A stretch of 40,807 bases of DNA from Thermoplasmata archaeon. Lineage in GTDB: Archaea > Thermoplasmatota > Thermoplasmata > Lutacidiplasmatales > UBA184. Shown here piece after piece: positions 1 to 40,807 of this stretch (within the stretch, counting starts at the first letter, position 1; each line of letters opens with the position of its first letter). The notes beneath the pieces are model-generated. The model was not told the origin of the DNA. It ran no database searches and was given only the letters and a program-made list of their open reading frames with translations. The position numbers and the translations under genes are program-made. The stretch lies in assembly GCA_022749995.1 (NCBI GenBank), contig JAKIWO010000006.1, positions 1 through 40,807 of the forward strand, given 5' to 3'.

Positions 1-188
1 ACGGTGGTCTTCCCGCAGCCGCTCTCGCCCACCAGGCCGATCGTCTCGCCGCGGCGGACGTCGAAGCTGACCCCATCGACCGCCCGCACGTCGCCGATGT
101 GCGAGGAGAAGATGCCGCCCCGGATGGGGAAGTATTTGCGCAGGTTCCGAACCGCGAGTAGGACTTCCGGATCGGACTCCGATTGCAT
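1..188 (-). CDS. oppF: Oligopeptide ABC transporter ATP-binding protein OppF/DppF (partial)
   Basis: This is the N-terminal 62 residues of a second peptide-transporter ATPase; the rest lies beyond the window edge. The visible part begins [20 protein letters not shown] and continues through a VDGVSF segment to an intact Walker A motif (GESGCGKTT) at the window edge, as in OppF/DppF. The ATG at 188 is chosen because it lies 28 nt after the oppD stop and gives the usual short leader before the first beta strand. It is the last visible gene of the minus-strand order oppB-oppC-oppD-oppF, so it should pair with OppD to power peptide import. Assignment to OppF rather than a second OppD rests on gene order, because the diagnostic C-terminus is missing. 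Confidence 0.85.
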
Positions 189-216
189 CGCGGTGTTCCT
201 GGGGGGCCCGGGGGCC

Positions 217-1854
217 CTAACCTTGGGCCACCGGTCCGTGATATAAGTGACATGCGACGACGTGCCCGCCCCCCTCGACCGTCATCGGCGGCCGCTCCAC
301 CTTGCAGACGGGCATCGCCTGGGGGCAACGGGGGTGGAACCGGCAGCCGGAGGGGGGGTAGATCAGGTTGGGCACCGAGCCCGGGATCGCCTCGAGCTTC
401 TTGGACGGGTCGTCCATCCGCGGAATGGAGGCGATCAGCCCCTGGGTGTACGGGTGGAGCGGGGTACGGAAGATGTCCCGGACCGGTCCGATCTCCACGA
501 TGTTGCCGGCGTACATCACGCAGACCCGGTCGGCGACCTCGGCGATGACGCCCAGATCGTGGGTGATGAGCATGATGGCCGTGCCCACGCGGCGCTTGAG
601 CTCTCGCATGAGCTCGAGGATCTGGGCCTGGATGGTGACGTCGAGCGCTGTCGTGGGCTCGTCGGCGATCAGCAGCTCCGGCTCGGCCGAGAGCGCCATC
701 GCGATCATCACGCGTTGGAGCATCCCGCCGGAGAGCTCGTGCGGATAGCCCCGGGCGACCTGGACGGGATTCGCGATCGATACCCCTTCGAGGAGACGGA
801 CGCTCTGCCAGAAGGTCTCCTCGTTGAGCGGGCGCCGTACCCGGCCCCGAAGCCCCCAGAGGCCGAAGTAGAAGGTCCGGAACCGCACCGAGGTGCGGCG
901 TGCGGTGATGGCCCGCCGCTTCCCGGGTTCGAGCTTGCCCGTGCGCATCTCGGCCAGGTAGGAGCGGCGCTGGTCGGTCATCAGCTCGTAGAGCCGCCGC
1001 TCTCGGGAGAGGTACTGGCGCTGGATTCCCGAGACGCGCGCGCGGCGCAGGAGCTTGGCGAGCTCCGGCTGCTTCCCTTCGACGTCCGGGTAGTTGTCGT
1101 GCAGCAGGTAGTAGGCCTGGGTGCCGATCGTCGGGAGCCCCGCGGCTTCCCCGAGCGCTAGGCAAGCGGCCCTCAGTTGTCCGGGCTTGTTCTCGCGGGC
1201 CGCGACCAGCGCCGCCTCCATCGCGGGCTTCACCGCCGGGTCGTTGGGATGGGCGGCCAGGAGGCCGTCGATGATGGCGACTCCTCGGTGGAGCAGCAGC
1301 GACTCGGAGATCTGGTTGGAGATGGAGAAGATGGGGTTCATGGCGGACATCGGCTCCTGGAAGATCATCGAGATCCCCCCGCCGCGCACCGCCATCATGC
1401 GGTCCAAGTTGGAGCGGATCCGCCGGAAGCGGCGGTGCACCTTGACCCGATTGGTGCCCTTGATCGGCTTGTAGGTCGCCTCGCGGTCGACGCCGGAGAG
1501 CAGGTTCGCGCCCTTGAACAGGATCGTCCCGTCCATGATCCGGCCGGGCGGGTCCGGGATGAGACGGGTCACCGAGAACGCGGTGACGCTCTTGCCGCAA
1601 CCGGTCTCGCCGACCAGCCCGACCGTCTCGCCCCGCCGAACATTGAAACTGACCCCGTCGAGCGCCTTGACGACCCCGTCGTAGGTGAAGAAGTAGGTCC
1701 GCAGGTTGCGGATGTCGAGCACGACGTTGCCGATCCCGCCGGAGACGGTCGTGACCTCGGGCCGGCCCTCCGACTGGGCCGGGGGGCTCGTGGAGACCAG
1801 CGGGCGAGGGACCGGTTCTTCTTCGAGCGAGCTGGGCAGTGCGTCGACGGCCAA
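217..1854 (-). CDS. oppD: Oligopeptide ABC transporter ATP-binding protein OppD with large helical insertion
   Basis: This 545-residue cytoplasmic ATPase belongs to a peptide/nickel-type ABC importer. It has Walker A GETGCGKS (82-89), Q-loop FQEP (Q166), signature LSGGM (374-378), Walker B LLIADEP (394-400), switch H432 and a C-terminal oligo_HPY region with CRFHPRC near 504-510. Usual OppD proteins have about 330 residues. The excess is a roughly 25-residue insert between Walker A and the Q-loop (about 120-160), a helical, basic insert of about 170 residues between the Q-loop and the signature (about 187-357), and a 40-residue N-terminal extension. All catalytic motifs are intact, so it should be active. 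It starts 5 nt after the oppC stop, within the operon. Confidence 0.93.
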
Positions 1855-1859
1855 CCGAC

Positions 1860-3014
1860 TTACCTCCGGAGCCTCGGGTCGAGTGCGTCACGGAGTCCGT
1901 CGGAGAAGAAGCTAACGGAGATGGCAAAGACGAACAGCGCCGTCCCCGGGATGAAGAATTGCCACCAGGGGAACAGGCAGCCCGAGAACTCCTGGCAGTA
2001 CTGGAGCGTCGAGGCGAGGATGCCCACGCTCTGGGCCGTGATCGAGCCCCACTCGGGGAACGCCACGTGCGGGAAGATGGAGAAGCCCAGGAAGACGAGC
2101 GTGGCGAGCCCGAGCGGGATGGTGCCGATGTCGAGCGACATCTGCACGAACATCGGGTAGACGCTGTTCGGGATGATGTGCTTGCGCAGGATGCGGGAGG
2201 TGCGGGCGCCGCTCGCCCGCGAAGCCTCGACGAACTTCTGCTCCCGCGTGACGAGCACCTGGCTACGGACGATCCGCGTGTAGATCGGCCAGTCGGTGGC
2301 GATGAAGGCGACGATCAGGATCTCGAGATGGCCCCAGAACGTGGGGAAGATGCTACCGGCGGTGGAGAGGATGACGATCAGGAGGAGCAACCCCGGGATG
2401 GACAGGAAGATGTCGGTCGCCCGCATGATCGACTCGTCCGTGTATCCGCCCAGGTAGCCGGCGCTCGCCCCGAGGAAGAGTCCGATCATCGAGCCGGAGA
2501 CGACCACGACCGCCGAGATCCCGAGGGACCAGGGTGCCCCCTTGACCATCCCGGCGAACAGGTTGTAGAACTCGTTCGTGTCGGCGGTCGTGGTCAACGA
2601 GCCGAACGGGAAGGGGCCGAGGCTCAGCCCATGGGAGAAGTCGGTCGGAGGAAGCACCGATACCTGGTTGGGGTCGACCGGAAAGCAGTTCGCGCTCGGC
2701 GCCGGCGTGTTGTACGGGTACGTGCAGACCACGTGGTCGCAGCCCGAGGCATTGGAGCTGCCGACGAGACCGACGCCGTTACCGGTATCGGAGCCGCAGT
2801 AGGTCTGCAGCTGGTCCCCGGGGGCATTGTAGAAGACCGAACCGACGGCGACCCCGATGAGGAAGACCAGGATCCCCAGGCCGATCATGGCGAGGGTGTT
2901 CCGGCGCAGGAAGTAGAAGGTCCGCTTGAGCTGGGCGACGCGAGGGTTCGGTCGCCGCTGGGTCGAGGAAGGGAGCGGAGCGGAGGCCGCGGGTTCGGGC
3001 GAGCCGGCGCTCAC
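1860..3014 (-). CDS. oppC: Oligopeptide ABC transporter permease OppC
   Basis: This is a 384-residue membrane permease of the BPD_transp_1 family. A cytoplasmic N-terminus of about 40 residues leads into the first membrane helix (about 41-61). An unusually long extracytoplasmic segment (about 62-150) with four cysteines (C73, C92, C97, C110) precedes the five-helix permease core. The EAA loop that docks the ATPase is visible as EASRASGARTSRILRKHIIP. The gene starts 4 nt after oppB stops and ends 5 nt before oppD starts, so one transcript is expected. The extra outside segment is longer than in bacterial OppC and could form disulfides; that part is inference. Confidence 0.93.
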   Translation of the reverse strand: MSAGSPEPAASAPLPSSTQRRPNPRVAQLKRTFYFLRRNTLAMIGLGILVFLIGVAVGSVFYNAPGDQLQTYCGSDTGNGVGLVGSSNASGCDHVVCTYPYNTPAPSANCFPVDPNQVSVLPPTDFSHGLSLGPFPFGSLTTTADTNEFYNLFAGMVKGAPWSLGISAVVVVSGSMIGLFLGASAGYLGGYTDESIMRATDIFLSIPGLLLLIVILSTAGSIFPTFWGHLEILIVAFIATDWPIYTRIVRSQVLVTREQKFVEASRASGARTSRILRKHIIPNSVYPMFVQMSLDIGTIPLGLATLVFLGFSIFPHVAFPEWGSITAQSVGILASTLQYCQEFSGCLFPWWQFFIPGTALFVFAISVSFFSDGLRDALDPRLRR

Positions 3015-3018
3015 CGGC

Positions 3019-4215
3019 TCACCCCAGCCGGACGCGGGGGTCCAGGAAGGCGTAGAGCACGTCGACGATGATGTTGGCGATCACGACGATGATCGTGAAC
3101 AGGAGCGTCGTGCCGAACACGAGCCCGTAGTCGATCGGCACGTGGACCGACTGGACCAGCAGGTTCCCGATCCCGGTGAGCCCGAAGACCTGCTCGGTGA
3201 CCGGGAATCCACCGATGAAGCCGGCGAACGTGAGCCCCAGGATCGTGACGGTGACGTTGAGCGAGTTGCGTCCCGCGTGGCGGCGCACGACGGTCCGCTC
3301 GGGCACTCCCTTGGCGCGCGCCGTGCGGATGAAGTCGAGGTTCATCACCTCGAGCATGCTGTTGCGGACGAACCGGAGGATGCCAGCGATCGCGCCGAAG
3401 GCGATCGTGAGGGCGGGGAGGATCATGCGCTTGAACGATTCCCAGGCGAGGTAGCTGTTCCCGTTCAGGATGGCGTCCACCGTAGGGAAGCCGGTGGGGG
3501 AGGTGTGGAAGTGGTTCTGCGAGCCCATCCAGTTGGGGTAGTTGCCTCCGGGAAGGCAGTTCTGGCTCGGCCAGGAACCGAACCACTCGTTGAACGCATC
3601 GGAGCCCCCGTGACAGATCGCGACGAATCCCCCGGAAAGCTGCGTCGCCGCCAGGAGGAGGAGCAGCGCGAGCAGGAACCCGGGAAAGGCGTACCCGCTA
3701 AAGGAGACGACCCGCGCCGCCTGGTCGAACGGTCGATTCCGGTAGACGGCGGAGTAGTTGCCGATCGGGATCGCCAGCGCCAGGATGATCACGAGGGAGA
3801 TCGCCGCCAGCTCGAGGGTGTACGGCAGGTACCAGCTCAGCACGGTGATCACCGCCGTGCTGGTCGTGATTCCGTACAGCTGACTAGCGTCGCTCGCTTT
3901 GCTCGTATTACCCCAATTCAACGTCAGCGAATTGTAGATGTAAACGCCCCATTGGTATTCGACCGGCTTGTCCAGGCCGAGGGCATGCACGGCCCGAACG
4001 TAGGCCGGATTCGGGCACTGGGCCGGGTGCGGAGAGGTATCGCCCGGAATGCAGTTGATCATCGGCGAGTACCCCTGCTTAGAGGGTCCGATGAACGTCT
4101 CGATCCGTTGGGTGGGCCCCAGGGCGGTCACTAGTACGAAGGTGATGGTCATCACGCCGATGATGACCGGAATCATGAGCAGCAGACGGCGGATGACGTA
4201 GACCCACATCCGCAT
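3019..4215 (-). CDS. oppB: Oligopeptide ABC transporter permease OppB
   Basis: This 398-residue permease has the typical OppB start MRMWVYVIRRLLLMIPVIIG, the first membrane helix. A long extracytoplasmic region (about 32-115) follows, then the permease core. The coupling EAA-like loop reads RTARAKGVPERTVVRRHAGR. A second loop of about 60 residues with several aromatic residues and two cysteines (CHGGSDAFNEWF onward) lies between two later helices. It is the first gene of the opp operon and has a clear AT-rich promoter just upstream. With OppC it forms the peptide channel. No binding-protein gene lies in the operon; the protein at 13006-16062 is the nearest candidate. Confidence 0.93.
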   Translation of the reverse strand: MRMWVYVIRRLLLMIPVIIGVMTITFVLVTALGPTQRIETFIGPSKQGYSPMINCIPGDTSPHPAQCPNPAYVRAVHALGLDKPVEYQWGVYIYNSLTLNWGNTSKASDASQLYGITTSTAVITVLSWYLPYTLELAAISLVIILALAIPIGNYSAVYRNRPFDQAARVVSFSGYAFPGFLLALLLLLAATQLSGGFVAICHGGSDAFNEWFGSWPSQNCLPGGNYPNWMGSQNHFHTSPTGFPTVDAILNGNSYLAWESFKRMILPALTIAFGAIAGILRFVRNSMLEVMNLDFIRTARAKGVPERTVVRRHAGRNSLNVTVTILGLTFAGFIGGFPVTEQVFGLTGIGNLLVQSVHVPIDYGLVFGTTLLFTIIVVIANIIVDVLYAFLDPRVRLG

Positions 4216-4270
4216 GGGCGTTCTTCCGTGCCAGGACGGCCCCCCGGCGAGCGGACCAGTCAGACCGCAC

Positions 4271-4283
4271 TATATATCGATTT
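4271..4283 (-). promoter_or_regulatory. TATA-box promoter of the opp operon
   Basis: Read on the minus strand, the sequence GTTAAATCGATATATAG is the only AT-rich stretch in this region. It sits about 56-70 nt before the oppB start codon, leaving room for a leader of roughly 30 nt. It matches an archaeal BRE/TATA arrangement. Confidence 0.65.
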
Positions 4284-4320
4284 AACAAAATTCAGGGACG
4301 GCTCCGACGGAGATGGACCC

Positions 4321-4698
4321 CTAGAGGAGCGGCAGCGACCCAGTGATCGGGTCGAGCTCGGAGCTGGGCGCCGGACCCAGACCCAAACAGGTCTTGGTGC
4401 CCGGCGGGACCTCGGTCAGACCCGCATCCTGGACCACAATGTTCAGGATGCCCTTGGCCACCGCTCGTCGACGCAGCGCCTCGAGCTCCTCGAGCGTGGG
4501 AACGACCAGCGCGATCTTCTTGGCGCCTCCGGCCCGCCAGGCCTCCAGCCACTGGAGATGGCGGCGGACCGCCTCCTCGCTCAGCAGCACCGCCGCGTGC
4601 GCAACCTGGACGGCCGCCTTACCCGCGGTCAGTCGGAGCTCACCGCGGAGCACTAGGACCATCTTGAGGTCCGGACCGTGCGGCGACCTATTCGGCAT
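4321..4698 (-). CDS. pth2: Peptidyl-tRNA hydrolase, archaeal/eukaryotic Pth2 type
   Basis: This 125-residue protein cleaves peptidyl-tRNAs that drop off the ribosome, recycling tRNA in the cytosol. The Pth2 fold is recognisable from KMVLVLRGEL near the start, the GKAAVQVAHAAVLL helix with its conserved Lys and His, the KIALVVPTLEEL strand-helix, VQDAGLTEVPPGT, and the C-terminal CLGLGPAPSSELDPITG, where family members have a similar ending. Length is normal for Pth2 (about 115-125). The ATG at 4698 overlaps the stop of the upstream membrane-protein gene by 11 nt, implying translational coupling. An internal ATG at 4662 would remove a 12-residue leader that the family does not need, so the exact start is uncertain. 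Confidence 0.92.
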   Translation of the reverse strand: MPNRSPHGPDLKMVLVLRGELRLTAGKAAVQVAHAAVLLSEEAVRRHLQWLEAWRAGGAKKIALVVPTLEELEALRRRAVAKGILNIVVQDAGLTEVPPGTKTCLGLGPAPSSELDPITGSLPLL

Positions 4699-5224
4699 AC
4701 TCCTCCTGCCGGCGCTCTCGGAGCGTCACGGACTCGGCGCGGAGCCGCTCCAACTCCTCGCTCAGCCGGGAAGCGCCTTCGGAGCCTGCCGGGCTCCGCG
4801 CGAGCGCGCGCCGGAGCCGTCGCTCCTCCCGCGTGATCCGGTCGAGCTCCCGGTGCAAGCCGAGCGGCGAGTCGGCGCCGCGAGGGCGCTCCGCGGAGGG
4901 CGAGGGAGTCGTGGCGGGAAGGAGATGCCGGAGTACGGCGACCGCCGCGCCCGCCGCGGTGAGCCCGGCCAGCACGATCTCGAGTCGGGGGTCGGACCAG
5001 GCCGCGCTGAACCCCAGGCCGGGGAGTTCGGAAAGGGTCGACCCCACGACGACGAGAAAGGCCAGACTCCACACGAAGGAGAGGGTGCCCAGCCGAACCG
5101 CGTGGTCGAGGGCGTACCGCCCCTGGAGCCTCCACTCGGGGAACAATGCACGGCTCCAGGCGTACCCTGGCAACGCGAACAGTAGTGCGCCCCCGAGCCA
5201 GTACTCGAGCGGGTTGGCGCCCAC
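4688..5224 (-). CDS. Small membrane protein with C-terminal coiled coil (DUF1616-like N-terminus)
   Basis: This 178-residue protein starts with a GTG directly after the srp54 stop, with no intervening base. Two to three hydrophobic segments are visible (about 8-24, 45-66, and 84-104). A cytosolic charged region follows, and residues about 122-175 are strongly heptad-like (LHRELDRITREERRLRRALA) and probably form a coiled coil. The LFALPGYAWSRALFP segment recalls the start of DUF1616 archaeal membrane proteins, but this match is from memory and weak. Its position between srp54 and pth2 suggests a link to membrane targeting or translation, without proof. Confidence 0.75.
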   Translation of the reverse strand: MGANPLEYWLGGALLFALPGYAWSRALFPEWRLQGRYALDHAVRLGTLSFVWSLAFLVVVGSTLSELPGLGFSAAWSDPRLEIVLAGLTAAGAAVAVLRHLLPATTPSPSAERPRGADSPLGLHRELDRITREERRLRRALARSPAGSEGASRLSEELERLRAESVTLRERRQEEYAE

Positions 5225-6568
5225 CTAGGCTCCTGGCGCGGCCCCGGGCTGGTTGAACTGCCGCTCGAGCTGCCGCCGGAGCTTGCGGTTGCTCGTGATC
5301 CCGTGGGCCGCCTTGCGGGTTGCCTCCCACTGCTTGAGCAGCGCACGTACCTCCTGGGGTCGCTGGCCGCTGCCTCGGGCGATCCGCAGGATCCGGTCGC
5401 CCTTGACCAGGTGCCCGTCGTCCAGCTCCTCGGCCGTCATCGAGTCCAGGATGGACCGGTAGCGACGCAGCCGCTGTTGCGTGTCGGCGATCTGGGAGTC
5501 GTCGAGCTTGGCCCCGCCGATACCTGGCAGGAAGGAGAACAGCTTGGAGACCGGTCCCATCTCGCCGAGGGAGTCCAGCTGGCTCCGCATGTCCCGGAGC
5601 GAGAACCGCCCGCTCATCAGGTGCTCTGCGGCCTTCTTCGCCTCCTCCTGGTTGGTCAGCTCCTCGAACCGCTCGAGCAGGGTGCGGATGTCCCCCATGC
5701 CCAGCAGGCGCGAGACGAACCGCGTCGGGTCAAAATGCTCGAGCTCGTCGAGGTGCTCGCCGGTACCCAAGAACAGGATCGGGGCCCCGCTCGCCGCGAC
5801 CGCGGAGAGCGCACCACCTCCCTTGGCCGAGCCGTCGAGCTTGGTCAGAATCACGCCGGTGAGCCCGGCCGTCTCGTGGAAGGCGCTGGCGCTTCGCCCG
5901 GCGGATTGCCCCATCGCCGCGTCCAAGACGAGCAGCGTTTCCTCGGGTTGGAACACCTCCCGCACCCGGCGTAGCTCGGCGAGGAGCTCGGGGTCCACTC
6001 CCGAGCGCCCGGCCGTGTCCACGATGATCGTCTCGTGTCCCGGGAACTTCTCGATCGCCTCCCGGACGATCTGCTCGGCCCGCTTCTCGGCGCGGTTGGA
6101 GTAGACATCGCAGCCCACCCTCTTCGCGACCTGCTCGAGCTGGTCGATCGCCGCCGGTCGGTGTACGTCCGCGGCGACTAGCGCCGCCCGGACCCCCTTC
6201 TTTTGGTAGTACCGAGCGAGCTTGCCGGCGGTGGTGGTCTTGCCTTGACCGAACAGCCCCACCAGCAGAATCCGGCGGGGCCGATTGTCGAGCGGCCGCT
6301 CGGCCCCGAGGGTCCGGCGGATCTCCTCGTAGATGATCCGGATGAGGAAATCGCGCATGCTCGCCCCGGAGGGGGGCTTCTCGGAGGTGGCCCGCGCCCG
6401 CACGCGCTGGGTGAGGTCGAGGGCGAGCTGCACCTGGACGTCCGCCTGCAGCAGGGCACGCTGGATGTCACGGACGACCTCCGAGAGCAGTGCCTCGTCC
6501 ACGGTGCTGCTTCGAGCGATCTTTTGGAGCACCCCCCGCAGCGACTTGCCCAGCGCGTCGAGTACCAT
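5225..6568 (-). CDS. srp54: Signal recognition particle GTPase SRP54/Ffh
   Basis: This 447-residue GTPase binds signal peptides on ribosomes together with 7S RNA and delivers them to the FtsY receptor at the membrane. An N-terminal helical domain (1-90) precedes the GTPase domain with G1 GLFGQGKT (104-111), DVHRPAA (134-140), G3 DTAGR (184-188), and G4 TKLDGSAKGGG from 242. The methionine-containing M domain runs from about 300 to 430 and includes the RNA-binding RIARGSGQ motif. Length matches archaeal SRP54. It is the first gene of a three-gene minus-strand unit with the membrane protein and pth2. A TATA-like GGCTTTTGCC (minus) lies about 38 nt before the ATG. Confidence 0.97.
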   Translation of the reverse strand: MVLDALGKSLRGVLQKIARSSTVDEALLSEVVRDIQRALLQADVQVQLALDLTQRVRARATSEKPPSGASMRDFLIRIIYEEIRRTLGAERPLDNRPRRILLVGLFGQGKTTTAGKLARYYQKKGVRAALVAADVHRPAAIDQLEQVAKRVGCDVYSNRAEKRAEQIVREAIEKFPGHETIIVDTAGRSGVDPELLAELRRVREVFQPEETLLVLDAAMGQSAGRSASAFHETAGLTGVILTKLDGSAKGGGALSAVAASGAPILFLGTGEHLDELEHFDPTRFVSRLLGMGDIRTLLERFEELTNQEEAKKAAEHLMSGRFSLRDMRSQLDSLGEMGPVSKLFSFLPGIGGAKLDDSQIADTQQRLRRYRSILDSMTAEELDDGHLVKGDRILRIARGSGQRPQEVRALLKQWEATRKAAHGITSNRKLRRQLERQFNQPGAAPGA

Positions 6569-6689
6569 GGCGGCCCTAGGCCGCTGAGAGGAGGACCGAC
6601 GGCAAAAGCCTTCTCGCCGGAGCGCGGCCGTGTCCCGCTCTCGCTTGGCGCAGTGCCGCTCGGGGCAAGCCTCTTATTCCGAATTCGAG
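6569..6689. promoter_or_regulatory. Divergent promoter region between srp54 and the GltD-like gene
   Basis: This 121-nt spacer separates two divergently transcribed genes. For srp54 the likely TATA element is the complement of 6602-6611 (GGCTTTTGCC). For the plus-strand gene it is CTCTTATTCC at 6671-6680. The latter lies 19-37 nt before three in-frame ATGs at 6690, 6699 and 6708. No other structure was seen. Confidence 0.5.
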
Positions 6690-8177
6690 ATGGAATCGAT
6701 GTCGCTCATGGTCGACGCTTCCACCCCCGCTCCGGCGGCTGCACCGAGGGTCATCCCCCCGAAGCTCAACCCGGTCCGGGTGCCGATCCCCGAGGAGTCG
6801 GTCGCCGACCGCATCCAGGATTTCCGGGAGGTGCTCCACCCGTACTCGCTGCCGGACGCCGTCCTCGAGGCCAAGCGGTGCATCCAGTGCCGCCGCCCCT
6901 GGTGTGTCGAGGCGTGCCCGATCAGCCAGGATGCCCGCGAGTACATTCGGCTCGTGGCGGCCGAGGATTTCGCCGGTGCCGCGAAGGTGACCCTGCTCGA
7001 GAACCCCCTCGCCACCTCCCTGTGCAAGGTGTGCTACCGGTACTGCGAGGATGCGTGCGTCGTGAAGAAGAAGGGCGTACCGATCGCCATCCGCCAGCTC
7101 AAGCGCGCCTCGCTCGAGCTGGGCGGTGACGGGCTGACCTACGTACCCTCCAAGCCCCGTCACCAGCGCGTGGCCGTGGTGGGCGGTGGCCCTGCCGGCA
7201 TCATGGGGGCTTGGGAGCTCGGAATCCGGGGCTACGGCGTGACGGTCTTCGAGGAGGAGAGCCGGGACGGCGGCCTCATGCAGACCATCCCCGCCTACCG
7301 CATGACCGATGAGGACGTGCAACGGGACCGGGCGCGTCTCAAGGGGCTCGACATTACCTGGGTCCACGACCGTCGGATCGGTGCGGACTTCTCTCCGGAG
7401 CACCTGCTCGAGGAAGGGTACGCCGCGGTACTGGTCTCGATCGGCACCTCGGCCCACCGCACCCTCTCGGTCCCGGGGGAGGAGCTCCCGGGAGTGTTCC
7501 CCGCCCTGCAGCTCCTCAAGCAGATCAACCTGGGTCACCAGGTCCGACTCGGCCGTAAGGTCGTCGTGGTCGGTGGCGGAGACGTCGCCATGGACTCGAT
7601 CCGAAGTGCCATCCGGCTCTCCGAGGGCAAGGACGTGACGCTGATCTACCGGCGCAGCCGCGCGGAGATGCCGGCCGATCACGAGGAGCTCCACGGCGCC
7701 GAGGAGGAGGGGATCCACTTCCTGTTCCAGAAGGCGCCGCTGCGGATCCTGGGCAACGGCCACGTCGAGGGCATCGAGGTCCAATCGATCGAACTGGGGC
7801 CTCCCGATGCGAGCGGCCGCCGCTCCCCCGTGCCGGTCCCCGGTTCGGAAACGGTGGTGCCGTGTGACACGGTCATCGTTGCCGTCGGCCAGAGGGCGGA
7901 CCTGCGCGGATTCTCCGCCGGCCTCGACCTCAAGATCACCACCCAAGGATGGCCGGAGGGGAAGGGCGAGGGCTACTCGAGCGCCGTCCCCGGCGTGTTT
8001 GCGGCCGGTGGCCGGAGCGTCGTGTACGCGATGGGGGCGGCCACCACCGCCGCCGAGGCGATCGACAAGTTCCTCCGCGCCAAACGCGGAGAGGCGGCCT
8101 CGGCCCGGCCGGACCCGTTCGGTGGCGACAGTACCTGGCACCTACCGGCCGGGTACACTCAACCGATCCGGGTGTAG
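6690..8177 (+). CDS. GltD-like NAD(P)H-dependent Fe-S flavoprotein oxidoreductase
   Basis: This 495-residue protein has the layout of the glutamate-synthase small subunit and related NfnB/SudA-type oxidoreductases. Two N-terminal cysteine quartets (C64, C67, C72, C76 and C112, C115, C119, C123) should bind two [4Fe-4S] clusters. They are followed by an FAD-binding GGGPAG (165-170) and an NAD(P)-binding GGGDVA (295-300), and an ending AVPGVFAAGG typical of the family. No large GltB-type subunit lies nearby, so glutamate synthase activity is not established; ferredoxin-NADP+ or sulfide-type transhydrogenation is equally possible. The longest frame opens at 6630, but the TATA-like element at 6671-6680 argues for a start at 6690, 6699 or 6708. 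Confidence 0.88.
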   Translation: MESMSLMVDASTPAPAAAPRVIPPKLNPVRVPIPEESVADRIQDFREVLHPYSLPDAVLEAKRCIQCRRPWCVEACPISQDAREYIRLVAAEDFAGAAKVTLLENPLATSLCKVCYRYCEDACVVKKKGVPIAIRQLKRASLELGGDGLTYVPSKPRHQRVAVVGGGPAGIMGAWELGIRGYGVTVFEEESRDGGLMQTIPAYRMTDEDVQRDRARLKGLDITWVHDRRIGADFSPEHLLEEGYAAVLVSIGTSAHRTLSVPGEELPGVFPALQLLKQINLGHQVRLGRKVVVVGGGDVAMDSIRSAIRLSEGKDVTLIYRRSRAEMPADHEELHGAEEEGIHFLFQKAPLRILGNGHVEGIEVQSIELGPPDASGRRSPVPVPGSETVVPCDTVIVAVGQRADLRGFSAGLDLKITTQGWPEGKGEGYSSAVPGVFAAGGRSVVYAMGAATTAAEAIDKFLRAKRGEAASARPDPFGGDSTWHLPAGYTQPIRV

Positions 8178-8212
8178 GCCGCTCCAGCGGGGCCCCTCGT
8201 TCCGGAAGGTTC

Positions 8213-10744
8213 ATGGACCGATGGCTCCCTGAGCCGAGCAGGATGAGCGTCCCCGCGGCCCGACCGGCGCCGGCCGCTCGTGCCGGCCTGATCGTGGCAC
8301 TCCTCCTCCTGTCGGGGTTCACGGTCGGGCTGATCGCCCAGCCCGCCCGCGCCGCCGATCCGTTCCGCGCCCCGGATGCCTCCTACCTTCCCGCTGCGCT
8401 GCTGGCTCCTCTCTCGGAGCGGCTCGGGTTTGAGCCGGCCGCGCTCTCGGAGGTCGTTTCCACCTCGCCACTCCGCGGGTCGATGGAGATCTCCGTCCAT
8501 CTCTGGCCCTCGCAGAATTCGCTCTTCCTTCCGCGCCCCCCGTCGGCCTTGCCGCTCTCTCCGGCCCAGGTGCGCGCGGAGTACGACCCGAGCCCGAGCG
8601 TGTACACGGCCTGGAGCAGCTATCTGGCCGGCTTCGGGGTCCAGTCCCAGCCGCTCGGCTCGGATGGGCTCGAGTTCACCGCGCGCGGGAGCGTCGCTGG
8701 CATGGACCGGGCCTTCGCCACCACGGTCGAGACCGGCTTCTGGGGCGTCCGCGCCGTCCAGTTCCCGACGCCCGCGCCCGCGCTTCCGGCCGGGCTCGCC
8801 GCGAGCACGCTGTCGGTGCTGGGACTCTCGAGCGGCTGGACGCAGTTCACCCTGCCCTTGCGCCCGGCCCAGACCACCCAGAACCTGATCACGCCGGACG
8901 AGGCTCACGAGGCGTACGGGCTGAGCCCGCTGTACAATTATTCGGGGACGCCGCACTGGGCGAGTTCGGTGTCCATCGCCGTGCTGCTCTGGGGGGACGG
9001 ATACGACCAGAACGACATCTCCACCTTCTTCAGCATGTACTACCCGTCCGGCTGGCCGCTCCCGAATGTGATGCCCGTGCCGGTCGATGGCGCTCCCTCC
9101 CCCGGGCCCGGCGCCGTGAGCGACCCGAGCCAGGCACCGATCGAGCTCACGCTGGACATCGAGTGGGCCGGATCGACCGCGCCGGGCGCGACGATCTACC
9201 CCGTGTACGCCCCCGACGGCCCGGCGTCCGACAACTACTCCCCGAGCGACGTGACGCTCGACGACGCACTCACGCGGGCGGTCGGCCAGACCGGGGTGGT
9301 GGTGGTCTCCATGTCGTTCGCCACGATCGACCACGCCGATCCCGCGTTGCAGGCCTCCTTCGAATCGACCTTTTCCTCCGCGGGCCAGCAGGGCATCACG
9401 TTCGTCGCCGCGAGCGGGGACAATGGCGGTGCCGTCCGGTCGGGTGGCGCGTGCACGACGACGGCTCAGCCGCAGTACCCGGCGGCCTCGCCCCAAGTGC
9501 TCTCCGTCGGGGGTACCGCGCCGGTACTGGACGTCTCCCTCTCGGGCCAGGTCACGGGGATCGACAACGAGCCGGCGTGGAACGGCTCCGGGGGCGGATT
9601 CGCCGCCGACTACGGGGTCCCGTCCTGGCAGAACGGAGTGCCGGCGATCGCGGGCGGGGGCCACCGGGGGATTCCCGACGTCGCCGGACCGGCCGCGCTC
9701 AACTTCCTGTACTTCGGTGGTTCGATGCGCGAGGGGGACGGCACCAGCTTCGCCGCACCGTTCTGGGGCGGGATCATCGCGGAGATGGACGCGATTCGTG
9801 GGATGCCGTTTGGATTCATCAACCCGAGGCTCTACTCGATTGCCGAGTCCGAGCCGAACGGGACGGTGGCCCGTGCGCTGGTCGACATCACCGCCGGTTC
9901 CAACTGCCTCGATGCGGCGGCCCCGGGCTGGGATCCGGTCACCGGTTGGGGAACCCCGCGCGCTCTCCTGCTCTACCAGAACCTGGTGAGCTCCTACGTG
10001 CAACTCAACCTGACCCTGAGCTCCGGCTCCGTCTCGCCCGGTCAGTCGCTCACGGCGACGGCCCTCGTGCTCAATACCTCGAACCATCGCCCGCTCGCCA
10101 ACCTCACCGTGCAGTTCAGCTCCGGGGCGGAGGCCGGCTACGCCGGCCCCTGCGGGGGGACCTTCACGAGCGCGAGCGGCGCCACCAACGCCACCGGAGT
10201 CGTTGCGGTTCCGCTCTCCATCGCCAGTTGCTACATCGGGAGCAGGGCGTCCGTCAGCGCCTCGATCCTCGAGGGCGGTTTCTTCGGGAGCAACACGACG
10301 AGCGTCACGGTGAACCTGCTCGGCCTCGCCGCGTTCCTCACCTTCATCGAGCAGTTCCCGTACAACCTGATCGCGTTCACGCTGATCCTCCTCGCCGCGG
10401 TCCTGATCGGACGCTCGCTGAGCCATCGCGCCCGGCGCAAGGCCGCGGCACAACGGATCCGGACCGCCGGCACAGCGGCGGCGCCGGTGAACACCGCCTC
10501 CCGGCCAGCGACCCCGGGGACTCTCGCCGGCCCGAAGCCCACGCCACGGCCGCCCCCGGCCGCCCTCGCGCCCCCGAAGCCAGTGGCCTCCGCGGTCGCC
10601 CCGGTCGCGGCGGCGGCCGCCCAGTCCGGGATCTGCCGCGTCTGCGGGTTCGCCCTCGACCCAGCCCTCACGTTCTGCCCACGGTGCGGCAACTACGTGG
10701 AGGCCGGTGGCGCCGGATCCGCTCCGGCGCAGGCTCCGCGATAG
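8213..10744 (+). CDS. Membrane-anchored S53 (sedolisin/pro-kumamolisin) peptidase with C-terminal zinc ribbon
   Basis: This 843-residue secreted serine-carboxyl peptidase is normally active at acid pH. In order it has a signal peptide (hydrophobic about 24-42, likely cut after QPARA), a pro-kumamolisin propeptide (about 55-215), and a catalytic domain with E311, D315 in the ELTLD motif, oxyanion D403 in SGDNGG and nucleophile S512 in GTSFAAP. The calcium-site region DPVTGWG follows. After it come an Ig-like domain (about 600-695), a membrane helix (about 704-727), a basic stop, an Ala/Pro-rich linker and a CxxC-CxxC zinc ribbon (C808, C811, C822, C825) that should face the cytosol. All catalytic residues are present. 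An alternative ATG lies at 8243. It probably supplies peptides for the Opp system. Confidence 0.93.
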   Translation: MDRWLPEPSRMSVPAARPAPAARAGLIVALLLLSGFTVGLIAQPARAADPFRAPDASYLPAALLAPLSERLGFEPAALSEVVSTSPLRGSMEISVHLWPSQNSLFLPRPPSALPLSPAQVRAEYDPSPSVYTAWSSYLAGFGVQSQPLGSDGLEFTARGSVAGMDRAFATTVETGFWGVRAVQFPTPAPALPAGLAASTLSVLGLSSGWTQFTLPLRPAQTTQNLITPDEAHEAYGLSPLYNYSGTPHWASSVSIAVLLWGDGYDQNDISTFFSMYYPSGWPLPNVMPVPVDGAPSPGPGAVSDPSQAPIELTLDIEWAGSTAPGATIYPVYAPDGPASDNYSPSDVTLDDALTRAVGQTGVVVVSMSFATIDHADPALQASFESTFSSAGQQGITFVAASGDNGGAVRSGGACTTTAQPQYPAASPQVLSVGGTAPVLDVSLSGQVTGIDNEPAWNGSGGGFAADYGVPSWQNGVPAIAGGGHRGIPDVAGPAALNFLYFGGSMREGDGTSFAAPFWGGIIAEMDAIRGMPFGFINPRLYSIAESEPNGTVARALVDITAGSNCLDAAAPGWDPVTGWGTPRALLLYQNLVSSYVQLNLTLSSGSVSPGQSLTATALVLNTSNHRPLANLTVQFSSGAEAGYAGPCGGTFTSASGATNATGVVAVPLSIASCYIGSRASVSASILEGGFFGSNTTSVTVNLLGLAAFLTFIEQFPYNLIAFTLILLAAVLIGRSLSHRARRKAAAQRIRTAGTAAAPVNTASRPATPGTLAGPKPTPRPPPAALAPPKPVASAVAPVAAAAAQSGICRVCGFALDPALTFCPRCGNYVEAGGAGSAPAQAPR

Positions 10745-10776
10745 CCCTAAACGCGAACGACCCTTCGAGCGCTTCC

Positions 10777-11517
10777 GTGGGCAGCGCTCGGGCCCGGTCG
10801 CCGTCCACGGCGGACGAGACCCGGGCCTACATCGACGAACACCCCTCGATCCGCGACGCCCTGCGCGCCGACCTGGTCAACTTCGCGTTCCTGGCCCGGA
10901 AGATCCAGACCGAGCGCGGCATCCGGAACGCGGAGGCGGTGGAGATGGCGTGCCGCCGGTACCACCAGGAGTTGCGGGGCCCCGAGGCCCGGTCGGAGGA
11001 AGCACGGCGGGTCCTCTCCCAGAGTCGGCTCGAGGTCCGCAGCCGGGTCGCCCTGATCCGGATCCGCGAGGACGCCGCGATCCTCGCCGAGCTCTACCAG
11101 ATCGGGAAGCGGTTGTTGCCCAGCCTGCGCCGGCGCGGTGTCTTCCAGATGTACCAGGGCACTCGGGCGCTGACGATCCTGTGCGAGGACGACCTATTGG
11201 CTACCTTGCTTGAGGCCATCCCCGAGCGTGCGATCCTCGGAGTGGAGCGGCGGTTGGCGAGCGTCGCCCTGCGCAGCCACCCGGAGGTGGCCGAGACCCC
11301 CGGCGTGCTGGCTTCCCTCGCGGAGGCACTCTACCGGGAGGGGATCAACTGCATGGAGACCGTGAGCGTCTACACCGACTCGATCTTTGTCTTTCGGGAG
11401 GAGTCGGTCATCCGAGGATATGCCGCACTGTCACGGTTGGTGGGGGCGCCCGAGAACGGGAGCCCGGACGCAGCGGCTCGGCGCCGTCGACGTAGCCCGA
11501 AGGGCCGAGCGGCCTAG
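10777..11517 (+). CDS. ACT-like domain predicted regulator, paralogue 1
   Basis: This 246-residue cytosolic protein has an N-terminal helical segment (YIDEHPSIRDALRADLVNF, then RKIQTERGIRNAEAVEMACRRY) resembling archaeal predicted regulators of amino-acid metabolism that carry ACT domains. The C-terminal part (about 80-225) contains VALIRI, ALTILCEDD and a GINCMETVSVYTDSIFVFRE stretch typical of an ACT-like beta-alpha-beta fold. The GTG at 10777 is the first usable start after the S53 stop; CCCTAAAC about 28 nt upstream could be its TATA element. It is co-linear over its length with the gene at 12171. Its stop overlaps the convergent zinc-finger stop by 4 nt. Function is not known; ligand sensing is inferred. 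Confidence 0.82.
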   Translation: MGSARARSPSTADETRAYIDEHPSIRDALRADLVNFAFLARKIQTERGIRNAEAVEMACRRYHQELRGPEARSEEARRVLSQSRLEVRSRVALIRIREDAAILAELYQIGKRLLPSLRRRGVFQMYQGTRALTILCEDDLLATLLEAIPERAILGVERRLASVALRSHPEVAETPGVLASLAEALYREGINCMETVSVYTDSIFVFREESVIRGYAALSRLVGAPENGSPDAAARRRRRSPKGRAA

Positions 11518-11906
11518 ACCGCGATGGGCAGCGGCTCGGCAGGTCGCTCGGTGGTGGTTCGGCTCGCCTCTTCCCAGGCGCTCTTGCCGTTGAGGGCGCC
11601 CTGAAGCAGCGCCGATCGCTCCCGAGCGGTGAGGCCCGGGTGGCGGCCGTAGAGGTGGATCTCCAGGCTCGCGCGGGTGGCATACTCGCGAGAACACACC
11701 GGGCACAGGAAAACGGACGCGTCCCCCTCGAAGCGGGGACATTCGCACCGCATCACGTGGCAGGGGATCGGAGTCGAGCGGTCCCGTGGGCGGCTGAAGT
11801 GGCGACGGTTGCGGCCGTCCGGTGGGGCGAGCAGGTAGTGGCTGGCGCGGAGGTGCTCGCACTGCGTGCAAGGGAGCAGCCTCAGATGCCGTCGCTGTGT
11901 CACCAT
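11514..11906 (-). CDS. Small C2H2 zinc-finger protein
   Basis: This 130-residue basic protein carries a classical C2H2 finger, C68-x2-C71-x12-H84-x4-H89 (FLCPVCSREYATRASLEIHL). Additional cysteine pairs lie N-terminally (C13, C16) and centrally (C49, C54, C56), suggesting at least one more zinc site. The ATG at 11906 is preceded by GGGAGG at a plausible ribosome-binding distance. The reading frame is open further upstream, but the extra sequence looks like a shadow. It is transcribed against both flanking ACT-like paralogues. A DNA- or RNA-binding regulator is likely, but no target is evident. Confidence 0.72.
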   Translation of the reverse strand: MVTQRRHLRLLPCTQCEHLRASHYLLAPPDGRNRRHFSRPRDRSTPIPCHVMRCECPRFEGDASVFLCPVCSREYATRASLEIHLYGRHPGLTARERSALLQGALNGKSAWEEASRTTTERPAEPLPIAV

Positions 11907-12034
11907 CTGGGCCTCCCTTTCCTTCCGTCGCGGGCCATCGGCCGAGCGAGCCGGCTCCTGCCTCCTCGCAGAGACTGGAGCCGGGCTCCTGGTTCCCGGT
12001 CCTCTCGACGCGTGGGCGGCGAGCGGATGACCCC

Positions 12035-12042
12035 GATATATC
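12035..12042. promoter_or_regulatory. Palindromic TATA element in the zinc-finger/ACT intergenic region
   Basis: GATATATC is a self-complementary AT-rich octamer flanked by C-runs and G-runs, in a 264-nt divergent spacer. Either direction would give a leader of about 100 nt (to 11906 on minus or 12171 on plus), so orientation cannot be decided. Confidence 0.45.
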
Positions 12043-12073
12043 CCCTCTGTCTCCCTTGCGACAGGGGTTTTGG

Positions 12074-12092
12074 GGGGGTCCGGCCGACCCCC
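12074..12092. other. Perfect GC hairpin in the divergent spacer
   Basis: GGGGGTC (12074-12080) and GACCCCC (12086-12092) pair perfectly around the loop CGGCC. The preceding GGGGTTTTGGGG is G-rich. Both neighbouring genes point away, so no terminator is needed here; a structured 5' leader or a small RNA is possible. Confidence 0.45.
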
Positions 12093-12170
12093 AACGGGCC
12101 CTCCAGGAACCTCGGTGCGCGGCAAGGCTATTGGGTGTGAACTCGCCTCGGTCGGCCAGCTCCATCCCCC

Positions 12171-12875
12171 ATGTCGGCCAAGAAGCAAGCCTCCGGACCC
12201 ACCGCCGCCGAGATTGCGCGGAGGTACATCGACGACCACCCGTCGGTGCGGGACTGTCTCGGCTACGACATCCTGAACTTCACCTCGCTCGCGCGGCGGA
12301 TCCGGGCGGAGACCGGCCTGCTCAACCAGGAGGCCGTCGAGGTCGCTTGCCGACGGTACCGGCGGCAGATGCGGCTCGACCAGCCGCTCGAGCAGCGGGT
12401 GCTCGAGGTGGTCAAGGCCAGCCGCATCGAGGTGCGCACCCGGGTCGTCATCATCACCGTCCCGAACGACTGGGAACTGCTGGGACAGGTGCTCGAGTTC
12501 GGTCGGAGCCTGATCTCCGACCGCCGCAACCTCCTGCAGCTGCTCCAGGGTCCGGGCGCCCTCACCATCCTGTGCGAGGAGGACCTCGCCGATTCGATCC
12601 TGACGTCGCTGGGTCGAAGCGCGCCCATCTCGGTGCACCGACAGCTCTCGGCGCTGACCGTTCGGAGCCCGGAGTCGATCGTCGAGACACCGGGCGTGCT
12701 CGCGTTCCTTTCGGGAGCGCTCTACCGCGCGGGGATCAATTCGCTCGAGTTGATGAGCGTCTACACCGATTCGACCTTCGTGGTCCGGGAGAACGATGTC
12801 CTGCACGCCTTCCGGGTGCTCTCCGGCCTGGTGCACCCGCCGGCGGTCCCCGGGGCCGCTCCGGAAGCGGCGTAG
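12171..12875 (+). CDS. ACT-like domain predicted regulator, paralogue 2
   Basis: This 234-residue protein matches the gene at 10777 along its whole length. Both have the N-terminal YID-HPS-RD segment, a R-I-R-ETG-LNQEAVEVACRRY helix, a basic RIEVRTRVVIITV strand, GALTILCEEDLA, and the closing SVYTDSTFVVRE. The fold is most likely a helical N-terminal domain plus an ACT-like ligand-binding domain, as in archaeal predicted amino-acid regulators. The ATG at 12171 is well placed. Two diverged copies around one zinc-finger gene suggest local duplication. The ligand and target are unknown. Confidence 0.82.
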   Translation: MSAKKQASGPTAAEIARRYIDDHPSVRDCLGYDILNFTSLARRIRAETGLLNQEAVEVACRRYRRQMRLDQPLEQRVLEVVKASRIEVRTRVVIITVPNDWELLGQVLEFGRSLISDRRNLLQLLQGPGALTILCEEDLADSILTSLGRSAPISVHRQLSALTVRSPESIVETPGVLAFLSGALYRAGINSLELMSVYTDSTFVVRENDVLHAFRVLSGLVHPPAVPGAAPEAA

Positions 12876-12937
12876 TCCTCCGAGGGGTTCGGCCGACGCT
12901 ACCGTCGACGAGGAGCGGGTTGCGCGAACCCAAGAGG

Positions 12938-12945
12938 TATAAATA
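12938..12945 (+). promoter_or_regulatory. Strong BRE/TATA promoter of the peptide-binding protein gene
   Basis: TATAAATA preceded by the purine-rich AAGAGG is a near-consensus archaeal promoter. It lies 60-68 nt before the ATG at 13006, so a leader of about 35-40 nt is expected. Confidence 0.8.
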
Positions 12946-13005
12946 AAGCGCTCCGCTTCGCCGCCCATCCGACCAGCCGTCGAGAGGCGGCCGGGCGGGA
13001 CCGTC

Positions 13006-16000
13006 ATGCAGCAGCATCGCGCCGTCTTCCGGGGAGTCCGCCACCGCTCGAGCGCCCGTGGCCTGAGCACCATCGCCTCGGTGTTCCTGGTCGCCATTGC
13101 CTTGGTACTCGTGGGAGTTACGGCCTTCGCGATCATGGGCGGTTTCTCGCCCGGTGCCAAGCCCAGCTGCCAGCCCGCCAATACTCCCGGTTGCGGTGTC
13201 TTCCTCAACCTGCACGACGTCGCGCTCCAGCTCCCGCTCAAGTCGATCCAGCAAGGGGGCCTGGCGACCTTCACGGCCACGCTGCCCGCCGGCGAGACCG
13301 CCACCGGCTACAGCTTCAACTTCGGCGACGGCAGCCACATCGTCAACAGCTCGGGCGGCGCGATCGCGCACAACTTCGCCACCCCGGGGATGTACCTGGT
13401 CGGGGTCACCGCGCTGGTCGACGGACTGCTGCACGACAACTACCACTCCCTCGTCGCGGTGAAGGTCACGCCCTCCTTCGCGGCCGACACGAACCTGACG
13501 CTCCCCGGGATTAGCGGCACGGTCGTGACCAACAGCACCCCCTCCGGTGGCGGCCTGCCCCCGACCGCGGTCATCCCGCTCGGCGGCAGCGTCACCCTAA
13601 GTGCCACCTACACCAGCGCCCCGACGAACCCGCTCTGGCAAGAAGTCCCGCCGAACGTCTCCTACTCCGGCGCCAGCATCACCCTGAGCGCCGAGAACCT
13701 GAGCGCCACGAGCGCCGGCGGCACCTTCCACTTCTCGCAGGCAGGAACCTTCACCCTGGGCGTCCGCGGCGGTTCCACCAATGCCGTCACGGTCACGCCC
13801 GGCACCCCTCCGCTCGTCTACCAGCGGTTCAACTGGACCGTGTTCGTCTACGCGCCGCCGGGGAACGCCGGAGTCGCCAGTGCGGCGCCCTCGACGAGCC
13901 CGCATGCCGGGACGATCATCGCGTACGAGGACCTCCCCGGCGGAGCCCGTACCGAGGACCCGGCGATCGCGTACGACACCGGCTCCTACGAGGCGATCGC
14001 GAACGTCTACCAGCCGCTCATCGCGTACAATGGCACCGACACCGGCGCGACCCCGGACAACTACATCCCGGTGGTCGCCACCTGCGTGCCCGGCCCGAAC
14101 AGCGCGAGCTGCACGAAGCTCTACGGCGGCGCGACGCTCTACAACGCGACCAGCCAGAGCTACACCTTCGTGATCAGCAGCGCTCCGCAGTTCTACGACC
14201 CCCACACCGGCGCGAGCTGGGGGATCTACCCGTCGGACGTCGTCTTCTCGGTCGCGCGGACGCTGGGCTTCGCGGTCCAGCCGTGCGTCGGTTGCAACAA
14301 CGGCTGGATCCTGGCGCAGGCGCTGCTCAATCCGGGCAACGAACTCTGGGACTCACTGCACGGCCCGTACAACAACACCCCGCAGAACATCCTCGGGGCG
14401 ATGACGGTCAACGACAGCACCTGCCAGGCGCTGACCGGCGCGATGAGCTCCGACCACGGCTGCGTCACCTTCCACGCCAACGCCCACGGCGAGAGCTGGC
14501 CGTACTTCCTCGAGCTGGTCGCCGACCAGCTGGGCGGATCCATCGTTCCGTGCGGCTGGTTCTCCGCGAGCGGCCAGGGCGCGGGGATCCCCTTCTGGAC
14601 CGCGGGCAACTCGAGCGGCTCCGGCGACCACCCCTGCCAGATGCCGGGCAGTGGCGGCTACGGCCTGCCCATCGCCGCGATGCCCCCGCAGGGCTGGGAC
14701 CAGTGGGAGACCCTGGGTTCCGGCGCCACCGGGCGGTTCGTCGGCAACGTGCAGTACAACATGGTGGGCAGCGGCCCGTTCTACAGCGCGAACTACCAGG
14801 TCGGGATCGCCTACGAGCTCAAGGCGAGCCCGGCGTACGTCGCCAACCCGTACTGCAGCTGGGGCGGCTGCTACCCGCAGCCCGGCAAGTTCGCGCGCGA
14901 GGTGCAGGTGACCTGGGAGAGCGACATCACCGAGGGCGAGCAGGCGCTCGCCGGCGGGGTCGCGGACTTCGCCACCGTGCCCTCCACCGACCTCTCCTTC
15001 CTGATCCAGCTCATCAACAAGGGGCAGGTCAACGCGGAGGCCTCCCCCACGCTGACGATCGGCTTCGAGCCGTTCAACTTGAACTTCAACGCCGGGACGG
15101 CCACCCAGTACACCACGGAGCCCATCTCGATCCCGGGCGACTTCTTCTCGCACCTCGGGATGCGTCAGTTCTTCGTCCACACCTACCCGTACCAGACGGT
15201 GCAGACGACGATCAACACGCGGGACGGGATCACGCTGGCCTTCGAGTACGGCGGGGCGATCCCTCAGTTCATGGCCAACTACTACCCGCGAGACATCAGC
15301 TGGCCGACCGGTGATCCGTGCGGCACCACCACCAACAGCTCCTGCGCCGCCTACTGGTGGGCCCAGCTCCACAACGTCTCGGGGCCCTACTACGATGCCG
15401 AGGTGGCCGGCTGCTCCTCCTCGACCCCGTGCCAGTTCCCGGTCTTCGGCACCACCGGCGACCCGACGGGGGATGAGATCCTGGCGCTGTGGGCCAACTG
15501 GGTCTCCATCGAGAGCGGGGGTGCGATCCGGATGAACCCGGTCGACGTGAATTTCAACACGCTGCTCATCCTGTCCCAGTCCTCCACCTCGGGGAGCAAC
15601 CCAATGCCGATCTACGGCCTCGGGTGGGCGCCGGATTACCCCGACCCCACCGACTACGTCACCCCGCTGTACCTGCCCAACGCGACGTACACGGGCGGGA
15701 ACGCGGTGGCGCAGGGGTTGTACACGGGCCTGTACTCGCAGCCGAGCTGCGCGAACCCCTCCTCCGACTACAACTACTACGCCAACAACAGTTTCCCCGA
15801 GGCCTGCCAAGGGGTCGCCTACAAGGCGATGGTCAAGGTCCTCGAGCTCGCTGGAACCGCCCCGGCGGGTCCGGGCCGGGTGCTGCTGTACGACTTGTCG
15901 GAGCGGATCGCCAACCATCTGGCGCTCTACGTCTACACGGGCCAGTCCAACTCGCTCGTCACCGCCTCGAGCTGGATCAACCTGAGCTCGATCAACACGA

Positions 16001-16062
16001 ACGTGATGCTGGGGGGGGTCGGGACGTTCTTCTGGCTGACCGGAAACGGAGTCGCTGGATAG
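13006..16062 (+). CDS. Extracellular peptide-binding protein (SBP family 5) with pilin-type signal and PKD domain
   Basis: This 1018-residue surface protein has three parts. Residues about 13-46 (RHRSSARGLSTIASVFLVAI and the hydrophobic stretch after it) look like an archaeal type IV pilin/class III signal, with likely prepilin-peptidase cutting after G19. Residues about 80-155 (YSFNFGDGSH) are a PKD-like fold, followed by another beta-rich, Thr/Ser-rich linker. From about 325 (SYEAIANVYQPLIAYNG) to the end is an SBP_bac_5 peptide-binding domain. Many cysteine pairs suggest disulfides. There is no lipobox and no C-terminal membrane helix. It has its own strong promoter and may feed the Opp transporter encoded 9 kb away, which lacks a binding protein; that partnership is inferred. 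Confidence 0.88.
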   Translation: MQQHRAVFRGVRHRSSARGLSTIASVFLVAIALVLVGVTAFAIMGGFSPGAKPSCQPANTPGCGVFLNLHDVALQLPLKSIQQGGLATFTATLPAGETATGYSFNFGDGSHIVNSSGGAIAHNFATPGMYLVGVTALVDGLLHDNYHSLVAVKVTPSFAADTNLTLPGISGTVVTNSTPSGGGLPPTAVIPLGGSVTLSATYTSAPTNPLWQEVPPNVSYSGASITLSAENLSATSAGGTFHFSQAGTFTLGVRGGSTNAVTVTPGTPPLVYQRFNWTVFVYAPPGNAGVASAAPSTSPHAGTIIAYEDLPGGARTEDPAIAYDTGSYEAIANVYQPLIAYNGTDTGATPDNYIPVVATCVPGPNSASCTKLYGGATLYNATSQSYTFVISSAPQFYDPHTGASWGIYPSDVVFSVARTLGFAVQPCVGCNNGWILAQALLNPGNELWDSLHGPYNNTPQNILGAMTVNDSTCQALTGAMSSDHGCVTFHANAHGESWPYFLELVADQLGGSIVPCGWFSASGQGAGIPFWTAGNSSGSGDHPCQMPGSGGYGLPIAAMPPQGWDQWETLGSGATGRFVGNVQYNMVGSGPFYSANYQVGIAYELKASPAYVANPYCSWGGCYPQPGKFAREVQVTWESDITEGEQALAGGVADFATVPSTDLSFLIQLINKGQVNAEASPTLTIGFEPFNLNFNAGTATQYTTEPISIPGDFFSHLGMRQFFVHTYPYQTVQTTINTRDGITLAFEYGGAIPQFMANYYPRDISWPTGDPCGTTTNSSCAAYWWAQLHNVSGPYYDAEVAGCSSSTPCQFPVFGTTGDPTGDEILALWANWVSIESGGAIRMNPVDVNFNTLLILSQSSTSGSNPMPIYGLGWAPDYPDPTDYVTPLYLPNATYTGGNAVAQGLYTGLYSQPSCANPSSDYNYYANNSFPEACQGVAYKAMVKVLELAGTAPAGPGRVLLYDLSERIANHLALYVYTGQSNSLVTASSWINLSSINTNVMLGGVGTFFWLTGNGVAG

Positions 16063-16113
16063 TCCGCGCTCCCGCGCCCCAAAGGCCATACGCCGGGCCT
16101 CGGTCGTCCCGGC

Positions 16114-17628
16114 GTGTCGGCGTCGACGCCCCCCTCCGGTGGCATCGAACTGTCGCTCTCGCCCATCGAGCGGACGCTGCTGCGGAACCTGCAGCAGGCC
16201 GGCCGCCCGGAACTGGAGGAGGCGATCTCCACCGCGACCGGTCTCGGGATCGAGGCGGTCCGCGGCGGACTCCAACGGCTGAAGGCCAAACACCTCAGCG
16301 TCGTCGACGAACGGCCGACCGAACGGGGGGTCCTGACCCGAAGGGGGGAGGAAGCGATCGAGCGCGGCCTTCCCGAACGGCGGCTCCTCGACCGGCTCCA
16401 AGCGGCCGGTCGCCCGCTCGTGAGCGCGGAGCTCGTCCCCGAGTCGTTGAGCGAGGAGGAGCTGCCGGTCGCGGTCGGGGTCTTGCGCCGGCACGGGCGG
16501 CTCGCCCCCGGCTCGCCGTTTGCGTTGACCGAGGGCGGCGCCGAACCCACCGCGAGCTTGCCCGAGGAGCAGGCGTTGCAGGCCGCCGGCCGGGGCGAGC
16601 CGATCGCTCCCGAGGTCGAGAAGGCGCTGCTGCGGCGAGGACTCGTCGCCGTCGAGCGCTCGACCGTTCGGCGTTGGTCCGTCTCGGCCGAGGGCCGTCA
16701 GCTGCCGGTAGCTTCGTCCGACCGGCCGGAGGAGGGCGCTCTGCGGCCATCCCGACTGCGCGATGGCACCTGGCGCGAAGTGGAGCTGCGCCCGTACGAT
16801 GTCCGCGCCGCCGCACCCTATGTCCGCGCACCCGCCGCGCACCCCTACCTCGAGTTTCTCGAAGAGTTCGCCGAGCTGCTCGTAGGGCTCGGCTTCTCCG
16901 AGGAGGAAGGCCCGCTCCTCGAGACCGAGTTCTGGAACTGCGATGCCCTTTTCATGCCGCAGGAGCACCCGGCCCGCTCCGTCCACGACGTGTTCCATCC
17001 GGTCGGACTCGAGGGGCGGCTGCCCGACCCCGGACTGCTCTCGCGCGTAGCCGACGCCCACGAGGGGCGGACGCTTCCCGGCGAGGACGCGCCGATCTCG
17101 ACCGGCTGGCGGGTGCCGTTCTCGGCCGAAGTGTCGCGCCGTTCGGTGCTGCGCTCTCAGACGACCGCCGTATCGGCCCGGTTCTTGGCCACCCGGCCCC
17201 GCCCACCGTTCCGGATGTTCTGCATCGGCCGGAACTTCCGGCCGGACCCCGTCGACGCGACCCACCACGTCGAGTTCCGCCAGTGCGAGGGCGTACTGGG
17301 GGAGGAGGGCACGTCGATGCGGGAGCTCGTCGGAGTGTTTCGGGCGCTCGCCGAGGGGATCGGGATCCGCGAGTTGCGAATCCGACCCAGCTACTTCCCG
17401 TTCACGGAGCCGTCGGTGGAGGGGTACGTCCGGCATCCCCGGCTCGGCTGGATCGAGGTGTTCCCCGGGGGCATGTTCCGCCCGGAGGTGCTCCGACCGC
17501 TGGGCATCTCGGTTCCGGTCGCCGCCTGGGGGATCGGGGTCACGCGGCTTGCCATGGTGCGCCTCGGTCTCAACGACATCCGGCAGTTGTTCGAGGACGA
17601 CCTGGGGCGCCTGACCGGAGGGGACTAG
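16114..17628 (+). CDS. pheS: Phenylalanine--tRNA ligase alpha subunit
   Basis: This 504-residue catalytic subunit charges tRNA-Phe in an alpha2-beta2 enzyme. The N-terminal part (1-220) contains repeated winged-helix-like tRNA-binding segments typical of archaeal/eukaryotic PheS. The class II core follows: motif 1 region HPYLEFLEEFAELLVGLGF, motif 2 around RMFCIGRNFRPD, FRQCEG, and motif 3 at GIGVTRLAMVRLGLNDIRQL. Archaeal PheS has about 490-510 residues. The start is a GTG at 16114. It ends one base before pheT, so the two subunits are coupled. Confidence 0.96.
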   Translation: MSASTPPSGGIELSLSPIERTLLRNLQQAGRPELEEAISTATGLGIEAVRGGLQRLKAKHLSVVDERPTERGVLTRRGEEAIERGLPERRLLDRLQAAGRPLVSAELVPESLSEEELPVAVGVLRRHGRLAPGSPFALTEGGAEPTASLPEEQALQAAGRGEPIAPEVEKALLRRGLVAVERSTVRRWSVSAEGRQLPVASSDRPEEGALRPSRLRDGTWREVELRPYDVRAAAPYVRAPAAHPYLEFLEEFAELLVGLGFSEEEGPLLETEFWNCDALFMPQEHPARSVHDVFHPVGLEGRLPDPGLLSRVADAHEGRTLPGEDAPISTGWRVPFSAEVSRRSVLRSQTTAVSARFLATRPRPPFRMFCIGRNFRPDPVDATHHVEFRQCEGVLGEEGTSMRELVGVFRALAEGIGIRELRIRPSYFPFTEPSVEGYVRHPRLGWIEVFPGGMFRPEVLRPLGISVPVAAWGIGVTRLAMVRLGLNDIRQLFEDDLGRLTGGD

Positions 17629-17629
17629 C

Positions 17630-19378
17630 GTGCCGCAGGCGGTGCTGTCCGTTGGTCGCCTGCTCGAGCGGCTCGAGCCGGCACCTTCCCCCGAGGAGCT
17701 GCGGGCCGACCTGTTCCTTTCCAAGGTGGAGGTGGAGCGTTGGGAGGGCGACGCCCTGACCATCTCCTGCACCCCGGACCGGCTCGACCTGCTCTGCGAA
17801 AGCGGCCTGAGGGCCTACCTCGACGGCGCCACGGGCCGGAGTGGGGGCATGCCCGTGGTCAACGAACACAGCCTGCCCCCCGGGGAGTTCCTGGAGGCGA
17901 CCGAACGGGTGACTCCGCTCCGTCCCGAGGTCGCGGCGGTGCTCCTGCACCCACCACCGGGAACCGCGCTCGACGAGGGAATGATCGCGGAGGCGGTGCA
18001 CTTCCAGGAGCTGCTGCACGCCACCCTGGGGTACGACCGTCGGCTCGCGAGCCTGGGTCTGTACCCCGGCGGCTCGCTGCGCTTTCCGCTCCGCTACGAC
18101 CTCGAGTCGATGGCCGGACTCGAATTCACCCCGCTCGGTCAGGACCGTCCCGTCCCGGTCGAGCAGTTCTACGCGGAGCATCCGATGGCTCAGCGGTACG
18201 GTGCGATGGGCCGGCAGGGAGACGCCTGCCTCACCCTCCGCGACGCCCACGGCACCGTCCTTAGCCTGCCGCCGGTGCTCAACAGCGGAGCCGTCGGCGA
18301 GATCCGTGCCGGAGACCGACGGCTGCTGCTCGAGGCGACCGGCACCCGTCGCGCTCGGGTCGAGGAGGCGATCGCGCTGCTGGCCCTCCCGTTCCTGCTC
18401 CGTGGTTGGAGCGCGGCCCCGGTGCGGGTCAAGGCGCCCGACGGGGTCCGTTCCGGCGAGGCGCTCCTGGCGCCTCGCCGGGTCGAGCTGCCCGCGGCGC
18501 TGATCGCCCGGCTCTCCGGGATCGATCTCCCCCCCGAGGAGGTGGAGGGGCTTCTGGGCAGGGCGCGCTTTGCCTTCCGACGCGGAGCGGAGGAGTGGCT
18601 GGTGGCCGCCCCGCCCTGGCGCAACGACCTGCTCGGCCCGGTAGATGTTGTCGAGGATCTCCTACTCCTGAGGGGCGTCCGCATCGACGAGGGTTACTAT
18701 CCCCCGTCTCCCACGGTCGGACGTCGGCGGCCGGAGAGTCGGTGGCGCCGGCAGGTCGGGGGGTGGCTGCTGGGGCTCGGGTTCACTCCCGTGCACAACT
18801 CGCTGCTGCTTCCCGCCGACCACATGGCGCGGCTCGGTCGCACCGAGGCCATCGACGTGGCCAACCCCACCTCGGCCGAGCTGAGTAGGCTGCGGGATGC
18901 CCTGCAGGCGAGTCTGCTCGCCTCGCTCGGACGCAACTTGCGGCATGGCTATCCGCAGCGACTCTCCGAACTGGGACCCGTGCTCCGGCGCGACCCGGAG
19001 GCGGAATCGGGCGCCCGCACCGAATCGCACCTGGGGTTCGTGCTGGCCGGGGAGGGGGTGGGCTTCTCCGACGCTGCCTCCCTGCTCGAGTATCTGCTGC
19101 GCCGGTGCACGGTCCAGGGGGTCCGCGAGCCGGCCACGCTGCCCGCGACGATCCCGGGCCGCGCCGCGCGCCTGCGGATCGCGGGGGAGGTCGTGGGAGA
19201 GCTCGGCGAGATCCATCCCGCGGTCCTCGAGTTCCTCGGCCTACCGGTACCCGTGGCCTGGGGCGAACTCGACCTGCATGCGCTCTACCCGCTGCTGGGC
19301 GGTCCCACCGACTCGGCTCCGGCGGAGCCCCGCGCCACCGCCGCTCCGCCGGGTGACGGCCCGACAACGGAGATATAG
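17630..19378 (+). CDS. pheT: Phenylalanine--tRNA ligase beta subunit
   Basis: This 582-residue archaeal-type beta subunit completes PheRS. It begins with the core segment ([36 protein letters not shown]), then the B3/B4 editing region (about 90-270), the B5 domain (about 275-370, [11 protein letters not shown] marking its end) and a catalytic-like C-terminal domain (about 375-560) ending in [12 protein letters not shown]. It lacks the long bacterial N-terminal extension, as expected in archaea. The GTG start follows the pheS stop by 1 nt. Confidence 0.96.
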
Positions 19379-19398
19379 CGCGACCCGGTCGGCCCCCG

Positions 19399-21072
19399 AT
19401 GGGCGCGCGCAAGGCCACGGCTGCTCCGTCCCGACGTCGCTGGGAGGAGGCCGCGAAGGCCTCGCTGGGCGAGCGGAGGGAGGGCGGGCAGGTCCCGCTC
19501 CTCGCGGAGGCGCCTACCGACCCCGCGCAGGAAAGCTTGGAGAAGCTCGGCTTCCCGGGCGCGGAGCCGTACACCCGCGGGATCCAGCCGACGATGTACC
19601 GCGGCCGGCTCTGGACGTTCCGGCAGTACTCGGGGTTCGGCACGGCCCGCGAGACCAATCGTCGGTACCAGTACCTGCTCGCGAGCGGACAGACGGGGCT
19701 CTCGGTGGCCTTCGACCTTCCGACCCAGATCGGCTACGACTCCGACCATCCCCGCGCGAAGGGGGAGGTCGGTCGCTGCGGCGTCGCGATCACGGGGGTC
19801 ACCGACATGGAGAGCCTCTTCCGGTCCATCCCGCTCGACCGGGCGACCGTTTCGATGACGATCAACGCGACCGCCCCGATCCTGACCGCGCTGCTGGTGG
19901 CCGTGGGCGAGGCGCACGGGGTGCCGCGAGCGCGCCTGGGCGGCACCGTCCAGAACGACATCCTGAAGGAGTACATCGCCCGCGGGACGTACATCTATCC
20001 GCCCGAACCGTCGCTGCGGTTGACCGTCGACCTGATCGAGTTCGCGACCCGGGAGATGCCCCAGTGGAACTACATCTCGGTCTCGGGCTACCACATGCGC
20101 GAGGCCGGGGCCACCGCCGCGCAGGAGGTGGCCTTCACCCTCGCCAACGCGATGGCGTACGTCCGTGCGGTCCGGGCGCGGGGCCTCGCCGTCGACGAGT
20201 TCCTGCCCCGCCTGTCCTTCTTCTTCAGCTCCGACCGGAACTTCCTCGAGGAGATCGCCAAGTTCCGTGCGGCGCGGCGGCTCTGGGCCTCCTTGGCCCG
20301 GGAGAGCCTCGGCGCCACCAACCCCCGCTCGCTGCAGCTCCGGTTCCACACACAGACCGCCGGCTCCTCGCTCACCGCCCAGCAGCCCGAGCTCAATGTG
20401 GTGCGCACCACGCTGGAGGCGCTCGCGGCCGTCCTCGGGGGCACGCAGTCGCTGCACACGAACGCGCTCGACGAGGCGCTCGGCCTGCCGACGCCGGAGT
20501 CGGCGCGGCTTGCGCTGCGCACCCAGCAGATCCTGGCCGAGGAGACCGGCGTGGCCTCCACGATCGATCCGGTGGGAGGCTCCTACACGATCGAGGCGCT
20601 CACCGACCGCATCGAGGCCGACGCGCGCGCCTACCTGGACCGGATCGAGACGATGGGCGGCTCGGTCACGGCCGTGGAGCGAGGGTTCTTCCAGAGCGAG
20701 ATCGCCCGGGAGGCCTACCGCACCGCTCGGGCTCGGGAGGCCGGTACGGAGCGGGTCGTCGGGGTCAACGCCTTCCCGGAAGGGAATCCCGAGTTCTCGC
20801 TCTTCCCCCAGAAGGGCCGCCGCGGCGTGGCGATCCAACGCATCACGCCGGCGCAGGAGGCCGAGCAGGTGCGACGGGTGCGCGCCCTGCGCTCCCATCG
20901 GGACCCGTCCCGGGTCAGCTCGGCGCTGGAGGAACTGCGCCGTACCACTCGCGCCGGAGGCAATGTCATGACGCCGCTCCTCGCCGCGCTCCGCGCCCGG
21001 GCGAGTCTGGGCGAAGTGGCCGAGCTCTGGCGCGGAGAGTTCGGCGAGCACGCGCCCTCGCGGGCGTTCTGA
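19399..21072 (+). CDS. mcmA1: Methylmalonyl-CoA mutase, catalytic (large) subunit
   Basis: This 557-residue B12 enzyme subunit interconverts methylmalonyl-CoA and succinyl-CoA. The TIM-barrel substrate-binding domain is clear: [68 protein letters not shown], and [17 protein letters not shown]. It stops at the end of the barrel and lacks the cobalamin-binding domain, so a separate small subunit must be encoded elsewhere, as is usual in archaea. The epimerase gene follows 6 nt downstream. Together they fit odd-chain and branched-chain amino-acid catabolism. Confidence 0.96.
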
Positions 21073-21078
21073 GGATCC

Positions 21079-21477
21079 ATGACCGTCGACCACCTCGCGA
21101 TCGCGGTCCACCGGCTCTCCGAGGCGGTGCCGCGCTGGGAGCAGCAGCTCGGCGCGGCCGCGAGCCCTCCGGAGGAGGTCCCGTCCCAGCGGGTCCGCGC
21201 GGTGTTCCTGGACGTCGACAACACCCACCTCGAGTTCCTCGAACCGACGTCGGAGGACTCGCCGATCGCTCGATTCCTCGCCCAGCGCGGCGAAGGAATG
21301 CACCACATCGCCTTCGCGGTGCCCAGCGTCGACCGGAAGCTCGCGGAGCTCGCGAGCGCCGGTGTTCGGCTGATCGACACGGTCTCCCGTCCCGGGGCCC
21401 GCGGCCGTCAGGTCGGGTTCTGCCACCCGTCCGCGTTCGGTGGGGTCTTGGTCGAATTCGTGGAGGCGCGCCCGTGA
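21079..21477 (+). CDS. mce: Methylmalonyl-CoA epimerase
   Basis: This 132-residue protein of the VOC/glyoxalase fold converts the two stereoisomers of methylmalonyl-CoA, supplying the mutase next to it. Metal ligands are seen at DHLAIAV (His near the start), the LEFLEP strand, GMHHIAFAV and the closing GVLVEFVE glutamate. Length is typical (about 130-145). It follows mcmA1 by 6 nt and shares a 4-nt overlap with the enolase start. Confidence 0.95.
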   Translation: MTVDHLAIAVHRLSEAVPRWEQQLGAAASPPEEVPSQRVRAVFLDVDNTHLEFLEPTSEDSPIARFLAQRGEGMHHIAFAVPSVDRKLAELASAGVRLIDTVSRPGARGRQVGFCHPSAFGGVLVEFVEARP

Positions 21478-22694
21478 GCCGGGTCGTCGAGGTGACGCTC
21501 CGCGCCATCGTGGACAGCCGGGGTTCCCCGACGGTCGAGGCGGAAGTGACCGACGCCGACGGCCACCGCGGCCGCGCCGGTGCACCGAGCGGGGCGAGCA
21601 CGGGCACGCACGAGGTGCTCGCCCTGCCGGAGGGGGGCGTGCCCGCCGCCCTCGATCGATTCCGGACCGACGTGCGTCCCGCGTTGCTCGGGCGCGAACT
21701 CTCCGACGCTCCGGGCTGGGACGCCGCATTGCACCGGGCGGACGGGGACGATGAGTTCCGGCGCATCGGAGGTGGCGTCGCCACCGCCCTCTCGATCGCC
21801 GCTGCCATCGCCCGAGCTCGGGCGGCGGGAGTTCCCCTCTGGCGCAGCTGGCTCCGGCCGGGACTGGACGGCTCCGGTCGGCCCATGATCGTCGGCAACT
21901 GCCTCAACGGGGGCCGGCACGCGATCGGCGGACCGGAGTTCCAGGAGTACCACGCGATCTCTTCCGCACCGAACCCCGCGGATGCCGTGCGGGCGGCCAT
22001 CGCCGTGCACCGGCGGGTCGGCGAGGCCCTCACCGAGAAGTTCCCCAAGCTCGCGCTCGGCCGGGGCGACGAGGGCGGATGGGTCGCGCCGCTCGGCAGC
22101 CTGGAGGCGCTCGAGCTACTCAGTCAGGCGTGCGAAGCGGTCCGCGACGAGACCCATCTGCCGGTCCACCCCGGGCTCGACCTCGCGGCGAGCGAGTTCT
22201 TCTCCGACGGCCAGTACCGCTACCGGGACCGGAACCTCGACCCCGACGGCCAGCTGGCCTTCCTGGTCGAGTTGGTCGACAAGTTCGGGCTCAAGTACAT
22301 GGAGGACCCGTTCGAGGAGGAGGCGTTCGACAGCTTCGCGGCGTTCACGAAGGCGGTGGGGGGGAAGCTCCTCGTGGTGGGGGACGACCTGTATACTACC
22401 GGACTCGCCCGTCTGGAGCGCGGCATTGCCGAGAAGTCGACCAACTCGGTGCTGATCAAGGTCAACCAGGTGGGCACGTTGACCGACACGTTTGCCACGG
22501 TCGACCGGGCGCGGGCCGCCGGCTGGTCGACCATCGCCTCGCACCGCAGCGGCGACCTGCCGGAAGGGTGGCTCAGCCACTTCGCCATCGGGACGGGGGC
22601 CCGGGGGCTCAAGTGCGGACTCCTCGGCGGGGAGCGTGTGGCAAAGCTAAATGAACTCCTGCGGCTCGCCGCCCCCGCGCAGACCTCCCCATGA
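21474..22694 (+). CDS. eno: Enolase (phosphopyruvate hydratase), divergent
   Basis: This 406-residue protein belongs to the enolase superfamily. Its glycolytic role is conversion of 2-phosphoglycerate to phosphoenolpyruvate. Motifs seen include PSGASTGTHEV, LNGGRHAIGGPEFQE, GDEGG (E200), metal ligands D236, E277 (YMEDPF) and D304 (VVGDDLY), catalytic K329 (LIKVNQ), SHRSG with H357, and K380. The usual SGETED motif after SHR is replaced by SGDLPEGW and the DNN-type metal loop by AIGGPEFQEY, so this is a divergent enolase whose activity should not be taken for granted. The GTG at 21474 overlaps the mce stop (GTGA), and its stop overlaps the rpsB start (ATGA). Confidence 0.88.
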   Translation: MSRVVEVTLRAIVDSRGSPTVEAEVTDADGHRGRAGAPSGASTGTHEVLALPEGGVPAALDRFRTDVRPALLGRELSDAPGWDAALHRADGDDEFRRIGGGVATALSIAAAIARARAAGVPLWRSWLRPGLDGSGRPMIVGNCLNGGRHAIGGPEFQEYHAISSAPNPADAVRAAIAVHRRVGEALTEKFPKLALGRGDEGGWVAPLGSLEALELLSQACEAVRDETHLPVHPGLDLAASEFFSDGQYRYRDRNLDPDGQLAFLVELVDKFGLKYMEDPFEEEAFDSFAAFTKAVGGKLLVVGDDLYTTGLARLERGIAEKSTNSVLIKVNQVGTLTDTFATVDRARAAGWSTIASHRSGDLPEGWLSHFAIGTGARGLKCGLLGGERVAKLNELLRLAAPAQTSP

Positions 22695-23350
22695 CCCCCG
22701 ACGAAGTCGAAGCAGAACCGCCGATCCGGGCCGACGACGGTCAGGACATCGAGCCGGGGGAGCTGCTCCTGCCGGAGGAGACGTACCTCACGTCGGGTGT
22801 CCACATCGGCACCCAGCAGAAGTCGGCGTCGATGCGCCGCTTCGTCTACAAGATCCGGTACGACGGGCTCTACGTCCTCGACATCAAGGAGACCGACCGC
22901 CGCATCCGCCTCGCCTCTCAGTTCCTCGCCCGGTTCCCTCCCGAGAAGATCCTCGCGGTCTCGCAGCGGCAGTACGGGCAAAAGCCCGTGCGCCTGTTCG
23001 CCAAGTCGATCGGCGCGGTCAGCTTCTCGGAGCGATTCGTTCCGGGTTGCCTCACCAACCCTGCCCTAACCGAGTATCTCGAGCCGAAAGTGCTCGTCGT
23101 CACGGACCCCGCGACCGACCAGCAGGCGCTGAGCGAGGCGGTCTCGATCGGCATCCCCGTGGTGGGGATCTGCGACGTCAACAACGAGACGCGCAACGTC
23201 GACTTCGTCATCCCCGCGAACAACAAGGGGCGGGTCGCGCTCGCGACCGTCTACTGGTTGCTCGCCCGGGAGATCCTCAAGGCCCGCGGCGGCCCCGCGG
23301 CCGAAGTGCCGTTCCCTCTCACCATCGAAGACTTCCAAGTCTCGCTCTAG
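22691..23350 (+). CDS. rps2: 30S ribosomal protein S2
   Basis: This 219-residue archaeal uS2 protein is part of the small subunit. An acidic N-terminus leads into LLLPEETYLTSGVHIGTQQK, followed by YVLDIKETDRRIRLASQFLA, GCLTNPAL, LVVTDPATDQQALSEAVSIG and PVVGICDVNNETRNVDFVIP, the most conserved blocks of the family. The ATG overlaps the enolase stop by 4 nt, as in many archaea where eno and rpsB are adjacent. Confidence 0.97.
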   Translation: MTPDEVEAEPPIRADDGQDIEPGELLLPEETYLTSGVHIGTQQKSASMRRFVYKIRYDGLYVLDIKETDRRIRLASQFLARFPPEKILAVSQRQYGQKPVRLFAKSIGAVSFSERFVPGCLTNPALTEYLEPKVLVVTDPATDQQALSEAVSIGIPVVGICDVNNETRNVDFVIPANNKGRVALATVYWLLAREILKARGGPAAEVPFPLTIEDFQVSL

Positions 23351-23362
23351 CGCGGCGTCCTG

Positions 23363-23370
23363 CCTTTAAC
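23363..23370 (+). promoter_or_regulatory. TATA element of the TrmB-like regulator gene
   Basis: CCTTTAAC sits 22-29 nt before the GTG at 23392. This distance fits a leaderless transcript and supports that start codon. Confidence 0.55.
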
Positions 23371-23391
23371 CCCGCGCGGCCCTTGAGGAGG

Positions 23392-24663
23392 GTGGCCCGA
23401 AACGGGGGCGGGCTCGTCGAGCTGCTGGTGGCGCACGGGCTCGCGGAGCCCGCCGCACGCATCTATCTGGTCGCGAGCCGCGAAGGTCCACTGCCGGCCT
23501 CGGAGCTCGCCCGGGCGACCGCCGTCCACCGCGTCCACGCTTACCGTTACATCAACGAACTCGTCGAGCGCGGCCTGCTCGAGCCCACCGGTCAACGCCC
23601 GAAGCGGTTCGCGCCGCTGCCGGTCGACGAGCTCCTCGACAAGTGGATCCGGGAGGAAGCCACCCGCCTCGAGGCGCTGCGCGACGGCCGGGAGCGGCTG
23701 CTCGCGGAATGGCGGGCGACGGTAGGAACGCCCGAACCGCACGACGCGCGGCGGTTCTCCATCATCGAGGGCCAGGAAGCGATCTGGCGCCTGCTCAAGC
23801 GCCGCTTCGGCGCGGCGCGTTCCGAGATCCTGATCGCCGTCTCGGCGTTCTCCCTCCCGCGTGCCGTCGATGGAGGGCTCGACCGCGCTCTTGCCCACGC
23901 GCGCGCCCGCGGGGTGCGGGTGCGGATCGTCACCGAGGTGGGCCCGTCCAACCGAACCGAGGTCAAGCTGTTCAGCCACGTGGCCGAACTGCGGCACGCC
24001 CGCCGACCGGTCTCCAACCGGGCGATCCTGATCGACCGGAAGTCGGCCGCCGTCTTCGTGACGGGAGCGGAGGGGCTGGGCGGAAGCGAGGCAGCCCAGC
24101 TCATGCTGTGGACCACCGACCCCCGATTCCTCGCGCTGACCCGGGCGTACCACCAGCGCCTCTGGTCGCTGTCCGTACCCGTGGATGAGCGGGAGGTGGA
24201 GCTCGAGCAGCCGGCCCGGGCCGTCCTGCCGATCCGGCGGGGACAGTCCTCGGAGACCTTCGCGCGGCTGCAGGAGATCGCCGAACTCGGGATGACCGCC
24301 ACCGGGATCGAGGAGCTGCGCGTGGACCTGCCGGAGCTCATCGAGACCGTGGCCCGCCAGCTCGGGAGGCAGATCGCCGAGGGGATGGAGGGCACGAGTC
24401 CGGAAGAGGTGGTCCAGGAGCTCGCGGCGTACTACCGCACGCACTCGCTCGGCAAGGTGGAGGTGGTACGGTCGGCACCGCTCACGCTGACGGTCCGCAA
24501 CTGCTTCGCCTGCCGCCACTCCCCCGAGATCGGCCGCGTCCTCTGCCCGGAGATCATCGGCACCGTGCTGGAGACCCGTCTCGGCGAGCGGTTTGACATC
24601 TCCAAGCCCGACCCCACCCGGCACGCCGAGCGTGGCTGCGTCTTCGGCGTCCGGGCCGCGTAA
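23392..24663 (+). CDS. TrmB-family transcriptional regulator with C-terminal V4R-like domain
   Basis: This 423-residue regulator starts with a winged-helix TrmB domain (about 8-78; LAEPAARIYLVASREGPLPA, VHRVHAYRYINELVERGLLE) and a coiled coil (80-110). The TrmB effector domain with its PLD-like fold follows (120-262; ILIAVSAFSLP, VRVRIVTEVG, NRAILIDRKSAAVF). From about 285 to the end is a V4R-like module containing C371, C374, C385 and C416 (NCFACRHSPEIG). TrmB proteins usually respond to sugars and control transport or glycolysis. The enolase gene upstream is consistent but not proof. The cysteine set suggests a metal or redox input. The GTG start is supported by the TATA spacing. Confidence 0.85.
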   Translation: MARNGGGLVELLVAHGLAEPAARIYLVASREGPLPASELARATAVHRVHAYRYINELVERGLLEPTGQRPKRFAPLPVDELLDKWIREEATRLEALRDGRERLLAEWRATVGTPEPHDARRFSIIEGQEAIWRLLKRRFGAARSEILIAVSAFSLPRAVDGGLDRALAHARARGVRVRIVTEVGPSNRTEVKLFSHVAELRHARRPVSNRAILIDRKSAAVFVTGAEGLGGSEAAQLMLWTTDPRFLALTRAYHQRLWSLSVPVDEREVELEQPARAVLPIRRGQSSETFARLQEIAELGMTATGIEELRVDLPELIETVARQLGRQIAEGMEGTSPEEVVQELAAYYRTHSLGKVEVVRSAPLTLTVRNCFACRHSPEIGRVLCPEIIGTVLETRLGERFDISKPDPTRHAERGCVFGVRAA

Positions 24664-24679
24664 GGGCTCGAGTCACGTT

Positions 24680-24696
24680 GCGCCCCCTTGGGGCGC
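24680..24696. terminator. Hairpin between convergent genes
   Basis: GCGCCCC and GGGGCGC pair perfectly around the loop CTT in a 47-nt gap between convergent genes. No T-run follows, so terminator function is inferred from position. Confidence 0.5.
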
Positions 24697-24710
24697 AGGT
24701 CCCCAGCGGC

Positions 24711-25166
24711 CTAGGCGCTGCTCGCGGTGGTCCCCGGAACAGCGGGCGGAGTCGAGGAGGGGACCCACCGGAGTCGCATGCCGAAGGAGACCGTCGTCGC
24801 GAAGGCGACCAGGAACGCCACCCCCATCTCCACCGTCGCGGAGGGCGGGTTCGGAGAGGAACTGACGAACGCCATGCCGGCGAGTCCGGCGACAATCACG
24901 CTGGCCAGAATCACGATCGCCGGGACGACGAAGTCGACCCGTCGGGAGAAGAGCGCGACGACGACCAGGATGATCGAGAGCACCCCGAGGACTTGGCCCA
25001 ACGTCCAGTGGAGGTCGAGGGCCGGGAAAGAACTGTTGCTGCTGAAGCCGCCGGCGGGGGCGTAGGCATTGGTCCAGAGGCCGGCGATGTACTGCACCAC
25101 GAGGAGGAGTCCGGTGACGGGCAGGAGCACCTTGAGCGCTTTCCCGGGCCAAGTCGGAACTGCCAT
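24711..25166 (-). CDS. Four-helix membrane protein of unknown function
   Basis: This 151-residue protein has four hydrophobic segments (about 11-28, 51-71, 76-100, and 110-130). An extracytoplasmic loop between the first two reads LWTNAYAPAGGFSSN and SFPALDLHWTLG. The ATG at 25166 is preferred over an upstream one at 25247 because an AT-rich promoter (25188-25195, minus) lies about 26 nt before it; the extra 27 residues would be translated from the promoter itself. The single His in LDLHWTLG and the aromatic residues might hint at a haem or quinone protein, but no family is recognised. Confidence 0.75.
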   Translation of the reverse strand: MAVPTWPGKALKVLLPVTGLLLVVQYIAGLWTNAYAPAGGFSSNSSFPALDLHWTLGQVLGVLSIILVVVALFSRRVDFVVPAIVILASVIVAGLAGMAFVSSSPNPPSATVEMGVAFLVAFATTVSFGMRLRWVPSSTPPAVPGTTASSA

Positions 25167-25187
25167 CGGAGGCCACGGTGGAATCGA

Positions 25188-25195
25188 ATTGATAT
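25188..25195 (-). promoter_or_regulatory. Promoter of the four-helix membrane protein
   Basis: On the minus strand TTTCATATCAATTC forms the only AT-rich stretch; its centre is about 26 nt before the ATG at 25166, fitting a leaderless transcript. Confidence 0.55.
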
Positions 25196-25441
25196 GAAAC
25201 TGTCTACGGGCTCGTGTGCACAGCGTGCCTCGACGGTCTTCGGGCAAGCGGCAATGTCTGACGGCGCGGGCCTACCACAGCAGTACTCTTCGCGAGGCCG
25301 TGGGAGCCCCTGCCACCCTAGCCCTTCGCTGGCCGACGAGGCCGGTTCCGTTTGAGACCCATCCGGAGGTGGGCGATGTCGTCCCAGGTTCGGGAGAGCG
25401 TCCCGAAGCCGTGCTAAGCCAAATCATGGTGTAACGGCTGT

Positions 25442-25458
25442 ATGTACACCGAGTACAT
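25442..25458. promoter_or_regulatory. Perfect dyad upstream of the tfb promoter (possible operator)
   Basis: ATGTAC and GTACAT are perfect inverted half-sites separated by ACCGA. The element ends 14 nt upstream of the TATA box, a position where archaeal activators or repressors bind. Confidence 0.5.
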
Positions 25459-25472
25459 CGGCATGACCAAGG

Positions 25473-25479
25473 TATATAA
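25473..25479 (+). promoter_or_regulatory. TATA box of tfb
   Basis: TATATAA preceded by CAAGG is near consensus. Transcription should begin near 25500-25505, which excludes the in-frame ATG at 25442 and supports translation from 25511. Confidence 0.75.
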
Positions 25480-25510
25480 GGGGGTGGACCTTGCCGCTTA
25501 TAGGATTTCC

Positions 25511-26572
25511 ATGAAGCAGAACGCACTCGCCGGCCGCAAGGAGGCCGATGTCGACGCCCTCAGTTCCCCCGTGGCGGAGGTCTGCCCGGAATGCGGTTCG
25601 ACCCATCTGACCCGCGACGACGTGCGCGGTGAGGTGGTCTGCGCCGACTGCGGCTTGGTCGTCGACGCGAGCGCCCTCGTTTCGGACCGTGGCCAGCGCG
25701 GCAGCAAGGAAGACACCGGCCGTGAGGCCCGCGGCTGGGGCCCCGTCATCTCTCCCCTCATGCCGGACAAGGGGCTGTTCAGCGAGATCGGTGTCCCGAC
25801 GCGCGACTTCCAGGGCAACTCGCTCTCTCGGAACACCTCCCTCAAGTTCTACCATCTGAGGAAGCTCAACCACCGGCTCCGCGCCGCCCGCACCCACCAG
25901 CGCAACCTCGTCGTCGCGCTGGGGGAGCTCAACCGGCTCGCCGGCGTCCTGGGTCTGTCTCGCGAGGTCAAGGAGTCGGCGACGTACATCTACCGCCGTG
26001 CCCTCGAGCACAAGGCCACGCGGGGCAAGAAGATCGTCGCCCTGGTCGCGGCGAGCGTCTACGCGGCCTGCCGCCAGTGCCACGTGCCGCGCACGATGAA
26101 GGAGATCATCGCGCACTCCAAGGCCACCAAGATCGAGGTCGGTCGGGCGTACACGTTGCTGGCCCGCGAGCTCAAGCTCGGGCTCAAGCCGGTGGAACCC
26201 CGCGACTACCTGGTGCGGTTCACCCAGGACCTCAACCTCTCCAAGGAGGTCCGGGCGAAGGTGCTCGACCTGCTCGAGCAGGTGGAGCAAGTGTACTCCA
26301 CGAGCGGCGTGCTACCGAACGGGATCCTCGCGACGATCATCTACATCGCGTCGAACCTGATGGGCGAGCCACGCAGCCAGGACCGGATCGCCGCGGTCGC
26401 GAACGTGACCCCGGTCACGATCCGCAACCACTACAAGGAACTCCTCGACCTGCTCGGGCTGCCGAAGAACCTCGCCAACCCGCAGGCCCGGGCGCTCCTG
26501 CCCCCGGGCACCCTCGGCGGACGCCCGAGCGTCGCCAAGGACATGGGTCCCGCGATTCCGGCCGACGCGTAG
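25511..26572 (+). CDS. tfb: Transcription initiation factor B (TFB)
   Basis: This 353-residue general transcription factor bridges TBP-bound TATA DNA and RNA polymerase. The zinc ribbon has C25, C28, C44 and C47 (VCPECGS, VVCADCGLV). A linker with the B-reader-like segment follows, then two cyclin-fold repeats at about 140-235 and 245-335, the second including VLDLLEQVEQVYSTSG and the helix-turn-helix VANVTPVTIRNHYKELLDLL. Length exceeds a typical 300-residue TFB because of an extended ribbon-core linker and C-terminus. The start is set by the TATA box position. The dyad upstream hints at regulation beyond the basal promoter. Other tfb copies cannot be judged from this window. Confidence 0.95.
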   Translation: MKQNALAGRKEADVDALSSPVAEVCPECGSTHLTRDDVRGEVVCADCGLVVDASALVSDRGQRGSKEDTGREARGWGPVISPLMPDKGLFSEIGVPTRDFQGNSLSRNTSLKFYHLRKLNHRLRAARTHQRNLVVALGELNRLAGVLGLSREVKESATYIYRRALEHKATRGKKIVALVAASVYAACRQCHVPRTMKEIIAHSKATKIEVGRAYTLLARELKLGLKPVEPRDYLVRFTQDLNLSKEVRAKVLDLLEQVEQVYSTSGVLPNGILATIIYIASNLMGEPRSQDRIAAVANVTPVTIRNHYKELLDLLGLPKNLANPQARALLPPGTLGGRPSVAKDMGPAIPADA

Positions 26573-26584
26573 GGCGCTTCGCCC
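26572..26584 (+). terminator. Short hairpin at the tfb stop codon
   Basis: GGGCG and CGCCC pair around CTT directly at the stop codon. The stem is only 5 bp, so its role as a terminator is uncertain. Confidence 0.3.
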
Positions 26585-26598
26585 GCTCCGGCGGTAGC

Positions 26599-26606
26599 GG
26601 TTAACT
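26599..26606 (+). promoter_or_regulatory. TATA-like element of the nuclease gene
   Basis: GGTTAACT is centred about 25 nt before the GTG at 26628, consistent with a leaderless transcript. Confidence 0.5.
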
Positions 26607-26627
26607 GCCGGCGCGGGCTCGCCGGTC

Positions 26628-27779
26628 GTGGGCACTGTTCCGACGCTGAGTTACTCCTCGGTACGCACGTACCTCGAGTGCCCGCTCCGCTGGAAGTACC
26701 TCTACCTCGAGCGGCTTCCCGAAGCTCCCCGCGGCTACTTCTCGTTCGGTCGCACGGTCCATTCGGTCCTGGAGGAGTTGCTCCGCCCGTACCTCCGTCC
26801 CACCGCCCGCCGCACCGAAGGGCTCACGCAGCGGACGCTCGAGCACTTCGGCGACTACCGCGCAGAACCCCCCGAGCCGATCCGCCCCGAGGAGCTGCTG
26901 GAGCTGTACGAACGGCGCTGGATCCCAGACGGATACGAGAGCCCCGAGGAAGAGCGCCGCTACCGCGAGCTCGGCCGCACGCTCTTGCTACGGTACCACC
27001 AGGAGGTGGTGCGACAACCGCCCACTCCCGTAGCCATCGAAGCGCATCTCGAGGCGAAGTGGGAGGGGGTTCCCGTCCACGGGTACGTCGACCGGATCGA
27101 CCTAACGCCGGCCGGCGGGCTCGAGGTGGTCGACTACAAGACGAGCCGAGGGCTCACGGTTCAGGACGCCCTGACCTCCGACCAGCTCGCCCTGTACCAG
27201 GTCCTGGTCGAGCACAACTTTCCGAACCCGGTCGAGGGCCTCGCGCTCATCGACCTGCGCGGTGGCATCCACCTCGCCTCTCCGCCCCGGCCGACCCAGG
27301 CGCTGGCGGCGCTTCGGGTCTCGGTGGGCGAGGTCTCCGACGGGATCCGGGACGAGGAGTACGCCCCCACCCCCGGGAGGGCCTGCGCCCGATGCGAGTT
27401 CCGTGACCGGTGTCCAGAGTTCAAGGAGGTCCCCGCCGCCGATCGCGAGCGGCTCGCCGTCCTCGTGGACCGGTTCGTCGATCTTCGGGACTCCGAGCAG
27501 AATCTTGAACGCGAGCTGCGCAGCGCGGCACTCGCCCTGCACGAGGTGGCCGAACGGCTCGGGCTGCATCGGATCCCCGGTGAGCGTGGAGTAGCCGTAC
27601 GTCGCCGGGAGCGCGCAGCGCGTTCCGGTGCCAAAGCCGCCGAGCCGGCCGCATCGATGCCCCGACCTATCGGCCGGTGGTACTGGGAGATCGAAGCCGC
27701 GGCTCGCGCTAGCAGCCCTCGGCGTACGGACCGGCGCAAAGCGACGGCCGTCGGACCGAGCGAAGGCAGCGCGAGCTAG
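26628..27779 (+). CDS. PD-(D/E)XK nuclease of the Cas4/RecB-like family
   Basis: This 383-residue putative DNA exonuclease shows the full RecB-type pattern: H45 in GRTVHSVLEE, D155 in GYVDRID, D169-x-K171 in EVVDYKTSRG and the QLALY helix (motif with Q186). Four cysteines, C18 (LECPLRW) and C253, C256, C262 (CARCEFRDRC), fit an iron-sulfur cluster as in Cas4 and AddB. A C-terminal helical part (265-325) and a basic, probably disordered tail (325-383) follow. No CRISPR array or cas1/cas2 is nearby, so a repair role is more likely than spacer acquisition. The GTG start is supported by its TATA spacing. Confidence 0.87.
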   Translation: MGTVPTLSYSSVRTYLECPLRWKYLYLERLPEAPRGYFSFGRTVHSVLEELLRPYLRPTARRTEGLTQRTLEHFGDYRAEPPEPIRPEELLELYERRWIPDGYESPEEERRYRELGRTLLLRYHQEVVRQPPTPVAIEAHLEAKWEGVPVHGYVDRIDLTPAGGLEVVDYKTSRGLTVQDALTSDQLALYQVLVEHNFPNPVEGLALIDLRGGIHLASPPRPTQALAALRVSVGEVSDGIRDEEYAPTPGRACARCEFRDRCPEFKEVPAADRERLAVLVDRFVDLRDSEQNLERELRSAALALHEVAERLGLHRIPGERGVAVRRRERAARSGAKAAEPAASMPRPIGRWYWEIEAAARASSPRRTDRRKATAVGPSEGSAS

Positions 27780-27838
27780 CCGCCCGCCGAAACCCGCTGC
27801 CGCAGCAGGTGTCGGGGCCTCCCCAGCCGGTGACTTCG

Positions 27839-27846
27839 AGTAAAGG
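27839..27846 (+). promoter_or_regulatory. TATA-like element of purP
   Basis: GAGTAAAG lies about 30 nt before the ATG at 27875. The alternative TTG at 27851 would be only a few bases from the element, so it is unlikely to be transcribed. Confidence 0.45.
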
Positions 27847-27874
27847 CTAATTGGAGGCGAGGGTCGCCGAACTA

Positions 27875-28942
27875 ATGGGGGTCGCCCTCGCCTCGGCAGC
27901 GCGCGTGGCGCCTCTCGTTCGGCACGCGCCCACCATCGCCACCTACTGCTCGCACTCCTCACTCCAAATCTTCCACGGCGCGAAGCAGGAGGGGTTCCGG
28001 ACCCTCGGCATCTGCGGCGGACGGCCGCCCCGATACTACGAGGCGTTCCCGCTGGCCCGCCCGGATGCCTTCCTGGCCATTCCCCGACTCGCCCTGTTGC
28101 CCCGGTACGCCGCGCGGCTGAACCGGGAGCACGCGGTGCTCGTTCCCCACGGTTCCTTCGTCGAGTATCTCGGTCCGGAGAAGTTTGCGGCCCTGCCGGT
28201 GCCGGTCTTCGGCAACCGCAAGGTCCTCGCATGGGAGTCGGACCGGGAGAAGGAGCGCGAATGGCTCGAGTCGGCCGGGGTCCGCATGCCGAAGCGGTAC
28301 GAATCGATCGACGACATCGATGGCCCGGCGATCGTAAAGTACTACGGGGCCAAGGGCGGCAAGGGATTCATCCTCGCCAAGGACCGCCGCACACTGGAGG
28401 GGTTCCGCCCCACCGGCCCCTACGTGATCCAGCAGTACGTGCTCGGCACCCGCTACTACATCCATTTCTTCTACTCGCCGCTGTCGCGGGACGGGTACCG
28501 CGTCGGCAACGGCTCCCTCGAGCTCCTCGGGATGGACCGCCGGGACGAAGCGAACATCGACGAGCTCTACAAGCTCGGTTCGCAGGAGGAGCTGCTCGCC
28601 GCGGGGATCCGGCCGACGTTTGTCGTCACCGGCAACGTCCCCGTCGTGCTGCGCGAGTCGCTGCTGCCGCAGGTGTTCGACATCGGTGCGCGGATCGTCG
28701 AGCGGTCGATCGAGCTGTTCGGGGGAATGGTCGGACCGTTCTGCGTCGAAGGGATCGTGACGGAGGAGCTCAAGTTCTACGTGTTCGAGATCTCGACCCG
28801 GATCGTGGCGGGGACCAACGTCTTCCCCTCGGGTTCGAGCTACGCGGACCTCGTCGCCCCGCACCTCTCGATGGGCCGGCGGATGGCCCTCGAGATCGCA
28901 CGGGCTCGCCACGAGGGGCGGCTGCGCGAAGTGCTGAGCTAG
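27875..28942 (+). CDS. purP: Formate-dependent FAICAR-forming ligase PurP
   Basis: This 355-residue archaeal enzyme formylates AICAR to FAICAR with formate and ATP in purine synthesis. It has an ATP-grasp fold. The N-terminal segment PTIATYCSHSSLQIFHGAKQ EGF is a family hallmark. Other conserved blocks are VPHGSFVEYLG, VFGNRKVLAWESDR, KYYGAKGGKGFI, YVIQQYVLGTRYYIHFFYSP, FCVEGIVTEEL and FEISTRIVAGTNVFPSGSSY. The ORF can be extended to a TTG at 27851, but the promoter position favours the ATG at 27875. Length matches other PurP proteins (about 340-365). Confidence 0.95.
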   Translation: MGVALASAARVAPLVRHAPTIATYCSHSSLQIFHGAKQEGFRTLGICGGRPPRYYEAFPLARPDAFLAIPRLALLPRYAARLNREHAVLVPHGSFVEYLGPEKFAALPVPVFGNRKVLAWESDREKEREWLESAGVRMPKRYESIDDIDGPAIVKYYGAKGGKGFILAKDRRTLEGFRPTGPYVIQQYVLGTRYYIHFFYSPLSRDGYRVGNGSLELLGMDRRDEANIDELYKLGSQEELLAAGIRPTFVVTGNVPVVLRESLLPQVFDIGARIVERSIELFGGMVGPFCVEGIVTEELKFYVFEISTRIVAGTNVFPSGSSYADLVAPHLSMGRRMALEIARARHEGRLREVLS

Positions 28943-28958
28943 CCCCTCGACCCGCGAA

Positions 28959-28975
28959 CGCCCCTCTTCAGGGCG
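28959..28975 (+). terminator. Weak hairpin after purP
   Basis: CGCCC and GGGCG can pair around a 7-nt loop, 17 nt after the purP stop and just before the next promoter. No T-run is present; low confidence. Confidence 0.25.
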
Positions 28976-29009
28976 GACGTTATGCTCGATTTGGTAACTG
29001 GGTCGGTCC

Positions 29010-29945
29010 GTGGCCGACGCGATCCGAGCCGAGCGGCTCGGTAAGACCTACCCGCACTCGAAGGACGCCGCGCTGGTCGGGATCGACCTGCGCATCCCGG
29101 CCGGCAGCGTGTACGGCCTCATCGGCCGGAACGGCGCCGGCAAGACGACGTTCGTCCGGATCGCCTCGACCCAGCTCATGCCGAGCGAGGGGGAGATCTG
29201 GGTGCTGGGGCACGATGCGGTGGCGGAACCTCGCTCGGTCCGGGCGCGGATCGCGGTCATCCCCCAGGAGTCTCGGCCGCTCTACTTCCTGACGATCGAC
29301 GAGCTCGTGTTTCACCACCTACGGATGCGCGGGATGGAACGCGCAGAGGCGCGGCGGCGCACCGACCAGGTGCTGGGGCAGATGGGGCTCGCGGACCGGG
29401 CCGACACGCTGGTGAGCCGCCTCTCCGGGGGGCTCCGCCGCCGTGCCATGGTCGCGATGATCTTCGCCTCGGACGCCGAACTGCTGTTCCTCGACGAGCC
29501 GACCACTGGCCTCGACCCGCTAGCGCGGCGGGAGGTCTGGGCCGCCATCCAGCGGGCCCGAGAGGGTGGTCGGACGGTGCTGCTCACCACGCACTACCTC
29601 GACGAGGCCGAGGCGCTCTCCTCTCGGCTGGCCCTCATCGAGCGGGGCCGGGTGATTGTGGAGGGGACCCCCGCCGATATCCGGGGCCGGGTGAAGTATC
29701 CGTTCCGGGTCACGCTGCCGGCGAGCCTCTCCCAGTCGGAGCTCACCTCCTACGGAGAGGTCTCGGGCGTCGCCGGAGGCTGGCTCGTCTTCGCCCGCGA
29801 GGAGGCCGCGCGGGAGTTGACCCGGCTCGCCCTCGGGAGGAATCTGGCCGTAGCGATGGCGCCGATCTCGCTCGAGGACATCTTCCTTCAGCTGGTCGGC
29901 CGGCCGCTCACCGAGGGAGAGAGCGCGGGGGAGGAGGTGGCATGA
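29010..29945 (+). CDS. ABC-2 type transporter ATP-binding protein
   Basis: This 311-residue exporter-type ATPase has Walker A GRNGAGKTT (about 44-52), Q-loop VIPQESRPLY, signature RLSGGLRRRA, Walker B LLFLDEPTTGLDP and switch TTHYLDEAE. A C-terminal domain of about 90 residues, common in drug- or polysaccharide-export ATPases, ends with SLEDIFLQLVGRPL. The GTG start follows a TATA-like TTATGCTC by about 26 nt. It overlaps the permease gene by 4 nt (ATGA) and forms an exporter with it. The substrate is unknown. Confidence 0.93.
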   Translation: MADAIRAERLGKTYPHSKDAALVGIDLRIPAGSVYGLIGRNGAGKTTFVRIASTQLMPSEGEIWVLGHDAVAEPRSVRARIAVIPQESRPLYFLTIDELVFHHLRMRGMERAEARRRTDQVLGQMGLADRADTLVSRLSGGLRRRAMVAMIFASDAELLFLDEPTTGLDPLARREVWAAIQRAREGGRTVLLTTHYLDEAEALSSRLALIERGRVIVEGTPADIRGRVKYPFRVTLPASLSQSELTSYGEVSGVAGGWLVFAREEAARELTRLALGRNLAVAMAPISLEDIFLQLVGRPLTEGESAGEEVA

Positions 29946-30709
29946 CCGACCGTCGGCGACTCCGCTCGCTCTGGACGATCGCGTTCATGAACGGGGTGAT
30001 CCCCGTCCGCCGTCAGCCGCTGTACCTGCTCAACACGATCGCCTCGCCGCTCTCCTTCCTGTTCTTCATCGCGCTGGCCTCCCGCGGGACGCTGCTGCGT
30101 CCGGCGATTGCCGGGGGAATGGTGCTGACGATGATCTCGATCGGCACCTCGCTCCAGGCCGACCTTACCCACTTCAAGCAGGACATGAAGTTCCAGGATC
30201 TCGTCGTCGCATCCCCCGTCGAGGCACCGATCTACGTCGCCGGTCTCGCCCTGTCGGAGTTCCTCTACTCGATCCCCGGGCTCTCCGTATTCGTCGCCCT
30301 CTGGGTGGCGACCGGGCCGCCGCCGGGGATCCTCGACGCGCTCACCGTCGGGTTCACGCTGCTGCTGGTCTGGGCGTTCTCCTCGGCGCTCGGCTTCACG
30401 CTCGCCACGTACTTCGAGGACATCCGCGAGACGTTCGTCTTCGGGCCGCTGGTTTCCCTCGGGCTGACGGTGTTACCGCCGGTCTACTACCCGGCCACGT
30501 TCATTCCCGCCGCCTACCGTCCGCTCGCCTTCCTCTCGCCGGCGACGTACGCCGCCGATCTGCTCCACCGGGCGTTCCGACTCGGCGCTTCCGAGCCCCT
30601 CTTCGGCCCGCCGCTCCTAGCGGCACCGCTCGATTGGTTGGCCCTGATCGGGATCACCGCGGGACTGTTCCTCCTCGCTGCGAAGAAGGCGCGCTGGCGA
30701 GAGCCCTAG
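29942..30709 (+). CDS. ABC-2 type transporter permease
   Basis: This 255-residue membrane protein has six hydrophobic segments in the ABC-2 arrangement: about 34-48, 55-70, 100-125, 136-155, 170-190, and 230-248. Between the second and third lies the FKQDMKFQDLVVASPV loop typical of the family, and LSPATYAADLLHRAF resembles the conserved block before the last helix. It is translationally coupled to the ATPase gene upstream. Substrate unknown. An 8-bp hairpin follows 6 nt after its stop. Confidence 0.92.
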   Translation: MTDRRRLRSLWTIAFMNGVIPVRRQPLYLLNTIASPLSFLFFIALASRGTLLRPAIAGGMVLTMISIGTSLQADLTHFKQDMKFQDLVVASPVEAPIYVAGLALSEFLYSIPGLSVFVALWVATGPPPGILDALTVGFTLLLVWAFSSALGFTLATYFEDIRETFVFGPLVSLGLTVLPPVYYPATFIPAAYRPLAFLSPATYAADLLHRAFRLGASEPLFGPPLLAAPLDWLALIGITAGLFLLAAKKARWREP

Positions 30710-30715
30710 CGTTCC

Positions 30716-30735
30716 ACCGTCGAAAAATCGACGGT
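30716..30735 (+). terminator. Perfect 8-bp hairpin after the ABC-2 operon
   Basis: ACCGTCGA and TCGACGGT pair perfectly around the loop AAAA, starting 7 nt after the permease stop. It could terminate the operon. The same CCGTCGA/TCGACGG sequence recurs at 31079 and 31125, so it may instead be a protein-binding site. Confidence 0.5.
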
Positions 30736-30800
30736 CGACGACTCCGGAAAGGCGCCGGAACTCGCACGAGCGCGGGGCCGGGAAAATTCCGGCCAAGCAC

Positions 30801-30806
30801 TTATGT
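30801..30806 (+). promoter_or_regulatory. TATA-like element of the double zinc-ribbon gene
   Basis: TTATGT following CAAGCAC lies about 30 nt before the ATG at 30834, fitting a leaderless or near-leaderless transcript. Confidence 0.45.
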
Positions 30807-30833
30807 ACCACCCCACTCCTCGCGGGCCCTGCG

Positions 30834-31073
30834 ATGCTTGCGCTCTCGGACAGCCGGAGTCCGGCCGCCGAGGAAGAGCGATTTTCCCGCTGCGCCTACT
30901 GCGGCAAATCGCTGGTCCTCCTCCTGAACGACCGACGAGGAAGCGCTTGCTACGACTGCTTCTCCCTGCTCGGGCCCGAGGCCATCGCGTGTCCCGAGTG
31001 TGGGGCGGAGATCGCCCCCCCGCAGCGGGTGACCGGTTGCACCACGTGCGGCTGGTCCCCGCTGCGGAACTGA
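30834..31073 (+). CDS. Small double zinc-ribbon protein
   Basis: This 79-residue protein has four CxxC knuckles (C20/C23, C39/C42, C53/C56 and C69/C72), enough for two zinc ribbons, and little else. Such small archaeal ribbons often assist transcription, translation or redox reactions, but no specific family is recognised. The ATG at 30834 is placed 28-33 nt after a TATA-like element. The gene is flanked on both sides by copies of the CCGTCGA palindrome. Confidence 0.72.
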   Translation: MLALSDSRSPAAEEERFSRCAYCGKSLVLLLNDRRGSACYDCFSLLGPEAIACPECGAEIAPPQRVTGCTTCGWSPLRN

Positions 31074-31078
31074 CCCGG

Positions 31079-31088
31079 CCGTCGACGG
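31079..31088. repeat. Palindrome CCGTCGACGG (copy 2)
   Basis: A perfect 10-bp palindrome, 5 nt after the zinc-ribbon stop. It shares its half-site with the hairpin at 30716-30735 and the element at 31125-31139. Confidence 0.45.
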
Positions 31089-31108
31089 CGGGGCCGGAAA
31101 CCGGCAAA

Positions 31109-31116
31109 GCTTATCT
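31109..31116 (+). promoter_or_regulatory. TATA-like element of the tRNA-Ser gene
   Basis: GCTTATCT after CAAA is about 30 nt upstream of the mature 5' end at 31145, a normal promoter distance for an archaeal tRNA. Confidence 0.55.
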
Positions 31117-31124
31117 CGCCGAAA

Positions 31125-31139
31125 CCGTCGAATCGACGG
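31125..31139. repeat. Inverted repeat CCGTCGA-A-TCGACGG (copy 3)
   Basis: Two perfect 7-bp half-sites around one central A, immediately before the tRNA-Ser gene and downstream of its TATA element. It matches the half-sites at 30716 and 31079. Confidence 0.45.
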
Positions 31140-31144
31140 GACGT

Positions 31145-31262
31145 GCCGAGGTGGCTCAGTCCGGTACGGCGCGAGTCTGGAAAGCTCGTGGCGGAAATCG
31201 CCTCGGGAGTTCAAAGGCCGCGCTCGGACCACCCGGCGCGGCGGAGAGTCTCCCCCTCGGCG
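31145..31262 (+). tRNA. tRNA-Ser(GGA) interrupted by a T-loop intron
   Basis: The acceptor strands GCCGAGG (31145-31151) and CCTCGGC (31255-31261) pair perfectly, with discriminator G at 31262 and no encoded CCA. The anticodon arm is CGAGT-CTGGAAA-GCTCG with anticodon GGA at 31179-31181. A long variable arm, GGCG-GAAAT-CGCC, marks a class II serine tRNA. The T stem GGGAG (31205-31209) pairs with CTCCC (31250-31254). The T loop begins TTCAAA and is completed by T at 31249, after a 33-nt insert. Without it the tRNA would be 85 nt and canonical. The amino-acid identity and the intron are both read directly from the sequence. Confidence 0.9.
31216..31248 (+). other. 33-nt archaeal tRNA intron at position 59/60
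   Basis: The insert forms a hairpin with the perfect stem GCCGCGC/GCGCGGC. Around the junctions a relaxed bulge-helix-bulge can be drawn: outer T stem, central UUCA against GGAG (one A-G mismatch, one U-G pair) and 3-nt bulges AAG and AGU. Cutting after the second base of each bulge joins TTCAAA to T, restoring the 7-nt T loop. Confidence 0.8.
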
Positions 31263-31291
31263 CTTCCCCGCGCCACCGTGCTGCCTAGCGC

Positions 31292-31765
31292 ATGCCGGTC
31301 GGTCCCGCCGAACAGGAGGCGGCGCTCCGCCAGGTGGACGCGTTGCTCGGTTCGGCGCTTCGGCCCGAGGGGCTGACCGAACTCTGTCGATTCCTTCGGC
31401 GGGCGTTCGCCCACTACACGTGGGTGGGGGTCTACCGGCTCGAAGGCAGCACCCTCGTGCTCGACGGCTGGGACGGGGAGCGGGCGACGGAGCACGTCCG
31501 GATCCCCCTCGACCAGGGGCTCTGCGGGAAGGCGGCGCGGGAGGACCGCACGGTGCTGGTGGGGGACGTGCGCTCCTCTCCAGAGTACCTATCCTGCTTC
31601 CTCGACACCCGTTCGGAGATCGTCGTGCCAGTGCGAGCCGGCGGGCGGGTCGTCGGCGAGATCGACGTCGATGGGCAGTCGACGAACGCCTACGACCGAA
31701 CCGACGATGCCTTCCTCACCGAGGTCGCGCGCCGGCTCGGCCCTTGGCTCGCACGGCCGGCGTAG
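31292..31765 (+). CDS. GAF-domain protein related to free methionine-(R)-sulfoxide reductase
   Basis: This 157-residue protein is a single GAF domain. The GLCGKAA and YLSCFLDTRSEIVVPV blocks, with C78 and C102 spaced 24 residues apart, match two of the three cysteines of free methionine-(R)-sulfoxide reductase (fRMsr). The third position, in the block before GLCG, is His (H68). It may therefore be a reductase with altered recycling or a GAF sensor derived from that family. Its last 50 nt overlap the 3' end of the convergent phosphopantothenate synthetase gene. The ATG at 31292 begins 30 nt after the tRNA. Confidence 0.82.
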   Translation: MPVGPAEQEAALRQVDALLGSALRPEGLTELCRFLRRAFAHYTWVGVYRLEGSTLVLDGWDGERATEHVRIPLDQGLCGKAAREDRTVLVGDVRSSPEYLSCFLDTRSEIVVPVRAGGRVVGEIDVDGQSTNAYDRTDDAFLTEVARRLGPWLARPA

Positions 31766-32486
31766 CTCGGCGCATCGCCCGCAGCGCTTGCTCGGGAAGC
31801 TGGGACGCCCACGTCGGGACGGAGCGCCATCGGGCCGGACCCCGCGAGCGCCGGAGCTCGGCCGTGATGGCGACTAAGGCGCGGGTCAGCTCGTCGATGA
31901 TGGCCAGATCCGCCGCGCGGGCGGTGCGGGAAAGTGGGTTGAGGTCGATCGCGATCACCCGCTGGCCCCGACGGCGCAGCGCGAGGGCGCGGTCGCCGTC
32001 CTCCAGCGGGATCATACAGAGGTCGGCCGACCAGATGCCCTCCTCGTCCACGAGGGCGCGGTCGGAGGGGAGGCCCGGGATGCGCCGAGTCGGTCGACGT
32101 CCGAGCACGCCGTGGACGCCGGCCTTCTCCAATTCGGCCGCCACGCCCGCCACCCGCCGGGGGGTCCGGTGGAAGAGGTTCACCTCGACCCGAAGGTTCG
32201 GTAACGCACGCTGGAGGGCCGCCACCTCCCTGGAGGCGAGGGCGGCCACGTTTCCGTTGACCGAGAGCACCGGGCGACGGGCGGACTTGAGCCAGCGCGC
32301 AGCGAGCCTCTCGGCGCGCCGTGCCGACGGGCTCGTGCGCTCACCGAGGAGGTAGTCGAACGCCTCGGCCCGCCCCTGGGCGATCAACCCCTCGGGAACG
32401 ACGAGTCCCCGGTCGGAGGCCGCCGCGAGCCTCGCGCGCAGTCGGAGACTCCGGTAGCGCGGATGGCGGGGCGAGAGGTGCGTCAC
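31716..32486 (-). CDS. pps: 4-phosphopantoate--beta-alanine ligase (archaeal phosphopantothenate synthetase)
   Basis: This 256-residue ATP-dependent enzyme makes 4'-phosphopantothenate in the archaeal coenzyme A pathway. Family hallmarks are present: SPRHPRYRSLRLRARL at the start, EGLIAQGRAEAFDYLLGE, PVLSVNGNVAALASRE, VEVNLFHRTPRR, GVLGRRPTRRIPGL, DLCMIPLEDGDRALAL and VIAIDLNPLSRTARAADLAI. The start is a GTG at 32486, 14 nt after the stop of the coiled-coil gene. A basic tail of about 30 residues after the conserved domain overlaps the convergent GAF gene. Confidence 0.93.
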   Translation of the reverse strand: MTHLSPRHPRYRSLRLRARLAAASDRGLVVPEGLIAQGRAEAFDYLLGERTSPSARRAERLAARWLKSARRPVLSVNGNVAALASREVAALQRALPNLRVEVNLFHRTPRRVAGVAAELEKAGVHGVLGRRPTRRIPGLPSDRALVDEEGIWSADLCMIPLEDGDRALALRRRGQRVIAIDLNPLSRTARAADLAIIDELTRALVAITAELRRSRGPARWRSVPTWASQLPEQALRAMRRATPAVRAKGRAGARPR

Positions 32487-32500
32487 GCCAGTACGGGCGG

Positions 32501-33241
32501 CTAGACGCGCTCGGGTTCGGCGGGGGTCGGTTTGACCTTGCCGTTACGCTCGGCCGTAGGGAAGTCGAGATGGGATTCCATCGCGCTCACGCGGGCCTCG
32601 AGGGGAAGCAGTCCCTGCTCGAGCGTCTTGGCCACGACGAGCTTGAGGCTCTCCTCGAGCGCGACGATGTCGCGACCCAGGTCGGAGAGGCGCCGGGCAT
32701 TGTCGTTGAGCAGCAGCCGAGTCTGCGCCGCCAGCCGGAACGTATCGTCGACGCCGCGGACGAGCTGTTTGGAGCCCTGGGCGAAGGTCTCGATCGACTC
32801 CCCCACCGGCGCCCACTTGCGGTCGAGGTTGTCGCCGATCGTCTTGGCCAGCTCGCCGCTCAGCCGCTCGGTGCCCTGGGTGAGGCCGGCCTCGATGCGG
32901 TCGCCCACGACCTTGTCGACGGTTTCGAGGCGGCTCTTGAGCGTCTCCTCGAGCGAGCCCTGCAACTCTTCGATGTGGCTCAGCCGATCCTCGAGCCCCT
33001 CGAGCCGGGCGACCAGGTTGGAGTAGACGGAACCGACGAGGGTGTCGGTGTGGACGCTGTCGACCTCCTGCGCCCGAAGGAGCAGGTGGAGCACCCAATG
33101 CTCGCGCCCCTTGGTCTCGGCGAGCGGGCCGCGGTCCAGTCGGTCGCGGATATCGCGGTTCTCGATGAGTTGCTGTAGCTCCTTGAGCACCTCGAGGCGG
33201 ACCGCCGAGGTGCCCGAGCTCGTCACGGGCCGCTCGGGCAT
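32501..33241 (-). CDS. Alpha-helical coiled-coil protein of unknown function
   Basis: This 246-residue protein has no membrane segment. A predicted globular helical N-terminus (about 12-60; VLKELQQLIENRDIRDRLDR) is followed by almost continuous heptad-like helix from about 70 to 225, for example RLEGLEDRLSHIEELQGSLE. Such proteins are often structural or part of chemoreceptor-like assemblies, but nothing identifies a family. The ATG at 33241 is about 29 nt after a TATA-like element. It is the first gene of a pair with pps. Confidence 0.8.
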   Translation of the reverse strand: MPERPVTSSGTSAVRLEVLKELQQLIENRDIRDRLDRGPLAETKGREHWVLHLLLRAQEVDSVHTDTLVGSVYSNLVARLEGLEDRLSHIEELQGSLEETLKSRLETVDKVVGDRIEAGLTQGTERLSGELAKTIGDNLDRKWAPVGESIETFAQGSKQLVRGVDDTFRLAAQTRLLLNDNARRLSDLGRDIVALEESLKLVVAKTLEQGLLPLEARVSAMESHLDFPTAERNGKVKPTPAEPERV

Positions 33242-33265
33242 TTCACCGGGGAATCGGGGTGCGAG

Positions 33266-33274
33266 CTAAACTAA
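33266..33274 (-). promoter_or_regulatory. TATA-like element for the coiled-coil/pps pair
   Basis: On the minus strand TTAGTTTAG is centred about 29 nt before the ATG at 33241, compatible with a very short leader. Confidence 0.5.
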
Positions 33275-33340
33275 TCTTCGGTGGCCGACGGATAACTCCT
33301 CGTCGACCGGGGTCGCACCGACAGGGCCGGAACCAGCGGC

Positions 33341-34495
33341 TCAGCCCTCGAAGCCGGCGCCGAGCAGCTCCCGGGCGATGACGAGCCGCCGGATCTCGCT
33401 CGTGCCCGCGCCGATCTCAAGGAGCTTAGCGTCCCGGGCCAGCCGCTCGACCGGGTATTCCCGCATGTAGCCGTACCCCCCGAACACTTGGATCGCGTCT
33501 AGGGCCACTCGCGTGGAACACTCCGAGGCGTACGTGAGCGCCGCCGAGCTCGCCCGGGCGCTGCGGGTATCGTGCTGGACCGACCGGAGCGCGTGCTGGA
33601 GCAGTCCGCGAGAGGATTCGAGCGCGATGTACATGTTCGCGAGCTTCTCCTGGATGAGCTCGAACTGGCCGATCTTCTTCCCGAACTGCTCCCGCTCCCG
33701 GGCGTAGCCGGTCGCCAACTCGAGACATTCGGCGATGATGCCGACGGGGATCGCCGAGAGGACGGCCCGCTCCACGTTGAGCCCGCCCATCATCACGGCC
33801 ACCCCCTCGTTCTCCCGTCCGAGGAGCCGGTCCGCTCCCACCGCGCAGTCCTGCAGCGCGAGTTCCCCGGTGGGGGACCCTCGCATCCCCATCTTGTCCA
33901 GGCTCCGAGCGACGGTGAACCCGGGCGTGTCGCTCGACAGAAGGAACGCGCTGATCCCGCGGGCCCCCTGCCCGGGGGCGGTTTTCGCGTAGACGAGCAG
34001 CGTCTGAGCGACGGGCCCGTTGGTGATGAACTGCTTGCTGCCGTTCAGTCGGTACCCCGCCCCGTGCCGCTCGGCGCGAGTGGACAGGCCCACCGCGTCC
34101 GATCCCGCGCCGGGCTCGGTGAGCGCCAGCGCGCCTATCGCATCCCCTCGGGCTAGTGGCGGCAGAAACTCGGCGCGTTGACGGTCGTTGCCGTTCCGGT
34201 ACAGGTTGTCGACGACCAGATTCGAGTGGGCGCCAACGGACAGCGCCAGCGCGGGGCTCGACCGGGCGATCTCCTCAAGGAGCACCGCCTGAGCACCATA
34301 CCCCAGGCCCAGACCGCCGAACTCGCTCGGGACCGTGGGCGCGAGGAACCCGTACTCGCCGAGCTTCCGGAACAGCTCGCGGGGGAACCAATCCTCTCGG
34401 TCCATCCGCGTCGCGATGGGTCGGACCTCCTGGTTGACGAACCGTCGTGCCGCCTCCCGCAGCTCCTCGAGCGGCTCCTCGACGGGATCGGCCAT
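33341..34495 (-). CDS. Acyl-CoA dehydrogenase, isovaleryl-CoA type
   Basis: This 384-residue FAD enzyme oxidises acyl-CoA at the alpha-beta bond. Standard blocks are [76 protein letters not shown] and the C-terminal [16 protein letters not shown]. The C-terminal catalytic Glu of most family members (YEGT) is replaced by IGAGTSEI. A Glu is present at GLNVERAVL (E242), the position used by isovaleryl-CoA dehydrogenase. This points to leucine breakdown. It lies 23 nt after nadB on the same strand. The ORF stays open far upstream, but ATG 34495 matches the family start. Confidence 0.92.
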
Positions 34496-34518
34496 ACCCC
34501 TCGGAGGAAGCCCGCCGC

Positions 34519-36093
34519 TTAGCCTTTCGCGGGGCGCCGGCCGGCCCGAGCCGCCGGAAGGAGCCGGAGCCCTGAGTGCACCCGCCAGGAATCGAGGCTC
34601 CGAGGATAGTCGGAGCGGTAGTGCACACCTCGACTCTCCGTGCGCGCCAGCGCGCTCCGGGCGATCACCAGACCGGCGAGTGACAGGAGGCCGGTCGCTG
34701 CGCCCTCCGATCCGGGCCGGCCCTTCGGAGCGGCCCGAACGCCGGCCTCGAACCGGCGGATCGCCCTCCGTAGCCCGCCTCCGCTCCGAACGATGCCGAC
34801 CTCCTCCCAGAGCCGGCGGCGCAGCTCCAGACGATCGGGGGGATCCGAGACCTCCGCCGGGGAGGGAATCCTCAGTCCGAGCGTGCGCGCCGGAGTCGAG
34901 GGACCTCCTGCGCTCGGGTGGAGCAGCTGCCGCACGACGTGTTCCCCGAAGACCACCCCTTCGAGCAGCGAGTTGGAGGCCAGACGGTTCGCTCCGTGCA
35001 CCCCCGTCGCGGCGGCCTCGCCGCAGCAGAGCAGCCCCGGGATCGAGGAACGTCCTTCGATGTCGGTGGCCACTCCCCCGATCAGAAAGTGGGCCGCGGG
35101 AGTGACCGGGAGCCGGTCGCGGGACGGGTCGAGCGCGTAGGTCCCCAGGAACCGGCAGATCGTAGGGAATCGGGTGAACAACAAGTCTCGCGGCAATGCG
35201 GTGGCGTCCAGGTAGACGCACCGGGAGCGCGTGCGCTCGAGCTCGCTGCGGATCGCTCGGCTCACCACGTCCCGCGGAGCGAGGTCGGCGTCGCGGTGGT
35301 ACCGGGGCATGAACCGTTCCCCTCGGGAGTTGCGTAGCACTGCCCCCTCTCCTCGGAGCGCCTCCGTCAGGAGGTAACGCGGGGCGCCCTCCCGCAGGAA
35401 CACCGTCGGATGGAATTGGACGAACTCCATGTCGGAGAGCAGGGCACCGGCGAGCGCCGCCAGCACCACCCCCTCCCCGGTGGCTACCGCGGGATTCGAG
35501 CTCTCCTGGAAGAGGCTGCCCGCCCCGCCGGTGGCGAGGACCACGGCCGAGGGCTCGAGGGTCTCGCTCTCCGCGCCGGAGGGGTCGGAGAGGGTCACCT
35601 CGATCCCGGCGGGCCGGACGCGCAGCGAGCGCAGGACTCGACGTTCCCGCACCTCGAGCGCCAACTCGAGCGCCCGGCGTTTGAGCGCCTCCTCGATCAG
35701 GAGTCCCGTGGCGTCCCCGCCGGCGTGGAGGATCCGGGCGCGGGAGTGCGCCGCCTCGCGTCCGAGGGACACTTCGCCCTCGACCCCGTCGAACGGGACG
35801 CCGAGACGGACCAGGTCGGCGATCCGAGCCGGCGCCTCCTCGACCAGCCGCCGGGCGGCTTCCTCCTCCACGAGCCCGGCGCCGGCGCGGAGGGTGTCGG
35901 CCAGGTGCAGCTCGGGCGAATCGCCCGGACCCACCGCGGCGGCGATTCCGCCCTGAGCGTAGCGCGTATTCGACTCCTCGAGACCGGCCTTGGTCACCAG
36001 CGTGGGATGGAGTCCGAGCTCGCGGGCGCGGACCGCGACGTATAGGCCGGCGATCCCGCTCCCGATAACGAGCGCCCGACGTACGCCCCCCAT
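34519..36093 (-). CDS. nadB: L-aspartate oxidase
   Basis: This 524-residue flavoenzyme oxidises L-aspartate to iminoaspartate, the first step of de novo NAD synthesis. The FAD-binding N-terminus [17 protein letters not shown], the substrate region [64 protein letters not shown], and [39 protein letters not shown] are family signatures. The C-terminal helical domain (about 405-500) is complete. The start ATG is 27 nt from a TATA-like GGTTAGTC. It probably heads a transcript with the acyl-CoA dehydrogenase gene. No nadA or nadC is visible. Confidence 0.95.
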
Positions 36094-36155
36094 CGCTTCC
36101 CGCGAGCCGTCGGGGGACTAACCGCTTATCGTGGCCGCAACGGCTTCCCGCCCCT
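36094..36155. promoter_or_regulatory. Divergent promoters of nadB and the Cas4-like nuclease
   Basis: In a 62-nt gap the minus strand carries GGTTAGTC about 27 nt before nadB. The plus strand carries GCTTATCG (36124-36131) about 28 nt before the ATG at 36156. The two elements nearly touch, so the genes probably compete for factors. Confidence 0.5.
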
Positions 36156-37544
36156 ATGTGCTCGGCTCTCGCGATGACGGAGCCGTCCGCCGCCGGCCCT
36201 GCCCCGCCCCTGCGGCTGCCGGTCGTGGAAGCCGACCCCGTACTCGCGGAGCGGCTCCGACGAGCGATGGAGGCGCCGGCCGGGCCCCGCCTCGTGTGGG
36301 TCACCGACCTCGTGGACCCGCGGCGTGCCTACTACCACGAGATCTCTCCCGTCCCCGCGACCCCGGAGGTGGCCGCCCGGCGCGAAAGCGGCCGTCGCAT
36401 CCACGACCGGGTCGAGCGGTTGCTTGCCGCTCCCGAGCACCGGGAGATTCGCGTGGGCATCGACGGCATCGTGGGCCGCATCGATCTACTGTTCGACCGG
36501 CCGACCGAGCTCAAGTCGACCGCCCGACTTCCCGCGGCGGCCGACGTCCGGCTCCTGCGACCGGCGTACGTCGAGCAGCTGGCCGCCTACTGCGCGCTGC
36601 TCGGCCGCGCAGAAGGCCGTCTCCTGCTGGTCGGCTCGCAAGATTCGAGCGAGTCCGAAGTCCGGGCGCTGGACTGCGAGTTCAACGACCTTCCCGGACT
36701 CCGGGCCGCGCTCGAGCAGAGCGCACAGCTGATCCGTCGGTCCGTGGAAACTCGGGATCCCTCCTTGCTGCCGCGTTGCGCCTGGTACGACCGCGGGTGC
36801 GAGTATCGCGAGGCCCAGCGGTGCGGCTGCACCGGGACCGAGCCGGCCGGCGCCACTCCGGGGGGGGAGCGGCTCGCGCGCATCGAGCGGAACGAGCCGC
36901 TCGAGGCGGAGATCGGGCTCCGGCTGCGTGCCCCGCCCCGCCCACCGGAGTCGGAGCCGTTCGACCGCTTCTCGGAGCTGCTCTTTCCCCGACCGACGTA
37001 CTTCGAACGGATCGGCACGCCGAAGGCCACGGGCCGCGAGTTCACGGGCACCAGCCTGTGGCGGCGGATGCTCGCCGCGAGCGACTCCGAGCTAGGGACG
37101 GAGCTCGAGGAGCGGCGGAGCCGGACCGGCGAACCGACCGAGCCGCTCCGGTGCTTCCGTGGAGAGCCGGTCCTGGAGAAGACGACCAAGAGCCGTTGGC
37201 GGACCCCGCCGGAGCGGATGCCCGAGCGCGTCCCCCATTACTTCACGGACCTCGCCTTGCGGGCGGGAGCCGTCGGCGCCTCGGGAGGCTGGATCGTTCT
37301 CGCTCGGGAGCTTCCCGAGCCGGGCGTTTCCCCGATGGAGGTCCTCCACGTGCAGGTCGGCGAGCCCAGCGAGCTGGCCCGCGCTTTGGCGGAGCGATGC
37401 GAGCGGCTGCACGCTGCGATCGCCCAGCGGGACCCCTCACGGTTGGAGAGCTGTCCGGACTGGATGGTCGCCGACTGCCCGTTCCGCGCGGTCTGCGGCG
37501 ATCCCTCGGGCCGGCCTACCGCGGTGGCCGGTACCGGTAGATGA
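36156..37544 (+). CDS. Cas4-like PD-(D/E)XK nuclease with degenerate tandem duplication
   Basis: This 462-residue protein has an N-terminal Cas4-like domain (about 48-228): [10 protein letters not shown] (H83), GRIDLLF (D110), E118-x-K120 in TELKST, the [13 protein letters not shown] helix (Q141) and cysteines C208, C215, C223, C225. The C-terminal half (about 268-450) follows the same order: [11 protein letters not shown] for [20 protein letters not shown] for [27 protein letters not shown] for [18 protein letters not shown], and [20 protein letters not shown] for [20 protein letters not shown]. The second copy lacks the His and Asp, so it is probably inactive. DNA repair is likely; no CRISPR locus is near. 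ATG 36156 is supported by the promoter position; 36174 is an alternative. Confidence 0.82.
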
Positions 37545-38463
37545 ACGCGCTCCGCTCCCGTTCGAATCCGAGGGCGTGGTACAGCTCGCGCGCCGGTGTG
37601 TTCGCGGCCGTGACCCAGAGCCGAGCGGAGCTGTAGCCCAGGGCGAGCAGCGCCCGGAGACCGCGGGTGAGCAGTGCGGCGCCGACGCCCCGGCGGCGGT
37701 ACGCCGGGTCGACCGCGAGATCCGCGAAGCTCGCCGAGCGGGGGTTCTCTTCGGTCGTGAGGAGGAAGCCGACCAGGTTCTCCCCCTCGGCGACCGTCAT
37801 CGACGCCTCCGGCAGGAACCGGCCCAACTCACCGGCCAGGATGCGCTCCAGGACGCGGCGGTTCCCCTCGGGCGAGTCGGCCACGAGTGATTCGTCCGGT
37901 CCCCCGCGGAACGCGCGGCGGTCCAGTTCATCGAGCGACCCCACCGGGACCGCGTCCACCGGGAGGAACTCGATCCCGGTGGGGAGCTCTCTCGGGACGG
38001 GAATCTCGGAGAGGGTGAGCGAGTGGGAGAGCCCGATCCGCTCGATGAGCTCGAAGCCGGGCCGGCGGCGCAGCAGGCCGCCGAGCTCCCGCTCCTGCGC
38101 CTCGGAGAGCCCGGTCACGCCGAAATCGGTCCGCTGGATCTCCGGCGGCAGCCCTTCGGTGCTCCGCGCGGCGAGGAGACGCCCGACCTGGACCGGGTCC
38201 GGACTGGGCTCCACGTGCAGATGGCCGTACGCGCGGGAGTCCCGGCGGGAGAGCAGGGCGAGTCCCACCCGACGCCCTCCCTCGACGACGACCCAGCCGT
38301 CGAGCTCGCCGGTCCTCAGACGCTCCGCGGCGATCTCGGGCCAGCCGGGGGCGAGCGGCTCTCCCCGCTCGGTGAGGATCCGGCGCAGCCGCGCGGTGAG
38401 CTCCACCAGTTCGAACGCCGGGACTTCCCTCGCCGGCTGCAACCGGGCTTCGGGGCTCTGCAT
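37516..38463 (-). CDS. GNAT acetyltransferase with two GNAT-like halves
   Basis: This 315-residue protein ends in a clear GNAT domain: SMTVAEGENLVGFLLTTEEN, then the acetyl-CoA loop FADLAVDPAYRRRGVGAALL and [20 protein letters not shown]. The first half (about 15-160) resembles a diverged GNAT domain without the acetyl-CoA loop, so the layout recalls two-domain GNAT proteins such as MshD. The substrate is unknown. It begins 6 nt after prs, and its end overlaps the nuclease gene by 29 nt (convergent). Confidence 0.88.
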   Translation of the reverse strand: MQSPEARLQPAREVPAFELVELTARLRRILTERGEPLAPGWPEIAAERLRTGELDGWVVVEGGRRVGLALLSRRDSRAYGHLHVEPSPDPVQVGRLLAARSTEGLPPEIQRTDFGVTGLSEAQERELGGLLRRRPGFELIERIGLSHSLTLSEIPVPRELPTGIEFLPVDAVPVGSLDELDRRAFRGGPDESLVADSPEGNRRVLERILAGELGRFLPEASMTVAEGENLVGFLLTTEENPRSASFADLAVDPAYRRRGVGAALLTRGLRALLALGYSSARLWVTAANTPARELYHALGFERERSAFIYRYRPPR

Positions 38464-38469
38464 GGCGCG

Positions 38470-39348
38470 CTAGCGGGAAGCGCACTCCCGCTGCAGGATC
38501 TGGGCGATGTCGGGGGCGACCGAGACCTTGTCGGCCGGGTTGTCGAGCGTGTCGGTCGAGTACAGGTGGTCGCAGACCGCTTTGATCCGCTCGAAGGCGT
38601 CCCGCAGGAACAGTCCGTGGGTGCAGGCGGCCACGACCGTAGCCACCTTGTACCGATGCAGCAAGCGCGCGGCCTCCACGATGGTGCCGCCGGTGGAGAT
38701 GACATCGTCCAGGATGGCCACGTGCTGGCCCTCCAGGGGCGGGAGGTCCTGCTCGGGCAGCGTGAGCTCCACGTGGTCGCTGTCGATCCGCTTCTTCTCG
38801 AGCGCGAGCCAGGGCTTCCCGAGGATGCCGGCCATCCGCCGCACGCGGTCCACGCCCCCCTTGTCCGGGGAGATGAGCAGGTCGACGGTCCGCTCCCGCA
38901 GGACCCGGGCGATCGCCGGCACTCCCGTCGCCTCGTATGCCGGCTTGGAGAAGCTGCGGAGCGTCTCGGTCGAGTGGAGGTCGACCGTGACCACCGCATC
39001 GGCCGCGAGCTCGACGTGATGCGCGAGCGCTCGCGCGCTTGCCGGTTCTCCCGGATAGAACGGTCGGTCCTGCCGAGCGTACCCGAAGTACGGGATCACC
39101 ACGAAAAGCCGGCGCGCCCCGGCTTCGCGGATCGCCTCCTCCAAGAGCAACAGCTCGAGGATCTGCTCGTCCGTGCGGGTCGTCTGGACCAGCACCACAT
39201 CCTCGTCGGCCAACCGGCCCCCGACGCGGACATAGAGCTCCCCGTCGGGGAATCGCTTGGTGAACGGGATGGCGAACGGGGAGTTGCCGAGTTCCCGCGA
39301 TACTCGCTCGGCGAGCGAGGTAGAGGCACTGCCCGCGATGACCTGCAC
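38470..39348 (-). CDS. prs: Ribose-phosphate pyrophosphokinase
   Basis: This 292-residue enzyme makes PRPP from ribose 5-phosphate and ATP, feeding purine, pyrimidine, NAD and histidine synthesis. The signature features are KRFPDGELYVRVGG near the start, VIPYFGYARQDRPFYPGEP, VVTVDLHSTETLRSF, LISPDKGG and the PRPP loop VAILDDVISTGGTIVEAARL. The open frame extends to an ATG at 39480, but the GTG at 39348 gives the normal family start (QVIAGSAS) and lies about 36 nt after a T-rich promoter-like stretch (complement of 39382-39386). It is followed directly by the GNAT gene. Confidence 0.95.
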   Translation of the reverse strand: MQVIAGSASTSLAERVSRELGNSPFAIPFTKRFPDGELYVRVGGRLADEDVVLVQTTRTDEQILELLLLEEAIREAGARRLFVVIPYFGYARQDRPFYPGEPASARALAHHVELAADAVVTVDLHSTETLRSFSKPAYEATGVPAIARVLRERTVDLLISPDKGGVDRVRRMAGILGKPWLALEKKRIDSDHVELTLPEQDLPPLEGQHVAILDDVISTGGTIVEAARLLHRYKVATVVAACTHGLFLRDAFERIKAVCDHLYSTDTLDNPADKVSVAPDIAQILQRECASR

Positions 39349-39527
39349 ACTACTACCCGGCCGCTGGACGGGGGGCGGGCCAAAAAGGTTGCGCGAGCCG
39401 GGGCTTTGAATCAGAAGCCCCCGTCTGAATCGAAACTCCTTTCGGGAGTTGTGGGTTGGATCGAGTCCTGCTCGGGCCACGGTACTGCCGGGTGGTCCCT
39501 CTTCCGAGTGGTCTTCGAGTCGGTTAG
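39349..39527. other. Intergenic region with two hairpins
   Basis: GGGGCTT (39400-39406) pairs with AAGCCCC (39415-39421), and AACTCC (39434-39439) with GGAGTT (39445-39450). The promoter of prs is at the left end. No ORF or tRNA was found; the right part borders the decayed transposase. Confidence 0.45.
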
Positions 39528-39851
39528 CCTCCCGACATTGAACTGAGCCGGGACAACTACAGCTTCGGAGAGGAGAGGGGATCGGAGACGTTCATCCAAT
39601 TCAAATCGAACAGCACCGGGAACGGAGAGGGGTCGGAGGCGTGGCGCAACGCGTACCACCTGTTCCGAGCGAGCCGGGCCGAGTTCGACCGGCGGTATCA
39701 TTTGAGATCGAACGTCAAGAGCGCCTTCCGCGCCATTGAGAGGAAGTTCGCGGAGCATGTCCGATCCCGGACCACGGCGGATCAGGTCAACGAAATCATG
39801 GCGAAGCTCATCTGTTACAATATGACGGTCTTGGTTCACGGGATGTTCTAG
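39528..39851 (+). pseudogene. Decayed C-terminal fragment of a DDE (IS4/IS1182-like) transposase
   Basis: About 107 codons remain, opened by a stop at 39525 and closed by TAG at 39849. The reading YHLRSNVKSAFRAIERKFAE, followed by VRSRTTADQVNEIMAKLICY, matches the end of DDE transposases, which normally read RSNVEstFs with the catalytic Glu. Here that residue is Lys, and no start codon or N-terminal part exists. No inverted repeats or target duplication were found. The fragment marks a former insertion and has no expected activity. Confidence 0.8.
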
Positions 39852-40204
39852 AACGGGATTGCGCCGGCGTTCTCGAACTCGGCCGAGCCTCCCGCCCGAG
39901 GGGTTCCGCACCCGAGCCCTTTACACCCACCAGGGTAATCGTGTCCCTGCTCGTCGTTGCGCCATCTATCGAAGTCCGCTTCGTCGTTGAAACAGAGCTC
40001 GGGGCGGCTAGTCCACGAGCCTCCAGTCTTGGCATCGTTGCCACCGGCCTTTTCGCACGTCGTCCCATGGGGGACAGCACCATCACGGTACTCAGAGTTC
40101 AAGCGGTGACCATCCGCCCTGTATCCGTTGACGACTCGGACCCGGGGGTGCTCCCGTAGCCACGCCTGATACGGCCCGTCGTCCTTCCCGGAAAAGACCT
40201 GCAT
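39848..40204 (-). CDS. Small cysteine-containing protein of unknown function
   Basis: This 118-residue soluble protein starts MQVFSGKDDGPYQAWLREHP and continues RVRVVNGYRADGHRLN, resembling (from memory) a small widespread family in which a short Y-x-W-x-x-x-HP segment precedes a H/C motif and a closing ELCF-type strand with an aromatic and a terminal Cys pair. Cysteines are C50, C71, C94 and C99. The last 4 nt overlap the stop of the transposase fragment on the other strand. Codon use looks less GC-biased than the core genes. No reaction can be named; a stress or accessory role is a guess. Confidence 0.55.
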   Translation of the reverse strand: MQVFSGKDDGPYQAWLREHPRVRVVNGYRADGHRLNSEYRDGAVPHGTTCEKAGGNDAKTGGSWTSRPELCFNDEADFDRWRNDEQGHDYPGGCKGLGCGTPRAGGSAEFENAGAIPF

Positions 40205-40622
40205 AGCCGGTCGGGAGGCGACCCGCCTCCTTGGACCTTCGTGAAGCAGAACCTACCCGCGTGAATCAAAACTTAGTCTCCAAGGTAGGTCGCTAGTCAA
40301 AGCCACCGTGGCCTACACCACTCCCTCACGGACCAATCCCCGGCTACAACTCGTTCGATCCAGCAGCGATCACCCGAAGTCGTCGGCCGGCTCCAAGCTC
40401 GTCGCGAGGAGTTCCCCCGAGGAGGGAGCGGACCGGGTCGACCCTTCGGGCGATGGGCGTTCCCCCTCGCGACTTCCGGGAGAGACGGCCTGAGCTAGGA
40501 CTTCCTGACTTCTCCGCCACCGACCGGGCCTTCGGAGCGGTCGTTCGAATATCGCCGTTCAGCGATTCGAAGAGACGCCGGTCGAGAGCTTCCCTTCGCT
40601 CGGGGAGTATCCTGACGTCGGC
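40205..40622. other. Gene-poor stretch between the small unknown gene and the cupredoxin
   Basis: No convincing gene is visible in this 418-nt stretch. It contains the perfect hairpin GGAGGCG-ACC-CGCCTCC at 40214-40230 and the inverted repeat ACCTACC/GGTAGGT (40251-40257 and 40284-40290). The only open frame (40308-40493) has no recognisable features. Confidence 0.5.
40214..40230. other. Perfect 7-bp hairpin upstream of the small unknown gene
   Basis: GGAGGCG and CGCCTCC pair around ACC, 10 nt before the minus-strand start at 40204. It might affect translation of that gene or end transcription from the right. Confidence 0.35.
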
Positions 40623-40807
40623 TCAGCTCACGGTGATGGTTCCGGCCATGTACCCGTACACGCCCATTGGCGGTGTATTGTACGGGTTGGCTCCGGTCCC
40701 GCACGGGACGACGCAGTACCACACCAACGTGCCCGAGCGTGTGAAGTCGACACTGAACTGAACGACGCTGAGACCCGGACTGAGGACCTGCACTCCGGCG
40801 CTCGGGA
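40623..40807 (-). CDS. Cupredoxin-domain protein, C-terminal fragment (oxidase subunit II-like)
   Basis: The last 60 residues of a minus-strand gene enter from the right edge. They form the end of a cupredoxin fold: FSVDFTRSGTLVWYCVVPCG, then NPYNTPPMGVYGYMAGTITV and stop. C-x3-C and the final Met resemble copper ligands of haem-copper oxidase subunit II or related archaeal electron carriers. The His that CuA sites carry four residues after the second Cys is not seen, so the site may be altered. The 5' part lies outside the window. A respiratory role is inferred from the motif only. Confidence 0.78.
   Translation of the reverse strand, partial: PSAGVQVLSPGLSVVQFSVDFTRSGTLVWYCVVPCGTGANPYNTPPMGVYGYMAGTITVS

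Follow-up and report, generated by a model that had tools for sequence, protein, structure and literature searches.

The closest described relatives of the intron reported here are the introns at tRNA position 59/60 of Thermoproteales, other Crenarchaeota and Thaumarchaeota, with which it shares the intron type, the bulge-helix-bulge (BHB) motif and protein-only splicing. Position 59/60 is a listed non-canonical intron position (PMC4090602), and non-canonical introns were described in a review as almost exclusively crenarchaeal (PMC3218864), a statement that is already broken by soil Asgard genomes, which carry heavy loads of such introns outside Crenarchaeota (PMC11291895). Broad-specificity splicing endonucleases have been correlated with non-canonical introns (PMC4090602, PMC12397907). 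The alpha'2 enzymes, in contrast, are reported to be strict for the canonical BHB (PMC12397907, PMC6379350, PMC4033280), and a review assigns to archaea with alpha4 or alpha'2 enzymes only few introns, all of them at the canonical position 37/38 (PMC4090602). Unlike the known 59/60 introns, those that we describe here occur in Thermoplasmatota, where nearly all non-canonical introns share a single position and fall in a fixed set of isodecoders, with a strict 3-4-3 BHB, a conserved A57.G pair and a predicted alpha'2-type splicing endonuclease (EndA). In the open-access literature we found no earlier description of T-loop introns in the tRNAs of Thermoplasmatota or Methanomassiliicoccales; a GtRNAdb listing is possible.

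The locus lies in a stretch of 40,807 nucleotides, analysed as a whole and referred to as the window, from a Thermoplasmata MAG that is 87% complete and belongs in or beside Ca. Lutacidiplasmatales, an order of soil archaea that are uncultured. A tRNA-Ser(GGA) gene with a 33-nt BHB intron at position 59/60 occupies exactly positions 31145-31262 of the plus strand, and its features are as follows.

31106-31115, plus strand: TATA-like promoter element (AAAGCTTATC), a conserved TTA-containing box upstream of Ser(GGA) loci
31145-31215, plus strand: 5' exon, tRNA-Ser(GGA) positions 1-59, stems and loops taken from the sequence, with a match in 81 of 81 family genomes searched (the match seen in some being the Ser(UGA) paralog alone)
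31179-31181, plus strand: anticodon GGA, in the loop CTGGAAA flanked by CGAGT and GCTCG
31205-31209, plus strand: 5' strand of the T stem, which is the BHB outer helix, 5 of 5 paired with 31250-31254
31210-31213, plus strand: 5' strand of the BHB central helix (T54 T55 C56 A57), pairing with 31243-31246, the conserved A57.G last
31214-31216, plus strand: 5' bulge A58 A59 / G(i1), with the predicted 5' splice site at 31215/31216, from the 3-nt bulge geometry and the intronless orthologs
31216-31248, plus strand: intron, 33 nt, at tRNA position 59/60, precisely missing in L272, L276, L277 and L278
31217-31242, plus strand: intron hairpin, which is the BHB inner helix, MFE -19.3 kcal/mol, with two-sided changes among orthologs
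31243-31246, plus strand: 3' strand of the BHB central helix (GGAG), pairing with 31210-31213
31247-31249, plus strand: 3' bulge A G / T60, with the predicted 3' splice site at 31248/31249, from the 3-nt bulge geometry
31249-31262, plus strand: 3' exon, positions 60-73, CCA not encoded, identical in the intron-bearing and intronless orthologs examined

Recomputation of stems, loops and anticodon bore out the identity that a first-pass annotation had given to this gene, including its claim that four named stems are paired: the acceptor stem GCCGAGG/CCTCGGC pairs at 7 of 7 positions, the anticodon stem CGAGU/GCUCG at 5 of 5 with one U.G among them, the variable stem GGCG/CGCC at 4 of 4 and the T stem GGGAG/CUCCC at 5 of 5. 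The D stem is paired at 3 of 4 positions and the discriminator is G73. Deletion of 31216-31248 restores a complete cloverleaf with the T loop TTCAAAT, and the annotated intron and its spliced T loop are confirmed by the same product in intronless orthologs. The BHB is of the 3-4-3 type, with bulges AA/G and AG/T of 3 nt each, and its central helix, formed by TTCA (31210-31213) and GGAG (31243-31246), comprises the pairs U.G, U-A, C-G and A.G, that is, three standard pairs with A57.G at the inner end, the single A.G that had been noted before. Within the intron, an inner helix of 7 bp (GCCGCGC/GCGCGGC) is followed by CGG/CCG. A TTA-containing box was present about 34-39 nt 5' of the tRNA start in 43 of 50 Ser(GGA) loci. 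In a mechanical scan of the window for the interrupted-tRNA architecture this locus was the only one found, while the same scan of 150 simulated windows gave one weaker match and none with an inner helix. Neither ARAGORN nor Rfam at the gathering threshold called a tRNA in the window, as had been anticipated for simple tRNA finders. Elsewhere in the window lie the genes for ribosomal protein uS2 (22691-23350, plus strand), transcription factor B (25442-26572, plus strand) and archaeal 4-phosphopantoate-beta-alanine ligase (31716-32486, minus strand), all of them usual in archaea and in keeping with an assignment to Thermoplasmatota.

Is the interrupted T loop of tRNA-Ser(GGA) an isolated case in this genome? 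Introns at 59/60 interrupt about 14 of the approximately 38 tRNA genes recognised (12 of them detected by script, Lys(UUU) and Leu(UAG) in addition), namely Ser(GGA), Ser(CGA), Ser(GCU), Arg(UCU), Arg(UCG), Gly(UCC), Asn, Glu(CUC), Ala(GGC), Gln(CUG), Asp, His, Lys(UUU) and Leu(UAG), and the same 14 isodecoders carry them in a 100%-complete relative from another genus (G031). The earlier remark that such an intron is unusual outside Thermoproteales-like Crenarchaeota was thus incomplete, since the intron is one of about 14 in its genome and part of an order-wide pattern. A position common to 14 isodecoders could reflect a recent spread of the introns by transposition among tRNA genes, as reported for Thermoproteales, and the hits in Cys, Lys(CUU), Arg(CCG) and Gly(CCC) of other Thermoplasmatota suggest repeated gain at one site. 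We nevertheless regard a recent spread as unlikely, because the introns of different isodecoders within the window's genome are no more alike (identity 0.56) than shuffled ones (0.53, sd 0.06), and because the presence of the same 14 isodecoders in another genus indicates that the set is old.

Further introns were seen in the same genome. Canonical 37/38 introns are present in Tyr, Met and Leu(UAA). The Lys(UUU) gene (L205, contig C36:1211-1350, minus strand) and the Leu(UAG) gene (L207, contig C6:20010-20199) appear to hold two introns each, a D-arm intron in addition to that of the T loop, and both apparent double introns recur in G031 (L332, L335); Leu(UAG) in the window's genome, where the stretch read is short, is the least certain of the 14. 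A double-intron Lys(UUU) seems to exist in a more distant member of Thermoplasmatota (L179) and possibly in another (L199). A D-arm intron is the probable sole intron, with uncertain borders, of Arg(GCG) (L024 1046-1151, minus strand) and Pro(UGG) (L206). The tRNA-Trp gene (C12:6130-6600, L036, minus strand) contains a long intron with uncertain borders, which is perhaps the box C/D guide intron known in other archaea. The tRNA-Gly(UCC) gene (C2:10821-10920; L026 1494-1593) carries C33 where U33 is usual, in the anticodon loop CCTCCAA.

We searched 390 Thermoplasmatota genomes, nearly all of the compared genomes being fragmented MAG-type assemblies, with a covariance model of the interrupted tRNA that was built from equal-length trimmed sequences. 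Strong matches were obtained in 82 of the 390, with 10 candidates scored per genome and a search depth that was unequal between genomes. On this scale of 10 scored candidates, all 24 listed genomes of the window's family had at least four to eight strong matches; in the other positive genomes the number was mostly one or two and never above four. Among the outgroups with introns at 59/60, Methanomethylophilus 1R26 has one in Arg(UCU), SKW197 in Ala(CGC) and Arg(CCG), TL1-5.bin102 in Lys(CUU), and Methanomassiliicoccales E29_bin30 in His and Met. As the isodecoders affected differ between lineages, 59/60 looks like a recurrent insertion site. A control set of 150 Methanobacteriota genomes yielded no T-loop intron, its single match being 71 nt long and intronless. 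In a sister genus (G067), one locus (L348) is a tRNA-Arg(CCG) with an unusually long T-loop intron of 47 nt; the window's genome has this isodecoder without interruption.

From the A-G mismatch, the first-pass annotation had predicted a splicing endonuclease of relaxed specificity. The corresponding explanation, a relaxed BHB that needs a broad-specificity enzyme of the crenarchaeal (alpha-beta)2 or ARMAN epsilon2 kind, would agree with the non-canonical position, with the one non-standard pair and with the correlation of broad enzymes with such introns elsewhere (PMC4090602, PMC12397907). We judge it quite improbable, as both the motif and the enzyme speak against it. All 148 distinct 59/60 introns that we tabulated share the 3-nt bulge geometry, and the bulges of Ser(GGA) measure exactly 3 + 3 nt. 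The pair at position 57 is A.G in 78 of the 148, G-C in 50, A-U in 17 and A.A in 3, counts that were obtained with a detector demanding at least three of four standard pairs in the central helix, so that position 57 was free whenever the other three were paired. Two simpler descriptions of this position were rejected: G57 is not partnered by C without exception, given two counterexamples (G.G and G.A) in G067 and G406, and the pairing of A57 is not mostly chance, the partner among 98 A57 introns being G in 78, U in 17, A in 3 and C in none. A57.G was present in 46 of 46 intron-bearing Ser(GGA) orthologs. It also exchanges with a standard pair: tRNA-Asp has G57-C in the window's genome and several relatives and A57.G in G067 and G406, and tRNA-Arg(UCU) has A57.G in the window's genome and G57-C in G067. 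Owing to this conservation and exchange, A57.G behaves as an accepted pair, and on comparative sequence grounds it is best read as the closing pair of the central helix, not as decay.

The endonuclease itself, whose type had been marked for checking, does not look like one of a broad-specificity kind. A single EndA gene on contig C41 encodes 353 amino acids with two PF01974 domains in one frame, and exactly two such domains were found in 58 of 61 family genomes; one genome had one and two had none, presumably because these assemblies are incomplete. Tyr291, His299, Lys330 and Arg323 in the C-terminal half are invariant among 26 Thermoplasmatota sequences, and the N-terminal half lacks the catalytic Tyr and His. 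By its sequence, EndA is thus classed as alpha'2: one gene, two fused domains and a catalytic triad confined to the C-terminal domain, with neither a two-gene (alpha-beta)2 nor a three-unit epsilon2 architecture. An AlphaFold2 monomer model (pLDDT 90.2) matched in Foldseek the Methanopyrus subunit-fusion structure 5x89 (TMt 0.88) and the A. fulgidus alpha'2 chains (TMt 0.83-0.86), and the ARMAN-2 epsilon2 enzyme scored lower (TMt 0.60). In sequence alignment, neither EndA nor its Thermoplasmatota relatives showed a CSL/ASL insertion between FGS and LELS. At the site that received the grafted CSL in the A. fulgidus EndA of 3p1y, FGSRVGHRLELS aligns gap-free to YGSEKGDLVTLS, the turn being short as in the native A. 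fulgidus enzyme. The ARMAN-2 epsilon2 and crenarchaeal (alpha-beta)2 enzymes likewise serve genomes rich in non-canonical introns, but they do so with an ASL or CSL loop that carries a key Lys and with a three-unit or two-gene architecture, neither of which we see here. With the alpha'2 enzymes of Archaeoglobus fulgidus, Thermoplasma and Ferroplasma, EndA shares the two fused PF01974 domains, the Tyr/His/Lys set restricted to the C-terminal half and the fold, whereas its 353 amino acids, with a fuller N-terminal half, exceed their 289-305. The known alpha'2 enzymes are described as narrow (PMC6379350), in contrast to the many T-loop and some D-arm introns of the lineage studied here. The closest EndA sequences come from soil Thermoplasmata MAGs, e.g. 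SubAcS9-61 and AcS1-67, which are entries in a Lutacidiplasmatales table (PMC9287336).

How is the Ser(GGA) intron itself maintained among relatives? In genomes with a true ortholog, the 5' exon is 100-86% identical. Out of 50 Ser(GGA) loci read, 46 are interrupted at this position by an intron of 31-33 nt and four are not. These four, from four genomes of a sister genus (g3), read GGGAGTTCAAATCTCCCCCTCGGCG without interruption, which is the predicted spliced product, and thereby confirm the intron boundaries; they are consistent with either precise loss or ancestral absence of the intron. Mean identity to the window's gene is 96% for exons and 68% for introns, compared with 54% for shuffled introns. 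Among 32 distinct 33-nt Ser(GGA) orthologs, 6 of the 10 pairs of the intron helix have changed on both sides, which exceeds the shuffled and slid controls, and 87.3% of its cells are paired, against 43-65% in slid versions, with 2 of 500 shuffles reaching the observed value; the control is subject to the relatedness of the orthologs, and the covariation signal is moderate. A second, uninterrupted Ser(GGA) copy, which the first-pass annotation would have taken, together with absent spliced RNA, as a sign of a pseudogene, was sought in the genome and none was found, the 5' exon having one full match and one other that is tRNA-Ser(UGA).

A pseudogene or assembly artefact with a retained insert, to which the silence of off-the-shelf tools and the MAG assembly might point, is scarcely credible for the sole Ser(GGA) gene of the genome, whose exons are 96% conserved across about 50 genomes and whose insert keeps a BHB with two-sided changes and recurs in independently assembled genomes; 13 further isodecoders, among them the sole Asn, Asp and His genes found, would have to be dead as well. 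That the locus is what is left of a permuted or split tRNA, or a forerunner of one, for which the identical break position 59/60 in Thermofilum and Cyanidioschyzon could be cited (PMC3218864), deserves equally little credence, since its halves follow each other in the usual order, separated by 33 nt and joined by a complete BHB, and no ortholog examined is permuted.

On the sequence, structure, conservation, covariation and empty sites of the locus, together with the presence and type of EndA and the presence of an RtcB ligase gene (contig C39), we assign a probability of roughly 0.94 to a functional, single-copy tRNA-Ser(GGA) that is spliced from a BHB by an alpha'2-type EndA and RtcB, by a route common to about 14 tRNAs. 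By analogy with established archaeal splicing, the TATA-like promoter would yield a precursor of at least 118 nt, in which the T arm and the 33-nt intron would fold into a BHB with the T stem outside, TTCA/GGAG at the centre and 3-nt bulges. A predicted dimer of this EndA would then cut in both bulges, and RtcB would ligate the exons, such that TTCAAAT is regained. Cutting within a T loop is plausible because the alpha'2 EndA of Ferroplasma (Thermoplasmatales) cleaves a minimal BHB without a tRNA body at 30 C (PMC8707768). The same route would serve the approximately 14 tRNAs with identical intron position in the window's genome and in the order. Weighing against this explanation are the central helix with only three standard pairs, given the reported strictness of such enzymes (PMC12397907, PMC6379350, PMC4033280), the fragmented MAG-type nature of nearly all genomes and the moderate covariation.

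The finding points to an ordinary splicing mechanism in a new lineage, and it conflicts with the reviewed 37/38-only rule for alpha4 and alpha'2 archaea. In an order whose genomes combine alpha'2 enzymes with about 14 T-loop introns each, the rule of position fails, and the rule of BHB geometry survives, the geometry itself being still close to strict; non-canonical place and relaxed motif, two ideas that are usually merged, are here separated. The tRNA inventories of such MAGs may lose a third of their genes with a finder that admits introns in the anticodon loop only. More tentatively, and at somewhat less than even odds, we speculate that throughout a Thermoplasmatota order about one tRNA in three matures by T-loop splicing, carried out by an alpha'2 EndA that lacks the loop and would recognise A57.G as the pair closing the central helix. 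If true, this would break the proposed rule that broad intron placement needs CSL/ASL-type or heteromeric enzymes, and the D-loop/T-loop elbow of these tRNAs would form only after splicing.
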